This document shows, piece after piece, positions 1-64,000 of a stretch of DNA of 64,000 nt (positions are counted from its first letter, which is position 1; each line of letters starts with the position of its first letter). The translations under genes were made by a program, and so were the position numbers. The stretch is from assembly GCA_023230505.1 (NCBI GenBank), contig JALNXF010000006.1, positions 1 to 64,000 on the forward strand, read 5' to 3'. This DNA is from Candidatus Altimarinota bacterium (GTDB lineage: Bacteria; Patescibacteriota; Gracilibacteria; BD1-5; UBA2023). The notes beneath the pieces are model-generated. The model had not been told where the DNA came from. It saw nothing but the letters and a program-made list of their open reading frames with translations, and did not search any database.

Positions 1-21
1 AATTTTATCCTCTTTTGACAT
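1..21 (-). CDS. 5' end of a gene, possibly translation initiation factor IF-1
   Basis: Only seven codons (MSKEDKI) are inside the window. The gene reads leftwards out of it, and a good promoter lies upstream at 69-96. The N-terminus resembles that of IF-1 proteins, which often begin MSKED or MAKED, but seven residues cannot prove this. The ATG is preceded by AT-rich sequence without a close Shine-Dalgarno, as for most genes here. Confidence 0.3.
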
Positions 22-68
22 AGAAATTATTAATCTATATAAATCTCCTACCTATAATTAGCTCGCAC

Positions 69-96
69 ATTGTATAAAAAAAAGTATTTAATGCAA
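69..96 (-). promoter_or_regulatory. Promoter for the gene leaving the window at its left edge
   Basis: On the minus strand TTGCAT (96-91), 16 bp, TACAAT (74-69). It fits the promoter pattern repeated through this window. Transcription would begin about 40 bases before the ATG at 21. Confidence 0.55.
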
Positions 97-190
97 ATTT
101 TTTTTTAACTTTTTTTAAAAAAGATTTTGCAATACATTAATATTACTTTTATATAAGAAGAAAACACCGTATAAAATAGTTTATCAACAA

Positions 191-619
191 CTAATTTTTT
201 GCATTTTTTTCTTTTCTTTCTTCTATGATTTTTACAATTTTTCAATAAATTCAAGAATTCTTCTTAGATAATTCTAAAATTGAATAATTCATTATAACAA
301 TTAAGAAAGAATTTTCCTCAGCTTTTATAGATGCCATTCTTTTTTTTGGAATATTTGAATTATTTTCTATTGCCTCAAAAATCGCCATTTCTCAAACCAT
401 ATCTCCCGATCATTCCACAAATCATAATAATATTTCTCCATCACTTCTTTCCTTATATGCTTTAAGTTTTCAGTTCTTTAAAATATACATAGCCACCGCG
501 TCATCTCACTCCTTAAATAAAATCTCCCCTTTCTTTAAAAATCTCTCCTGACAAAACAGAGATAAATTATTTAATTCTTCTGAAGTCAAACTATCAAAAA
601 TCGAAATTCATTCAAACAT
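191..619 (-). CDS. Small cyclic-nucleotide-binding domain protein
   Basis: A 142-residue protein made almost entirely of one cNMP-binding (CAP_ED) beta-barrel. Visible elements in order are LTSEELNNLSLFCQERFLKK, GEILFKEGDDAVAMYILKNG, and the segment around GDMVGEMAIFE that corresponds to the phosphate-binding cassette of the family. Seven glycines are encoded by TGA and the gene stops at TAG. The usual Crp C-terminal helix-turn-helix is missing, so it is unlikely to bind DNA by itself. It may be a ligand sensor or a structural relic. The cassette lacks the typical arginine of true cAMP binders, so the ligand is unknown. A possible promoter (TTGCAT at 675-670, TATAAT at 654-649) has a short 15-bp spacer. 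Confidence 0.8.
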
Positions 620-685
620 ATATAAGAGAATTATTTAATATTAATTTGATTATATAAATATTTTTTAAAATGCAAAAAAATATTT

Positions 686-1723
686 TTAACTCTTCTTCAA
701 AGCCAATTGTCCGCAGGCTGCGTCTATATCATCTCACATTGTGTGGCGAATTGTTGATGGGATTCATACTTTTTCTAGTATTTGTTGAAATTCCTGAATT
801 CTTTTTTTGGAAGCTGCAGAATATCAGCTTGAATTCACTCATTCTCCGGGATTGTATGGGATAAAATTAACATGGGCAAGTTTTCATTCTAGTAATTTTG
901 CAAGCTCTCTGGCATTCTCTAGAGAATCATTAATACCTCAAATCATAATATATTCATAAAAAATTCTTTTGTTGGTAAGTGCAGTATAATCATCTAGCGC
1001 TTTCATTAAAAAACTAAGTGGATAAGTAATATTTACTGGCATAATTTTAGATCTGAGCTCGTCATTTGGAGCGTGGAGACTTATAGCAAGGCTTGTTTGA
1101 GGGAAATCATGTCAGAATTGTTTGATTCCAGAAATTATTCCGCAAGTTGAAATTGTTACGCGTCTTGAAGAGAAATCAAATTTAGTCTGTTTACAAGCAA
1201 TTTCTATAGATTTTTTAACGTTTGGATAATTTAAAAATGGTTCTCACATTCACATATATACTATATTTCTAAGATTTTTTCACTCTCTGTGCAGAATTAA
1301 TACTGCTTCCATTATCTGATCAACTATCTCATAAAATTCAAGATTTCTTTGTAATCATAATTTTCCTGTCGCACAAAAACTACATCCCATCGGGCATCCG
1401 GCTTGGCTTGACACACAGAGAGTATTTCTTCCTGATAAATGCCTCATAATAACTGCTTCTATAAAAAGTCCGTCAGTAGTCTTAAAGAGAATTTTTGTTG
1501 TTTGACCACTATCTGAAGTAACTTGAGATTCTACAAGGAGTGACGTAAAAAAACAATTTTCTCTCAAAAGTTCTTTTGATTTATTTGAAATTGTAGAAAT
1601 ATCATCATAATTTGTGATAAAATTCTTGTAAATTGCATTCTCGATTTGAGCATAGCGAAAAGACTTTTCTCAAGCCTCTGTTAATAAAGTTTTTAATTGA
1701 ATTTCGTCATGAATAGAAAACAT
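686..1723 (-). CDS. rlmN: Dual-specificity rRNA/tRNA adenine-C2 methyltransferase RlmN
   Basis: RlmN is a radical SAM enzyme that methylates C2 of A2503 in 23S rRNA and A37 of some tRNAs. The 345-residue product has the normal length. The cluster motif CxxxCxxC is seen in SSQAGCPMGCSFCATG near residue 118. The C-terminus carries the conserved ending GDDIDAACGQLA, which includes the mechanistic second cysteine. Glycines such as those of FIPYNPGEG are partly written TGA. The ATG start follows a T-rich leader without Shine-Dalgarno. It is the first of a run of minus-strand housekeeping genes. Confidence 0.93.
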
Positions 1724-1784
1724 AGTTTATTAAAAAAATAATTAAGTTTCTCTACTATATTGATTTTTTGAAAAAAGAAAGAAA

Positions 1785-4700
1785 TTATTCCATTGTATTA
1801 ATATATCTGAAAATTTTATTTCTAAAATTTATTCAGGTATATTCATCACTTTCTGGTAATAATGAAGTTGAAATGTTTGAATTTTTTAATGCTTCTTTTA
1901 ATTCTGGATTTTGAAATAAATTATATATTTCAGTACTTAAATCTTTATTGTTTAATATTTCTTTATCTTCATTTTTTACAGTAGCAAGGAAATTATTAAC
2001 AGAATCTGCTATAATTTTTTGAGATGGAGATAAATTACTTTTTGAATGTAAAATATTTACAATTTGTTCTAAATGTCTTACAAGTGTATTTTTACCATAT
2101 ATTAAACCTCCAGTACTACTCTGCTCTATACTTAAAATATTTAATTCTTCGGGTGAAATTATAGAAGAATTAGTTATAATTCTTATTATAAAATTTTCTG
2201 TTAGTCAATAAAGAGTTAATCTCTCACTTAGATTATTAAAAAGTAAAATTGTATTTTCATAATTTTGCATTTTTTCTTTATCCCTGTAAATATCTATACT
2301 TCTTTCTCAAGTGAAAAGTAAAATTCAATTAAGTTTTTCAAAATGAGTATTTATTTTATCATCTAGAAGAGAGGCTCAGAGTATTTTTCATACAATATTT
2401 GAATGATCTCAACTATCAATTGTTATTAGTTCTTGTAATAAATTTGTCATTTCAGCAAAATCATCTTCACTTGGCTTTTCTTTTTTTAAAATTTCTTCTA
2501 TTTTATCAACTTTTTTTAAATCTTTTTCTATTTTATCTTTTTGTAAAATATAATCTACCCTATGAATTCTATCTTCTTTATTTTCTTTAAAATGTGAATA
2601 ATCTAATTTTGATTTAGTAAAAGGTTTTAAAGAAGCGATGTATTTTTTTATTTCATCTTTTTTAAAAAGTGCTACTGCTTTTTGTAAGTCACCTTTAGTT
2701 GGCCATTCTGAACTATATCAATTTCTTAAATAATCAAATCTTAATTGAAAATCTCAAAATGATTGTATTATTTTTAATTTAATGAAATTAACAGGAATTT
2801 TTTCTGCTCTTTTTTTGATTTCAGTTCTTTTTCATTTTCAACTTTCTGTTGGATAACTTTCTTTTTTTATTATAATTTTTGCTAGGTTTTGGTTTTGTTT
2901 AGTATCTATGGCAATATTTATAACGTTATCATCAATAGGGCGGATATCAATCTCTGGATGAAAGCTCTCATTTGTAACTTCTGAAAGTATTTTATCAATT
3001 TCTTCTAAAGTTAATACTATTTTAAGATTTTGAGGAACTTTTCATTCAAAAAAATCATTTTCTTTTACATTTTTTGATTTCATAGATCTTTCTATGAATT
3101 TAACCATAAATTCATTTTGTAAATAATCATTTAGGTTTGCTATCTTTAATAAATTTGGATATTTCTTATATTTATTTAAATCCAATACTTTCTTTTTAAT
3201 TCTTGAAAAAATTCTTTTTGAATTATCTCCAGGAAAAGAAATAATATCTACATAATCAGCATAAACAGCTTCGGCTTGTGCAAAAGTTGTATCTGCTTTT
3301 ACTTTTTTAATATGAGCAGAAAATAACTCATCTATATTTTTTGTATCAAAATACATTATAGGCCTATTAATATTTGCTGCATCTCTATTTAAATCATTCT
3401 CACTTTGCATTGTTCAAGTTAATTGCAGAGCTTTAATCTGCTGTGCATAGTAATACCACAAAAGATTTCTTCTTTGCTGTTCATAATCAGGCGCTAATTT
3501 ATCTAACTTATCAAATGCTTCTTTTTCAAAAATTGGAATTCTTGATTTTAAAACTCATTCGATGGAATCCCCTGGCCTTAAATCATATGTTCTTTTTTCT
3601 TTTAATTTTGAGAAAATATTTCCAAAATCTTTTTTAAAAAAGCTAGATTTTTCAGTTGGTTCAATTAATTCTGAAGGATAAAAAACACCACTCACAATAA
3701 ATTCCCATAAAAATCTACTTCTTGCATTCATATTTTTTACTCTATCTGGATTATCTGAATTCACCATATGAAGTCAGTCTAGCATTATTGGTCAAGATAA
3801 TTCAATATTATCAGATGGCTTAATTATTATTTGTTTTGAGGGATCTTTTTTTAATTCAGTTTCAAGATTTATAGTTTTTCAATTTACTTTAATATTTATT
3901 ATGCTAGCAAATTTTAATAAATTTTCTTTAATAACTGGTTTTTGAGAATCAGATAAAGCCGAAGATCAATAATCAGCCCTTAATTGAACAAAGTTTACTA
4001 AAAAATCACTTACTGGTTGACTCTTTTTTCAATTTAAGCTTTCCTTAATTTTTAATTCAAGATCTGTGATTTGTTTATCATTTTCTATTTTTGATTTTAA
4101 ATTAGTATTATATAAATCAAGCTGTTTAATAATTTCAGGAAACTTTGAAAACTTATCTTTGTATAAATTTCTATCTATTGGTTCTCAATTCTTAAGCATT
4201 ACCTTAATATCTTTTGCAAGTAAAAATAATTTTTTCTTACCATTAGCTAAATCCACAATCCGGTCAATTGAGGCTTTATTTAGGGGATATTTTTTTGAAA
4301 ATTTTGCGTCTTTATTATTTATGTAAAAATTATATGCTTCATCTTTATTTTCGATATTTGAAACTTTAATTATAAAGCGTTTATAATCTTCATCAATTAC
4401 TCAGTTACTATCTAGAACCACCTTAGTATCAATAATTTTATCAAAAGTCCAAATTATCTCAGTCTTACCTGAAATTATATTATCTAAAGTATCTGAAATT
4501 CCAACCTGTAGTTCAAATAAGTTCTTATCTAAATTTTCTTTTTTTGTTTTTAAAATCTTTAAATCTTTACTTGAAGCTTCTGTATCTATTCAGAAAGGTT
4601 CTTTTTTTCAATCATTTATATTTTTTACTTCAAAAGCCTTAAAAATTTTCTCTCAATTTCACTCAAAAACTGATTGATGAGTGTTATAATGTTTGTTTTT

Positions 4701-5615
4701 CTTTCATTTATTATAATCAGCCACAACTCATTTAAATTTACTAAATTTAAAATAAAACGGCACTAGACTATTTGGAACTCAGCTTTTTTCCAAATATTTC
4801 GTGAGTTTTATCATATCTTTATCAAAACCTTCTTTATCTCAAATTGGATCTGGAGAACCTATTTTAGCAGAATCAAAATTATTCATTAAATTCATTTTTT
4901 GAGTGAATCAAATTGAAATTAACTCTTCTGGAAGCATCCAAGCATCAATATTTTGTTTACGGAAAAATTCATTTTCTTCAGGAGTAAGATCCTCGCTAGA
5001 TACACAATAAAACATATATCTTCTAACTAAATTGGCACAAGAAACTGTACTTTGAGTTCATACATCTACAATTCTTGGATTTTCTTCATCGAATATATAT
5101 TTTTGTGTTTCAATAAAAGATTGTCACATTTTCCATGCGCCCGGTGATTTAGTATTTTCTGGAAAAATATTTCTATTTTCAAAAATACTTCTTTTTAAAT
5201 TTTTTAATTGTTTTTCAGATAAATTCTTTATTACTTCTTGTTTTAATTTTTTGTTTGTTTCTAGTATCCCTGATATTTTTTTAATTTTTTCTAGTTCACC
5301 AAAAAAATTTTCTAATTTATCTTTTTTTGGAACAAGTATTGTATTTCATTTTTTTACGATTATATTTTTTCATCTTTTTTCAAACTCAACTCAAAGTATT
5401 CTATTTACGTCTACTAAATCTTCATAATTTTCAATTCAAAAATTACTGGCAATAACTGAAATATTATCTCATTCCTTTATGGGATAAGGCTCCATTATTT
5501 TTAATAAAGGCCCCTTTAAATTAGCTTTAACTTCTTCTGAGGCTAAGGCTTCTTTTGTAGATTCAACTCAGGAATTTATAGTTTCATCTGTATTATTTTT
5601 TTTATCACCAGCCAA
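1785..5615 (-). CDS. Very large uncharacterised protein with an N-terminal LysM domain
   Basis: 1276 residues, read through many TGA codons. An in-frame TAG lies just before the chosen TTG start (MAGDKKNN), and the next ATG would delete part of the only recognisable domain. Residues about 44-97 form a LysM module (YPIKEGDNISVIASNFG at the start, NTILVPKK at the end), which suggests binding of peptidoglycan or a related glycan. Further on, STVSCANLVRRYMFYC (Cys about 193) faintly recalls the active-site start of NlpC/P60 or CHAP hydrolases, but no clear His partner was identified. The remaining thousand residues are Lys/Asn-rich, mostly helical-looking and unfamiliar. No signal peptide is visible. 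It has its own strong promoter. It may be a cell-envelope enzyme or host-attachment protein; the function is not known. Confidence 0.75.
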
Positions 5616-5649
5616 AATATACTAAAATTAAAAAATATTATTTCTTTTA

Positions 5650-5678
5650 ATTTTAGCATATTTTTCTTTTTAATGCAA
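5650..5678 (-). promoter_or_regulatory. Promoter of the LysM giant gene
   Basis: On the minus strand TTGCAT (5678-5673), 17 bp, TAAAAT (5655-5650), with AATATGC just before the -10. It shows the same ATATGn extended -10 as the promoters at 25677 and 61358. Confidence 0.7.
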
Positions 5679-5705
5679 AAAATTGATGTAAAAAAATTTT
5701 ATATT

Positions 5706-6740
5706 TTATTTACCTATTAAATTCATAAACATTTTTAGAATTTCTGGTTTTTTCTTTAGTTTTTTGAAAGCTTTGGCTTCTATTTGTCTGGTTCTTTCTT
5801 TTGTTATACTAAATTGTTCTCAAACTTCTTCTAAAGTCATTTCATCTCATCAACCAATTCAAAATCTCATTCTCAAAATTGATTCTTCTCTTGGAGTGAG
5901 AGATTTTAGAATTTTATCAATATTCTCTTTTACTTTAGCCCTATTCACATTTTCTTGTGGGGATGGAGTTTTTACATCTTCTAAAAAATCTAATAATTCG
6001 ATATCTCCATATAAACCACTGTTATAACCGAAACTATATACATTCTCATTTAATTTTAAATATTTTTCTATTTCAGAAACATCCATTTCTAATTTTTTCG
6101 CCAATTCTTCAAGAGTTGGTTCCCTTAGTAATACTTGAGTAAGTTTATAATAAGCGTATCTTATTCTATTTATTTTTCATACAATTTTAGTAGATAATTT
6201 TATAGTTCTAGATTTTTCTGCTATAGCCTTTGTAATCCTTTGTCTAATCCACCACGAAGCATAAGTGTAAAATGTATTATCTGGGAATTTTTCTGGATCA
6301 AATTTATTAACTGCTATAAAAAGTCATGTATTTCACTCTTGAATTAAGTCTAATAGATCAATTCATCTTCCATAATATTTTTTCTTTTTAGCAATTGATA
6401 CTACTAATCTTAAATTAGTTAAGATTAATTCTTCTCTTGCTTTTTTATCTCACATTTGTATTTTTTTTCAAAGCTCATTTTGCTCTTCTATTTCTAATAC
6501 TCTATATTTTCAAATTTGACGAAGATATTGTCAAACTGTATCCTCTAATTTTTGGATTTCTTCGACATCTTCTTTTACTTTCTTTTTTATGTCCTGAAGT
6601 TCCTTTTGTTTATTCAATTTCATAGCCTCTTCTGCAGCTTTTGCTTTTATAATCTCTAAAATATTATCTTCTGTTGTAGCTACTTGCGAAGAAATTATTG
6701 GTTTCTTTGGATTATCTATTTGACTTAGAGCTCCTAACAT
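5706..6740 (-). CDS. rpoD: Primary RNA polymerase sigma factor, RpoD type
   Basis: 344 residues. Region 1.2 (VGQYLRQIGKYRVLEIEEQ), region 2 (LRLVVSIAKKKYYGRGIDLL, then YASWWIRQRI), region 3, and region 4 (SLTPREESILRMRFGIG, ITKERTRQIEAKA) are all present, while region 1.1 is absent, as in many reduced sigma factors. Several invariant glycines (QEGNTGLF, GIGGGD) are TGA. I start at ATG 6740 (MLGALSQ). An upstream in-frame TTG at 6854 would overlap polA by about 44 bases and add a spurious hydrophobic stretch from the AT-rich intergenic sequence. A second, more divergent sigma gene lies at 10022, so the cell may switch promoters. Confidence 0.9.
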
Positions 6741-6810
6741 TTTTTGAAAATAAAAATAGGCATAGTTAGTACCTAATAATAAAAAAGTTAAAAAAGTCAA
6801 TGATATTTTA

Positions 6811-8229
6811 TTATTCTTTTGCTTTTTTCCAATTTTCTCAAATGGAGATATCAACTAGTAATTTTATTGGGAAATTATGAATGTTTTCCATTATTTCTCT
6901 GATTTCTTTTTGGACAAGCTGAAGTTCAGTTTTATGGATTTCAAAAACAAGTTCATCGTGAACCTGCATAATTAGCTTTGATTTTAAGTTTTTTTCTTTT
7001 AAAAAATTATCAATTTTTATCATCGCAAGCTTGATAATATCAGCTGACGTTCACTGAATTGGCATATTTAAAGCTTCCCTTTCGGCTTGTCATTTTATAA
7101 TTCTATTGGCATCATTTAGTCAATTTATATATCTTCTTCTTCCAAAAAAAGTCTCTACATAACCTGTTTGTCTTGCTTTTTCTAGTACATTTTCATAGTA
7201 AGTTTTTACTCTGCTATATTTCTCGAAAAACTTATTAATATATTCTGTAGCCTCCGCCATAGATACATTCATTGTCTTAGATAAGCCAAAACCCGATATT
7301 CCATAAATCACTCCAAAATTTACAGTTTTTGCTCTTCTTCTAAGCTCGGATGTAATGGTCGTGTTTTCTCAAAAAAGAAATTTCGCAGTTTTATTATGAA
7401 TATCTTCACTATTTAAAAATGCATTAGTAAGTTCTGGATCTCCCGATAAATTAGCTAAAATTCTTAGCTCAACTTGGGAATAATCAGCAACAAGTATTTC
7501 ATAATCAGGACTACTTGGAATAAAACAAGACTTAATTTCATCACTAAAAAAATCTCCACTTGGAATATTTTGCAAATTTGGATTTTCGCTTGATAATCTT
7601 CCTGTTGAGGTTTTAATTTGGTTGTAAGTAGTGTGAATTTTTCCAGTTTGCTTATTTATAACTTTCAAAAGTCATTGCACATAAGTTGATTGAAGTTTTT
7701 GAAGTCATCTATAATCAAGAATTAGAGAAGCAATTGCATAATCTTTCGCGATAAAACTAAGAGCCTCATTGTCAACTGAAAACCCTGTTTTAATTTTTTT
7801 ACTAGTTGGAATTTTTAATTTCTCAAAAAGAATTTCTTGAACTTGTTTTGCTGAATTTATATTGAATTTCTCTCAAACTACTTCATAAATTTCAGCCTCT
7901 ATTTTTTTCGTTTTTATTTCAATTTCTTCTCATATTTTAGCTAATTTTTCACTATCTATACTCACTCACTCAAATTCCATTTTCGCCAAAACTTCAAGTA
8001 ATTCTGACTCAAAACCAAATACAAAATCAAGTCAAAATTCTTTGGTTTGTGGTAAATTTACTTTTCAAGAATCATTAAAAGAAAAAATAGCTTTCTCATT
8101 ATTTTGAACTAACCTTTCTGGAGATACTCAAAAATTGTGAGTATTTTCAAGGTATTCCCCAAATCAAACACCTTTAAAATACTTATCAAAAATATAACTT
8201 CTAAGTTTTATATCAAAAAATTTTGCCAT
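6811..8229 (-). CDS. polA: DNA polymerase I, polymerase domain only
   Basis: A family A polymerase of 472 residues, about half the usual length. Motif A (VADYSQVELRILANLSGD), motif B (RRRAKTVNFGVIYGISGFG) and motif C (MQVHDELVFE) are intact, as is the C-terminal VDISIGENWKKA. The N-terminal 5'-3' nuclease is absent, and only about 110 residues precede the thumb, with no recognisable 3'-5' exonuclease acidic residues. The ATG start (MAKFFDIKLRSY) follows the stop of the lipoprotein-like gene upstream by one base (8231), so the two are probably co-transcribed. It presumably acts in gap filling and repair, with primer removal supplied by other nucleases outside the window. Confidence 0.92.
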
Positions 8230-8230
8230 A

Positions 8231-8659
8231 TTAATTTATGCTATTTAAGAGCTTATCTATGTCTTGCAAAGTTTCTTGAGTTTCCTTACTAATTTCTGCA
8301 GAATTTAAATCTACTCATGAATTAACCTCAACTTTTACATTATTTTCAGTGGCAACATTTATTTTATTTTCAGCTACTTTTATATTACTTTTATTTCAAT
8401 CACTCACAGATATCTCACCAGAGTTTGAATTTATTTCCACTCAAGAAGCAGAAACTTCAATATTTGCTCATGAATTTGAAATATTAACGCTAGCCCCTGA
8501 ATCAATATCCTCGGCTATATTAATTTCAGCTCCCGAGTTTGAAATAATTTCTTGTGGCTCTTTATTTTCTGTAGTTCAACAAGAAAAAAGAAATAAAGGT
8601 AAAATAAGTAATATAATAAATTTAATTTTTACCTCAAGAGCGATTGTTTTATTGTGCAT
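8231..8659 (-). CDS. Small predicted lipoprotein
   Basis: 142 residues. A positively charged start (MHNKTIALEVKIKF) is followed by a hydrophobic stretch and a lipobox-like FLFSCG around residue 26, suggesting lipid attachment at that Cys. The mature part is rich in Ser, Asn and Gly, with repeated short units of the form N-S-G-x-E/D-I, and may form a solenoid or an extended surface structure. Five of its eight glycines are TGA. It lies one base upstream of polA on the same strand. No family recognised. Confidence 0.7.
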
Positions 8660-8734
8660 AAAAAAAATTTTAGTTTATAATAAATTTTTCTTAGTTCTAA
8701 TTTAATCATTTTTCCAAAAAAAACAAATTTTCAT

Positions 8735-8763
8735 TTGCTTTTTAATGTTTTTTAAATTATACT
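8735..8763 (+). promoter_or_regulatory. Promoter of the secreted protein gene at 8797
   Basis: TTGCTT (8735-8740), 17 bp, TATACT (8758-8763), ending 33 bases before the ATG. Confidence 0.65.
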
Positions 8764-8796
8764 GCTCACGTATTTTTTATATTTTAATAATTTTAT

Positions 8797-9507
8797 ATGA
8801 AAACATTAATAAAAAAATTTATTTTGAAAATTTCTAATTGAATATATCTTTGAATATGATTTATTCTTACGCTATGAGTTTTTGGTCTAGTTTATGCCGC
8901 ACTCACTTGGGCTCCACAAACTCCAGTCTGAACATGAAGCTGACTTACTGTCAGTATTTGGAACGATATGCTAAATAATGTGAATTATCTAAAAAATGGT
9001 CTAGATACAGTAAATACTAAATTCTGAACCCTTACTTCTTGAAAAATCTGTACAAGTGATTGAAGCAAAATAGACTGTATTACAGAACCAGAATTTGATA
9101 AAACTCCAATATTTTCTACCACAGCTAGAACTACTAATTATGTTGCCACAACTACAGCTGCATGGCAATGGATGTGAACTTATATAACTTTTACTGTACC
9201 TCCAGGTCCAAATAGAAAATATAGAATTACTAATAGTGTAATGTGATATTCTTCAACAAGTTCAGATTATATATATTCTTATATTTCAACATCTAAAACT
9301 AGTATTATCTGATCACCTACATGAATGTGAGGTATTTATGAATACTTATCTGATGCAGGTCGGCATACTGCATATCAAGAATGATATTTAGATCTTGCAC
9401 CAGGCACATATACTTACTATGTATTAGTATATTGAGGTACGAATTATATGACTACATACCACTATGGTACTACTAATACTAATATAGTAGTTCGGCCTTT
9501 GAATTAA
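8797..9507 (+). CDS. Secreted or membrane-anchored surface protein
   Basis: 236 residues. An N-terminal hydrophobic segment (about residues 15-36, with several TGA-encoded glycines) ends in VYAALTWAP, consistent with a signal peptide or anchor. Next comes GSGLTVSIWNDMLNNVNYL, a short module also present in the S74-peptidase protein encoded at 21582 (TKTIWNDVVNKI). The rest looks like a beta-rich extracellular domain rich in Tyr, Thr and Ser, with no identified family. It has its own promoter and converges with the cyclophilin gene, overlapping its 3' end by 29 bases. Confidence 0.72.
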
Positions 9508-10006
9508 TTAAAAACTCCTTAATCTCCACTCAATTAATTGTTACATCAAAAAGAGGTCTATCATCTCTGTCTACCTTGCTGTTTGCGATAGCATCAACTA
9601 CTTCTAGTCATTCAAAGACTTGTCAGAAAACTGTGTGATGTTTGTCTAGATGTGGAGTGGATTTTGCATGAACAATAAAAAACTGACTTCCGTTTGTGTT
9701 TGGTCCAGCATTTGCCATTGAAATTGCTCATTTTATATGTTTTAGTTTTGAGAATTCATCCCTAAATTCTTCTCAATAAATACTTTCTCATCACATTCCT
9801 GTCGCAGTTGGATCTCATCATTGAATCATAAAATTATTTATAACTCTATGGAAAACAGTTCCATTATAATATCAATTTTTAGATAATGTTATAAAATTCT
9901 CAAAAGTCTTAGGAGTTAGTTCTGGAAAAAATCTGAGCTTTATAATTCATAAACTAGTATTAATAATTGCTATTGTATCTCATTGCTTTGGTAATTTATC
10001 TTGCAT
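9479..10006 (-). CDS. Cyclophilin-type peptidyl-prolyl cis-trans isomerase
   Basis: 175 residues of one cyclophilin domain. Family motifs are [20 protein letters not shown] (the catalytic Arg in FHRV), [15 protein letters not shown] and [11 protein letters not shown]. No signal peptide, so it is probably a cytoplasmic folding helper. The frame stays open to a TAG at 9479, 29 bases inside the convergent neighbour. Many glycines are TGA. Confidence 0.92.
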
Positions 10007-10021
10007 AATTGGTTTGGTTAA

Positions 10022-11017
10022 TTAAATAAGTAATTCAAATAATTTTTTAATTTTTTTGGCAGATTTTGGTGATTTTTTTAATTTTAATAAAGCCTCTTTT
10101 TCTAATTGCCCCACTCTTCCTGTTCAAATATTAAATATCTTTGCGGTTTCTTCTAGAGTATGTGGATATTCTCAATTAAATCAAAATCTCAGGCTTAAAA
10201 TTTTGATTTCTCTGGGATTTAGGGTATCTAATAATTCATTTATTTCGTTTTTTAATTCCTTATTAAAAATATTTTCTTCAACGTTTTTTGTTTGGTCTTC
10301 TACAAAAATTTCTAAAGTTTCTTCATTATCTCAAATTGGAGTCTCAAGACTAATTGTATTTAAATTAAACTCTTTTAATTCTTTTAATTTTTCTGGATTA
10401 ATGTTTAGCATATAAGCTAATTGTTCGTCAGTTGGTTCAATTCATTTTTCTAAAATATTTTTTCTATTAATTGTTCTAAAGTCATATAATAGTTTTTCAA
10501 ATCCAGGTGGAATATAAATATCTTTTCATCATTTACTTATTGCTTCATTTATTTCTGCAGATATTTTATGCTTTGCATAATTTGTAAAATTTTTTCATAA
10601 ATCAATATCAAATTTTTGTGAAGCTTTTAAAAGTCATATATTTCCAGCTTGAATTAAATCCAATAAAGATAATCATCTATTCTGAAATATTCATCTTTTA
10701 GCAATATAAACAACAAATCTTAAATTGGCTTGAAAAAGTTGTTTTGAAGCAAAGCTATCTCAATTTTTTATTTTAATTCATAATGCTAATTCTTCTTCTT
10801 TGGTTAAAAGTTTATATTTTCAAATTTCACGAAGATAAGCAGATATTAAATCATATCTAGTATTATCCCCTCATTTTTTTTCATTAAAATCTGGATCAAT
10901 TAATTCATTTACACTATCTTCTATTTTTTCTATTAATAATTGAAAATCTTCTCATTCTTCAATATCATCTATAATTTCATCTTCATCTAATATTGGATCT
11001 AATAATTTGTTTGGCAT
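10022..11017 (-). CDS. Second sigma-70 family factor
   Basis: 331 residues. An acidic N-terminus precedes region 1.2 (LISAYLREIGKYKLLTKEEE), region 2 (LRFVVYIAKRGIFQNRGLSL, LLDLIQAGNIGLLKASQKFD) and region 4 (LNPREIKILSLRFGFNG, then TGRVGQLEKEALLKLKKS). It keeps the group 1/2 architecture but diverges from the RpoD at 5706, for example lacking the WWIRQ motif in region 2.4. That suggests an alternative factor with a different -10 preference. The stop is 15 bases before the cyclophilin start, so the two may form an operon. Confidence 0.88.
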
Positions 11018-11072
11018 ATATATTATTTTAGAATACAATATAACTTGTAATCAAAATTTATAAAAAGTCAAA

Positions 11073-13019
11073 CTATTTCTTCAAAATATTCACGAAAGTC
11101 TCGGATGGGATACTCACTTTCCCAAATTGTTTCATTTTTTTCTTTCATTCTTTTTGTTTTTCGAGTACCTTTCTTTTACGAGTAATATCTCATCCATAAA
11201 GCTTCGCTGTCACATCTTTACGAAGTGCTCAGATGTCTTCACGAGCTATTACTTGAGCTCAAATTGTAGCTTGGATTGCAATTGCAAATTGAGCTTTTGG
11301 AATATTTTCTTTTAGTTTTGCACAAATTTTAGCTCCAGTATATCTGGCTTTATCTTTGTGAACTAGCATAGAAAGAGCCTCTACTTTTTCTCCGGCAACC
11401 AAGAAATCTACTTTAACAATTTCATCTTTTTTGAATTTAATAAATTCGTAATTAAGACTAGCATAACCGCTTGACAAACTCTTTAAATCATCGTAAAAAT
11501 CTCAAACAAGCTCCGCCATTGGAATTTCATAAACTATTACAGCTCTGGTTGGATCTAGAAAATACTGATTTACAAAAATTCATCTGCGATCTTGAGCAAG
11601 TTGCATCATAGCTCAAATATAGACAGAATTTGCGATAATTTCTACCTTTGCTATTGGCTCATCTATGTGGATATATGTCCCCGGTTTTGGTAAATCTTCT
11701 GGATTAGAAAAATATACATAAGTGCAAGTATGGCCTTCAAAATCAAGAATTTCTGTTTTAAATCTATTGTATTGTTCAACTTTATTTCCTGACAAAAGCA
11801 CTCTGTAAGTCACTTGCGGACTCGTCATAATTACATCAATTTCAAATTCTCTCCAAAGTCTTTCTTTTACTATATCAAGATGAAGAAGTCACAAAAATCC
11901 ACATCTAAACCCATAACCAAGCGCTGGTGAGACTTCATTTTCAACAGTTAGCGATGAATCATTAAGACACAACTTATCAATACTATCTTTTAATTTCAAA
12001 TATTCGTCATTATCAACCGGATAAATCCCCGCAAATACAAATGGATTTATTTTTTTAAATCAAGTAATTCAAAATTTATATTCCTTGTCTCCAGCAAAAA
12101 TCGTATCTCCAACTCTGGCTTCAGTAATTGATTTAAGTCAGGTTACAACATATCAAATTTCTCATTCATTAAGTATTCCACTTGAATTATATTTTGGCGC
12201 AAAAAATCATACATCAATTGCTTCTATTTTGGCTCCAGAATTCACTAATTCTAATTTATCTCATTTTTTTATAGTTCCAGAAAATAATTTCAAATATATC
12301 ACAACTCATTTATAAGTGTCATACTGCGAATCAAAAATAAGAGCTTTTACAACATTTCCCTCACCCCCTGCCCCTCTCCCAAGGGTAGAGGGGGGTTTTA
12401 AATTATTATTTCAATATTCTCCCTCTCCCTCCGGGAGAGGGTTGGGGTGAGGGACGGAAATAATATTACTCTCTTTATCAAGTTTTCTTGGAAGTGGAAT
12501 TTTCTCGACTATCTCATCAAGAAGAGTTTCTACATTTTCTCCAGTTTTAGCGGATACTGAAATAATATCTTCCCTTTTACAACCAAGAAGTGAAATTACT
12601 TCATTACTCACTCTCTCGACATCTGCTGATGGCAAATCAATTTTATTTAAAACTGGGATAATTGTGAGGTCATTATCAAGTGCGAGATACACATTTGAAA
12701 GAGTCTGAGCCTCAATTCACTGAGTCGCATCCACCACTAAAATGGCTCCCTCAACACTTGCAAGACTACGAGAAACCTCATATTGAAAATCCACGTGTCC
12801 CGGAGTATCGATAAGATTAAGCTCCACTCATTTCCAATTCATACGAACCGGAGTAAGTTTGATTGTAATTCATCTTTCTTGCTCTAACTCCATAGTATCA
12901 AGAGTCTGAGATTTCATATCACGCTTCGAGATTGTCCCCGTGATCTCAAGCATCCTATCAGCCAAAGTTGATTTCCCATGGTCAATATGCGCAATAATAC
13001 AAAAATTTCTAATAGACAT
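11073..13019 (-). CDS. lepA: Translation elongation factor 4 (LepA) carrying a repeat insertion
   Basis: 648 residues against about 600 for the family. The GTPase motifs are complete: [26 protein letters not shown] and NKIDLP. The C-terminal LepA-specific region ([20 protein letters not shown]) is present. Between the G domain and domain II, residues about 187-221 are a foreign insert made of two inverted copies of the palindromic repeat (12358-12395 and 12419-12454). They read [14 protein letters not shown] and [13 protein letters not shown] and are joined by a short AT-rich spacer. The reading frame is kept, and conserved LepA sequence resumes at [11 protein letters not shown], so the protein is probably active with an extended linker. 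LepA acts on stalled or mis-translocated ribosomes. Confidence 0.93.
12358..12395 (-). repeat. Palindromic repeat copy A in lepA
   Basis: GC-rich element beginning ccctcaccccctgcccctct and closed by an imperfect hairpin. It lies inverted to copy B, 23 bases away, in the same geometry as the pair flanking the DUF559 insert at 34760-35201. Read in lepA it gives [13 protein letters not shown]. Confidence 0.85.
12419..12454 (-). repeat. Palindromic repeat copy B in lepA
   Basis: The plus strand begins ctccctctccctccgggaga, with a hairpin arm followed by the ggttggggtgaggga tail. In the lepA frame it encodes [13 protein letters not shown]. Confidence 0.88.
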
Positions 13020-13066
13020 TTTTTAAAGTTTATAATTTTAAATTGACTGGAGTTTATTTAGTTTAT

Positions 13067-13810
13067 TTAGTTTTTCAAGTTAAAATGAAAAAATCCCCTT
13101 CTTATCTTTCGATAATTAGGGGATTTTCAAAAATAGAGCTGTCTCCCAGGATAAAAACTTCACCCAGAAAATCAGTATTTATTTGTATTTGTACAATTCT
13201 TCACAGGAGCAAGAGCGGGTTCCGGCACAAAAACATTCGAAAGAGATTCCTTCATGTTTTTGATCCATTGTCTCACCTTCGAAGTCCCTGGCGGAAGCGG
13301 AGTACAGGAGGTGAAATATATTTCAATAATTCGAAAAAAAAGAATAAGTATATAACACACTCCAGCTTTTGAAAAGATGAATTGTTGCCCGAAAAGAATT
13401 AAACAAATTGTAGTTTTTAAAAAGAGATAAAATATCTTCTTAATTCTTGGCTTAAACAGAGTCAGTCTTAGTGGATTATATAAATCCTTTTTTAGAATTT
13501 TATTAAAATCTGTTTCATAAATTCTTAAAATACTCATTTTTATTGAAATAATTTCTATTTCACGAAAAAATATGAAACTAAATGCAAGATTTAACATCAT
13601 TTCAAGAAAAAATGATTGAGGCTGAATCTTGACTCCGCCATATTCAAAAAATAAAACAACAATTAAAATCCATAAAATTCCTTGTGTTTCCAAAAAAATT
13701 CTTGCAAGGAAAAAACAATTCTTTCCAGTTAATCGCTGAAATTTTTGTTGAATGGGTTCATGAATATCATCCAACAGGAAATTATCAATTTTTTCAAAAG
13801 TATTAGACAT
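13067..13810 (-). CDS. Membrane protein, likely imported from a standard-code donor
   Basis: The first 212 codons (to 13175) contain seven glycines, all GGN, and no TGA, unlike every neighbour. A TGA follows at 13172. With UGA read as Gly here, translation continues 35 codons to TAA at 13067, across a hairpin (13090-13127) that would be a natural terminator just after a TGA stop. The start also has a Shine-Dalgarno-like AAGGTG five bases before the ATG, rare in this genome, and the 3' part is more GC-rich. The protein (MSNTFEKIDNFLLDDIHEPI) has two hydrophobic blocks near residues 45-85 and 125-165, each probably one or two membrane spans. No family recognised. Confidence 0.62.
13090..13127 (-). 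terminator. Hairpin with AAAATCCCC/GGGGATTTT arms
   Basis: A 9-bp stem with a 20-base loop lies between the lepA start and the imported membrane gene. Read on the minus strand it sits 45 bases after the TGA at 13172, where a terminator is expected if that TGA was the original stop. Confidence 0.55.
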
Positions 13811-13940
13811 GGCATCACCTTATATTTGTTTTGGTTATATTTTTGTTTGGTTATGTTAATTAGCAGATGTCATTAGAAATGACTTGAGATTTATAATGAT
13901 TTTTAAATTAAAGTCAAGTGAAATAATTATTTCAATTCTC

Positions 13941-13972
13941 TTTTCCAAAAAATCTTTTGACTTTTTGGAAAA
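13941..13972 (+). promoter_or_regulatory. Inverted repeat operator candidate with embedded TTGACT
   Basis: TTTTCCAAAAA and TTTTTGGAAAA arms flank a short spacer containing TTTTGAC. It lies between divergent gene starts, so it is not a terminator. A near-identical element occurs at 15903-15933 before the zinc-finger gene. Confidence 0.5.
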
Positions 13973-14013
13973 AATGCGTATGAAATAAATATATATTATT
14001 TAAAAATAATTTT

Positions 14014-15084
14014 ATGGGAAATTCAAATACTCCAAGTAAATGAAGATGATGATTAAGGGGTTCAATCTCTAAAAATGAGCTAGTAATGGCTAAGGCTACA
14101 CAAAGAATAAATGAAATTTTGGCGGATTTATGAATAAATTCGATAAAAGAATTCTCAGATTATCTGACTGTTTCTGGATATAATATGAACTCTCAAACAG
14201 ATAAAATATGAGAATTTGAGAAAATATTATATACTTGAAGTTGGGCAGAATTAATAAAACACCTAAAGGCAATTTATAGAAAACCAGAGTGAAGAGGAAA
14301 ATACGCGAGGCTTACAAGTGGATTAATAAGTGATTGATACGTTAATTTCTGAGCAACAGAGAGGGATTTTAGAGTATTAGAAAGAGCTTCAAATGAGCTA
14401 GCTGGACAGATAATTAAACAAAAAGAAAAAATTGGGAAAATAGATGTAATTATGTGAGCTCAAATGTGATCTGTGAGAATATCTTCATTCTTAGGTAAAG
14501 CGCTTAATGTAAATGAAAGTATTTATGCAGAAAAGGATTGAGAAAATTTAATTCTAAAAAGACACGATATAAACCTTAAATGAAAAAATGTTATTTTATC
14601 TGAAGATGTGATTACAAAAGGGTCAACTCTGGCCAAAATGATAGAATTAGTAGAAAAACGTTGATGAAAAGTAACAGCAATAACTTGCGTAGTAAACAGA
14701 AGCGGAAAAGATAATTATAATTGAATACCAATCTATACTTGTTATATCCCAGAGAAATTTTGAATGTATTATGATGACACAAGTGTAAGAAAAAATTTTG
14801 AAGAAATCTTAAGGGATAGATTTGATGAAGAATTTACAGGAGAAGTAATGTGGAAAATTCCAGAAAATATATCTTGATATAAGAAAGATGACATCACAAT
14901 CAAAGAAAATTTACTCAAAATTTTTAAAAAAATTAAGGATGATTTTGATAGAAATGAACTTATAAAAATAACAAATAAAGTCTTTGATAAATTCGAGAAA
15001 GATTGAATTCTGCCATTCCCTAAAAAAGGAAAAGTAGAAGAAAATCCAAAAGCAAATTGGAGTGAGTTAGTTTCAGTTATGTAA
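14014..15084 (+). CDS. Phosphoribosyltransferase, orotate-PRTase-like, with N-terminal extension
   Basis: 356 residues. The type I PRTase core is clear near residues 195-225: VILSEDVITKGSTLAKMIEL matches the PRPP loop of PyrE (EDVITTGGS in typical enzymes). It is followed by VTAITCVVNRSG, and an upstream MGAQMGSVRISSFLGKAL is the usual PRTase entry strand. A family member would transfer ribose-5-phosphate between PRPP and a base. However, about 110 N-terminal residues (Gly/Arg-rich start MGNSNTPSKGRGG) and about 90 C-terminal residues are extra, so PyrE identity is not certain. It is first in a same-strand run of four genes ending at 17166. Confidence 0.72.
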
Positions 15085-15123
15085 TAGTATTATTTTAAAA
15101 ATTATTCTTTAAACCAAATTAAT

Positions 15124-15900
15124 ATGTCTTGAAAAAATTCTTTAAATTATGAAGTTAGAAATTGGAAATGAGAAACATGATGGTGAGATAAATTACCTAA
15201 TGTTTTCTCAATAAGAGAAAGAGCTAAAATTATACTTGATATTCAAAATAGCTTTGGAAGTGTAGAAGAATTAGACAAATACCAAGAAATATCTAATTCT
15301 CTTAGAGATTTATTTGTAAATTGAAAAAATGTTCTTAGCGAGAATGAATTTGATTTAATTAAAAGATTTATAACCATAATTCATCATTATGATGTTGATT
15401 ATAATGTTTTCTTACAAGCTATTTTTAGATGAGATGTAGAAAAAATAAATGAATTCAAATCTTTATTAAAAGAAAATGGTTTGAATTTATGAAGAATGTG
15501 GTCTTATATGTTCGTATTCCGTGAATTATCTAATAAAGTTATATTACCCTCTTATAAAGATTTCCTTAAATATTGAGAAATTCAGTGATTTGATAAAAAT
15601 GGGTTAGGTACTATAGAAAAAGAAAGTTTTTGACTTTTCCACAAAAAAAAGGAAGAAACTTGGATTATAAAATTAAATCGTGATTGAACTCTAGTAGAAA
15701 CAGATAAACTTGAAGAATGTGATAATACTATACCATTTATAGAAGATTTGAGAATAAATATAAAATGAGATAAACTTCAATTAGCGACAATAACTCCTGA
15801 TTGAAAAGTTTTAATATTGGTAGATTGGTGTCCAGAAAAAAAGTTTATGAAAGCAACTTTGGGTGAAATTATAAAAAAGGCTCAAAATCAAGATAAATAA
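15124..15900 (+). CDS. Uncharacterised protein
   Basis: 258 residues starting MSGKNSLNYEVRNWKGETWW. It is a soluble-looking mixed alpha/beta protein with no signal peptide or membrane segment. Near residues 208-248 KLQLATITPDGKVLILVDW suggests a small beta-meander. Numerous glycines are TGA, so it is native coding sequence. It lies 39 bases after the PRTase gene and probably shares its transcript. Family not recognised. Confidence 0.7.
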
Positions 15901-15902
15901 AA

Positions 15903-15933
15903 TTTCCAAAAAATAAATTTGACATTTTGGAAA
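15903..15933 (+). promoter_or_regulatory. Second copy of the TTTCCAAAA/TTTTGGAAA element with TTGACA
   Basis: The same arms as at 13941, a 13-base spacer, and TTGACA at 15919-15924. It immediately follows the stop at 15900 and precedes the zinc-finger gene by 45 bases. It could act as a terminator for the upstream gene, but the shared arms and embedded -35 favour a common operator. Confidence 0.5.
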
Positions 15934-15977
15934 AATATTTAATATCATAGTTATATCTTATCATTATAAACAACTTT

Positions 15978-16400
15978 ATGTGCAGTAAAACAAGTGCCCT
16001 TGGGGTGAAAAATTCAAATACGGCTAGAAGTACAAAAAGAGATGGGTGAAAACAGGCTAGCTTCACTCAATTGGGTGGTAAATATCTTAGGTGTAATCTT
16101 TGTTGAGAAAAAGTAAGTAGAAGCCAAACTGAAGCTCACGAAAACGCACATTCTAAACCAAAAAAATCATCTAAAAATATAGAAAATATTAACTCTGAAA
16201 TAAGAGAGCTTGTGTGAATTGTTTTAAATAAAAAGAAAGAGCTACAATCAAGATATTTACTACATTCTGCACTAAATAAAAGCTGAACACTAGAAAGATT
16301 TTATAAAATAATGAAAACCGTGGAAAGACTTCCAGAATCTGAAAAAACAAAAGTAAATATAAAATCTCTTAGTGAAATTAAGAAAGAATTAGGAAATTAA
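15978..16400 (+). CDS. Small C2H2 zinc-finger-like protein
   Basis: 140 residues. An N-terminal basic, Ser/Thr-rich stretch is followed by YLRCNLCGEKVSRSQTEAH and then ENAH, a C-x2-C-x11-H-x3-H arrangement that should bind one zinc ion. The C-terminal half is helical and Lys/Glu-rich. Bacterial C2H2 fingers are usually DNA- or protein-binding, so it may be a regulator or an accessory factor for the cluster, but this is inference. Its own inverted-repeat promoter region lies upstream. Confidence 0.65.
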
Positions 16401-16425
16401 AAAATATCATTAAAACCTAAAATAT

Positions 16426-17166
16426 ATGAGATTTAAAAATTGAATACAAAAATTATTTTCAAAAGAGACCTTAACTAATGTCTCGCCAACAAATGTAATT
16501 AATACTATTAAAACAGTTAAGGAAAGGGTTAATTATATTTCTTCTATAAAACCAAAAAAAATAACATTAAAATCTTTAGGAATAATGTTTTATTTATCTT
16601 CTTTGAGCCCAGAAAAAATAATTGATGGTTTAGTTGAAATGACGGAAGAATATACTGATTTTATAAAAACCAATCCTAATACTTCTCCTTTTATATCAGA
16701 TCCATATTTAAGAAAAATAAATGAAATTACAAGGGATCATCCTCTAAATGCAACTTGTCCAAATTCACAAAAGGCAATTGTGTATGAGGCAAAATCTTTT
16801 ATCGGAGTTAATGGAGATAAAAAACAAAAATCTATTCACGAACTTTTTGTGTGATATAATTTTTGGGTTGCAAAAAGATTAGCAAGAATGTTAAAATCTG
16901 CTAATGCTTTAGAAGAAGCAAGAGCACTTAAAGTAGCAATGGTAGAAAAATTAAAACAAGAATGAAATCATATAAAAATCAAATTTTACTGAAAAGAATA
17001 TGAATTAATTGAGCATGGTTGAAGATATTTTGATATTTCTCATATTGAAGATCCAAATTTCTTTTATTTAAAATTAATTATTGGCTTCTCTGCACCAAAA
17101 AAAGACGCAGAATGAATTGAAATAATTGAATTAACTCCTGAAATAATTAAAGAATATCTTGTATAA
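16426..17166 (+). CDS. Uncharacterised protein
   Basis: 246 residues (MRFKNGIQKLFSKETLTNVS), 25 bases after the zinc-finger gene. It is mainly helical, with a predicted globular C-terminal half (IKFYGKEYELIEHGGRYFDI). No transmembrane segment, no known motif. Glycines are mostly TGA. It ends the cluster just before a perfect hairpin. Confidence 0.68.
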
Positions 17167-17171
17167 TTTCA

Positions 17172-17222
17172 AAAAATAGTTATTATTTTGAATAGATTCT
17201 ATTCAAAATAATAACTATTTTT
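17172..17222. terminator. Long perfect palindrome, bidirectional terminator candidate
   Basis: A 24-bp perfect stem (AAAAATAGTTATTATTTTGA at its start) with a 3-base loop lies between the stop at 17166 and the rhodanese start at 17236. It begins in an A run and ends in a T run. Confidence 0.75.
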
Positions 17223-17235
17223 AACTTTTAAAATT

Positions 17236-17553
17236 ATGAAAAGATATTGAGTTAAAGAATTTAAATCTCAAATGGAAGATAAAAATTCAGTTCTCATTGA
17301 CATAAGAACTCCCGGTGAGATTAGATATTGAAAGATAAAAAAAGATTGTTTGGTTCTGGATTTTTATGGTCCAAATTTCGTAAACGAAATTTTAAAATTG
17401 GATAAATCAAAAAAATACCTTATCTATTGTGCTTACGGAAATAGAAGTTTTAGTCTTCTGAATTTTATGACGGCCCAGTGATTTAGCGATATTGCAGACC
17501 TCGAGTGATGAATTGCTGATTGGATGGATTCTTGAGAAAAAATTGAGAAATAA
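17236..17553 (+). CDS. Single-domain rhodanese
   Basis: 105 residues. The family pattern is seen as VLIDIRTPGEIRYGKI, the active-site loop YLIYCAYGNRS (catalytic Cys about residue 75) and the C-terminal LEGGIADW. Single-domain rhodaneses carry sulfur as a cysteine persulfide. No signal peptide, so it is cytoplasmic. The stop TAA abuts the TTA of the convergent kinase gene directly. Confidence 0.88.
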
Positions 17554-18099
17554 TTACAACTCATTCATTATCTTATCAATTTCTTTATAAAGGTTTTCGA
17601 TTTTTCAATCATTGTTTATCACAAAATGTGAAATATTTTTTAATTCCTTTATTCTTGTCTCTGTTTCAGCTTTAGCATTCTCCATAAATTGCTCTAGGGT
17701 TAAATTTTTTTCATCTAAATTCTCTCATCTATTTTTTGTTCTGTCAAATCTAATATTAACATCTGATTCCACATAAATAAGAACAAATCAATCTAAATCT
17801 TTTATATGCTCAATATCCTCAATTCTTCTTATTCAATCAACAACAATTATTTCTGAACTTGTTTTTTTAATATTTTCTGCTATAACTTTCGCAAATAAAT
17901 CTTGTCCGAAATTTTGCCTTAAATTAGTTGATAGTTTTTGTATATTTTCTCTATTAATTGGAATAAAAAGTGAACTAAGTATTGTTCTTAAAATTGCAGA
18001 ATATCTAAAACTAACTGCACCATATTTTGCAGCCAAATAATCAATAGCTGTTCATTTACCACAGCCAATTTCTCCTACAAATCCAATTATTTTTCTCAT
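17554..18099 (-). CDS. P-loop nucleotide kinase of the AAA_17/CoaE-like type
   Basis: 181 residues. The Walker A motif FVGEIGCGKGTAIDYLA sits at the N-terminus, followed by SFRYSAILRTIL and IIVVDGIRRIEDIEHI, a layout typical of dephospho-CoA kinase-like and adenylate kinase-like small-molecule kinases. FDRTKNRGENLDE may be part of the lid. The substrate cannot be assigned. The first Walker glycines use GGA, GGC and GGT, while the one after the Lys is TGA. A promoter-like TTGCTT with a TATATAAT -10 lies upstream near 18124-18153. Confidence 0.78.
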
Positions 18100-18207
18100 A
18101 AATTTTTATTAAACTACTAAAATTATATAATATCCAATTTTTTTTAAAAGCAATTAAATTTGTTTTTTTATAAAAGAAGATATTATATTTTGAGAATTAA
18201 TTTTAGA

Positions 18208-18843
18208 AAAATGAAATCAAAAAAAGAAATATCTGAAATTTTTGATAAAATATACAATCTTTATCCAAATTTTAAAACTGAGCTTTATTATAAAACCGAT
18301 TTTCAATTGGTTTTGGCCGTCGTTATGTCAGCTCAAGCAACTGATAAACAAGTCAATAAAATAAATAAAGAATTTTTTGAAAAAGTGGAAAATCCAGATG
18401 ATTTAGCTAAGTTATCTCTTGATGAAATTGAAAAATATCTAAAAAGTCTCAATTACTACAAAAATAAATCAAAATATATTAAAAATCTCTGAGAAATTCT
18501 TTACAAAAAATATAATTCTGAAATTCCAAATAACCTAGAAATACTTAAAACCCTGCCCGGAATTTGAATAAAAACCGCTAAAGTAATACTCTGAGTCCTC
18601 TATGATGCGCCTTATATTTGAGTAGATACTCATATTCATAGAATCTCAAATAGAATCGGTTTTGTAAAAACAAAAACCCCCGAACAAACTGATAAAGTAC
18701 TAGAAAAGAAATTAACTCTGTCTCAAAAAAGAAAAATGCATCACGCTCTAGTTTTGTTTTGAAGATATAATTGTCCAGCCATAAAACCAAAATGTGAATG
18801 ATGTGCAATAAATAATTTATGTGATTATTATTCTGTTATTTAA
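18208..18843 (+). CDS. nth: Endonuclease III, DNA glycosylase/AP lyase
   Basis: 211 residues, normal length. It excises oxidised pyrimidines and cleaves the AP site. Visible motifs are the Hh[18 protein letters not shown] (catalytic Lys in GIKTAK), the catalytic Asp in VDTHIHRI, and the 4Fe-4S ligands C-x6-C-x2-C-x5-C at the C-terminus ([19 protein letters not shown]). I start at MKSKKEIS; an upstream in-frame ATG would add a basic tail not seen in the family. The stop shares four bases with the convergent miaB stop. Confidence 0.94.
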
Positions 18844-20297
18844 ATTATTTCTCCCTCGATTATCCGGCCGTTGACTTTGTTTATTTTCACTTTTACAATA
18901 TCTCAGATATTTACTCAATTTTTAATTGGCATTGTAATTTCTTTAAAATTGCGAGTTCTTCAATAAAAATTTGAATTTTTTGAAATTCAAGAAATAATAA
19001 CCTCTTCTGTTTTTCAAATCATTAAATTCGCTCTTTTCTGGAAAGTCTCTTTTAAAATATTATTTAAAATATGCCATCTTCTAGCTTTTTCACTACTTGC
19101 AACATTATCTTTTAAAAGCTTAGATGCTGTAGTTCCAGACCTCTCACTATATCTTGCGATATAGGCAAAATCAAATTCTAGCTCTTTCATAGCCTTAACT
19201 GTATTTTGAAATTGAGCCTCAGTCTCACCTGGAAATCCTACTATAATATCGGTTGAAATTCAAAAATATGGATCTTTGCCTCTTAAATATTCTACTTGTT
19301 TTTTAAAATCAGTGTATGTATGTTTTCTATTCATATTTTTAAGGACCCCATCATCTCCACTTTGGAGTGCAAAATGTAAATAATTACAAGTCTTATCTAA
19401 TTCAAAATGAGCTTCCAGAATATCAGCTGTCATATCATGAGGATTTGACGAAGTAAAGCGAATTCTATCAATTCACTCAATTTTATCTATTTCTTCGAGT
19501 AGCTCACGAAATGGGACATTCTCCCTCTCCCTCTGGGAGAGGGCTGGGGTGAGGGCCCACTTCATTTCTTCCTCATCCCATAATTTGGCTTTGAGTTCTT
19601 TTCCGTAGCTATTTACATTTTGTCATAAAAGTGTGATTTCACAAGCCCCCAATTTAACTACTTCTTTGATTTCAGAGATTATTTCATCCTTATCTCTAGA
19701 TTTTTCTCTTCATCTAGTGAAGGGTACTATACAATAGCTACAAAAATTATCGCATCCAGTCTGGATTACTACATTTGCAAAAGCTTTATTTTCGCTCAAT
19801 TGTTTTATTTTAAGATAATCGTTATATTTCTCATCATTTCAAATATCAGAATTTAATAAAATCGACAAAATTTTAGTTATATACCCTAATTCCTCAATTC
19901 TAAAAACAAAATCTACCTTGTCTGTTTTTCCAAAAATTTTGTCATCGCTATTAAAAAGTGAATTTTTATCTTCCAAAAATTCTATATTTTTACTCGCATT
20001 TCTTTTTCTAATTTGTGTATAGAATTTCTGATTAATTCCTGTTTTTCTGGCCATACAACCAGTAATTCCAACTAAAATATTAGTATTTTTTTTCGTATTA
20101 TATTTCTTGATACTATTTACGATTGAATAAACTTTATCTTCTCATTTTTTTCTTACACTACAAGTATTTAATATTACAATTTGAGCTTGCTCAAAAGAGT
20201 TCACTTTTTTAAGTCAACTCCGCAACAAAATCATATTTATTTTTTCTGAGTCAGCATAATTCATCTGACAACCAAAAGTCTCTATGTAGTAATTCAT
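18840..20297 (-). CDS. miaB: tRNA-2-methylthio-N6-dimethylallyladenosine synthase MiaB with repeat insertion
   Basis: 485 residues. A radical SAM methylthiotransferase acting on A37 of tRNAs. The N-terminal domain Cys residues (ETFGCQMNYADSE, LNTCSVRKKG, GITGCMARK), the radical SAM motif TGCDNFCSYCIVPFTRGRE and the C-terminal TRAM region are present. Between LLGQNVNSYG and VPFRELLEEI a palindromic repeat (19521-19556) is inserted in frame and read as ALTPALSQREREN, residues about 247-260, in a normally variable loop. A further ~40-residue lysine-rich stretch follows the third Cys. Function is probably intact. Confidence 0.92.
19521..19556 (-). repeat. Palindromic repeat inside miaB
   Basis: Begins ctccctctccctctgggaga on the plus strand and ends in the ggctggggtgagggc tail. 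It is almost identical to lepA copy B, but read in another frame (ALTPALSQRERE). No partner copy nearby. Confidence 0.88.
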
Positions 20298-20321
20298 TTT
20301 TTTAAACTAAGAAAATTATTT

Positions 20322-21458
20322 TTATAAAACAAAATCTAGAAAATTATCTTTATTTATAACCTCAAAGCTACTATCCGGATAAGCTTCTATAAAACTCTTT
20401 GGAACTTTAACCAATTTATTTCACCATTTAAATTCATAAGCATGAAGTTTTCAGTCATACTCTTCTATATAATCAATTTCAGATTGATTATATGTTCTCC
20501 AAAAATACTTACTTAAATATTTTTCAGCATATTCATTTTTTTTGATTCTCTCTGTTATAAGAAAATTCTCCCAAAGCTCTCAGATATCATTTCTATTTTC
20601 TAAAAAATTATAATCTCACAAAATAGAATTTCTAATACCTAAATCATAAAAATATATTTTATTTGATTTATTTAATTCCTTTCTTTTATTTGTAAAATAT
20701 GGCGGTAAACGAAAGATTATAAAACTTTTTTCAAGTAAGTCTATGTATCTATCTACAGTTTTTGTATCAACTCAAAGATTTGTGGCAAGCTCATTTATAG
20801 AAACTTCTTTTCATATCTGGAGAGCCAAAAGTTTTAGAAGTTTCATAATAACATAACTATTTTTTATTTGTTGAAATTCCAATATATCTCTATACAAACT
20901 AGAGCTTGATAGTTCTTTGAGAGTTTTTATTTTGTCAGTTATATTTGTCTTATTTAAAACAGCTGGATAACTTCAGAAAATAAGTAAATTTTCTAAAGAA
21001 GAATATATATCTTTAACATCATAAGTATTTTTTATCTCTCAAATTGAGATAGGATACATCATATAAACTATTTTTCTTCAAGTTAATGGTTCACTTGTGA
21101 GATCAAGTAAATTTATACTTGAAGATCAGGTCACAATAAGCTGTTTTTGATCTTTATATTTATCAAATATAATTTTGAGAGTATTTCCAATATTTTGTAT
21201 TTTTTGAGCCTCATCTATAAAAATAATTTTTTTATCTTCTATATAAAGCCCCAGTTTTTTTAAGCTATTTTCACTTAAAAGTTCTCTGTCATCATTATAA
21301 TCTCAGTTAAAAAATACAATATCATTTTCATGATAATTCTTTTTTAAAATTTCTTCCACCAGAGTAGTTTTACCTATCTGTCTTGCCCCAAGTAACATAA
21401 TAATTTTCCCAGAAAAAAAATCATTTTTAATTTTTTCCTCAAGAATTCTCTTATACAT
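20322..21458 (-). CDS. AAA ATPase with DUF4143 domain
   Basis: 378 residues. Walker A MLLGARQIGKTTLVEEIL at residues 21-38, Walker B KKIIFIDEAQKI, the sensor-like LIVTGSSSINLL, then a winged-helix region (VSINELATNLGVDTKTVDRY) and a C-terminal nuclease-like DUF4143 fold ending in a segment around DYIEEYDGKLHAYEFKWG. This family is common in CPR and archaeal genomes. Its role is unclear, with proposals including toxin-like or mobile-element functions. It stands alone, between miaB and the S74 protein gene. Confidence 0.86.
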
Positions 21459-21528
21459 ATTTTATAAATTTTAGGAGTTAAGTCCTAAATATGATAATAA
21501 TTTTAATAAAAAATACAAGTTTATTTTT

Positions 21529-21557
21529 AAAAATTCCTTGCGTTGCAGGGAATTTTT
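21529..21557 (-). terminator. Hairpin terminator after the S74 protein gene
   Basis: AAAAATTCC and GGAATTTTT arms around an 11-base loop, 24 bases after the stop at 21582, with a T run on the minus strand. Confidence 0.75.
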
Positions 21558-21581
21558 AAATCAGAAAAGTTTTTTAAATTA

Positions 21582-22625
21582 TTATTTACTCTTAAGTTCC
21601 CTTATCTCACTCTTTAATTCCTCAATTTGCTTTTGTTGTTCTTTTATTGCATTTACGAGCAATGCTGTAATATTAGCATATTCGACTCATTTATATCATT
21701 CTCCATCAGTTGTTACAACTTCTGGAACAACTTTTTCTACCTCTTGAGCTATAAATCCAACTTGTTTTCATTCTGGAAAATTCTTATTCCCAAATTCATC
21801 AGCTCTCCAATCAAAAGTTACTCAATTGAGTTTTAATACTTTATCTAGAGAATTATTTATTGGAGTAATATTTTTTTTATATCTTTGATCTGAAATATTA
21901 GTCCATGAAGTTCCTCTAGCAGTTCAGTTAACATAAAGTTTATCTGTTCAAGGATTATTTGTTCAAATTCAAACATTACCATCTCATCTAACATAAAATT
22001 GATAAACATCCTCATTTTTGTTCATAACTAAAAAACCTGCATCAGATGAATTTGTTCAGGCTCTAATAGTTAATCAGTAATTTAATCAAGTTGTTGGACT
22101 AGTTGTTTTTATAAAAGCTGCCCGGTGATTATCTGTAGGTTGAATAACTTTTAATTTATCTGATCCTGATGCTAAGTCAATAGGACCAATATTAACATCA
22201 CCTCAACCTGGATTTAAAACTAAATTACCATATCCAGATCATCATCCAACAAATGATTCTAATTTTGTATAGGTATTTCCGCTTGCCGCTCAGAATTCTC
22301 ATTGGAATACACTTCAAACTGATCACCAATTTAAGTCGGATGTAGATCACATCATAAATGTTTGTCATATTGAATGTATTTTAGCATATGGATTTGTAGT
22401 TCAAACTCATACTTTTCCTCAAACACTACTAGTAATTCAGTCAGTTCTTGTTCAGATATCATTTATTTTATTTACTACATCATTCCAAATAGTTTTTGTA
22501 AGAGGATTTCAAGATTCCTGAGTTGGTAAATTTGTATATGCATAAATTATAGCATATCAAGTAATAACTGTGGCTACAGTTATTAGGGTTAGGCGGGAAT
22601 ATAAATTTTTTGGTAAAAGTTTCAT
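21582..22625 (-). CDS. Surface protein with C-terminal S74 self-cleaving chaperone domain
   Basis: 347 residues. An N-terminal hydrophobic signal or anchor (about 10-28, TLITVATVITGYAIIYA) is followed by the module NPLTKTIWNDVVNKI shared with the protein at 8797, then a Gly-rich repetitive beta region (KVGVGTTNP, NVGIGTNNPG) like phage tail-fibre stalks. The C-terminus is an intramolecular chaperone domain: SDQRYKKNITPI (cleavage Ser in the SDxRxKxNI motif), FDWRAD, QVGFIAQEVEKVVPE, and a closing coiled coil. Such domains trimerise the fibre and then cut themselves off. It is likely a cell-surface fibre for adhesion, perhaps to a host cell. Nearly all stalk glycines are TGA. Confidence 0.9.
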
Positions 22626-22657
22626 AGTTAAATAGTTAAGTTGTAAAAAACATGGAT

Positions 22658-22685
22658 ATTATAATTTATTTAAAATTAAATGCAA
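22658..22685 (-). promoter_or_regulatory. Promoter of the S74 surface protein
   Basis: On the minus strand TTGCAT (22685-22680), 16 bp, TATAAT (22663-22658), ending 33 bases before the ATG. Confidence 0.75.
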
Positions 22686-22781
22686 GGAAAAATTATTTGT
22701 AGAATTTGAATTTTATTTTTTTTAGATATACTGGAAATATTGGAAGAAAATAAAATGAAAAATAACTAATTTTTAAAACTT

Positions 22782-23093
22782 ATGGACTGTCTTTTTTGTA
22801 AAATAATAAATAAAGAAATTCCTTCGGAATTTCTTTATGAAGATGAGAATTATATAGTAATAAATGATTTATATCCAAAAGCAAAAACTCATATGTTGAT
22901 AATTCCAAAACACCATATAAGTACAATTACAGATATGACTGATGATGATAGAGATATTGTTGGTGGGATGTTTCTGGTGGCGAGGAATTTAGCAAAGGAA
23001 AGAAATATAGAATGATACCAATTAACTTTTAATGTCTGAAAGGGCGGATGACAGGAAATAATGCATATACACCTACATTTTTTAGCTAATTAA
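22782..23093 (+). CDS. HIT family hydrolase (histidine triad)
   Basis: 103 residues, standard length. CLFCKIINKEIPSEFLYED opens the protein, and the triad is IMHIHLHFLAN near the C-terminus, with further conserved KAKTHMLIIPKHH. HIT proteins hydrolyse nucleoside phosphoramidates and related adenylated compounds. It is 12 bases upstream of the solute-binding protein gene. A TATACT lies at 22725-22730. Confidence 0.9.
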
Positions 23094-23104
23094 TAATTTA
23101 AATT

Positions 23105-24487
23105 ATGTCAAAAAACAAAATGATATTTTGAGCGTTGTGAGCAGTATTGCTTATGATTTTAATATATTGATTTTCTCTACTTAATTCATCTAGTAATAAA
23201 AAGAAAGTCTCTGGTCCAAAGGAGTTTAATGTGTGGGTAGTTGGAGATGAGAGTGCAGGTTTTAGTGATATAAAAGAATGATTTAAAGAAAGATTTCCAG
23301 CATATGCTAATACTGATATAAAATTTACGAAATTTAGTTCATATGAGGAATATCAAGAAAATCTACTGATGGTAATGGATGATGATAATTCTCCAGATGT
23401 TTTTGTGGTAAATAATAATTGATGAGATCTACTTGAAACAAAAATTCAGGCAATTCCAAATGAAGTTATTGATTCTCTGGATTTTTCAAAAAGGTTTAAT
23501 AAGGCTTTTGATGAGTTAATTTTAAAAGCGAAAGAAAATCCGGATGATGCTAACTCAATAATTAAAACTTATATAAAATGAATTCCGCTCTGATATGAAA
23601 CTCTTTGAGTTTTTTATAATTGGAAGTTAGTAAGAAATATTCCTCTAACATGGTCTGAACTTGATGAGGAAATTAAAAATTCTGAACAAAATGAAAATTA
23701 TCTCACTATTGCTCTTTGACTTTGAGAAAAGTATATTTTTAAGGCTCCAGATATTTTCTCTATGTTTTTACTTCAAAATGGAATAAATACTTATAAAGAA
23801 TTAAAATCAAATAACGCACTTCTTGCAATGAAGGCTTATAAATCATACGCCACAGATCCAAATAATGACTTAACTTCATTTCAAGATGAAATGGATTCAC
23901 TCGGTCTTACAACTGTCGATATGTTTGTAAGATGAAAAATATGAATGATTATTGGATATCCTTCTTTAATTAAAGAAATTGAACTTGCAATAAAAAGAAC
24001 TTCTTGAACTGTAAATATTAATAAAAAATTCTTACGCTCATCGCCACTACCTCAAATAAGTTCAGATAAAGAAAAGAATGATAGTGTAAATTTAATTAAT
24101 TATAATTATTTTGCTTTATCTAGAAAGACAAAGAATTTAGCCATGTGATATGATTTTATGAATTATTTATCTAGACAAGAAGCTCAAGAAAAATATCTAA
24201 AAGCCTTTCCTGCATATTTAACAGCAGTAAGAGCCCTAGAAGACCAGAGAAAAAAAGAAAATATCTCAAAGGATTATGAATATGTAACTTACGAAAGTTT
24301 TATGGATCCAGCCGTAGAATTAAAAAGTTTTGCAAAATGACTTAACTTAAAATTTGATAATTATTTCAATAATAATTTTAGTTCAAAAAAAGAAGATAGT
24401 ACAGTTTTAGAAAAATGAATTCAGTATATTGATTGTAATAAAAATCATTTAATTGATTGAAGCTGATTTGAACAGCAATGTAACTAA
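23105..24487 (+). CDS. Membrane-anchored extracellular solute-binding protein
   Basis: 460 residues. An N-terminal membrane anchor (about 5-27; no clear lipobox Cys) precedes a domain resembling sugar-binding proteins of ABC importers: FNVWVVGDESAGFSDIKEGF, DDDNSPDVFVVNNNGGDLLE, YIKGIPLGYETLGVFYNWKL and MFVRGKIGMIIGYPSLIKEI. No ABC permease or ATPase is next to it, so it may work with transporters encoded elsewhere. The C-terminal ~60 residues (DCNKNHLIDGSGFEQQCN) are unusual and contain two Cys. The stop shares four bases with the convergent permease gene. Confidence 0.78.
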
Positions 24488-25488
24488 TTTATACTATACA
24501 ATTGCTCGGCTCTTGCGGCATTTTCTCTGAAATTTTTGGATAAATCTATATTTGATTCTTTTAAGGCTTGAGAATATCATTTCACATCTCATTTTATTAA
24601 AAGTGCTGTATTAACACTGGTTAGCAGGGCTTTATTTGTAACAATTATTGGGAAATTCATTATTACAACTCACATTGCGATAACTCAGACACTTGCCATT
24701 TTCTGAAAAAATCTTTCTTCATGAAAATATATTTTTCACATCACAACTCACCAAAACATAGATAAAATTCTTTTTAATGCGGTAATAACTGAAGCTGGTC
24801 CAAACATAAATCACATACTATTAAAGGCTCATCCAAGTCATCAAAACACTCAAAATTTTATATATTTTCTGTCATAAACTTTACTTAAAACTTCAAATCT
24901 ATCACTTTTTTTGAATATTAAAGCAAAACTTCAAATATATAAAACAAAACTCATTATAATATTTAATATTTCTGTTGAAGCATAATTAGTTATAATAAAT
25001 TTGAAAATCATTATATTTATAAATGCAAAAACTTGAGTAAGTAGCGTAAATTGAGCTCATTTTAGGTTAATAGTTCATTTAAGGCTAATTGTAAGAAGTG
25101 TTGTAACTATAAAAATAATTCAGATAATATGATAAGTTGTAATATCATATTTCAAGAAAATATCTGACACCAAAAGTAGCGGAATTGCCAAAATACTAAG
25201 TAAACCATTTGTCGATCTATCAGCCTTTTCTATTGCCTTAATTACAAATATATTAAATAGTATACTTGAAATAATTAAAACTAAAAACAAGAAAACTAGT
25301 CTTAAATCAAAAACAAATTTAAAATTTCTTGTGAAAGAGAGTATTAAAAGCGAAATTATCATCTGGAACATATTGGAAATATGGATTTTCTCATGAACTT
25401 TTAGAGTATTTCAAATAGACTTGATTTCTATCGCTGATTTCTCTCAAAATAAAGTCCCTATTCAATTCAAAATTAATGCCTCAAACAT
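24484..25488 (-). CDS. EamA/DMT-type membrane permease
   Basis: 334 residues with about ten hydrophobic segments. The overall pattern (paired helices, short loops, GGLGGAFNSMGFMFGPASV in the second half, MFWGVVMGKIYFHEERF) resembles drug/metabolite transporters of the EamA type. Substrate unknown. Stops at TAG. A weak promoter (TTGCAA at 25542-25537, TATTAT at 25521-25516, 15-bp spacer) lies upstream. Confidence 0.7.
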
Positions 25489-25676
25489 ATTTTATAGTTT
25501 TAATAATACCCACCCATAATATAAAAAAACTATTTTTTGCAAATTATAATTTAAAAAATACATTAATCAACATAACTTTTTATTGATTTTATTAATGAAG
25601 TAAATACAATATAGGGCAATATAATTTTTTTGAAAAACAAATAAAAATCTGTTATAAAAAATTAGTGCTTAATTTT

Positions 25677-25705
25677 TTGCATTTATAGAAAAAATATGGT
25701 AAGAT
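25677..25705 (+). promoter_or_regulatory. Promoter of the PKD-protein operon
   Basis: TTGCAT (25677-25682), 17 bp ending ATATGG, TAAGAT (25700-25705), 38 bases before the ATG. Confidence 0.75.
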
Positions 25706-25742
25706 TAAAAGGTAGATTTAATTAAATTTTAGAAAAATAAAT

Positions 25743-28700
25743 ATGAAAATGAATAAAAAGATTTTTGCAAAACTCTTATTAAGCCTTTTGGTATGCTTAA
25801 ATATTTGAATAACTTATGCTTGAGTATTTGACGCAGGATGAGGTGATAATCAAATTATTTATTGTAAAAGTTGAGATAATTGTAGTATAGAAAGTTGAGT
25901 TAATACAGTAAAAACTGGACTTAATGATGTTGAAACAGAAAAAAAGTTCTCTCAAAAAGTACAAGATATAGTGAAATATGTACTATATTTTGTTGGTATA
26001 ATTGGTGTATTATATATAATATATGCTTGATTTAATATTCTTATTGCCGGAGGTTCTGATGAAAAAATGAAAAAATCAAAAACTACAATTGTGCATGTTC
26101 TAGTTTGAATAGTACTTATGTTTATGGCTTATTCAATAATTAGTTTTATAATTAATATTGTAAATTGAGGCAGTAATCCTACTGGATTTAAGCTTCCTGG
26201 TATAGTACAAGAAGCTACAGCTTACACAGATAATGATAAAAATACTTTTGATGAATATAAAAAATGAATAGAGCTTCTAACTAGTCAATTAGAGAGAGAT
26301 TATAGAGTAAATTCAAAATTAAGTAGTGCTAATTTATCACAATTAAAAAGTTTGGTTAATTCAGCTATTTTGACTTTTGCAAATAATAATGACTATATTT
26401 CAAATAATAATTTAGGTAAAAATCTACTTATTGCAATAGATGTTGTAGCCAAAAATCCAGAATCAGAAACAAGAATAACAGAACTCGCTAAAAGTATTAA
26501 TGATTTTTTAACTAAGGCAAAAATCGGTAGAATTGTTGCTAAAATTTCAGCTAGTCCAAATTCTTGAAATGCTCCTCTTACAGTAAGTCTTAGATCTGAA
26601 AATGTTGTGGACCCATCTGGAGTTACTATTCCAAATTGAAATTATACTTGGTGGATAAATAATGGAGACTGATCTAGAAAAGTTTTATGAACATGACCAT
26701 CTATTGTACATACATTTAAAGAAGAAAAAACATATATAGTTAATCTTACAATAGTTTCAGCAAGTCATAATCAAAACTGAAAAATTGATACTCTTCCATA
26801 TTCTTCAAGTGTAAATGTAAATGTATTACCAAAAATATGAAATATATATTTGTATATTAATTGAGTTAATGTATCAGATCTTGATAGATTTAAAATTACA
26901 CCAGCGCTCTGAAGGGCCTGAATAATAATTGATGCTACAGCATCTCAAGCTACTTGATGATCTTCTTTTACGAAGACTTTTTGGGATTTTGGGAATTGAG
27001 TTAGTTATTCAAACAATTTATATCCTAGAATTGAAAAACAATATTTCTCAAATGAATGAATTTATAGACTAAAATTAAAACTTCTTACAAATGAAGGTAA
27101 AGAAATAAATAAAGAAATGGATATTGAGGTAAGAGATCCAATAGCTTCAATAAGAGTTGATAAGCTAAATTGATTTGTGTGAGATGATTTCAAATTTTCT
27201 ACATTTTCAGTATTTAATACAACAAAATTAGATTATGAATGGAAAATAGTTGATTTATCAAATGATCAAGTAGTATTTTCATCAACACTTGAAAATCTAT
27301 CTTTTAAATTTAGAAAAACTGGAAAATTTAGTGTAAGACTAAAATCAAGATCAGCATCAGGAAGAGAAGATACAGATACTAGAGTAATTACAATTGAAAC
27401 AAGAGATCCAGTTGGTTCTTTTGAAACCAGACAGATAAGTTCTGAAACTCCTAATTATTTCCTATTTGATGGTACTCAAAGTTATGATCCAGATACTTTT
27501 GATAATTCAAAATTAAAATTTAGTTGGTTTATTGATTGACAAAAAGTTGATTTAGAAGATTCAGCAAGAAGTTGAGCAAGATGATATTATACATTTGATA
27601 CTCTCGGAACCCATAAAATAGTTCTTGAAGTTGCTAATCAAGAATGAAAAACTGTATCTGTAAAAAAGGACTTAACAGTTGATTCACTACTTTCAGTTAA
27701 ATTAAATTTTGTACCAAAAATAGTAAAAATTTGAAATCCTGTAATGTTTATTGCTGATTCAAAAGAAGCAAATAGTTTTGAGTGGAATTTTTGAGATGAT
27801 AATACTAATGTAACAAATAATCCAAAAATAAGCCATACTTATAAAAAATCTTGAAATTATAGTGTTACCCTAAATGTAAGATGAGGAGATAATAAAACAA
27901 ACACAATTACAAGAACTATTTATGTTACTTATTGAGATAGTCCATTTGCCTTAATAAATGTAAAAAGTGATAATCAGGATTATTTACCAACTGCAGGTGT
28001 TTGTTCTTGAAATGAAGCATATATTATAGATAGATCTAAAATAATTACTCTATCTGGAGAAAATAGTATAAATACAGACTGAAATACTTCTGGACTTGAT
28101 TATTCATGGAGATATATGAATAAAAATTCTAATCAAAGAAGTTTAACGTATAAATTTGATGAACTTGGTTGTTTTCCTATAAATCTAACTGTAAAAAGTC
28201 AAAAAACATGAAAACTTCATAAAAATACTATTTATGTAAAAGTAGAAAATTTACCACCTAAAATTGCTTGATTATCTATTGGAACCACTAATACAGAAAC
28301 AGATCCAGTGGTAGTTAAAGTATCGGCAAATAATCCAATTGATGAAGATTGAGTAATTGTATCTTATCTTTGGTATTATTATACAGACTCAGACCCTGAA
28401 CCACAAGACTTTAGAATTACAAAATGAAGTTTTACTACATTTGTATTACCAAAAATAACTTGAAAATATTATTTTGTATTAATAGCTGAAGATTCAAATT
28501 GAGCAAAAGTTAATACGGATGAAATGTCAGATCAAAGATACTCAATATCTCTTTCTTGAGATAATATAAATACTCCACTAATTACACTAGAAGCTGACAA
28601 AACAAATATATCTACAAATGATGAAATTAAATTTAAAGTATCTGTAAAAGATATTTTATGAAAAGATATTTCAGGAAAAGTAGAGTACAAATGGGATTTT

Positions 28701-31067
28701 GATTGAAATTGATTTTACGAGGAAACAAGCACTTCGCCTCAAATAAGCCATATTTATACAGCACCTTGAAGCTTTAATTTTAAAGTAAAAGTATCTTATA
28801 AATGAATTTCAAATACAAAATATCAAATTATTACAGTTAAAAATGTACTTAAGCCTAATTTTGAATATTATGCAATTTGAGGTAAATTAATTTTATTTAA
28901 TACATCAAAATGAACTTATAATGGAGCACTGTGGAATTTATGAAACTGAGTAACTAGTTCAAATTTAGATTATTTTGTATATGATTTTTGAGATGATACC
29001 TTCCCTACTTCTGTCGCTTTAAAAGTTTTTGATAATAATGAATCAAAAGAAATTAAAAGTGATGTGAGACGTGATATTGTAAATAAATTAAGAATTAAAA
29101 AATGAAAAGATAATTTAGTATATTTTACATATCCAGCTATAGAAAAAAATACAATAAAGATAGATAGCACTCAAGATAAATTATTTGTATATTTAGGTGA
29201 ATCAAAATGAAGTATATCAAAATATTGTGTGGATACTGATATTTTAGTTGATTCTGATTTAAATGGAACAAAAGATGATGATTGTGATAATAAAAATAGT
29301 GAATCATACAATAAATGAACACCTTTTGTTGTTTCAGGTCTTAATTTTACAAAAAATGAAAAGACTATGAGATTATCAATAATTAATGAGGCCTGAAAAA
29401 AAGAAAGTAAAGATATAATTTTAAAACTAAATTCTTCAAATTTACAAGAAAATGTGGAATTAAAAGATAATAAAGATATCTGAGAAGAAGATAAAATATT
29501 AATAGAAGAAATTAAAAATCTTATTAAAAAAGCTCCTGAAGAAGAAAGAGTTAAGCTTATGCAATTTTTGTCAATGATTCAAGAAAACTGGTTTGATGAT
29601 AGAGAGAAAACAAAGGCAATTATTGATTTTGAAACATATATAAATTCCATAGCTTCTATGGATCAAAAAACAAAAGATGAATTCTATAATCTTGCAGAAA
29701 ATCTACTTGTTAAGCAAGATCAGACCAAAGATGATATCAAATTAGCTGCAAAAGTTTTAAAATCTCTTATTCCAAAAACTATCTCATCTTATGATAAGAT
29801 AATGAAAAATATAGATGAAATTCTTTCTCATCCAGTTAATACAGAGATGAATAAAAAACTTTGAACAGAAATTTTAGAATATATTAAAAATAATACTACA
29901 ATTAGTGATAAAGATAAATTAATAATTAAATCGCAATTAGAGGTAATCATCTATTGAGGACAAGCAAATGTACCTCAACAAGTTACTCAAGCTGATAATA
30001 ATCAAAGTGGTGGAATTATGTGATTTTTAATGTGATTTGTTAAATTATTCTGATACTTAATTTTATGAGTTATTTCTCTTATAATTTGATTATTCGTGTA
30101 TTTTAAAGTTGTTAACAAAAATGAAAATTTATCATTTCAAGATTTTTTAATTGAAAGATTTTTAAATGAAAAAAGTAAAGAAAAGAAATTAACAATAGAT
30201 AATCCCTTTAGTCCAGAAAAAAAAGAAGATATTTTATCTTCAATAATCTCTCCAGAGCCTAAGTTGGAGGAAAAAATTTCTGAGCCACTTCCCTCTTTAC
30301 ATGAAGAAGCAATAGAATCTCCAGAAGAAAAAATTCAAGAAACTACTGAAATAAATGAAGAAATTCAAAATACTGAGATTAAAGAAGAAGGTAAAATACC
30401 AGATTGGTTAAAAACCATGACCAGTCAAGAAGGAATTTCTGAAGCTGTAGAAGTTCCAGCAATAGAAGAAAAAGAAGAAATTCCTGAAATAGAGGAGGAA
30501 ATTAAGTCAGAAGAAATTCCAGAAATAGTAGAAGAAAAACAAGAGGAAACTATTGAAGAAAATAAAGAAGATATTACAGATGAAATAAAACAAGAAGAGG
30601 AAATGTATGATTGGTTAAAATGAATAAATAAGGAGGAATTAGAAGAAGAAATTAAAGAGGAATTATCTAGTGAAGTTGTAGAAATTCCAGAAATTAAAGA
30701 GAAAGAAAAAGTGGAAGAAAAGAAAGTAGAGGATGCTAGTGATGAACTTCCAGATTGGTTAAAATGAAGCCTAATAAATAAGGAAGAGGTAACCGAAGAA
30801 GTAGTTGAAGAAAAAGAGGTTGTAAAAAAAGAAATAAAGGCAAAAAAAGAAGAAGTTAAAAAAGATACTCCGAAAAAACCAACAAAGGAAAAGGTGAAAG
30901 AAAATAATAATAAACCCACTAAAAAAGATACTCCGAAAAATTTACCTCTTGATCAAGAAATAAAAATAGAAGAGGAAAAAGAAATCCCTGTAAAAAACTT
31001 AAAAACAAAAAAAGAAGATATTAATATTAAAAACGATGATGATTTACCTGATTGGTTAAAATCATAA
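25743..31067 (+). CDS. Giant PKD-repeat surface protein with pilin-like N-terminus and DWLK-motif tail
   Basis: 1774 residues. In order: signal peptide (1-26); a two-helix domain (about 78-140, GFNILIAGGSDEKMKKSKTT) that resembles small pilin-like conjugal transfer proteins (TrbC/VirB2-like) of CPR bacteria; a long extracellular part with several PKD-like beta domains (WDFGNGVSYSNN, EWNFGDDNTNVTNNPKISHTY, KWDFDGNGFYEE); an EF-hand-like DTDILVDSDLNGTKDDDCD; a helical stretch; a transmembrane helix near 1425-1450; and a cytoplasmic, very acidic tail of about 320 residues. The tail holds four spaced copies of a (P/Y)DWLK motif, the last at the C-terminus. Probably a host-contact or adhesion protein whose tail docks an internal partner. 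First gene of an operon with the next PKD protein. Confidence 0.85.
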
Positions 31068-31089
31068 TTAATTATTTACTTAAAAAAAT

Positions 31090-33414
31090 ATGACAGAAAA
31101 CGAGGAAAATAAATGACAAGAAGATAGTCTTCTATCTCAGATTTTATCAAGCACAGATAGTGCTCCTGATAATACAAATCAAAATATTGAAAACAATATA
31201 AATAATTCTGGAAGCGAAACAGTAACAAGTCCCCTGCCTCCAGACAATAATCAAAAGACTAAAAAACAGACTGCTAAAAAACAAGATTTTGCTAAGATTT
31301 TTTGAGCCATTTTTCTTGTAAGTGTTATATTTTTCTGAACATTTCTCGCTTATATTGTATTTAATCCAGGACAAGCTCAATTCTTTTTATCTCTCTGAAT
31401 AAGTCCTCAAGATATAAAATCTCTACTTGAAAAATTAGTAAATATTTCATTTGGGGCTTTTACATTCGCATTTTCTATTATTTGGATAATATTCTTATTT
31501 AAAGCAATTCTAACAAAGAAAGAATACAAAAAAAAGAAAACTATAGCCATTATTGCCTCAGCTTTTACATGAATAATTTTATTTTCAGGTATTACTCTTT
31601 GGATATTTTTAATTCAGCAAATTTGATATACTGATTATGCAAATCCAAATTGATGAATTATTGTATATGACAATGATAAATTTATTTCTGATAAATTTAA
31701 AGATAACTCAGAAGTTTATGATTTAACAAATTTAATTTGACCAATTACTCTAAGATTTGATTTTAAATCAAATGCAGATCATATAAGCAAGGAATTAAAA
31801 ATTGAGTCTTTTGATATAGATTTTGATTGAGATAATAAAATTGATAAATCTTGAACAAATCCTCGTGATGAAGAAGCAATTATTTTTAAATATGATAAGG
31901 CTGGGAATTATAAACCAAAATGAGTATATAGATGAATAGATGTTTTAACAGGAAAAGAAAAAGAAATAAATATGGTTTTATCTGAAATAAATATTATATG
32001 AACAGTTGATATAGTATTTAAACAACAAAGATTAGGTTGATATATTTCTACATTTGATGCAACTAGTCTAAAAAATATTTGAAGAATAAAATGGTATACC
32101 CAAACTTCTGAAAATGAATGAAAACCAGCAAAAGAATCATATAAATTTGAAGTTATAAGTAAGACTTGAGAGCAAGAATTAGTATGTCTAAGTATTATTA
32201 ATAGCAAGAAAAGCTGAGAAATTTGTGATAGAGTTTTTATAGTAAACTGAGAAAATAATTCTGAAAATATTAGTTGAGTTATTAATTATGAACAAGACCC
32301 AGAAAATCCGCTTATTTTGAAATTTATGATATGAGAAATAAGAAATAAAGATAAAATAGCAAGTTACAAATGGACAGCAGATGATTCTAATTTAATCTGA
32401 GAAGAAGAGAATCCAGAATATACATTTAGTAATTTTTGAGCTCACACTGTAAAAGTGATTTTAACAGATAATTTATGAGGAACTTCTGAAATAAAAAGCT
32501 CTATAATCTTAAGAAAACCTTTAACATTAATTAGACCAATTCAAACTTGAGAAGTTAATGATAATAATTCAATGTTAAAAATTCAAAAAGAAGATAAGAC
32601 ATCTGTAATTGATAACACATATAAAAGAGAAATAAAAGCATATTACATTGAAATTTGAATTCCTGCTAAATTAACTTTTAATGCAAATCTTATAGCCGTA
32701 AATGATCCAACATATGATCTTAAAAATGTTGAATGGGATTTTAATTGAGATAAAAAATTTGAAAAAATTTGAGAAGTGGTAGAAAAGGATTTAATTGAGA
32801 GTAAAAAATATACAATAACTGTTCAATATACTTTTGAATCAAAATTAAAAAATAATACTGAAAAATTAACTGAAACTATAATAATAAATTGAATTAAAAA
32901 AGAAATAGATACTAAATTAAAAATAACTTCAGATTCTTCTTATGCGCCTACAATCGTTCATTTTGATTGATCCGCAAGTGAAGTAAGAGAATGAAGTATT
33001 GCAAAATATACCTATGATTTTGGTGATTGAAAACCAAGTATTGATTCAGATGCTAAGATAGATTATAAATATAATTTTCCTGGAGAATTTACAGTAAAGC
33101 TTACAGTAACAAAAGATGATTGAACAAAAGAATCTTTAGAAAAGAAAATAATTTTGAAATGAATTTCTAAAAAATTAATTATAAATTCGAGTCTATCATC
33201 TTGAACGGTTGGTAATTCAATTGATTTTGATACAGTTGGTTCAACATGAGTAATAGAAAGTTATAGTTGGGATTTTTGAGATGGCTCATCATCATCCGAA
33301 ATAAATCCATCTCATGCATATAGCAATACATGAACCTATAAAATAAAATTAACTGCAGTATATAATGATTGAACAGTCCAAACTGAAGAAAAAGAAATAA
33401 TTATTAAAGAATAA
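31090..33414 (+). CDS. Second large PKD-repeat membrane protein
   Basis: 774 residues, 22 bases after the giant PKD gene. A cytoplasmic, Asn/Gln/Ser-rich N-terminus (about 75 residues) precedes three hydrophobic segments (about 78-96, 117-136, 150-172) and a large extracellular part with PKD-like domains: SFDIDFDGDNKIDKSG, VEWDFNGDKKFEK, KYTYDFGDGKPSID and SYSWDFGDGSSSSEINPSHA. No catalytic motif. PKD domains usually mediate protein or glycan binding at the cell surface. It likely forms one envelope structure with its upstream partner. Strong terminator downstream. Confidence 0.85.
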
Positions 33415-33425
33415 TAAACCAACAA

Positions 33426-33463
33426 AATAATAAAGACCACCTGCGCAGGTGGTCTTTATTATT
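33426..33463. terminator. Perfect GC-rich bidirectional terminator
   Basis: A 38-base perfect palindrome: 19-bp arms around the centre, GACCACCTGCGCAGGTGGTC in the middle and A/T runs outside. It ends both the PKD operon and the small convergent gene at 33468. Confidence 0.92.
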
Positions 33464-33467
33464 GGTT

Positions 33468-33656
33468 TTAATTTTCTTCTGTAGAAGTGATTGTATCTTC
33501 AACTTTATTTCTAAAATAAACACAACATTCAGGTATGTCTTTTAAATTACATTTATTTCTACGTGAACATTCCTTACTCATTTCTAATCTTAACTTATCA
33601 AATTCTTCTGGAGTTAAATTATATCTTCTTAAAAAAACTTCCTTATGTGGTTCCAT
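33468..33656 (-). CDS. Small Cys-containing protein of unknown function
   Basis: 62 residues from the ATG of MEPHKEVFLRRYNLTPEEFD. An upstream in-frame ATG (33689) would give 73 residues, but a perfect TATAAT -10 lies only a few bases before it, so that start would be leaderless. The downstream ATG has an AT-rich leader like other genes. Four Cys occur (KECSRRNKCNLKDIPECCVY), possibly a metal site. Not recognised. Confidence 0.6.
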   Translation of the reverse strand: MEPHKEVFLRRYNLTPEEFDKLRLEMSKECSRRNKCNLKDIPECCVYFRNKVEDTITSTEEN

Positions 33657-33742
33657 ATTTATATTTTTTAAAAAATAAAAAGCTGACATATGGTATTATA
33701 TCTTTTTAGGAATTGCAAATTTATTTTTTAAAAATTTTTCAC

Positions 33743-33770
33743 TTGATTTATTATCTAATTACTCTATATT
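33743..33770 (+). promoter_or_regulatory. Promoter of the RlmD-like gene
   Basis: TTGATT (33743-33748), 16 bp, TATATT (33765-33770), 30 bases before the ATG. Confidence 0.55.
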
Positions 33771-33800
33771 AATTTAATAAAATTTAAAAATAGAAAAATT

Positions 33801-35642
33801 ATGAAGAAATGAGAAATTCTTGAGAATATTAAGGTTGAAAAATTAATTTTTGGTGGAAAATGATTAGCAATTGGTCCAGATTGAAAAAAAATTATTATTA
33901 CAGGGGGTGCTATTCCAGGAAGTTTTGTTAATTTAAGAATTTTGAAATCTAAAAGCAAATATCTTGAAGCTCAAGTTCTGGATATTATAAAAAAATCTCC
34001 ACTTGAAAAAGAACTACCAGCTCATTTTCAAGTATACTGAGGTTGTAAATGGCTCCCAATAGACTACAGCGAGCAATTAAAAATCAAAGAAGAACAAGTA
34101 AAAGAAGCATTATTTCACTTAAAAGATTTCACAAAAAATACTAAATTTCATCCCATAGTGGCTTCAGAAAAAATCTATTGATATAGAAATAAATTAGAAT
34201 TCTCTTGGGGAAAATATATCTCAGCAAAAGAAGAAATTCATGATGATTTTAGGTTTGGTTTTCACAAACAAGGAGAATTTGATAGAATAATAAATTGTGA
34301 GTACTGTGTGCTAGCATCAGATATTGTAAATGATATTTTTAAGGAAGTAAATACTTATTCAAGAAATAGCAAAATTCCAACTTATGATCCATTTAATGGG
34401 ATTTGATTTTGGAGACACTTGGTCGTTAGAGAAGCTCATTATACTGGGGAGATTATGTTAATTTTTAGTGTAAATAATAAAGCCCTCACCCCAACCCTCT
34501 CCCAGGGGGAGAGGGAGAAGTTTATGATTAATTTTCTAGATTTTATCAAAAAATTAGTTATAAAATTTCCAAATATTAAATCAGTTTATTATTTAAAAAA
34601 TAATTGAAAGGCTGATATAGTTCAGGGAGAATATGAATTAATTTTTTGAGAAAAAACTATAAAAGAAAAATTACTTGACTTTACTTTTGAAATAAATCCT
34701 AGAAGTTTTTTTCAGACTAATTCAACTCAAGCTGAAGTACTGTATTCTAAAGTTATAAACCTCATCCCCAGCCCTTCTCCACAAATGGAGAAGGGAGATT
34801 GAGAAATTGAATATGTTAAAGTTCCTGGTTACATTTACGAATTAGCTAGAGAATTAAGAAAAGATTGAACAAACATGGAAAAAATCTTATGGGAAATGAT
34901 AAAAAATAGACAAGTTTGAAATTTGAAATTCAGAAGACAACATCCAATATGAAGATATATTGCTGATTTTTATTGTCCAGAATTATGACTAGTTATAGAG
35001 CTTGATTGAGATATCCATGATAAAGAAACTCAAATAGAGTATGATAAAATTAGAGATGAATTTTTAAAAAGTTGAAATTATAAAATTCTAAGAATGAAGA
35101 ATGAATATTTATTAAAAAATCCAGAATTAGTAATCAAAAAAATTCTTTCATACAAATTTAACTCCCCTCTCCATTCCATGGAGAGGGGTTGGGGGTGAGG
35201 TGTAATGCTAGATTTATATGCTGGGACAGGAACAATTTGAATAATTTTATCAAAATATTTTAAAAAAGTTTATTCAGTTGAACTCGTAAAAGAAGCTAGT
35301 ATTGATGGACAAAATAATGCAAAATTAAATAATGTGGAAAATGTGGAATTTATTAATGAAAAGACAGAAGATTTTTTGAAAGAATTTAGCCAAAAAAATG
35401 AAAAAGTAGATTTATTAGTGATAGATCCGCCACGCGATGGAATGCATCCAGAAGCACTTCCAAATATAATTTCATTTGATGCTAAAACCATAATTTATGT
35501 GAGTTGTAATCCATCAACTCTGGCTCGCGACCTAGATTATATTGTAAAAAATTCAAGCTATGAAATAGCTGATGTTATTCCTGTGGATATGTTTCCACAC
35601 ACTCACCATATTGAGACAATTGTAAAATTAAGCTTGACTTAA
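33801..35642 (+). CDS. 23S rRNA (uracil-C5) methyltransferase, RlmD/TrmA family, with inserted DUF559 domain
   Basis: 613 residues against roughly 430-460 for the family. The N-terminal TRAM-like part (KVEKLIFGGKGLAIGPDGKK), the central KIYGYRNKLEFSWGKY and RSFFQTNSTQAEVLYSKV, the SAM site MLDLYAGTGTIGIILSK, DPPRDGMHPE, and the catalytic loop YVSCNPSTLARDL all mark a uracil-C5 methyltransferase. Three palindromic repeats interrupt it in frame. One lies at residues about 228-239. The other two enclose a complete DUF559 nuclease domain (residues about 334-453) placed between LYSKV and the SAM-binding strand. The frame is preserved throughout, so a single long protein is predicted. Catalytic motifs on both sides are intact. 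There is no intein or intron signature. Confidence 0.92.
34483..34517 (+). repeat. Palindromic repeat copy 1 in the RlmD-like gene
   Basis: ccctcaccccaaccctctcc followed by the complementary gagaggga arm. Read ALTPTLSQGERE, the same frame as the miaB copy. Confidence 0.9.
34760..35201 (+). mobile_element. DUF559 nuclease module bounded by inverted palindromic repeats
   Basis: Left boundary 34760-34797 (cctcatccccagcccttctc, reading LIPSPSPQMEKGDGE) and right boundary 35163-35201 (the inverted counterpart, reading SPLHSMERGWGG) enclose 365 bases. These encode a full DUF559 domain: VPGYIYELARELRKDGTNME, LWEMIKNRQVGNLKFRRQHP, then IGRYIADFYCPELGLVIELD and GDIHD. The Asp of ADFYC and the Glu/Asp of IELDG fit a PD-(D/E)xK nuclease site. 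The right repeat carries an in-frame TGA (GGG TGA GGT), tolerated only because UGA is Gly here. The whole unit looks like a small transposable or homing-type element in a host gene. Mobility is inferred, not shown. Confidence 0.7.
35163..35201 (-). repeat. Inverted palindromic repeat closing the DUF559 insert
   Basis: tcccctctccattccatgga followed by gaggggttgggggtgaggt. It is the reverse complement of the class seen at 34483 and 34760, with diverged loop bases. Confidence 0.85.
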
Positions 35643-35688
35643 ATAAAATTATCACTATAAACTATAGACTTACTTATAAAAAATATAG

Positions 35689-37281
35689 ATGATAACTTCA
35701 AGAAATGTTTCATTAATTCCACTGTGAAATAAGGAAAAACAATTTATTTTAGATAATCTTTTAAAAGATTCAAAAAGGTCTATAGCTAATTTCTATAAAA
35801 AAGAAGTTGCAAATAATTTAGTATCATTAAGAGAATGAGCTAAATTAATTTGAGCAAATAAAAAAATAGTAAATTTAGTAGAAAAAGATATCAAAAAAGT
35901 GGCTATAAATTCAGATAAAGTTATAGAAAAGATTAAAAAATTAGAAAATAAATGAGTGAAAACCTTTAATGAACTATCTAAAATCATAAAAGATGCTATC
36001 AAAAACGATCCTATTTTGGATATGGATATAAAAATTAATATTTTTGATACTATAATAAATGAGCTAATTTCTATATATTTATTTGTAGAAAAAGATAATG
36101 TAAATTCCTTGGTAAATGAGACAAAAACTAGAGCAGAATTACTTTTAAATTCTGAAATCTCAGCAATAATGAGAGAAATAAAAAATAAACTTGATATAGT
36201 TTTTGATTTTTATTGAGCAAGTAATTTTTATAAAGAAAAACTTTCATCAGAAGTTGAAGACCTAACGATGGATATAAGATTATTAAAATTACAATTAGAA
36301 GAGAAAGAAAAAGAAATTAAAAGCATTAATAGAGAAAAGAGAAAGACAGAAACTTCCCTAAAATCAAAAGAGGATGAGGCAGAAAGATTAAGGCAAGACA
36401 AAGAAAAATTAAATAAAAAAATTGAAGAATTAGAAAAAGAATTAGCTTCAAAAGAAATTGAGGAACAGAACATAAAAAGTCAGAAAAATTCTATCATTTC
36501 GTCAGAAGATAATTTAGTTTGGGAAGAATTAGCTCATAAGACAGAGTTTAAATTAGGAAAAACTAAACAGGAATTACAAGAAGTTAAAAAAGAAAATACT
36601 CAATTATTAGAGCAAAATCAATCTCTAATCTGACAGGTTCAAAGTATGGAAAATCTAAAAATAAGATTTACAGAATTTTCTACTATAGAAGCTTTTTTAG
36701 ACCAATGTGAAGCCGATATAGAGGATTTGGATGCAGATGAAATGATAAGATATTTATCTTTAATAAATTGTCCAATTAACCTAAAACAAAAAGCTATTAA
36801 AGTTGTAATTCATTTTATAGATGAAATTCTATTAAAACATATTGTAAAATGTACTTCTTCTACAACTCATAGTAATTGATGAGCCGGATGATGATTATAT
36901 GCAAATAATTTTATAAAACCAATAATGAATTTTGTAAAACAAAATTGAAAAATTATGTGAACTCAAGAATTTTTAGAGTATTTAACTTCTATAAATTGGG
37001 GGAATTTAATTAGTGAATATAAAAAAACTCCAGATTATAAAACAAAAAAAGATAAGATTTTTGCAAATATAAATTTTCATCTATGAAATGATAACAACTA
37101 TAGAGGAATATTTGAAGCATTGTGATTTTTATCTGATAAATTAAAAGATTTTTCAGTATGAGGAACGGATTTAAATCTTCTTTCTCAAAACATTAAAGAC
37201 TACATAAATAATACAGATTATACAAAAAATGAATTAAAAAAATTAGTTACAAAAGCCTCATTATCTAGAAGAAATAATTAA
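35689..37281 (+). CDS. Large coiled-coil protein of unknown function
   Basis: 530 residues. N-terminal helical region, then a long coiled coil about residues 195-320 (LLKLQLEEKEKEIKSINREK continuing through KLNKKIEELEKELASKE), and a globular C-terminal part with Gly-rich NGGAGGGLYANNF. No membrane segment or nucleotide-binding motif. Might be a structural or scaffold protein. Not recognised. Confidence 0.75.
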
Positions 37282-37338
37282 ACTTGAATTTTATCAAATA
37301 TTATTATACTTTCTCGGTTAAAGATATAAATTTTAGAA

Positions 37339-38493
37339 ATGGATAAAAATAAATTTATTATAATATTAGTTTGATTTTTGGATGTTTTATCGATGTGAAT
37401 CGTAATTCCAACTCTACCAGAGCTCGTAAAATTCTACAGCGTATCACCTCAAATGATTTCTTATTGAGTTGCCGTATATGCCCTTTGTGCACTTCTCGCA
37501 ACCTCAATTTTATGACAATTATCAGATATTTATTGAAGAAAAAAAATACTTCTTTTGTGTGTAATTTGATCTTTTATATCTTCGCTCATAATTCCTATAT
37601 ATCCAATATATTTAGTATTTTTGATTGCAAGAGCTGTTAATTGAATTACTGGATGAAATATAAGTATACTTCAATCTATAATTTCTGATATTTCAAAATC
37701 AAAAGAAGAAAGAGCAAAAAATATGGGAATAATCTGAGCTATTTTTGGTGGATGATTTATTTTCGGACCACTTTTTTGAGCGATATTACTTCATTTTTGA
37801 CCAATGATGCCATATTGGTTTATGGCAGTTTTTAGCCTTGTAGAGGTATTTATTATCTGGTTTTTATTCTCAGAAACAAATGAACATATTCACCATAGGA
37901 AAATTAAATTTAACTTAATTAAACAGTTAGTAGAACATTTAAAAATACCAAGATTAAATTATTTTATGATTTCGTTTTTTCTACTTGTAACAGCTTTTTA
38001 TATTTACCAATCGGTACTTCCACTTTATTTAAGTAAACATTATTGAGTATCAGGATCGTTTTCTGGATATGTTATGGCAACATCTGGTTTAGTATTAGCT
38101 TTAAATCAATGACTTTTAATGGGGAGATTTTGGCTTAAAAAATTCAATTCTAATCAATTAATTTTTATCATAAACATAAGTCTTTTAATTTTTTATTTAC
38201 TTCTTACAATAGTTGAACCTCTTTATCTTTTTGTGGGACTTTTAATTTTACTATTGCCGTTTAGAGCACTTCTTAATCCCGTATATCAATCTGAGATAAT
38301 AGAATATACTGAGGTTCATAAAAGATGAGAAATAATGTGAGTCCTAACTTCCCTTCAGTCTCTTGCAATGTTTATTGGACCACTTTTAGGATGATTATTA
38401 CTCGAAAAAAATATATCAATATTTGGATTTTCGGCAATTTTTATTATAATAAGTATTATATTTGTAGCAAAAATCGTAAGATTTGAATCTTAA
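37339..38493 (+). CDS. Major facilitator superfamily transporter
   Basis: 384 residues with about twelve hydrophobic helices. Motif A between helices 2 and 3 is GQLSDIYGRKKILLL. DVLSMGIVIPTLPEL at the start and GPLFGAILLHFG resemble tetracycline/multidrug proton antiporters. The substrate is unknown. A plausible promoter TTGAAT with TATACT (37284-37310, 15-bp spacer) lies upstream. Confidence 0.88.
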
Positions 38494-38511
38494 TTGATTA
38501 TTAATTCAAAA

Positions 38512-39477
38512 ATGAAAATATTTAAAATAGAAGAAAATGATGCTGCGCAAAGACTTGATAAATTCTTGAAAAAATTACTTCCAAATTCAAGTCTTTCGCT
38601 AATTTACAAAATTAATCGCAAAAACAAAGTAAAAGTTAATTGAAAAAGACAGGATAATGAATATAAAATTCAAACTTGAGATGAAATAAAAATATTTCTA
38701 AATGATGATGAATTTGAAATTCTTACAATAAAAAAAGAAGAAAGAAAACAGGAAAAATCAGATAATTTTCTAGATAAAAAAGACATAATTTATGAGGATT
38801 GAGATTTACTAATTATAAACAAAAATCCAGGAACTATAGTTCATCCTGGGGATTTTAAAACAAATGAAATTTCTCTAATTCAATTAGTTCATGATTATTT
38901 ATGAAATAAACTAAATTCTCTCACATTTAAGCCATCACTAATTCACAGAATAGACAAAGAAACATCAGGAATTATAATGATAGCAAAAACCAAACCAGCG
39001 CTCGACTTTATGTTAAAACAATTACAAGACAATAAAATTGAAAAATATTATTTGGCAGTTTGTGTCTGAACACTACCCGAAAAAACCTGAACTATTAAAG
39101 ATAAAATATTTAGAATTAAAGATGCGAAATCTGAAAATAAAATAAAAATTGATAATAAGCTCTGAGATAAGGCAATAACTCATTATAAAGTCATAAAAGA
39201 AAATATTCACGAAAAATACTTACTTCTTGAATGTAAACTAGAAACTGGAAGAATGCACCAAATCCGCATTCATTTGAGCCACATTGGTCATCCTGTTATT
39301 TGAGATAATACTTATTGAAACAAATGAGAAAATAGCTTTCTTAAAAGGAATTTTGGGGTTTCAAGACAATTTTTGCATTCTTATAAAGTCTCTTTTATTC
39401 ACCCAACAAAAAGAGTCAGGCTAACATTTGAAGCTAAATTAAAGCCAGATATGGAAAGTTTTTTAGGTTCTATCTAA
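38512..39477 (+). CDS. Pseudouridine synthase, RluD/RluC family
   Basis: 321 residues. An N-terminal S4 RNA-binding domain (NDAAQRLDKFLKKLLPNSSL) precedes the catalytic domain with LIHRIDKETSGIIMIAK (catalytic Asp) and LLECKLETGRMHQIRIHL, plus IGHPVIGDNTYGNK. It isomerises uridines in 23S rRNA. The exact site (RluC- or RluD-type) cannot be told. The stop shares four bases with the convergent membrane protein gene. Confidence 0.9.
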
Positions 39478-39854
39478 AATCCTAAATATGCTAAATAAGC
39501 CCCCAAAAAGAAATATATAATTCCTGCAAACATTAGAAGTCATCAACTAAATTTCATTTGTTTTGATAATTTAATCATCCATTCTGGAAATAATAAAATC
39601 ATCATTCATTTTATGAGAGCTAAATATCACATTATTGTAATAATTATAAATCAATTTAATTCCCATGAATTATAATTTAAAACAATAAGTGCACCCATGA
39701 CATAAGCCATTAAACCAGATAAATATAACACATAAGAATTTTTAGGAAATTCTTTAACCATATGGTCAAAAGTGTTTCCATTTAAAACAATACTTAATGC
39801 AATAACCATAAACAAAGGTCAAAGTAACCTTGCCAAGAAAATAGATGCTTCCAT
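39474..39854 (-). CDS. Small integral membrane protein
   Basis: 126 residues with four hydrophobic helices (about 5-23, 42-60, 68-88, 103-124). Start MEASIFLARLLGPLFMVIAL. No known motif. A TTGCTA/TACAAT promoter candidate (39925-39899, 15-bp spacer) lies upstream. Stops at TAG. Confidence 0.7.
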
Positions 39855-40156
39855 AAATAATAAAATTAAATATTAAAAACCTCGCTTTCGCATCTCTCAT
39901 TGTATCTTTTTTTGAAAAATAGCAAGAAAATAAAAACTCGTTTTTTTATTTTAAAAAAATATTGTCAAATTAAAATATTATACCTAATTTAATTTTATAA
40001 ATCTCAGAATTTAGGTCTACATCCCACAAAAAAACTTTTTTGAAAAAAAATTTGCATTTTTTTGAAAAAAATACAATATGTAGTGGTCAACTACAAAATA
40101 ATATATCTATATATAGATATTGACAAATTTTATTTTTTAAAAAATTTAATAGAAAA
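39855..40156. other. Intergenic region before nrdD
   Basis: 302 AT-rich bases between divergent genes. It holds the promoter candidate of the small membrane gene near 39899-39925, and NrdR-like boxes and promoter elements for nrdD from about 40052 to 40125. I see no open reading frame or structured RNA. Confidence 0.6.
40071..40119 (+). promoter_or_regulatory. Two NrdR-like boxes upstream of nrdD
   Basis: Box 1 at 40071-40086 (ATACAATATGTAGTGG) matches 14 of 16 positions of the NrdR consensus as I recall it, ACACwATATnTwGTGT. Box 2 at 40104-40119 is weaker but keeps the ATATATAG core. The boxes are 33 bp apart, close to the three helical turns expected for NrdR. A TTGCAT lies at 40052-40057, so box 1 overlaps the likely -10, and a TTGACA lies at 40120-40125. 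NrdR represses ribonucleotide reductase genes according to dATP/ATP. Confidence 0.55.
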
Positions 40157-42361
40157 ATGGCTATTTATAAAGTTAAAAAAAGGAATTGAGCAATTGTTAC
40201 ATTTGATAGAAGTAGAATTGAAGACGCAATAAAAAAAGCAATAGAAGCATCGGGTGGATCTAATTTTTCAGAAGTTACAATATTAGTAGATCAAATAATT
40301 GAAAAAATAGAAAAAGCTAGTGGAAAATTAATACCAGATATTGAGACAATACAAGATAAAGTGGAGGAAGTTTTAATTAAAAATTGACATGATACAGTTG
40401 CAAAAAACTATATCATTTACAGACAAAAAAGAGCAGAAGTAAGGCATGATAGAGATGTAGTAGTAGAAGTTGGAAAGACTATGGATGAATATCTAGAACA
40501 AACAGATTGGAGAGTAAATGCAAATGCAAATTCAGGATACTCTCTTGGTTGATTAATACTAAATATTGCCGGAAAAATTACAGCTAATTACTGGTTGTCT
40601 CATGTATATCCTGCTGACATTTGAAATGCTCATCGTAATTGAGATTATCATATTCATGATCTTGATATGTTTTGTGGATACTGTGCCGGATGGTCACTTC
40701 GTCAACTTCTTGAAGAATGATTTAATGGAGCACCAAATAGAATCGAATCTTCTCCACCAAAAAATCTACAATCAGCAGTAAATCAAATGATTAATTTCTT
40801 TGGAACTCTACAAAATGAGTGGGCTGGAGCTCAAGCATTCTCATCTTTTGATACTTATTTAGCTCCATTTGTTCATAAATTTGAAGAAGAATTAGAATAT
40901 GATATCGATAAATATGGGATAGCTTTTGACACACCAAAGCAAAAACAAGAATATATTGATGAAAAAACTTATAGATATGTATTACAAAACTTACAAAATT
41001 TCGTATTTGGGTTAAATGTACCATCTCGCTGGGGAACTCAAACTCCATTTACAAATATAACTCTTGATTGGATTTGTCCAGATGATTTAAAAGATAAGGC
41101 TCTTCATATTGGATGATATGATAAATGAGAATATAAATTAAAATATGGCGAACTTCAAAAACAAATGGATTTAATTAACAAGGTTTTAATTGAAGTTTAT
41201 ACTGCCTGAGATTACCGCGGAAGAGTGTTTACATTCCCAATTCCAACTTACAATATTACTGAGGATTTTGATTGGAATCACCCAAATACGGACTTACTTT
41301 TTGAAATGACAGCAAAATATGGGCTTCCATATTTCCAAAATTTCGTAGGTTCTCAATTTAAAAGAGTAAAAGATGAAAACTGAAAAACTATTACTATTCC
41401 AAATAGTGAAGCCTATACTCCTGGAGCTGTAAGATCAATGTGTTGTAGATTACAACTAGATCTAAAAGAATTATTAAAAAGATGAAATGGGCTTTTTGGA
41501 AGTGCTGAAATGACTGGATCAATCTGAGTAGTTACTATTAATATGGCTCGTATTTGATACAATTACAAATGAGATATGGAAGGTCTTAAAAATAGAGTAA
41601 AACATCTTATGGATTTAGCTAAAGTATCGTTAGAGCTAAAAAGAGAAGAAATAACAAAATGGCTTGATAGAGGTTTTTATCCATATACTTATAGATACTT
41701 AAAATCTTTTAGAAATCATTTCTCAACTATTTGAATTAATTGAGTTAATGAAGCAATTCTAAATTTTACAAATTGAAAAGAAGATGTATCAACTCCAGAA
41801 TGATTAAAGATAGCAACAGAAATTCTAGAATTTATGAGAGATACACTAAAAGCATACCAAGAAGAAACTGGAAATCTATATAATCTTGAAGCAACTCCAG
41901 CAGAAGGTACAACTTACAGATTTGCAAAAGAAGACAAAAGACAAATGCCAGATATAATCCAAGCAGGAACTGAAGAAGCACCATATTACACTAATTCAAG
42001 CCAACTTCCAGTTTGATTTACAGATGATGCATTTGAAGCTCTTGAATTCCAAAATGACTTACAATGTAAATATACCGGATGAACTGTACTTCATTTATAT
42101 ATGTGAGAAAGATTATCTGACGCTAAGGCCTGTAAAAATCTAGTAAAAAAGGTTATAGAAAATTACCAATTGCCATACATAACTATTTCTCCTACTTTCT
42201 CAATTTGTCCAAAACACGGATATATCGCATGAGAATATGATTATTGTCCAAAATGTGATGCTGAGTTAGGATATAAATGAGATAGATTTGATATAGGACT
42301 AAGAGAAATGTATACAGATAATCCAAAAAAACTTGAAGAATTGAGATTAGGAAATCTTTAA
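40157..42361 (+). CDS. nrdD: Anaerobic ribonucleoside-triphosphate reductase, main subunit lacking the glycyl-radical loop
   Basis: 734 residues. N-terminal ATP-cone (IYKVKKRNGAIVTFDRSRIE), then the class III core: ANSGYSLGGLILNIAGKITA, HRNGDYHIHDLDMFCGYCAG, FGLNVPSRWGTQTPFTNIT, the active-site VRSMCCRLQLDL and GSAEMTGSIGVVTINMARIG. Near the C-terminus the structural zinc site is present (ICPKHGYIAGEYDYCPKC). The expected RVxGY glycyl-radical segment does not follow. Instead the protein ends after about 30 unusual residues (EMYTDNPKKLEELRLGNL, TAA). The missing segment is encoded by the next gene. It converts ribonucleoside triphosphates to deoxy forms without oxygen, matching a fermentative anaerobe. 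Confidence 0.92.
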
Positions 42362-42412
42362 TATTTTCCTAGAAAACATTATAATATTTTTATTTTTTTA
42401 ACTTTTAGCATT

Positions 42413-42589
42413 ATGCCAAAAAGACAAAAGTGCGAGGTTTACACTCGTGTAATGGGTTACCACAGACCAGTTAGTCAATTTAATACAGGTAAAAAATCTG
42501 AATATTACTCAAGAACTTATTTTACAGAATGAAAAACTTGTAACTCAAGATTTGTAGAAGAATTTAATACATGCGGAGTTTGTGCTTAA
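42413..42589 (+). CDS. Stand-alone glycyl-radical subunit of the class III ribonucleotide reductase
   Basis: 58 residues. MPKRQKCEVYTRVMGYHRPV followed by SQFNTGKKSEYYSRTYF corresponds to the C-terminal glycyl-radical region of ordinary NrdD proteins (RVVGYYRPV, then WNKGKQEEF). Here it is a separate gene, 51 bases after the nrdD stop and in another frame, with several stops in between. The radical glycine in RVMGY is written GGT, not TGA. Cys residues in the tail (KTCNSRF, NTCGVCA) may bind metal. The arrangement recalls GrcA/YfiD, the loose glycyl-radical part of pyruvate formate-lyase, but here the main subunit has no radical loop of its own. Confidence 0.85.
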
Positions 42590-42606
42590 TTATTAAATTC
42601 TAAATT

Positions 42607-42801
42607 ATGACACTACAAAGCCCTGAAAGAGACTCATTTGTTCAAGAATTGGAATTAGAATTAGAATCTGATAATTTATTAAAATTAAGTGAACTCTCTA
42701 AAAGAATTTCTACTGAAATAAAAAATCCCTTAAAAGCAGTTCAGTATAAAAGATTAATTTTAGAAAAAACTAATAAAATATCTAATATCATTACAATGTA
42801 A
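42607..42801 (+). CDS. Small helical protein between the radical subunit and nrdG
   Basis: 64 residues, MTLQSPERDSFVQELELELE at the start, with an amphipathic, charged helical sequence. It has no TGA codon. It sits 17 bases after the radical-subunit stop and one base before the nrdG start, so it is clearly in the operon. Unknown; it could help subunit assembly. Confidence 0.6.
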   Translation: MTLQSPERDSFVQELELELESDNLLKLSELSKRISTEIKNPLKAVQYKRLILEKTNKISNIITM

Positions 42802-42802
42802 T

Positions 42803-43504
42803 ATGCAAATATCTTGAATTCAAAAGACAACTTTACTGGATTATCCAGACAAAGTTGCCACTATTATTTTCACTCTTTGATGTAATTTTAGGTGTCACTA
42901 TTGTCATAATTTTGAGTTTGTTCTGCCAGAAAAGGCAAAAAAATTCTTAAATGATTTAATATCTGAAAATGCGTTCTTTAATTTTTTGGAGCAAAGAAAA
43001 GAATTTCTTGATGGAGTAGTTATCTCAGGATGAGAGCCAACACTCCAAAAAGATTTATACGAATTTGTAAAAAAAATTAAAGATATGTGATTTCTTGTTA
43101 AAATCGATACAAACGGACGAGATCCAGCACTTATCAGAAAAATGATAGATGAGAAATTAATTGATTATGTGGCTATGGATATAAAAAATCCAATAGAAAA
43201 ATATGATAAAATTGTAAATGCAGATTTTGATAAAAATAATATTTTAGAAACAATTTCAATCCTTCTTGAAGGAAAAATTGATTATGAATTTAGAACCACA
43301 ATTGTGAAATGAGTTCACAGCGAGCAGGATATTGAAGATATGGCACACTTAATTGAGTGAGCTTCAAAATATTTTCTACAAAATTATGAAAATAAAAATA
43401 TACTAAATGATTTCTTTAAGTGAGAAAGATTTAGTCCAGAAGAGCTTAGATTACTTAAAAAAGTAGCAGAAAAACACGTAGAGAAATGCAATATTAGAAG
43501 TTAA
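42803..43504 (+). CDS. nrdG: Anaerobic ribonucleotide reductase activating enzyme (radical SAM)
   Basis: 233 residues. TTLLDYPDKVATIIFTLGCN leads into the 4Fe-4S motif CNFRCHYCHN (CxxxCxxC), followed by VVISGGEPTLQKDL, in which one Gly is TGA, and VKIDTNGRDP. It would use S-adenosylmethionine to create the glycyl radical, here on the separate 58-residue subunit. It belongs to the variant activase group that is longer than E. coli NrdG (about 154 residues). Confidence 0.9.
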
Positions 43505-43526
43505 AAACTTAAAATATTGCATTTTT

Positions 43527-43555
43527 TTGCAAATATATAAAATATGTGATATACT
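43527..43555 (+). promoter_or_regulatory. Promoter of type IV pilus operon 1
   Basis: TTGCAA (43527-43532), 17 bp, TATACT (43550-43555), 37 bases before the first ATG. The -35 sits in a TTGCA/TGCAA palindrome that could also end the nrd operon. Confidence 0.8.
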
Positions 43556-43592
43556 TGAAAGTGAAATATATTAAAATTAAACAAAATTATAT

Positions 43593-44396
43593 ATGGATGA
43601 AATAAAAAATATCACCGAAGAAAAGCAAGATAGTATATTTAATGAGCTTGGGGATTTGGATTTCTGACAAATTAATAGTGAAATTCAAGCCCAAAAACAA
43701 GAAAAAAACTATTTATTGCTTTCATATAAAATAGTTGGAAATGTATTAATAGCTTCAGTAGTTATACTTATAATATTATTTTTTGATATTTTCCTAAAAA
43801 GCACAGAGGATAATTCATTAATTTCTGCCCTACCTATTTTTTGTAATTATATATCTTATTCTATTGATTGATATGATAATACTGAATGCAAGACTGTACC
43901 AGTAATATTAAATGATCTAGAAAATCAGAAAAAAGATATAGAAAAAAATATTTTGGGTATACTTACAAATATTTTACCAAAAAAATTAGATGCGCTTAAT
44001 ATGGCCTCATCTAATGAAGTTCAATTTATTAAAGAAAAAACTTGAGATTCAAGAATTTCTATTAATGAAATTTTAGATAATTTTAATGAATTAAAATCAT
44101 CTTCAATCTACAAGTGAGATGATATAGAATGTAAAAATATAACAGTTAATGAAAAATGAGATTTTGAAACAACTTGTGATATATATTGATGATCTTTACT
44201 TGGTTCATCATTTACATCCAGAAGAACAGCTCTAGATTTCTTAAATAAAATAAATCAAAGCAATTTTATTATAGCTGATTATCCAAAAAAACTTGATATT
44301 AATAAATTTTCAAGTTCTGATATAGGTATCAAATGAGTTTTTACAACAAAAACAACAATAAATTTAAAATTAAAATATTTACCATTAAAAAAATAA
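43593..44396 (+). CDS. Membrane-anchored protein of the pilus operon
   Basis: 267 residues. About 42 cytoplasmic residues (MDEIKNITEEKQDSIFNELG) precede one transmembrane helix (about 49-70) and an extracytoplasmic part with Cys pairs (CNYISYSIDGYDNTECK, CKNITVNEKGDFETTCD). It precedes the PilO-like, PilB and PilC genes, where PilN/PilO-type assembly proteins would be expected, but sequence similarity to PilN is not obvious. One base separates it from the next start. Confidence 0.65.
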
Positions 44397-44397
44397 T

Positions 44398-45561
44398 ATG
44401 GAAAAAAAAGAAAAACAAAAAATTATTAGATGAATCATATTAAATTCAATATGACTATTTATATGTTTAATAATTGTTTTATTATACATAGTACCAAATT
44501 ATACTGCGATTTCTGATAACTATAAAACCTGAAATGACTTATTTTCTAGTATAAATAGGATTAAATCAAACTGATTAAACATTGATGAAGTTCAAGCTTG
44601 ATTTAACCAAGCAAAAATAAAATGAGTAGAAAACTTATTTAAAGATAAAGAAAAAGTAGATGAACTTATAAAAAAACCTGATAATTATAGTAAAGATTAT
44701 ATTTCTTGGATAAATGAAGAATTATTAAAAAGTGATACAATTACTAAGGAAATAAAAAAATGAAATCAAATAATTTGAAATATTATTCCTACATTTAATG
44801 ATTTTTGAGATAAAATAAAAGTAACAAAAGATAATGGAAAAATCTTAAATAAAATAAATATGGATAGTTTTATTTCATATATAGAAAATGGTGTTTTAAA
44901 AAAATATTCTCTAACAAGCTATACTTCAATTTGAATAGATAATATTGATTATAGTATAAATAAGGATTTATGATTAAATATTTGAACTTTTAAAATTAAC
45001 CTAGACTTTGAATGAACAATTTCAAGTATAAAAACAATGATAAGAGATTTTCAAAATTCTGGAAAAATAAGAATTGAGAACTGAAAATTAGTTTGAATTA
45101 CAAAAAATACTGATGAAGAATTTTCTAGCTTAAATAATTTACTTATTACTATTGATAGCTTACAATTATCTGATTTTTCAAATAATAATTTACCAGTTAA
45201 ATGAAATATAGCTTTACAATTTTATATAAAATGAGCTTGATTACAAGACTATATTTTAATTAAGGATGCATTAATTAAAGAAACTAATGATTTATTATCT
45301 CTTATTAAAGAATGAGCAAAAACATGTGATAAATGAAATAATACAATTTGTAAAAATAATGATTGAAATGAGGCAGTATATAATATTAAATCTCTACTTA
45401 GTCAAATAAATTCTATAAAAGAAAAGACTACAGAATTACAAAAAAATATGAAAATTGATAATATTGACAAAGAGTTTTCAAATTTATTCCAAATATATTC
45501 TTCTTTAAAAAGAATTAGATGAATATATGATAAAAATATGGCTATTATAAATAAAAAATAA
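44398..45561 (+). CDS. Membrane-anchored pilus assembly protein, PilO-like by position
   Basis: 387 residues. Short N-terminal tail, transmembrane helix about 14-35, then a long helical extracytoplasmic region and an alpha/beta part. Overlapping spacing (ATG two bases after the previous TAA, and the next ATG two bases after its stop) marks tight co-translation with pilB. The shape resembles PilO-type inner-membrane alignment proteins, but no diagnostic motif is seen. Confidence 0.65.
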
Positions 45562-45563
45562 AT

Positions 45564-46817
45564 ATGACAAAATTAGAATCCTTAAAAGATGAAATATATA
45601 AATGAGATAATGCTCAAAAAATCTGTGATTTAATGATTTCAGCCGCTTTGGAATTCTGAAGTTCTGATATTCATATTGAGCCACTTTCAAATGTAGTAAG
45701 GCTTAGATATAGAATTGACTGAGTTTTAAAAGAAATTTTAGAATATCAGGTTTTTCTACATTCTCAAATTGTAGCTAGATATAAGATTTTATCTAATTTA
45801 AAAATTGATGAATCTAGAATGCCTCAAGATTGAAGAATTTCAACTACAATAGACAATAAGCCAATGGATTTAAGAGTATCTACCTTGCCAACCGTTAATT
45901 GAGAAAAAATAGTTATGCGTATAGTTGATAAAAGTAAAAAGGTTCCTGAATTAGAAAAATTATGAATTGAGTGACATAATAAAGTTGTATTGGAAAAATG
46001 AATATTACAACCTAATTGAGTTATTCTTACATCAGGTCCTACCTGATCTGGTAAGTCTACTACACTTTATGCCTGTCTTTCTAAACTAAATACCCCAGAT
46101 GTAAATATAATGACACTAGAAGATCCAGTAGAAAATACAATAGATTGAGTTAATCAAAGTCAAGTTTTCCCTGATATTGGATATGATTTTGCATCAGGTC
46201 TTAGAACAGCATTAAGACAAGACCCTGATATAATAATGGTTTGAGAAATAAGAGATAAAGAAACTATAAATATTGCTATAGAAGCATCTTTAACTTGACA
46301 TCTTGTACTTTCTACAATACATACAAATAGTGCAGCAGAAACTATAACTAGAATTCTTAATATGTGAATTCAAGCTTTCTTACTTCCTGCTTCTATTAAT
46401 GCAATTATTGCTCAAAGATTAGTAAGAAAACTTTGTGATTGTAAAAGGGGGGTTAATGCTGATAAATTAGACCCAAAAATGCAAGAAATGGTTAAAAAAG
46501 CTATTTCTAGAACAAAAAAAGAAGAATTAATGTCTAGAGTTTGAATGGAAAAATTAAAAAATCCAACATTCTATGAACCAGCTTGATGTGAAAAATGCGG
46601 AAATAGTTGATATTCTTGAAGAGTTTGAATTTATGAAATTATGGAAATAACTCAAAAGATTAAAGAATTTATAATAAAATGAGAAAGCAGTGTTGCTATA
46701 AATGAATTAGCAATTGATGAGTGAATGATCTCGCTCGAACAAGACTGAATTATGAAAGCTCTAAATTGACTTACTTCCCTAGATGAAGTATATGCAGCAG
46801 TAAAAGAAAACAATTAA
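45564..46817 (+). CDS. pilB: Type IV pilus extension ATPase PilB (copy 1)
   Basis: 417 residues, shorter than usual because the N-terminal N1 (MshEN) domain is missing. [13 protein letters not shown] is Walker A with TGA as the first Gly of GSGK, which shows the code directly. Also present are [37 protein letters not shown], the Walker [33 protein letters not shown], and four Cys of the zinc site (LCDCKRG, CEKCGNSGY). It powers pilus assembly together with the PilC that follows. Confidence 0.93.
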
Positions 46818-46834
46818 TTATTTAAAAAAATATT

Positions 46835-47992
46835 ATGTCTGATGAATTATTAATACTAGATTCCAAACAAGAAGAGACTGGTTCTACTAAAAAAGAGTGA
46901 GGACAAGCCAGTTTTGGTTTAGATAAAATAAATGAATGGTTAATTGAACAACAAAAAATTAATTTAAAATCAAAAGTAATTTTTTTCAGGCTTTTAGCGA
47001 CCATGGTAAATGCTTGAATTTCAGTTCTAAAATCTATTACAATTCTAGAAAAACAAGAGAAAAATCTAGTATTAAAAAAACTTTACACAAATATAATTGA
47101 TTGAATAAAATGATGAAAAAACTTAAGTAATAGCTTAAGAGATTATAATAATAATTTTTCTGATTCAGAGTGTTCTATTATAGAATCAGGTGAAAAAACC
47201 TGAAAACTAAATTCAGCGCTAATTCAATTAGCAGATCAGGTTGAAAAAGTAGAATGAATTTCAAAAAAATTCAAATGAGCATTAATTTATCCTGCTGCAA
47301 TTATTATAGTAATGTTTTCTGTAATATACATTCTTATGACCCTTGTTGTACCAAAAATTGTTGAAATTTTTTGAGATAAATCAAAACTTCCACCAATAAC
47401 CTTATTTTTAATTGCAGTAAGTGATTTCTTTGTAAATTATTGAATTTATTTAATTATATGAATTATTTGATTTATTATATTTATTTCATTTTGGAAAAAA
47501 ACTCCATATTGAAAATATAAATTTGATAAATTTATACTAAAAATACCTATCTTTTGAATGATAAATCAAAAAATTATTTTATCAAAATTTGCTCGTGTTT
47601 TATCTAATCTTTTATCAAGTTGAATTTCAATTGTAGAATCATTAAGAATTGTAAGTGATATTGTCTGAAATGAAGTCTACAAACAAAGAATTCTTCTTTT
47701 AAGAGAAGATGTAAAAAGGTGAATTAAAATATGAGAAAGTCTTGAAGATGATTCTTTATTTCCTGATATGCTTGTGCAAATGATAAAAGTATGAGAAGAA
47801 ACAGCAAAATTAGATACAATCATTATTAAAATTGCTGATTTTTATGATGATGAAGTTGACCAAGTTATAAATAATATACAAAAATTATTAGAACCAATAA
47901 TTATAGTTATAATGGCAGTGGTGGTATGATTTATAGCTGTTTGAATTATGCAACCAATTATGAGTCTTGCTGATATAGTAAGTGAAGGTTAA
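46835..47992 (+). CDS. pilC: Type IV pilus inner-membrane platform PilC (copy 1)
   Basis: 385 residues of the GspF/PilC family: two T2SSF domains (VIFFRLLATMVNAGISVLKS and LSKFARVLSNLLSSGISIVE), each followed by hydrophobic helices, and SGEKTGKLNSALIQL / VGEETAKLDTIIIKI. Last gene of the operon, ending at a strong terminator. Confidence 0.92.
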
Positions 47993-48016
47993 AATATTTT
48001 AAAAAAAGATTAAATT

Positions 48017-48046
48017 AAAAAAGTTCACCAATTGGTGAACTTTTTT
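48017..48046. terminator. Bidirectional terminator between pilC and ileS
   Basis: A perfect 30-base palindrome, AAAAAAGTTCACC with its complement GGTGAACTTTTTT around AATT. It serves both converging genes. Confidence 0.9.
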
Positions 48047-48047
48047 C

Positions 48048-51000
48048 TTATTTCTTCAACTTTAACTCAAATTTACCTTCATCAATTTCAAGATTTTTCG
48101 AAATATCAAAATCGCTTAAATTAGTAATTTTCGATAAAGTTTCACTTTCTATATAATCTCTAAATAAATTTAGAATTTGATCTATTTTATCTCAAGTTAT
48201 AGATAATTTAATTCTATCAGATACATTATATTCTGCTTCTTTACGAGCATCTTGTATAGTTCTAATTAAATCACGAGCAATTCATTCAAGTTTTAACTGC
48301 TCTGTTATTTTCGTATCAACTGCGATTACCATTCCAAATCCTGCTTCGATATCTACTTCAACTCAAGATAATGGCTCATAAGCAATTTCATATTCTCATT
48401 CTTCTAGAATAAAACCAGAAATCCCCTCTCCCTCTGGGAGAGGGTTAGGGTGAGGGATTTTAATTCTTCATTCTCATAAATCTTGGAAATTTCAGTTTTT
48501 TGCTTGAATTATTATATTTTGTACGTCTTTTCAAAATCTTGGACCGATTAATTTAGCATTTGGGCGACAGATTTTTTTGGCAATTTGAGTCATATCAGAA
48601 AGTATTATTATTTCTTTAATATTTAATTCTTCTTTAATAATTTCTTGGTAATAAGGTTCTAATTTTTCTCAAATAGTTAGAGAAGTAAGTGGTTGTCTTA
48701 CTCTTATTTTTTTATTAGCGCGGAGAGCCAACCCGAGATTTATGATTTTTTGGGTTTTTTCCATTTGAGAATTTAAGCTTTCTGAAATTAAATCACTTTT
48801 ACATTCTGGATAATTTTCTAGGTGAACTGATTCTTTATTTGTAAGATTTTTAAAAACTTCCTCACTCACAAATGGCATTATTGGAGCAATAACTTTAGAT
48901 AATTCCACTAATACCTCATAGAGCGTATGATAAGCTCATATTTTATCTCAATCATTTTCTGACTTCCAAAATCTACGACGAGAGCGACGAATATACCAAT
49001 TTGTAAGATTATCCATAAAATCAAAAATTGGACGAGTAACAGCATTTAAATCATAAGTTTCAAATCAATTATTTGTACTTTTTATTAACTCTTGAAGTTG
49101 AGATAATATCCACTTATCTAAATTATTAAAACTTGACTCACCTAAGTACTTATAAACTTCTTTTTCTTTTCACTCAAATTTATCAATATTCGCGTAAGTT
49201 GTAAAAAATGAATAAGTATTCCAAAATGGCAAAATAACTTTTTTAATAATCTCTTCTACTCAGCTTTCCGAAAATTTCATATCTTCAGCCTTAACCGCAC
49301 CTGAATTCATCATATAAAATCTTATAGCGTCAGCTCAGTGTTTATCTATTAATTTCTCTGGATCTGGATAATTATTCAAAGATTTACTCATTTTACGTCA
49401 ATCCTCAGCCAAAACTATTCAGTTTACAATTACATTTAAATATGGAGTTCTATCAAAAAGCAAAGTTCCTAAAATCATAAGAGTATAAAACCATCATCTA
49501 GTTTGGTCAATTCACTCAGCGATAAAATCACCTGGATATTTAAAATCCTCTTTTCATTTAAATGGATAATGTTTACTCGCATAAGGCATAGATCCAGACT
49601 CAAACCAGCAATCAAGAACTTCTGGAATACGAGTTAAAACTGTTCCAGTTTTTGGATGTTTTAATTTGATTTTGTCCACAAAATGTTTATGTAAATCTAC
49701 TTCAATTCCCTCTTCTACATAGAAATATTTATATTCCATATTCTCCTCTCCTTGCGAAAGAAAGGTTGGGTGAGGTCTTTTCTCAATTTGCCCAAAATCT
49801 TTATTTAATTCGTACAATTCCTCTATACTTCAAACGCAATAAATCTCTTCCTTATCTTCACTTCTCCAGATGGGCATAGCACTACCCCAATATCTATTAC
49901 GGGATATATTCCAATCGCGAGCTTGAGCTATCCATTTTCCAAATCTTCAATCTTTAATATTTTCAGGAACCCAATTTACCTCAGCATTATTTTTAACTAA
50001 TTTATTTGCTACTTCCTCAACCTTCACATACCAAGCGCTAATTCCACGATAAATTAGCGGAGTTTTACATCTATAACAATGAGGATATGAATGATTTATA
50101 GTTGAAATATTAATTATATCTCACCTTGTTTTTAGCATTTGTATTACTTTTTCATTAAAATCAAACACATAATCTCCGCTATTTTCAAATAAATTCTCTA
50201 CTTTTCCTGTATCATCAATATGAGAAACAACTCATAAATTTTCTTTTTTTCAAATAATAGAATCGTCCTCTCAATAAGCTGGTGCGATGTGAACTACTCA
50301 AGTTCCACTCTCGGTTGTTACATGATGACCAATTACAACTCTGTAGACGTTTTCTCAAAGTTCCATTCATTTTGGTAGGTCTCCCGCATCACGAAGTAAT
50401 TCAAAATCATTAAAAAGTGGCTCATATTCTATTCCAGCAAGACAACATCATTGATAATTTCTAACTATTTTATAATCAGCTTCATCCTTATAATAATTAG
50501 CGAGTCTATCTGTTGCGAGAATATAAGTCTCTCCGGTTTTTTTATCTAGCACTTCGCTATATTCGATTTCTGCTCAAATAGCAAGTCCGAGATTAGCTGG
50601 AAGTGTCCAGGGAGTAGTCGTCCAAGCTAGGATATATTTATTATCATTTCATTTGATTTTAAATTTAACAGTGGTAGATTTGTCTTGTCTATCTTCATAT
50701 CATTGATTTACTTCAAAATTTGAAAGAGGCGTCGAACATCTCGTACAATAAGGCACAACTCTTTGAGATTCATAAATATGTCATTTATCAAAAAGAGATT
50801 TAAATACCCACCAAACGCTCTCCATAAAATCTTGGTCCATAGTTTTGTAATCATTGTCCATATCTATCCATCTTCCCATTTTCTCTACAATTCTTCTCCA
50901 TTCAGTCGTATATACCATTACATTAGATCTGCATTGCTCATTAAATTCATATACTCAGATTTTATCTTCTATATCGCGTTTCCCCGAGATTTTAAGTTTT

Positions 51001-51293
51001 TTCTCTACAATATTTTCGATAGGAAGCCCATGACAATCCCACCCAAACCTACGCTCCACATATTTTCACTTCATAGTCTGATATCTCGGAATAATATCCT
51101 TAAGCGTTCACCCAAGAAGATGACCATAATGCGGAAGTCCCGTAGCAAACGGAGGTCCATCATAAAATACAAATTCATCCGCTCCAGCGCGAATATCCAA
51201 AGACTTCTGAAAAGTCTTGTTTTTCTTCCAAAAATCTAAAATTTTTGCTTCCAATTCTGGAAAGCTCTGACGAGAATTTACTTGTGGGTACAT
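48048..51293 (-). CDS. ileS: Isoleucyl-tRNA synthetase with two in-frame repeat insertions
   Basis: 1081 residues, the long IleRS type with C-terminal extension. [16 protein letters not shown] contains the HIGH signature (HYGH), and [19 protein letters not shown] contains KMSKS. The editing domain and the anticodon-binding domain ([19 protein letters not shown]) are recognisable. Two palindromic repeats are inserted in frame: residues about 506-517 ([13 protein letters not shown], degenerate) and about 945-957 ([13 protein letters not shown], near perfect). Expression is probably controlled by the T-box at 51844-52036, with the PemK/MazF gene in between. No second ileS is seen. Confidence 0.95.
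48423..48457 (-). repeat. Palindromic repeat in the 3' part of ileS
   Basis: Begins cccctctccctctgggagag on the plus strand and ends ggttagggtgaggga. Reads [13 protein letters not shown] in IleRS. Confidence 0.88.
49743..49776 (-). repeat. Degenerate palindromic repeat in the middle of ileS
   Basis: ctcctctccttgcgaaagaa on the plus strand, then aggttgggtgaggt. The hairpin is weakened by mismatches, so this is probably an older insertion. Reads [13 protein letters not shown]. Confidence 0.75.
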
Positions 51294-51392
51294 AGTTTGT
51301 TAAATTAAGAATTAAAAGTTATTTTGTAAAAAATTTGATTTTTTAGGTGTTATTAATATAATGTAGTTACTTTTGGGGATTCTCCCATCGAT

Positions 51393-51410
51393 TCCCGAGT
51401 TTACTCGGGA
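51393..51410. repeat. TCCCGAG/CTCGGGA hairpin between mazF and ileS
   Basis: A 7-bp GC-rich stem with loop TTTA, flanked by ATT and TGAT. It resembles the common short bacterial repeat with a TTCCCGC...GCGGGAATGA core. It could be a processing or attenuation hairpin in the mazF-ileS transcript. Confidence 0.5.
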
Positions 51411-51418
51411 TGATAATT

Positions 51419-51817
51419 TTAGAGATTTAAGAGATTCTTAAGTCTCTTTTTTATTTCGCTAAAATCTTTTTCATCTAATTCTCATATTTTTCTCTGAAAT
51501 CTATTTTTATGAATCATTCTTATTTGATACAATAAAGCAGTTTCTTTTATTCAATGTAAATTATATTGATAAAACCAACTTCAAATCTTAATTTTTGAGC
51601 TTAAAGGCACAACAATACAAGAATCAGAAGATAATTTCTTTAAAATTAAAACCGGTCTTCTAAAATTTTCTCATTTTCAATTAGATTCACTTTTTATATT
51701 TATTCATAAACTTATCCGCCATATATCTCATTGTTTAAAATATATTTCAGATTTTTTATTATGTATTTTTTTCTTTTCTTCATTCCAATTATCAAAAATT
51801 TCTATATCTTTATTCAT
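51419..51817 (-). CDS. PemK/MazF family toxin, no visible antitoxin
   Basis: 132 residues. After an N-terminal charged helix, YFKQGDIWRISLGINI, GKGENFRRPVLILKK, IVVPLSSKI and LLYQIRMIHKNRFQRKIGEL follow the PemK/MazF fold. The FRRP arginine is conserved; this family usually cleaves RNA. No antitoxin gene is adjacent on either side. It lies about 30 bases after the T-box leader and 126 bases before ileS, on the same strand, so isoleucine starvation could induce it together with ileS. Confidence 0.82.
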
Positions 51818-51843
51818 AATTTATAGAACTTTTAAAAAAATAA

Positions 51844-52036
51844 AAACACACTAAAAACTAATGTGCTTTTGGTCCCGGATTTGGGAAGGTACCACCTAAA
51901 GCTTTGGAACAATGCAATTGTTCCCTACTTGATTATATTTATTTACGGAGTTTTGTCTCCGAGAGGTTCTACTTGGTTTCTTCCTCCAGCTTGTCTCGTG
52001 ATAGCGAGACTCAAATGCTTTTAATAACATGGAGTC
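51844..52036 (-). ncRNA. T-box riboswitch leader, isoleucine type, ultrashort stem I
   Basis: On the minus strand: GACTCC...GAGTC at the base; a hairpin GTCTCG-CTATCA-CGAGAC (52010-51993) whose loop holds ATC, an isoleucine codon as specifier; CGGAG-ACAAAA-CTCCG; GGAACAAT-TGC-ATTGTTCC; then TTAGGTGGTACC (T-box motif, 51896-51888). The bulge UGGU pairs with the ACCA end of tRNA-Ile. A terminator-like CACATTAG...AGTGTG hairpin with T run follows near 51845-51865. Known T-boxes sense uncharged tRNA; the one-hairpin stem I is like the ultrashort ileS class of Actinobacteria. The expected target ileS lies one gene further on. Confidence 0.8.
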
Positions 52037-52063
52037 ATTATATTTATAAAGTGAAAAAGTCAA
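52037..52063 (-). promoter_or_regulatory. Promoter of the T-box leader
   Basis: TTGACT (52063-52058), 15 bp, TATAAT (52042-52037). The start of transcription would fall at the first T-box stem. It lies just before the 3' end of the upstream permease gene. Confidence 0.6.
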
Positions 52064-52068
52064 AGAAA

Positions 52069-52941
52069 TTATAAAATAAACAAAACTAAAACTATAAAAG
52101 CCAAAAAAATTGTCGCAATTTGTTTTGAATTTAGTTTTTCTTTAAGGAAAATAAATGTAAGGATAGGAGTTGTAATAACCGAGAATAATCAAATAAAATT
52201 TACAATATTTCAAGATACATATTTGTATCAAATAAAAAATAAAAGTCATCCTGTGAACAAAAATAAGGCAACAGATAAATAACTAATAACTTGGGATTTA
52301 TTTAATTTAAGCTCATTTTTAAGATTTATTTTATTATTAAAGAGAAAAATAGAGAAAAATATTATAGAATAAATAAATATAAAAAATTCAGAATAGAAAA
52401 TCATTTGAACAGGTGTTGCTATCTGATTTTTTATAATGAAATTATTTATTCAATAATAAATAGTCCAGCTAACAGAAGTAATAAAAGCATAAACTGCATA
52501 TTTATTTATTTTTATTTTCTTTTTCTCATTTCTTTCAAATAAAAATAGAGAAATTAATAAAAAATATACGATACTTAAAACTAGTTTTAAATTAGAAAAT
52601 TTTTCAATATCTCAAATGAGGAAAATATTTAAAAAATAAGACAAAAAAACATAAGTAAAAGCAATAACCATAACTATTGCATTATTTAAATGTTTTAATG
52701 CTTTGTATAAAGCCCAAATTCCAGAATATCAAAAAAATCAAATTAATATAAACAATCAAGAAATTTTTAAATCAAAATTTAAAAAAGGAGTTCAAGATAA
52801 TAATAAAAAAGCAAAAGCATAGAAAGATATAAAAAGATATTGATAAAAAAGAGATTTATAAATATCAAAATTGACAGAAATATATTTACTTATTACACTT
52901 CATAAAGAAGTAAGTATCATTCAAATTATTGCGTATATCAT
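52069..52941 (-). CDS. EamA family transporter
   Basis: 290 residues, about ten hydrophobic helices in two EamA halves: TSLGSVISKYISVNFDIYKS near the start and TPILTFIFLKEKLNSKQIAT near the end, the latter close to the family's typical closing motif. A drug/metabolite-type exporter or importer with unknown substrate. Ends 33 bases before the T-box leader. Confidence 0.85.
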
Positions 52942-52950
52942 AGATTTTGT

Positions 52951-52983
52951 TTAAAATAAATATTCTTCGTTTCTTGTTTGTTT
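52951..52983 (-). repeat. 33-bp copy of the 3' end of the NYN gene
   Basis: Identical to 54106-54138, which encodes the last residues QTRNEEYLF and stop of the NYN protein. Here there is no gene body before it. A remnant of duplication or insertion around the dNK and pyrophosphohydrolase genes. Confidence 0.75.
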
Positions 52984-53011
52984 TAGTTTAAAAAAGTTTT
53001 ATAGTAAAAAC

Positions 53012-53707
53012 TTAAACAGAAATTTCTTCTATTAGTCATTTTATTAATCAGCTTATCTGTGCTACATTTAAATCTGCATTGTTTTCTATTCTTTTTATAG
53101 TGCTTCATCTAAAATAATCTTGAACTATTCATCAATTATAATATGAATTTATTCTTTCTGTCATTTTTATAACAAAATCATCTATATATTTTCATCTTTG
53201 AATCAACCTTTTTACTAATACATCGTTTGTAGCTTTTATTTCTACAATTATATCTGGTTTAGGCAGGGTTTTAAATTGTTCTGTAAATATAGAATTAAAA
53301 GCCTTTCTTTTATCTCATGAAAGATTTATATCTGAGAAAATAAATGGCTGAGTTAATGCAAAATCAAATATTATAGGGAAAAATTTAGATTCTATAAATC
53401 ATTTTGTAACTTGAGCAACATCTGTGGCTAAAAAATAATTTTGATTATTTAGCCATAATGTAAGATCAGACACTTTTCATTTAGTATTTTTTATGATTGA
53501 TAAAAATGGGTTTTCATCTGGTAGTTCTGTGTAAATTATTCATCCAAGAAAATCGGCTAATATTCTAGTAAAGGTACTTTTTCATACTCATGCAGGTCCA
53601 GTTATAGCGATAACTGGAAATCTTTTATAATGTTTTAGAAATTCTTTCAAAGTCATATTTAATTCTGGCTCTGATATAAAATCTCTATATGAATCACTTT
53701 TATTCAT
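53012..53707 (-). CDS. Deoxynucleoside kinase-like protein
   Basis: 231 residues. P-loop VIAITGPAGVGKSTFTRILA, followed by LADFLGGIIYTELPDENPFL and KPDIIVEIKATNDVLVKRLI, the arrangement of deoxyadenosine/deoxycytidine kinases (dNK family). Two glycines of the P-loop are TGA. It would salvage deoxynucleosides. The following gene is a MazG-like pyrophosphohydrolase. Confidence 0.8.
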
Positions 53708-53772
53708 AATAATTTATTAAAAAATCTACTACATCTTACCATTAAATATATTTTAAATCAAATTTTGAAATT

Positions 53773-54084
53773 TTATGAGTGATTTTCATTCATTTTGTCC
53801 CATTTCCATTCTCTATTTTTATTAAAATTAACTTTTTTCAATATTTCTTCTTCAATATTTATATCAAATATTCCACAAAGGTGTAAAATTCTTTGGACTG
53901 CATCACCAAGTTCTTCTTTAAATCCATCTTTTCAATCTATATTATTATGACGATAGGCCTCAAAAGCTTCTGATATCTCAGAATGAATTAGAGCAATTTT
54001 TTCAGCAACATTTATTTCTTCAGGTTTTGTACCAAAACCTTTTTCTTTTGCTTGTTGCATTATAATATCTACAAGTTTTTTCAT
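53773..54084 (-). CDS. MazG-like nucleotide pyrophosphohydrolase
   Basis: 103 residues, single domain. EKIALIHSEISEAFEAYRHN and GFKEELGDAVQRILHLCG contain the acidic residues ExxE and ExxD that bind magnesium in the all-alpha NTP pyrophosphatase family. It probably hydrolyses (d)NTPs, complementing the adjacent dNK. Confidence 0.84.
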
Positions 54085-54105
54085 ATTAGTTAAATTATAT
54101 TTAAA

Positions 54106-54810
54106 TTAAAATAAATATTCTTCGTTTCTTGTTTGTTTAGGTTGTGAAATGGGTTTTTTGATATTTTGTTTATTTGGATTTGGTTTATTTATTGTTGATT
54201 TAGTAATATTTGTCTTATTTATTACTGGTCTATTATCAATATTTGACTTAGAAATATTTTGAATATTTTCTTTGCTAGATTTTGATTTATTTGAAGTATA
54301 ATGTCTATATTCAACCTTTTTTCTAATTGATTGTAAATAATCTGTTTTAGAATCTGATGCCTTAAGAAGTAGAGAAGAAAGATATCTTCTATGAGGAGCA
54401 ATAAGCATTAGAAATTTATTATTAGCTACTAAATGTCTGAGTAGACAAGAAAAATCTCAATCTCAACTAACAATTAGAGCTTTATCATATTTATTGTAAT
54501 CAATCATTGCCTGAAGTATTAACTCAGCATCCACATTTCATTTTACTCAAATTCAATCTGGAGTACTTACTACTTCTTTAAAAACTATAACAAATCCTGC
54601 CTTTTGTATTGCGATATACAAGTCTTCCATTCAAGCAATAAATCCTATAAAAACATAAGCTACTTCTATATTATATTGATCTCTTAGATAGTCACGAAAT
54701 TTTTTCCAATCCATTTTCCAACCAAGTTTGTTAAGTCAGGAATTAAGATTTTGCGCATCAATAAAAGCATAATTACTTTTATTTTGTTTTATTTGTTGAT
54801 TTTTATTCAT
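54106..54810 (-). CDS. NYN domain ribonuclease with basic tail
   Basis: 234 residues. The NYN (PIN-like) domain occupies residues 12-145: YAFIDAQNLNSGL, GIGVKGNVDAELILQAMIDY and ALIVSGDGDFSCLLRHL, with the three conserved Asp of the LabA/DUF88 type metal site. The C-terminal ~70 residues are basic, Asn/Lys/Ser-rich and repetitive (NKTNITKSTINKPNPNKQNI), probably an RNA-binding disordered tail. Its 3' end is duplicated at 52951. Confidence 0.85.
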
Positions 54811-54811
54811 A

Positions 54812-55327
54812 TTACTTTTTAAATTTTTTTAATTCTTCTAATTCCTTTACAATATTCTGCATTTGAATTTCAATTTTTTCAATATATTTTATAGTTTTAT
54901 CGGTTTCTAATTCCTCTACCTCATTATCCTCCGTTATTTCATCTACATTTTCTTGGATTTCATCCACATCTTCTTGGATTTCATCGATATCCTTTTCTAT
55001 TAATTCCACGTCTTCTTGGATTTCATCAATATCTTCTTGGATTTCATCAATATCTTCCTCTACTGCTTTAAGACTTTCCGTATTTCTATTTACAGTCATT
55101 TGTATAAAAATAGCAAGATAAATAGCTTCAAGTGATACAACTGTAGTAAGTATTAAAAGCATTTCTTCAAGCTCTATTCAAAATAAAACTGATACGAAAC
55201 AAATAATAAAAAATAAAGTATGTACAATTAAAGACGATTGCGATCCCACCCAATTAGTAAATAATATTGAGAAATCAATGTTATTTTTTTTCTTTCATAT
55301 AGATTTCTTTTTAGTTATTTTTCACAT
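54812..55327 (-). CDS. DUF1003 membrane protein with IDEIQED coiled-coil repeats
   Basis: 171 residues. The start MGKITKKKSIGKKKNNIDFS is basic. Two transmembrane helices follow (about 37-54 and 61-78), with SLEAIYLAIFIQMTVNRNTE, matching the NR-terminated segment of DUF1003. Then residues about 91-133 are near-perfect heptads of the type DIDEIQE, six in a row, followed by an acidic and then basic end. In typical DUF1003 proteins the coiled coil is less regular. It follows pilT by 8 bases. Confidence 0.82.
54929..55057 (-). repeat. 21-bp coding tandem repeats (IDEIQED)
   Basis: About six tandem copies of a 21-base unit (plus-strand form tcttcttggatttcatcaat). Codons are nearly identical between copies, so expansion was recent or is maintained by slippage. 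Confidence 0.8.
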
Positions 55328-55335
55328 AAATAATT

Positions 55336-56427
55336 TTAATTAACATTAACATTGTCTTTTAAGAATCTTGGGTTATTAGCATATTTAAGTCATTCTTCAA
55401 GTGATATTTCTCCCTCATTTATAAACTGTAATAAGTCTTGTTCTAGAACTTGCATTCATTCAACTCAGTACATTTGCATAACTGAAGGAATTTGGTGAAG
55501 CTCATTTTCTCTAATCAGATTAGAGACAGCTGTATTTTTAATTAAAATTTCTTTTACCATTCTAACTCAGCTTCCATCACTTTTTCTCAAAAGTCTTTGA
55601 GAAAAAACTCAGGCCAAAGTATCAGCCAGTTGCATTCTTACCTGATTTTGTTGTGCAGCTGGAAATGAATCTATAATTCTTGAAATTGTCTGATATGCAC
55701 TTCTCGTGTGAAGTGTTGAAAACACTAAATGTCATGTTTCAGCAAGTGTTAAAGCCATTTCTATTTCTTCTACATTTCTCATTTCTCAAAAAAGTATTAC
55801 TTGAGGGTTTTGTCTCATTGCTCAAATAAGCGCTGTATTATAATCTGGAACATCTCTTCAAATTTCTTTTTGTTCAACAATTGACATTTTATGTTCATGT
55901 ACATATTCAATTGGATCTTCAATTGTAATAATATGTTTCGCATAATTTGCATTAATTTCATTAATCATAGCTGCCAAAGTTGTAGATTTACCCGATCAAG
56001 TAGGACCCGTTACAAGTACCAATCATTGTCATTTTTTCGTAATATCTGTGTAAATAAATGGTAAATTTAAGTCCTCTATAGATGGAATCTTATCTGATAG
56101 TAATCTTAATACTACCATATAATAATTCATTTGGAATGAAATATTTCATCTAAATCTAGAACCTTGAAATAAAAATGAAAAATCTAGGTTTTTAGTTTCA
56201 AGTAATTTTTCATGTTGCTCACTTGTAATTAAAGATTTTGCTAAATTTTTTGTATCTTCTGATGTTACTTTTTCTATTCATTCATTCACAAGAATAATTT
56301 CTCCAGAAATTTTTATAGCCGGGTAGGTACCAACAGTATAATAAAAATCTGATCATTTATTTTCAATTACTACTCACAAAAGAGCATCTCTTATGGGATA
56401 ATCTTTTATCATTACATTTTCTAACAT
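55336..56427 (-). CDS. pilT: Type IV pilus retraction ATPase PilT
   Basis: 363 residues, normal length. [20 protein letters not shown] (Walker A), [20 protein letters not shown] (Asp box), [20 protein letters not shown] (Walker B), [17 protein letters not shown] (His box) and [10 protein letters not shown]. The AIRNLIRE-like motif for retraction appears as [18 protein letters not shown]. It has its own promoter in the gap after pilC. Confidence 0.93.
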
Positions 56428-56451
56428 ATTTTATTAATTAAGAATTAAAAC

Positions 56452-56480
56452 ATTATAGTTATTAATATGATTAAATCAAA
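56452..56480 (-). promoter_or_regulatory. Promoter of pilT
   Basis: TTTGAT (56480-56475), 17 bp, TATAAT (56457-56452), directly after the pilC stop and 25 bases before the pilT ATG. Confidence 0.7.
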
Positions 56481-57707
56481 CTACATTTTACTAGCTACTT
56501 TGGCAAGGTTAAAGAATGGTAACATTATCGCTATTACTATAACTCAAACCATTGCTCAAACAAATACTATAATAAAAGGCTCAAGCATAGTCATAAGATT
56601 TCAAATATATCTTTCTAATTCCTTAGAATAATTAACTCAAACTCTTTCCATAGATTTTCATATTGTTCAGGTTTCTTCTCATACATTTACCATATGAACA
56701 AAATCTTCTGAAAAATATTTACTTGAAAAAGTTGTTTCTTTACTTCAGGTGCTTAATCACATTGCATTTGATACCTTAATTCAGGTTTCAACTTCATTTT
56801 TAATTTTTATAATTTCCATTCTATAATACATATTAGTAACTACATTTGATGCAGTTTCGAGAGCTTCAAGCATTAAAACTCAAGAATCAAGAAGTAGAGA
56901 AAAAGAATTAATAAACGCAATAATGTTTCACTGTCTTACAATAAATCAAAAAACAGGAAGTCTCATACTTATCCAAGAAAATATTTTTTGTCATATATAA
57001 ATTTTTTTCATCGTAAAGAAAAACGCAATTATTCAAAAAAGAGCAGATAAAAGTATTATCCAATGATTAGTCATAAAATCAGAAACATCTATCATAAATT
57101 GTGTTAGTGCTGGTATTTCTACATTTGTTTTTTTAAATGATTCAGTAATTTTTGGTATAATAAATGTCATCATAAATGTAACCATTGCTAGTGTGATAAA
57201 AATCAAAATAGCTGGATAAATCAAGGCTCATCTTATTTTTGCTTTAAGTTCTATAGATTCCAGAAGTTTTTTATCTAATTCGGTCAATACTCTCGGTAGA
57301 GTTCAGGTTTTTTCTCAAACAATAATTAATGATATTATAAAAGGATCAAAATATTTACTGTATTGTCTCATAGTATCAGAAACAGAAAGTCCATGATCTA
57401 GATTTAGTCTTATTTCATTTACTATTCTTTTTAATTTCTCATTTTTAACTTGTTTATGTAGAATTCAAAAGGCAGTTTTTAAATCAATTCAACTATTTAA
57501 AAAATTAGAAAGTTTATTAATAAATTGCCAAACTTCCTTTTTTGAAATTCAGCCTATAATAATTTGCTGAGTTGTCTTTTTTACGATTCAAGCTGGTTTT
57601 TTTCATGTTTTAAGCGCATATCTAGCATCATCTAAAAGCTTTAAGAATTTTTCATTATTAAAGTTTCAAGTATTATCTATAAATTTTGTTTTGCTAATAA
57701 ACGCCAT
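56481..57707 (-). CDS. pilC: Type IV pilus inner-membrane platform PilC (copy 2)
   Basis: 408 residues, GspF/PilC family. QFINKLSNFLNSGIDLKTAF, SLIIVGEKTGTLPRVLTELD, then IAFINSFSLLLDSGVLMLEA and MVNVGEETGTIGKSMERV, with the three membrane helices in the usual places. It is more canonical in length than copy 1. Stops at TAG. Confidence 0.92.
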
Positions 57708-57719
57708 ATTTTATAAAAA

Positions 57720-59666
57720 TTAAATTTTTCAGTTTTTAAAAATTACATCAATTGCCTCCTTAATTACAATATTGTACTCTCATTTTTTGTATAAATCAAG
57801 TAAGACTGCATATTTTTTCTGTAATTTGTCTTCTTGTTTTCTCATTATAACCTTTTGTTCACTTCATATTGCTTTTTCAAGATAAAATTTCATTTTATCA
57901 TGTACAAATCATTCCTTATAATAAATTAATGCATCTTGTTTTAATTTTATAAATTCTCATACCTTGTACAATCTATCAAGTCTTTGTAATCTTATTTTTA
58001 ATTCTCTATCATATTTTTCTTTTTTAATTTTATCAATAACTTCTTGTTTAGTTGTATTTTTAATTTGTACATTCGCCTTTTTAACATTTGATTCTTGTAA
58101 TATTTTTTCTAATTCTGCTTTATTTGATATTAAATCTTTATTCTTATCTCTCACAAATACAATTAATGTAACATCATCATCAAAAGATAAATTTCATTTA
58201 TAATCATTTACATCCTTTAAAATTTGTTCTTGAAGTTTTTTAGCACCTGTATAAGTACCAGCAGCCTTTAAAAAGCTTTCTTCAAATCTAGTCATTCAAT
58301 ACATATTTCCAGTCGCATCTTTTGTCTCTGTAATTCAATCAGTATAAACTAATGCAATATCTCAATCATTTAATTCTATTTCTTTAATTTTAATTGATGA
58401 TACATTATTTATTAGTCTTACTCACAAAGCAAGTCATCAAGCTGTAAATTTTTCAACTTTATTTGTAGTTTTTCTATAAATAAAAATAGGATTATGTCCT
58501 GCTCAAACAGTACTTAGAGTATTTTTTATAGAATCCCATTCAAAGAAAATTGATGTTACAAACATTCTTCATTTAATTTTTTCTTTTAATTCGTTATTAA
58601 GCTTTAAAAATAAATCTTTAAAAATTTTTATTTTTTTAGAATAATCAAAAAATAATTTTGAGAGCATTGCTACAACAAATCAAGATTGTACTCAATGACC
58701 CGTGGCGTCTCAAATATAAAAAACAACCTTAGAATTATCTACCCTATTAAATCAAAAAGTATCTCATATTATTTTATCCTTTCAAATTATTTTTCAAAAA
58801 ATATCAAATCATTGTAACTCAAATCATTCCAAATCCTTTGTTAATCAGGTGTTTATAGTGTTAAAGAAATCACTATTTATTTTTTCTCAATCAATATCAT
58901 TAATGGTTCAGGAATTAGTTAATAACTTATCTAATTCAGATAAAGTTCTCAATCTTTTTAATTTGTCATTTCTAGATTGTATTTTTTCTTTTTGTTCTCT
59001 GAATTTTGCTGAAATATTAGCAAAAAATCATTTATTTTTTTCTTTTACAGTTAGATCAACTCAAATATCAGATAAAATTTTATCAACTTTTGGTGCTTTT
59101 TTTATCTTTTTTTCACTAATTAATTTTGACTTGTTGTAAGCATTTTGAACTGTAGTCAAAAGCCTAATCGCCTCTCTTTTGTTTGGAAAATCAAATGCTA
59201 TTTTCTTTGAAAGAGATAGAGCTTTTGCATATTCTTTTTGTTTTAAAAGTGATTTTATATCTTTTACCTGAATTTTATATTCTTTTTCTTGTTTTTCTTT
59301 TTTATATTTTTCGGTTTCTGCTCTATTTTTATCTTCATTTATAGCTAATCTTTTTTCTAATAAAGTAAGTCTTTGAGATAATTCATGAGATAAATCCCTA
59401 ACTTTTTTAATTTTTTCTTGTGCCTTTTTAGAAACCTCCTCTACATTAGAGGATTCTAATACATACAGTTTTTTTATTAATTCTTCATTATAATTTATAA
59501 GAGATTTGTGTTTTAAAATAAGCTCTCTAATAGCTAAGATTACATTCTTATAATCTTTAATCTTTTCATAAGTTTCGACCCACTCCAAGGCCTCCTTGAA
59601 TCATTGTATTAATTCAGGTTGCTTTTTTTTCTTTATATTAAAAAATGTTTTTAGGGTCTTAAACAC
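57720..59666 (-). CDS. SpoIIE/RsbU-type PP2C phosphatase within the pilus operon
   Basis: 648 residues from a GTG start (MFKTLKTFFNIKKKKQPELI). No in-frame ATG lies upstream before pilB ends 20 bases away. Residues about 1-200 are helical repeats and coiled coil. A PP2C SpoIIE domain follows at about 255-500: GKIIGKDKIIGDTFGFNRVD, VVFYIGDATGHGVQSGFVVA (metal Asp of DATGHG), STVGAGHNPIFIYR, DGDIALVYTDGITETKDATG and LSFDDDVTLIVFV. A third helical region ends the protein. Serine/threonine dephosphorylation is the expected activity. Its place between pilB and pilC suggests control of pilus dynamics. Confidence 0.88.
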
Positions 59667-59686
59667 AAATTTAGAAAAATTACATA

Positions 59687-60922
59687 TTATATTAATTTCA
59701 TTATTTCATCAACTGTCGTTTGTTTTGTAGCAGCTTTAATAAAGCCATCTTGCATAATAGTAATCATTCATAATTGCCTAGCTTTATCTTCTATGTCATG
59801 CACAGAAGCTTTATTTAAAATTAGAGAATCTAGACTGTCGTCCATTACAAGTACTTCTTGAATTCAAATTCTTCATTTATATCAAGTATGACCACAAACC
59901 TCACAACCAGCGCCTTTATTGAAATTTATATCTTCAACTTTTTCATCTATTACACTATTCAAATAACTTCACACTTTTTTAATAATTGCTTCATCTTTTA
60001 TTTTGTAATCAGCCTTACATTTATCACATAATCTCTTTACAAGTCTTTGAGAAACTACTAATTTTAAAGCTGAGGAAATCAAAAATGGCTCAATTCACAT
60101 GTTAATAAGCCTTTGAATAGTTCAGGCTGCACTGTTTGTATGGATTGTAGAAAGAACTAAATGCCCTGTCAAAGCTGCTTCAATGGCAAGCATTGCAGTT
60201 TCTTTATCTCTTATTTCTCAAACCATTATAATATCTGGATCTTGTCTAACTAAAGACCTCAAACCCTCAGCGAATCCAAATCAAATATCTTTTTTAATTT
60301 GAGTTTGATTTACAAATGGCATATTATATTCTACTGGATCTTCAAGAGTTGTGATATTAAAATCAAGAGGATTAAATGATTTTAACATTCCAAATAAAGT
60401 AGTAGATTTACCAGAACCAGTTGGTCCGGCTATAAGAATCATTCAATATTTACTCTTTAGACTTTCTTTTATTTTAGCCAAATTAACATCTAGAAAATTA
60501 AGCTTATCAATATCAATTAAAGAAAAATCTTGAACAAGAACTCTCATTACAACCTTCTCTCAATTAACGACAGGAATAGTACTCACTCTTATATCAGCAA
60601 ATTTATCTTGAGGTAAGTTAAGCGCTATTTTTCAGTCTTGAGGTTTTTGTTTTTCATCAATTCTAAGATTTGATAGAATTTTTAATCTAGAAAGAAGCTT
60701 CGCATACTCATCAATTGCGATTTTATCAACATAAATAAAATCTCCACTTTCTCTAAGTCTAACAAGAACATAATCACGAGTTGGCTCTATATGAATATCT
60801 GAAGCATTTAATTCAATGGCTAGATTAAAAAGAGCTGTGGTATATTCTGTAATATCACCAACGTCACTATTAACACTCATACTATTAAATTCTTTTTGTT
60901 TTTTTGTCCTATATTCAAACAT
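59687..60922 (-). CDS. pilB: Type IV pilus extension ATPase PilB (copy 2)
   Basis: 411 residues, again without the N-terminal MshEN domain. [75 protein letters not shown] and [19 protein letters not shown]. The zinc motif is CDKCKAD...CEVCGHTGY. Similar in plan to copy 1 but clearly diverged, so two separate machines are likely. Confidence 0.93.
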
Positions 60923-60964
60923 TTTATTTTTATATTAACAAATAATATTATAACTACATGTGTA

Positions 60965-60993
60965 ATTATAATATATATATACATATAATGCAA
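60965..60993 (-). promoter_or_regulatory. Promoter of type IV pilus operon 2
   Basis: TTGCAT (60993-60988), 17 bp, TATAAT (60970-60965), 43 bases before the pilB start. Confidence 0.8.
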
Positions 60994-61156
60994 GTTTTAA
61001 TGATTGCATTTTATCTTATTTATATTTTAAATAAGATATTTATTTAAATTTTACATTTTTTTAAAAAAAATGTATTTAAAAAATAAAATAGTCTTTTATT
61101 TCACATAATTCATTTTTACGATAATGAATACAAGATTATAAATAAAAAAAAATGAA

Positions 61157-61228
61157 ATGTCAAAAAGAAATAGAAATGTCTATACGGCTTGAAGAAAAAA
61201 ATTAAATAACTATAAAATACCAAAGTAA
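61157..61228 (+). CDS. Possible 23-residue basic peptide
   Basis: Reads MSKRNRNVYTAGRKKLNNYK and three more residues, with one Gly as TGA. Highly basic, like tiny ribosomal proteins, but no family match can be claimed. A TTTACG/TATAAA promoter-like pair lies upstream (about 61116-61143) and a GGATAG/CTATCC hairpin lies downstream. Confidence 0.3.
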
Positions 61229-61357
61229 TTCAAAAAAAATTTGAAATTATTTTGATTAAATGTAAAATAAAAAATGGATAGGACAAAAAATCTATCCTTA
61301 GATATTCCCTAAAATATCTAATTATTTGATAAAAATATTTTTTTGTTGAAAAAAATT

Positions 61358-61386
61358 TTGACAAATAAATAAATTTATGTTTTAAT
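61358..61386 (+). promoter_or_regulatory. Promoter of pilin 1
   Basis: TTGACA (61358-61363), 17 bp ending TATGT, TTTAAT (61381-61386). The leader is about 45 bases long. Confidence 0.7.
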
Positions 61387-61436
61387 GTTTTTGTTGAATT
61401 AAATTTCAACTTTTATATTTTTTAATTTTATATTCT

Positions 61437-62237
61437 ATGTTTATAGATAAAAAACTTGTTACTACTAATAAATCATGATTCACATTAGTTGAATTGATCG
61501 TAGTAATTTCTATTCTTGCAATTCTTGGTACAATCGCTTTCTTATCTTTTGGATGATATTCATCAAGCGCCAGAGATGCTAAAAGATCTCAAAACCTTGA
61601 CGATATCGTAAAAGCCATGACCATCGGTCAAGCTAACGGTGTTGGTGTTACTAGTTATGTTACAGATGGTACTGCTTCATTAAACTGAACTGCAGATACT
61701 AAATGAATAGCTTGATTAGGAAATACAGTTTTTGCAGATACTACAAAATATGTTGGTTGAGATGTGAATACTACTGCTTTAGGTCTTAAATCTACTGATT
61801 ATGTAGATCCTAGTTCAGCTGCTAATTACAAAATTGCTGCTACTACATTAGCTGGTTGAGCTTTTGAAGTTGCTGCTACTATGGAAGCTGTAAATGGAAC
61901 TAAAACTACAAGAGTTTTAGGAAATTTCAGATCAAGAGCAACAACTGATACTGCGTCAATTTCAGCTACATGATCTAATAATACAATAACTATTTGATCT
62001 GCTGATATTGGTAAATTTAAAGTTAATGATACTGTTCTAGCTGGTACAGTGGCTACTACTATTACTAATATTTCTGCTGATGGAACTACAATTACTTTAG
62101 GTACTAATGCTGGTGTTGTTCTTCCTGGAACAATAGCTCTTTCAGTTTCTGAAGTAGCTTGATTAATTGGTGATAGTGCTACTAAAGCTCCACTTAAAGA
62201 TTGAGATACATCAATATTCCCATATATTCTTAATTAA
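61437..62237 (+). CDS. Type IV pilin-like protein 1
   Basis: 266 residues. Leader MFIDKKLVTTNKSG is followed by the prepilin peptidase site and hydrophobic helix, G|FTLVELIVVISILAILGT, with Glu5 conserved. The Gly before the cut is TGA. The rest is a Thr/Ala/Gly-rich, low-complexity beta-type domain, with no Cys pair, typical of major pilins or pseudopilins in CPR. Strong terminator downstream. Confidence 0.92.
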
Positions 62238-62256
62238 TTCTAAATACATTATTCTT

Positions 62257-62284
62257 AAAAACCTCAGGGGAACCTGAGGTTTTT
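62257..62284 (+). terminator. Terminator after pilin 1
   Basis: AAAAACCTCAGG, loop GGAA, CCTGAGGTTTTT: 12-bp perfect stem with T run. Confidence 0.92.
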
Positions 62285-62351
62285 ATTTTTGTGTTTGATT
62301 TTTGAGAGGAATTTAATATAATTAAAATGTTTTATCTTTAATTTTAAGATT

Positions 62352-62540
62352 ATGGCAGTTGTAAGTATAGAAGTTCCAGATTCTATTGCAAATAAATTTG
62401 ATACTAAAGTTATTAAATATTCTTTTTTTATTAAAAAAATTACTTGATTAGATATTGATGAAGAGAAATGATGGATAGATATGGATGTTAATATGAATGC
62501 AAAAGATTTTTTGAAAGTATTAAAAAGTAAGGTAATTTAA
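62352..62540 (+). CDS. Antitoxin of a RelBE-like pair (by context)
   Basis: 62 residues (MAVVSIEVPDSIANKFDTKV). Small, acidic-ended protein directly before a RelE-type toxin, one base apart. No clear ribbon-helix-helix is provable, but size, charge and order fit an antitoxin. Confidence 0.7.
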
Positions 62541-62541
62541 T

Positions 62542-62781
62542 ATGGTTGCCATTTGGATAAAATTTCTTAAAAGCCAAAACAAAGATATATCATTAAAAAT
62601 TTATGAAATTATTGAGAAAATTATTAATTGAGATACAACTTGATTAGATATTAAACCTCTTTCTTGAAAAGAAAATTATTTTAGATGTAGAATCTGAAAT
62701 ATAAGAATAATTTATACAAAAAATATAAATTGAGAAATTGAAATAAAGAAAATTTGATATAGATGAGATATTTATAAATAA
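62542..62781 (+). CDS. RelE/ParE-superfamily toxin
   Basis: 79 residues. SLKIYEIIEKIINGDTTGLD, IKPLSGKENYFRCRIGNIRI, IYTKN and IKKIGYRGDIYK follow the RelE/ParE fold pattern (D-pL-g, RxRiGxxRiiy, hRxdiY). Members cleave ribosome-bound mRNA or poison gyrase; which applies is unknown. It lies between the two pilin genes, an unusual place. Confidence 0.82.
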
Positions 62782-62802
62782 AAATCCCTGAAGGGATTTT
62801 TT
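62781..62802 (+). terminator. Terminator after the toxin-antitoxin pair
   Basis: AAAATCCCTGAAGGGATTTT with a T run, starting at the last base of the toxin stop codon. The following acttcgttcgaaatgaca resembles the tail of common bacterial intergenic repeats. Confidence 0.85.
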
Positions 62803-62884
62803 ACTTCGTTCGAAATGACAGATAGTGAAGTTTAATTTGAAATGAAAATAATAAGATGTTTTTTATATTATTTCTAAAAATCTA

Positions 62885-62912
62885 TTGAATTTTTTTTTAA
62901 AAGAAATATACT
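62885..62912 (+). promoter_or_regulatory. Promoter of pilin 2
   Basis: TTGAAT (62885-62890), 16 bp, TATACT (62907-62912), 57 bases before the ATG. Confidence 0.6.
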
Positions 62913-62968
62913 GGGTTTATTAGTATATTTTTACTAAAAACTTTTTAATTAATTATATTTAAATTTAT

Positions 62969-63730
62969 ATGAACAAGATTAATAAATCTGGGTTTTCTTT
63001 GATAGAGTTATTAGTTGTAATTACAATACTCGCTATAATAAGTGTCGTTGCTTATACAAACTTTTCTGGAAGTACTGGAAAAGCAAAAAACAGTAAAAAA
63101 CTTAATGACATTACAAGTATAGAGACTTGACTTCAAACATTTTACCAAGACAAAAATTATTATCCTATGCCATCTGCTTATGTTGTAGGAACTAATGTTT
63201 GGGGATATGATACTACTAAATTCGCTCAAATAAATAATACACTTGCAATTACTGGTTGAGCATGAAATCCTATTACAGCTGTAGATGGTCTATGATGATG
63301 AAAAGTAAATAATACTGCATGAACTCAAATATGATCAAAATGAGTGATAGATTCTAGTGTTTTAAGTAAACAATATCTTAGTCAAGAATTAGTTGACCCT
63401 AGCTTAAAAGATATTAAGGTATGAGATACTCAATCATTTAAAGATTTTTGAATTTGAAAATATGTTTATTGAGTATATGCAAAAAGTGATTTCAGTACTT
63501 CATCTAGAAAATGACAAGCATATAATATAGCAGTTACATTAACAGATGAACAAAAATGATATCTCGCAAAAATAGTTTGAAATTTTGACAATAATACTTG
63601 TTCTAATTGTCCTAAATCCCTTATTTGAAGTGGAACAACTAATAATAATTTAATGGATTGAGAAAGTAGCTTAACTGGGTCTGTTACAGATATTAATGAT
63701 AGAATTCCATACCCAGTTGAATGATTTTAA
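62969..63730 (+). CDS. Type IV pilin-like protein 2
   Basis: 253 residues. Short leader MNKINKSG, then FSLIELLVVITILAIISVVA with Glu5. The next helix and TGLQTFYQDKNYYPMPSAY match the GspG-like pseudopilin pattern (LNDITSIETGLQTFYQDKN). One Cys pair (NNTCSNCPKS). Distinct from pilin 1; perhaps a minor pilin. 21 bases before clpP. Confidence 0.92.
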
Positions 63731-63751
63731 TATAATCTAATCTAAACATTT

Positions 63752-64000
63752 ATGTTAATACCTACTGTAATAGACAAGACACCGGGTGGATGAGAGAGAG
63801 TTTATGATATATATTCAAGACTCCTAGAAGATAGAGTAATATTTCTTGGAGATGCTATTGATAGTGCTGTTGCTAATACGGTAATTGCACAATTATTATT
63901 CCTTGAAAAAATCGACCCAAAAGCTCCAATTACAATGTATATAAATTCTCCAGGATGACATGTAACAGCTGGACTTGCAATTTATGACACTATGCAATAT
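63752..64000 (+). CDS. clpP: ATP-dependent Clp protease proteolytic subunit (5' part)
   Basis: 83 codons before the window ends. [40 protein letters not shown] and [20 protein letters not shown] are diagnostic of ClpP. The catalytic Ser region lies beyond the edge. One Gly of SPGG is TGA. Confidence 0.94.

What the first reader, a model, noticed from the sequence alone, without database searches (positions are those of the whole stretch)
34760..35201. A DUF559 nuclease domain bounded by inverted palindromic repeats sits in frame inside an rRNA methyltransferase
Seen: an intact DUF559 domain (KFRRQHP, ADFYC, IELDG) interrupts the RlmD-like protein between LYSKV and the SAM-binding strand. Its two edges are inverted copies of a ~38-bp GC-rich repeat found at six other places in this window. 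Family knowledge: DUF559 proteins resemble Vsr/PD-(D/E)xK nucleases. Inference: repeat plus nuclease form a mobile unit, analogous to REP/RAYT or homing elements but without a transposase or self-splicing, that survives because it keeps the host frame open. This is the best candidate here for an undescribed system.
Basis: partly seen in the sequence, partly recalled or inferred. Interest (0 to 1): 0.93.

Follow-up and report, generated by a model that had tools for sequence, protein, structure and literature searches.

The report
Nuclease gene framed by triplex repeats
Inside the gene for a predicted RNA-modifying enzyme, in the same reading frame, sits a small nuclease gene framed by inverted copies of a known bacterial DNA repeat; the same pairing recurs beside this nuclease in many bacteria, so the two likely form an overlooked kind of mobile DNA, with the nuclease as the likely partner of the orphan BoxC repeats of E. 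coli.

Summary
With TGA read as Gly (table 25), ORF 33801-35642 is one 613-codon RlmD-like frame holding an intact DUF559 domain (112 bits). The insert, about 34759-35202, is bounded by inverted hairpin-plus-tag repeats. None of the 80 homologous loci listed has room for it. The repeats are the published BoxC/PIT "intrastrand triplex motif" (TM): four copies match the published pattern exactly (0 in 100 shuffles). The pairing recurs. 78 of 92 DUF559 loci (91 Patescibacteria, 1 Bacteroidota) have inverted-repeat flanks (first 32: 27, against 0 of 28 control loci). 18 of 24 Desulfobacterota loci have a TM on both sides, 24 of 24 on at least one. TM density is 8.35/kb within 50 bp of the domain, 0.11 or less beyond 300 bp. 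Nuclease and repeat similarity co-vary (Mantel r 0.40). The tag mirrors its own stem (90 of 150, against 22 by permutation). DUF559 also lies inside RecG, RecQ, MnmA, TsaD, LeuRS and, at another site, RlmD, often with repeat-type peptides. Best reading: a REPIN/RAYT-like mobile unit whose enzyme is a Vsr/homing-type nuclease. Movement and cleavage are inferred. The open-access library searched showed no earlier DUF559-BoxC link.

The parts
33801..35642 (+). RlmD/TrmA-like 23S rRNA (uracil-5) methyltransferase ORF (table 25), 613 aa, with the insert in frame
34759..35202 (+). repeat-nuclease-repeat unit (about 442 bp) inside the methyltransferase gene
   Evidence: no room for it in any of the 80 listed homologous loci
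34759..34795 (+). left triplex-type repeat: tag CCTCATCCCC outermost, then hairpin; an in-frame ATG (34785) lies in its loop
34839..35150 (+). DUF559 (PF04480) nuclease domain, residues 347-450; predicted PD-(D/E)xK/Vsr-like fold
35164..35202 (-). right triplex-type repeat, inverted: hairpin, then tag GGGGTGAGG outermost; its TGA is read as Gly in the host frame
34483..34515 (+). solo triplex repeat in the same methyltransferase gene (exact TMECO match on the other strand)
12358..12453 (.). doublet of two inverted triplex repeats with a short AT-rich spacer inside lepA-like ORF 11073-13019 (-): REPIN-like unit without nuclease
19523..19555 (-). solo triplex repeat inside miaB-like ORF 18840-20297 (-)
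48424..48456 (-). solo triplex repeat inside ileS-like ORF 48048-51293 (-)
49739..49777 (-). degenerate copy of the repeat inside the same ileS-like ORF

Best explanation
The insert is a repeat-nuclease-repeat unit, an intact DUF559 gene bounded by inverted BoxC-type repeats, and this pairing recurs in at least two bacterial phyla; it likely moves as a mobile element whose nuclease is predicted to act on those repeats. Shown by calls: the anatomy, the homologues without the insert, one presence/absence pair between congeners, the enrichment of the repeat at DUF559 edges, the mirror symmetry of tag and stem, the co-variation of nuclease and repeat, and many in-frame occupations of other genes. 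Inferred: (1) the DUF559 protein, a Vsr/homing-endonuclease-like PD-(D/E)xK enzyme, recognises the hairpin-plus-third-strand ends when they extrude and nicks there; (2) repair or replication copies the unit, or a two-repeat doublet without the gene, to a new place, leaving no target duplication; (3) insertions inside essential genes survive only when they keep the frame, which is easier in this organism because the TGA in the repeat tag is read as Gly; (4) here the nuclease would be made as part of the methyltransferase chain, or from the in-frame ATG in the loop of the left repeat (34785). It thus works like the REPIN/RAYT system with another enzyme family and another repeat family, and would make DUF559 (YcjD) the missing partner of BoxC.
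For: Homologues: all 80 listed loci (79 near-complete, spans 1.34-1.54 kb against 1.84 kb here; one contig-end fragment covering the junction) are too short for the insert; 11 of them were aligned and lack it. Association: 78 of 92 DUF559 loci have inverted flanks at z>4, 69 of 92 strong hairpins on both sides; in the first 32 of these 27 and 23, against 0 and 0 of 28 UPF0102 control loci. Triplex-type repeats on both sides: 46 of 91 Patescibacteria and 18 of 24 Desulfobacterota loci, 0 of 28 controls; in shuffled flanks both sides 0, single sides 3 of 182 and 1 of 48. Density 8.35/kb within 50 bp of the domain, 0.04-0.11/kb beyond 300 bp, 115 loci. Genomes: repeat hairpin in 46 of 54 genomes with a strong DUF559 hit and 20 of 232 others (p 5e-29); after removing two copies per DUF559 place, 24 of 54 against 20 of 232 (p 4e-9). 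Tag mirrors own stem at 8/9 or better in 90 of 150 hairpins, permuted mean 21.9, maximum 33 in 500 permutations. Mantel r 0.40, none of 2000 permutations reached it, 64 units. Doublets: 9 of 12 close pairs in 318 kb of one genome have the tag-outward inverted order, 80-86 bp. One congener without the unit. DUF559 inside other proteins: 99 of 120 listed hits interior (the window's own included), repeat-type peptides on both sides in 57 and on one side in 29, control 37 of 330 segments; 6 of 10 tested have host Pfam domains on both sides. Fold: 3hrl (a gonococcal endonuclease-like protein) and the homing endonuclease I-Bth0305I catalytic domain are the top solved matches. E. coli: 37 of 60 sampled rows with ycjD have a median of 35 repeat-type places, 23 without have 7.
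Against: No movement, excision or cleavage was observed. No target-site duplication was found (64 units; edges uncertain by a few bases), so the insertion chemistry is open. 7 of 92 loci show neither inverted flanks nor hairpins on both sides, the single tested Bacteroidota locus among them; of 8 plasmid-collection loci L244 and L246 scored negative, L239 and L245 only 2.3 and 2.6, and the score of E. coli L242 (5.2) does not come from the repeats. In some pairs (L159/L165, L116/L150) similarity runs far past the unit, so those units were inherited in place. 20 of 232 genomes hold the hairpin without a strong DUF559 hit, one of them 75 copies (G076, weak partial DUF559 only). The tag lies outward in 14 and inward in 41 of 64 units, 9 mixed, and the order does not clearly follow the nuclease (nearest neighbour alike in 36 of 64, permuted mean 29.7, maximum 45), so 'one unit, one order' is not strict. 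The Mantel test does not remove shared ancestry of the genomes. E. coli ycjD has the repeat downstream only, degenerate in K-12; its upstream palindrome is of another kind. The exact junction in rlmD is not resolved at the nucleotide level, and the closest aligned relative is about 65% identical.
Confidence: 0.72

Rival explanations
1. Hitch-hiking: triplex repeats are spread by something else and merely collect around DUF559 genes, because these sit in dispensable or break-prone spots; the nuclease does not move them.
For: 20 of 232 genomes carry the hairpin without a strong DUF559 hit. The published work ties these repeats to rearrangement hot spots and found no mobility gene next to them in E. 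coli. Tag order is mixed.
Against: The repeats peak within 50 bp on both sides and fall about 80-fold by 300 bp, mostly in inverted order, with repeat similarity tracking nuclease similarity, and 0 of 28 control genes from the same 286 genomes show it.
Confidence: 0.15
2. Homing-type parasite: DUF559 is a site-specific homing endonuclease that spreads into the empty allele by break repair; the repeats are only its landing pads or scars.
For: The closest solved structures after 3hrl are the I-Bth0305I homing endonuclease catalytic domain (Foldseek E 1.4e-4 and 4.5e-4). RecG carries DUF559 again and again near one place. No target duplication.
Against: Units occupy many unrelated genes and intergenic places, two different places in RlmD, and short doublets without the gene occur at several places, which homing alone does not explain. 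No self-splicing part was recognised in the insert.
Confidence: 0.1
3. Stable chimera: an old, vertically inherited fusion in which the nuclease domain serves the methyltransferase (for example rRNA binding), with no mobile element involved.
For: Both halves look intact: the DUF559 conserved residues are present, 47 methyltransferase columns are identical in all 16 aligned rows including this one, and the methyltransferase part is predicted with high confidence.
Against: None of the 80 listed homologues has room for it; P0054 and P0071 carry DUF559 at another place of the same gene; the edges are repeats found elsewhere in the window.
Confidence: 0.03

Closest known systems
BoxC / PIT elements / intrastrand triplex motif TMECO (Holder et al. 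2015, PMC4666352; abstract, sections 16 and 18 and searched passages read)
   Same: Same sequence pattern (four exact matches in the window), same hairpin plus third-strand layout, inverted doublets also reported in E. coli
   Different: Described there as always intergenic in E. coli K-12 and without any associated mobility activity; DUF559 and ycjD do not occur in the main text. Here in frame in genes, in a Gracilibacteria-type genome, and tied to DUF559
REPIN / RAYT system (Nunvar et al. 2010, PMC2817692; passages read)
   Same: Enzyme gene flanked by two palindromic repeats in inverted order, scattered copies and doublets without enzyme, enzyme and repeat co-vary
   Different: Enzyme is a PD-(D/E)xK/Vsr-like nuclease and not an IS200/IS605-type tyrosine transposase; the repeat has a mirror (third-strand) tag instead of a GT(A/G)G head
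Rickettsia palindromic elements (passage in the review PMC10969869; primary papers not read)
   Same: Palindromic repeats inserted in frame in many unrelated protein genes
   Different: No nuclease gene is mentioned in the passage read; other sequence and length; not described as a triplex motif there
Vsr-like DUF559 proteins YcjD / VsrA (PMC1189080 and PMC12907096; passages read) and solved relative 3hrl
   Same: Same family; predicted PD-(D/E)xK nuclease related to Vsr; Caulobacter VsrA is needed for the SOS response seen when a cytosine methylase is missing
   Different: Discussed as repair or restriction proteins; no repeat partner described in the passages read
Homing endonuclease I-Bth0305I (PDB 3r3p; paper not held)
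   Same: Nearest solved fold after 3hrl
   Different: Intron-encoded (recalled); no intron or intein was recognised in the insert here

Membership tests
BoxC/TMECO intrastrand triplex motif | Pattern CCCTCNCCC N3-6 GGGNGAGGG N3 GGGNGAGGG (PMC4666352) | tested here: met
   4 exact copies in the window, 0 in 100 shuffles; the two element edges are variants that pass the structural score
BoxC/TMECO intrastrand triplex motif | Forms an intrastrand triplex | not testable with these tools
   Only mirror symmetry and its co-variation were tested; published biophysics concerns the E. coli sequence
DUF559 (PF04480) | Score above the Pfam gathering cut-off and conserved residues of the family | tested here: met
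   112.1 bits against 20.6; 23 of 24 conserved positions kept
REPIN/RAYT | IS200/IS605-type tyrosine transposase | tested here: not met
   In the insert Pfam finds only DUF559 and the overlapping, sub-threshold MTES_1575 endonuclease family
REPIN/RAYT | Gene flanked by two palindromic repeats in inverted order | tested here: met
   (layout only; the repeats are not GT(A/G)G-headed REPs)
Classical insertion sequence | Target-site duplication | tested here: not met
   64 units, mean longest direct repeat 1.72 against 2.05 permuted; edges uncertain by a few bases, so power is limited
Intein or intron | Self-splicing domain or RNA in the insert | tested here: not met
   No splicing domain in Pfam; no Rfam match at gathering threshold in the window
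Mobile element in general | Copies at different places and empty sites in relatives | tested here: met
   movement itself not observed

The most novel reading that the evidence does not exclude
DUF559 nucleases and BoxC/PIT triplex repeats are the two halves of one unrecognised class of bacterial mobile element: a transposase-free system in which a Vsr/homing-type nuclease reads DNA ends folded into an intrastrand triplex, spreads itself and gene-less doublets through genomes from Patescibacteria to E. coli, and repeatedly passes in frame through essential genes.
Probability: 0.55. Interest if true: 0.93.

Novelty: new variant of a known kind. Interest (0 to 1): 0.86.

Why it matters
BoxC has been known in E. 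coli since the 1990s (PMC4666352, passage); that paper names no partner enzyme or mode of spread in what I read, and DUF559/YcjD is a widespread nuclease family without an agreed job in what I read. If the two are one system, both questions become directly testable in E. coli K-12. It would add a second, chemically different route (PD-(D/E)xK nuclease plus triplex ends) to the REPIN/RAYT way of populating genomes with palindromes, link non-B DNA structure to mobility, and show mobile DNA adding whole nuclease domains to housekeeping enzymes.

Tried and rejected
Intein or intron: no splicing domain or RNA family in the insert. Target-site duplication: none detected in 64 units. Clean empty site for a solo BoxC in E. 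coli (ypfG-tkt): the alternative alleles carry other sequence in its place, so it shows replacement and not a precise insertion. Loss of ycjD in E. coli as an empty site: two strains without it that I opened carry an efflux operon there (eef in PMC12817139, passages), so it gives no junction. Fusion-wide structure: the methyltransferase part folds with high confidence, the insert poorly, with only 3 of 16 aligned rows carrying DUF559; the domain alone gave pLDDT 90.8. Orientation of the tag as a trait of the nuclease: not supported.

Rows dropped before counts: 6 of 38 DUF559 loci (L092, L101, L102, L114, L115, L147) and 6 of 30 Desulfobacterota loci for short flanks, 2 of 30 control loci likewise. 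I fetched 60 of the further DUF559 places listed, not all of them. L148 (Bacteroidota) counts and was left out of the triplex counts (n 91) and later sets. In-frame insertion in lepA, miaB and ileS rests on repeat identity and open frames; those genes were not aligned with empty homologues.

Full report
What is there. The window is read with TGA as Gly (table 25), as its long frames show, and its best rRNA-methyltransferase relatives are mostly contigs labelled Candidatus Gracilibacteria; that it is one of them is inferred. ORF 33801-35642 (+) is a single 613-codon frame. Pfam finds a TRAM domain, a tRNA (uracil-5) methyltransferase domain and DUF559 at residues 347-450 with 112.1 bits. The insert runs from about 34759 to 35202. 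Each edge is a repeat made of a tag and a GC-rich hairpin, the two edges are inverted, and the tag is outermost. Six further copies lie in the window: a doublet in a lepA-like gene (12358-12453), one in a miaB-like gene (19523), one earlier in the same methyltransferase gene (34483), and two in an ileS-like gene (48424, and a degenerate one near 49739). All six lie inside protein genes.

Is it chance or decay? Four copies match exactly the published TMECO pattern of E. coli, with none in 100 shuffled windows. The nuclease domain has the consensus residue at 23 of 24 positions that are at least 90% conserved in the 120 listed proteins, including D389, E400, D402 and H406. In the methyltransferase, 47 columns are identical in all 16 aligned rows, this one included. 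So neither half looks decayed. The insert is open in one of six frames with table 25 and in none with table 11, and the host frame goes straight through the TGA of the 3' repeat. An in-frame ATG lies in the loop of the left repeat (34785; sequence), so a start there is possible; it is untested.

Homologues without the insert. None has room for the insert: 79 cover nearly the whole gene in 1.34-1.54 kb (1.84 kb here), and one contig-end fragment covers the junction. Eleven were aligned. The alignment places the insert in the linker between the LY(S)KV helix and the LDLYAGTG strand; this linker is about 13-14 residues in most of them, and about 7 host residues remain here. Two other methyltransferases of the same family, P0054 and P0071, carry DUF559 at a different place, between YIT and GFHK.

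What the repeats are. Holder et al. 2015 (PMC4666352; I read the abstract, sections 16 and 18, and searched passages) call them intrastrand triplex motifs, earlier BoxC or PIT elements: 23 copies in E. coli K-12, always intergenic, five inverted doublets, no transposase or integrase found next to them, and copy numbers that differ widely between strains. DUF559 and ycjD do not occur in the main text, nor does a word beginning with 'nuclease' (this does not test 'endonuclease').

The association. A first look at DUF559 loci from Patescibacteria showed inverted hairpins on both sides of most of them. Counted: 27 of 32 loci (31 Patescibacteria, 1 Bacteroidota) have inverted flanks at z>4 and 23 have strong hairpins on both sides, against 0 and 0 of 28 loci of UPF0102, a small protein family (YraN, predicted nuclease, recalled) drawn from the same 286 genomes. 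With 60 more loci: 78 of 92 and 69 of 92; 7 of 92 have neither. A score for hairpin plus mirror tag gives both sides positive in 46 of 91 Patescibacteria loci (either side 73) and 18 of 24 Desulfobacterota loci (either side 24), and 0 of 28 controls; shuffled flanks gave both sides 0 times and a single side 3 and 1 times. Over 115 loci the density of the motif is 8.35 per kb within 50 bp of the domain, 3.91 at 50-100, 1.74 at 100-150, 0.49 at 150-300 and 0.04-0.11 beyond 300; 28 control loci held one motif in all. Among 286 genomes the hairpin occurs in 46 of 54 with a strong DUF559 hit and 20 of 232 others (p 5e-29; if the 20 weak hits are counted as having DUF559, 49 of 74 against 17 of 212). 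After subtracting two copies per DUF559 place, 24 of 54 still have extra copies, against 20 of 232 (p 4e-9).

Structure of the repeat and its partner. In 150 hairpins beside DUF559, chosen by stem strength and a pyrimidine arm but without regard to the tag, the flank mirrors its own stem at 8 of 9 or better in 90 cases; permuting flanks gives 21.9 on average and at most 33 in 500 trials. The tag therefore co-varies with the stem, as a third strand would. Across 64 units, similarity of the nuclease and of the flanking repeats are correlated (Mantel r 0.40, none of 2000 permutations reached it; shared ancestry of genomes is not removed). RAYTs and REPs were reported to show matching trees (PMC2817692, passages). 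Orientation: tag inward in 41, outward in 14 (as here), mixed in 9; nearest neighbours by nuclease share it in 36 of 64, against 29.7 expected, which is not beyond permutation (maximum 45).

Copies without the gene. In 318 kb of genome G191 there are 66 motifs, none in shuffled versions of the first 80 kb. Of 12 pairs closer than 120 bp, 9 are tag-outward inverted doublets of 80-86 bp at different places. The lepA copy in the window has the same layout.

Presence and absence. In G384 (L271) the unit with further repeats lies between stretches that align at 83-85% identity with the congener G310 (L308), where the DUF559 gene and the repeats are missing; the third genome of the genus, G348, gave no such flanks. 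The replaced stretch is not clean, so no base-exact junction follows. Related units at different places share similarity about as far as the repeats (for example L113/L163 in one genome, 463 bp; L156/L161, 430 bp); in other pairs (L159/L165, L116/L150) similarity continues well past the unit, so those stayed in place. No target duplication was detected.

DUF559 inside other proteins. A search for the domain in proteins of roughly 340-1070 residues gave 301 hits, 120 listed. In 99 of these, the window's own included, DUF559 is interior; repeat-type peptide words flank it on both sides in 57, on one side in 29 and on neither in 13, against 37 of 330 control segments. Of ten tested with Pfam, six have host domains on both sides: RecG, RecQ, MnmA, TsaD, LeuRS and a HemN-type radical SAM protein; the others have a host domain on one side. 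In Synechocystis plasmids L239 and L240 the DUF559 gene lies between pieces one of which is annotated as a methylase-type gene.

E. coli. ycjD (DUF559) lies between sapF and fabI; in strain KE47 a complete BoxC-type copy follows it directly, in K-12 that copy is degenerate and a complete one lies farther towards fabI. In 60 rows taken evenly from 5417 matching records, 37 with ycjD have a median of 35 repeat-type places and 23 without have 7 (Mann-Whitney p 3e-10).

The enzyme. The domain model (pLDDT 90.8) matches 3hrl, a gonococcal endonuclease-like protein, and then the catalytic domain of the homing endonuclease I-Bth0305I; Vsr itself follows weakly (1vsr, E 0.24). A 2005 study lists YcjD among earlier identified members of the PD-(D/E)xK superfamily (PMC1189080, passages). 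A DUF559 protein of Caulobacter, VsrA, is responsible for an SOS response when a cytosine methylase is missing (PMC12907096, passages). So a nicking or cutting activity is likely but not shown for this copy.

Reading. The simplest account is a mobile unit that works like REPIN/RAYT: repeat ends, one enzyme gene between them, and gene-less doublets and solos around. It is not a member of REPIN/RAYT, because the defining transposase is absent. It is a member of DUF559 and of the BoxC/TM repeat family by the tests made. What joins them, and whether the enzyme moves the repeats, is inference. The in-frame position here is probably what survives selection: five of the six single repeats in the window have no stop in any of the six frames under table 25, the sixth has stops in two.

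Novelty. In the open-access library, DUF559 occurs in 14 papers, ycjD in 8 and COG2852 in 4; I read passages of three of them (PMC12907096, PMC1189080, PMC12817139) and saw the rest as listings. DUF559 with 'palindromic' gave two papers, neither on this subject by title and abstract; repetitive extragenic palindromic with very short patch repair gave none; other combinations gave only Holder et al. as relevant among the rows listed. Subscription papers and preprints were not searchable, so an earlier description cannot be excluded.

Noticed in passing
L239 and L240 (Synechocystis sp. B12 plasmids), around 2195-5602 and 2340-4864: DUF559 genes with CCTCACCCC-type repeats on both sides lie between gene pieces, one annotated PglX methyltransferase and one DUF1156, as if they split methylase genes.
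   Followed up: partly
L241 (Pseudanabaena plasmid ABRG53a) 2780-3500: DUF559 flanked by a different mirror-type repeat (CCCCCAATTCTGGGGG family), long and nearly identical on both sides.
   Followed up: no
genomes G076 and G153: 75 and 13 copies of the hairpin but only a weak partial DUF559 hit or none: possible survivors of a lost nuclease, or a distant enzyme.
   Followed up: no
P0111 (677 aa): DUF559 in a protein that also carries PF13403 (Hint_2, name recalled) in the precomputed Pfam list: a possible intein-like combination.
   Followed up: no
RecG-like proteins P0005, P0010, P0014, P0015, P0019-P0021, P0026, P0027 and others: DUF559 recurs in RecG-like proteins, mostly in one loop before the motif QVAIMAPTEILARQHF, but also at two other places (P0005, P0010): one old insertion or a hot spot.
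   Followed up: partly
L282-L288, E. coli ypfG-tkt intergenic region: A BoxC copy in some strains is replaced by other repeat-like sequence in others at the same place.
   Followed up: partly
L270 about 1029-1127, genome G431: A piece of about 99 bp roughly 0.4 kb upstream of the DUF559 unit recurs, nearly identical, at 15 other places of the genome.
   Followed up: no
window 52941-52988 and 54096-54143: A 48-bp AT-rich direct repeat (88%) at two gene ends, unrelated to the triplex repeats.
   Followed up: no
window 54936-55061: 21-bp tandem coding repeat (DEIQEDV) likely to lengthen a coiled coil.
   Followed up: no
window 1-64000: No tRNA gene (bacterial code) and no Rfam family at gathering threshold was found in 64 kb.
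   Followed up: no
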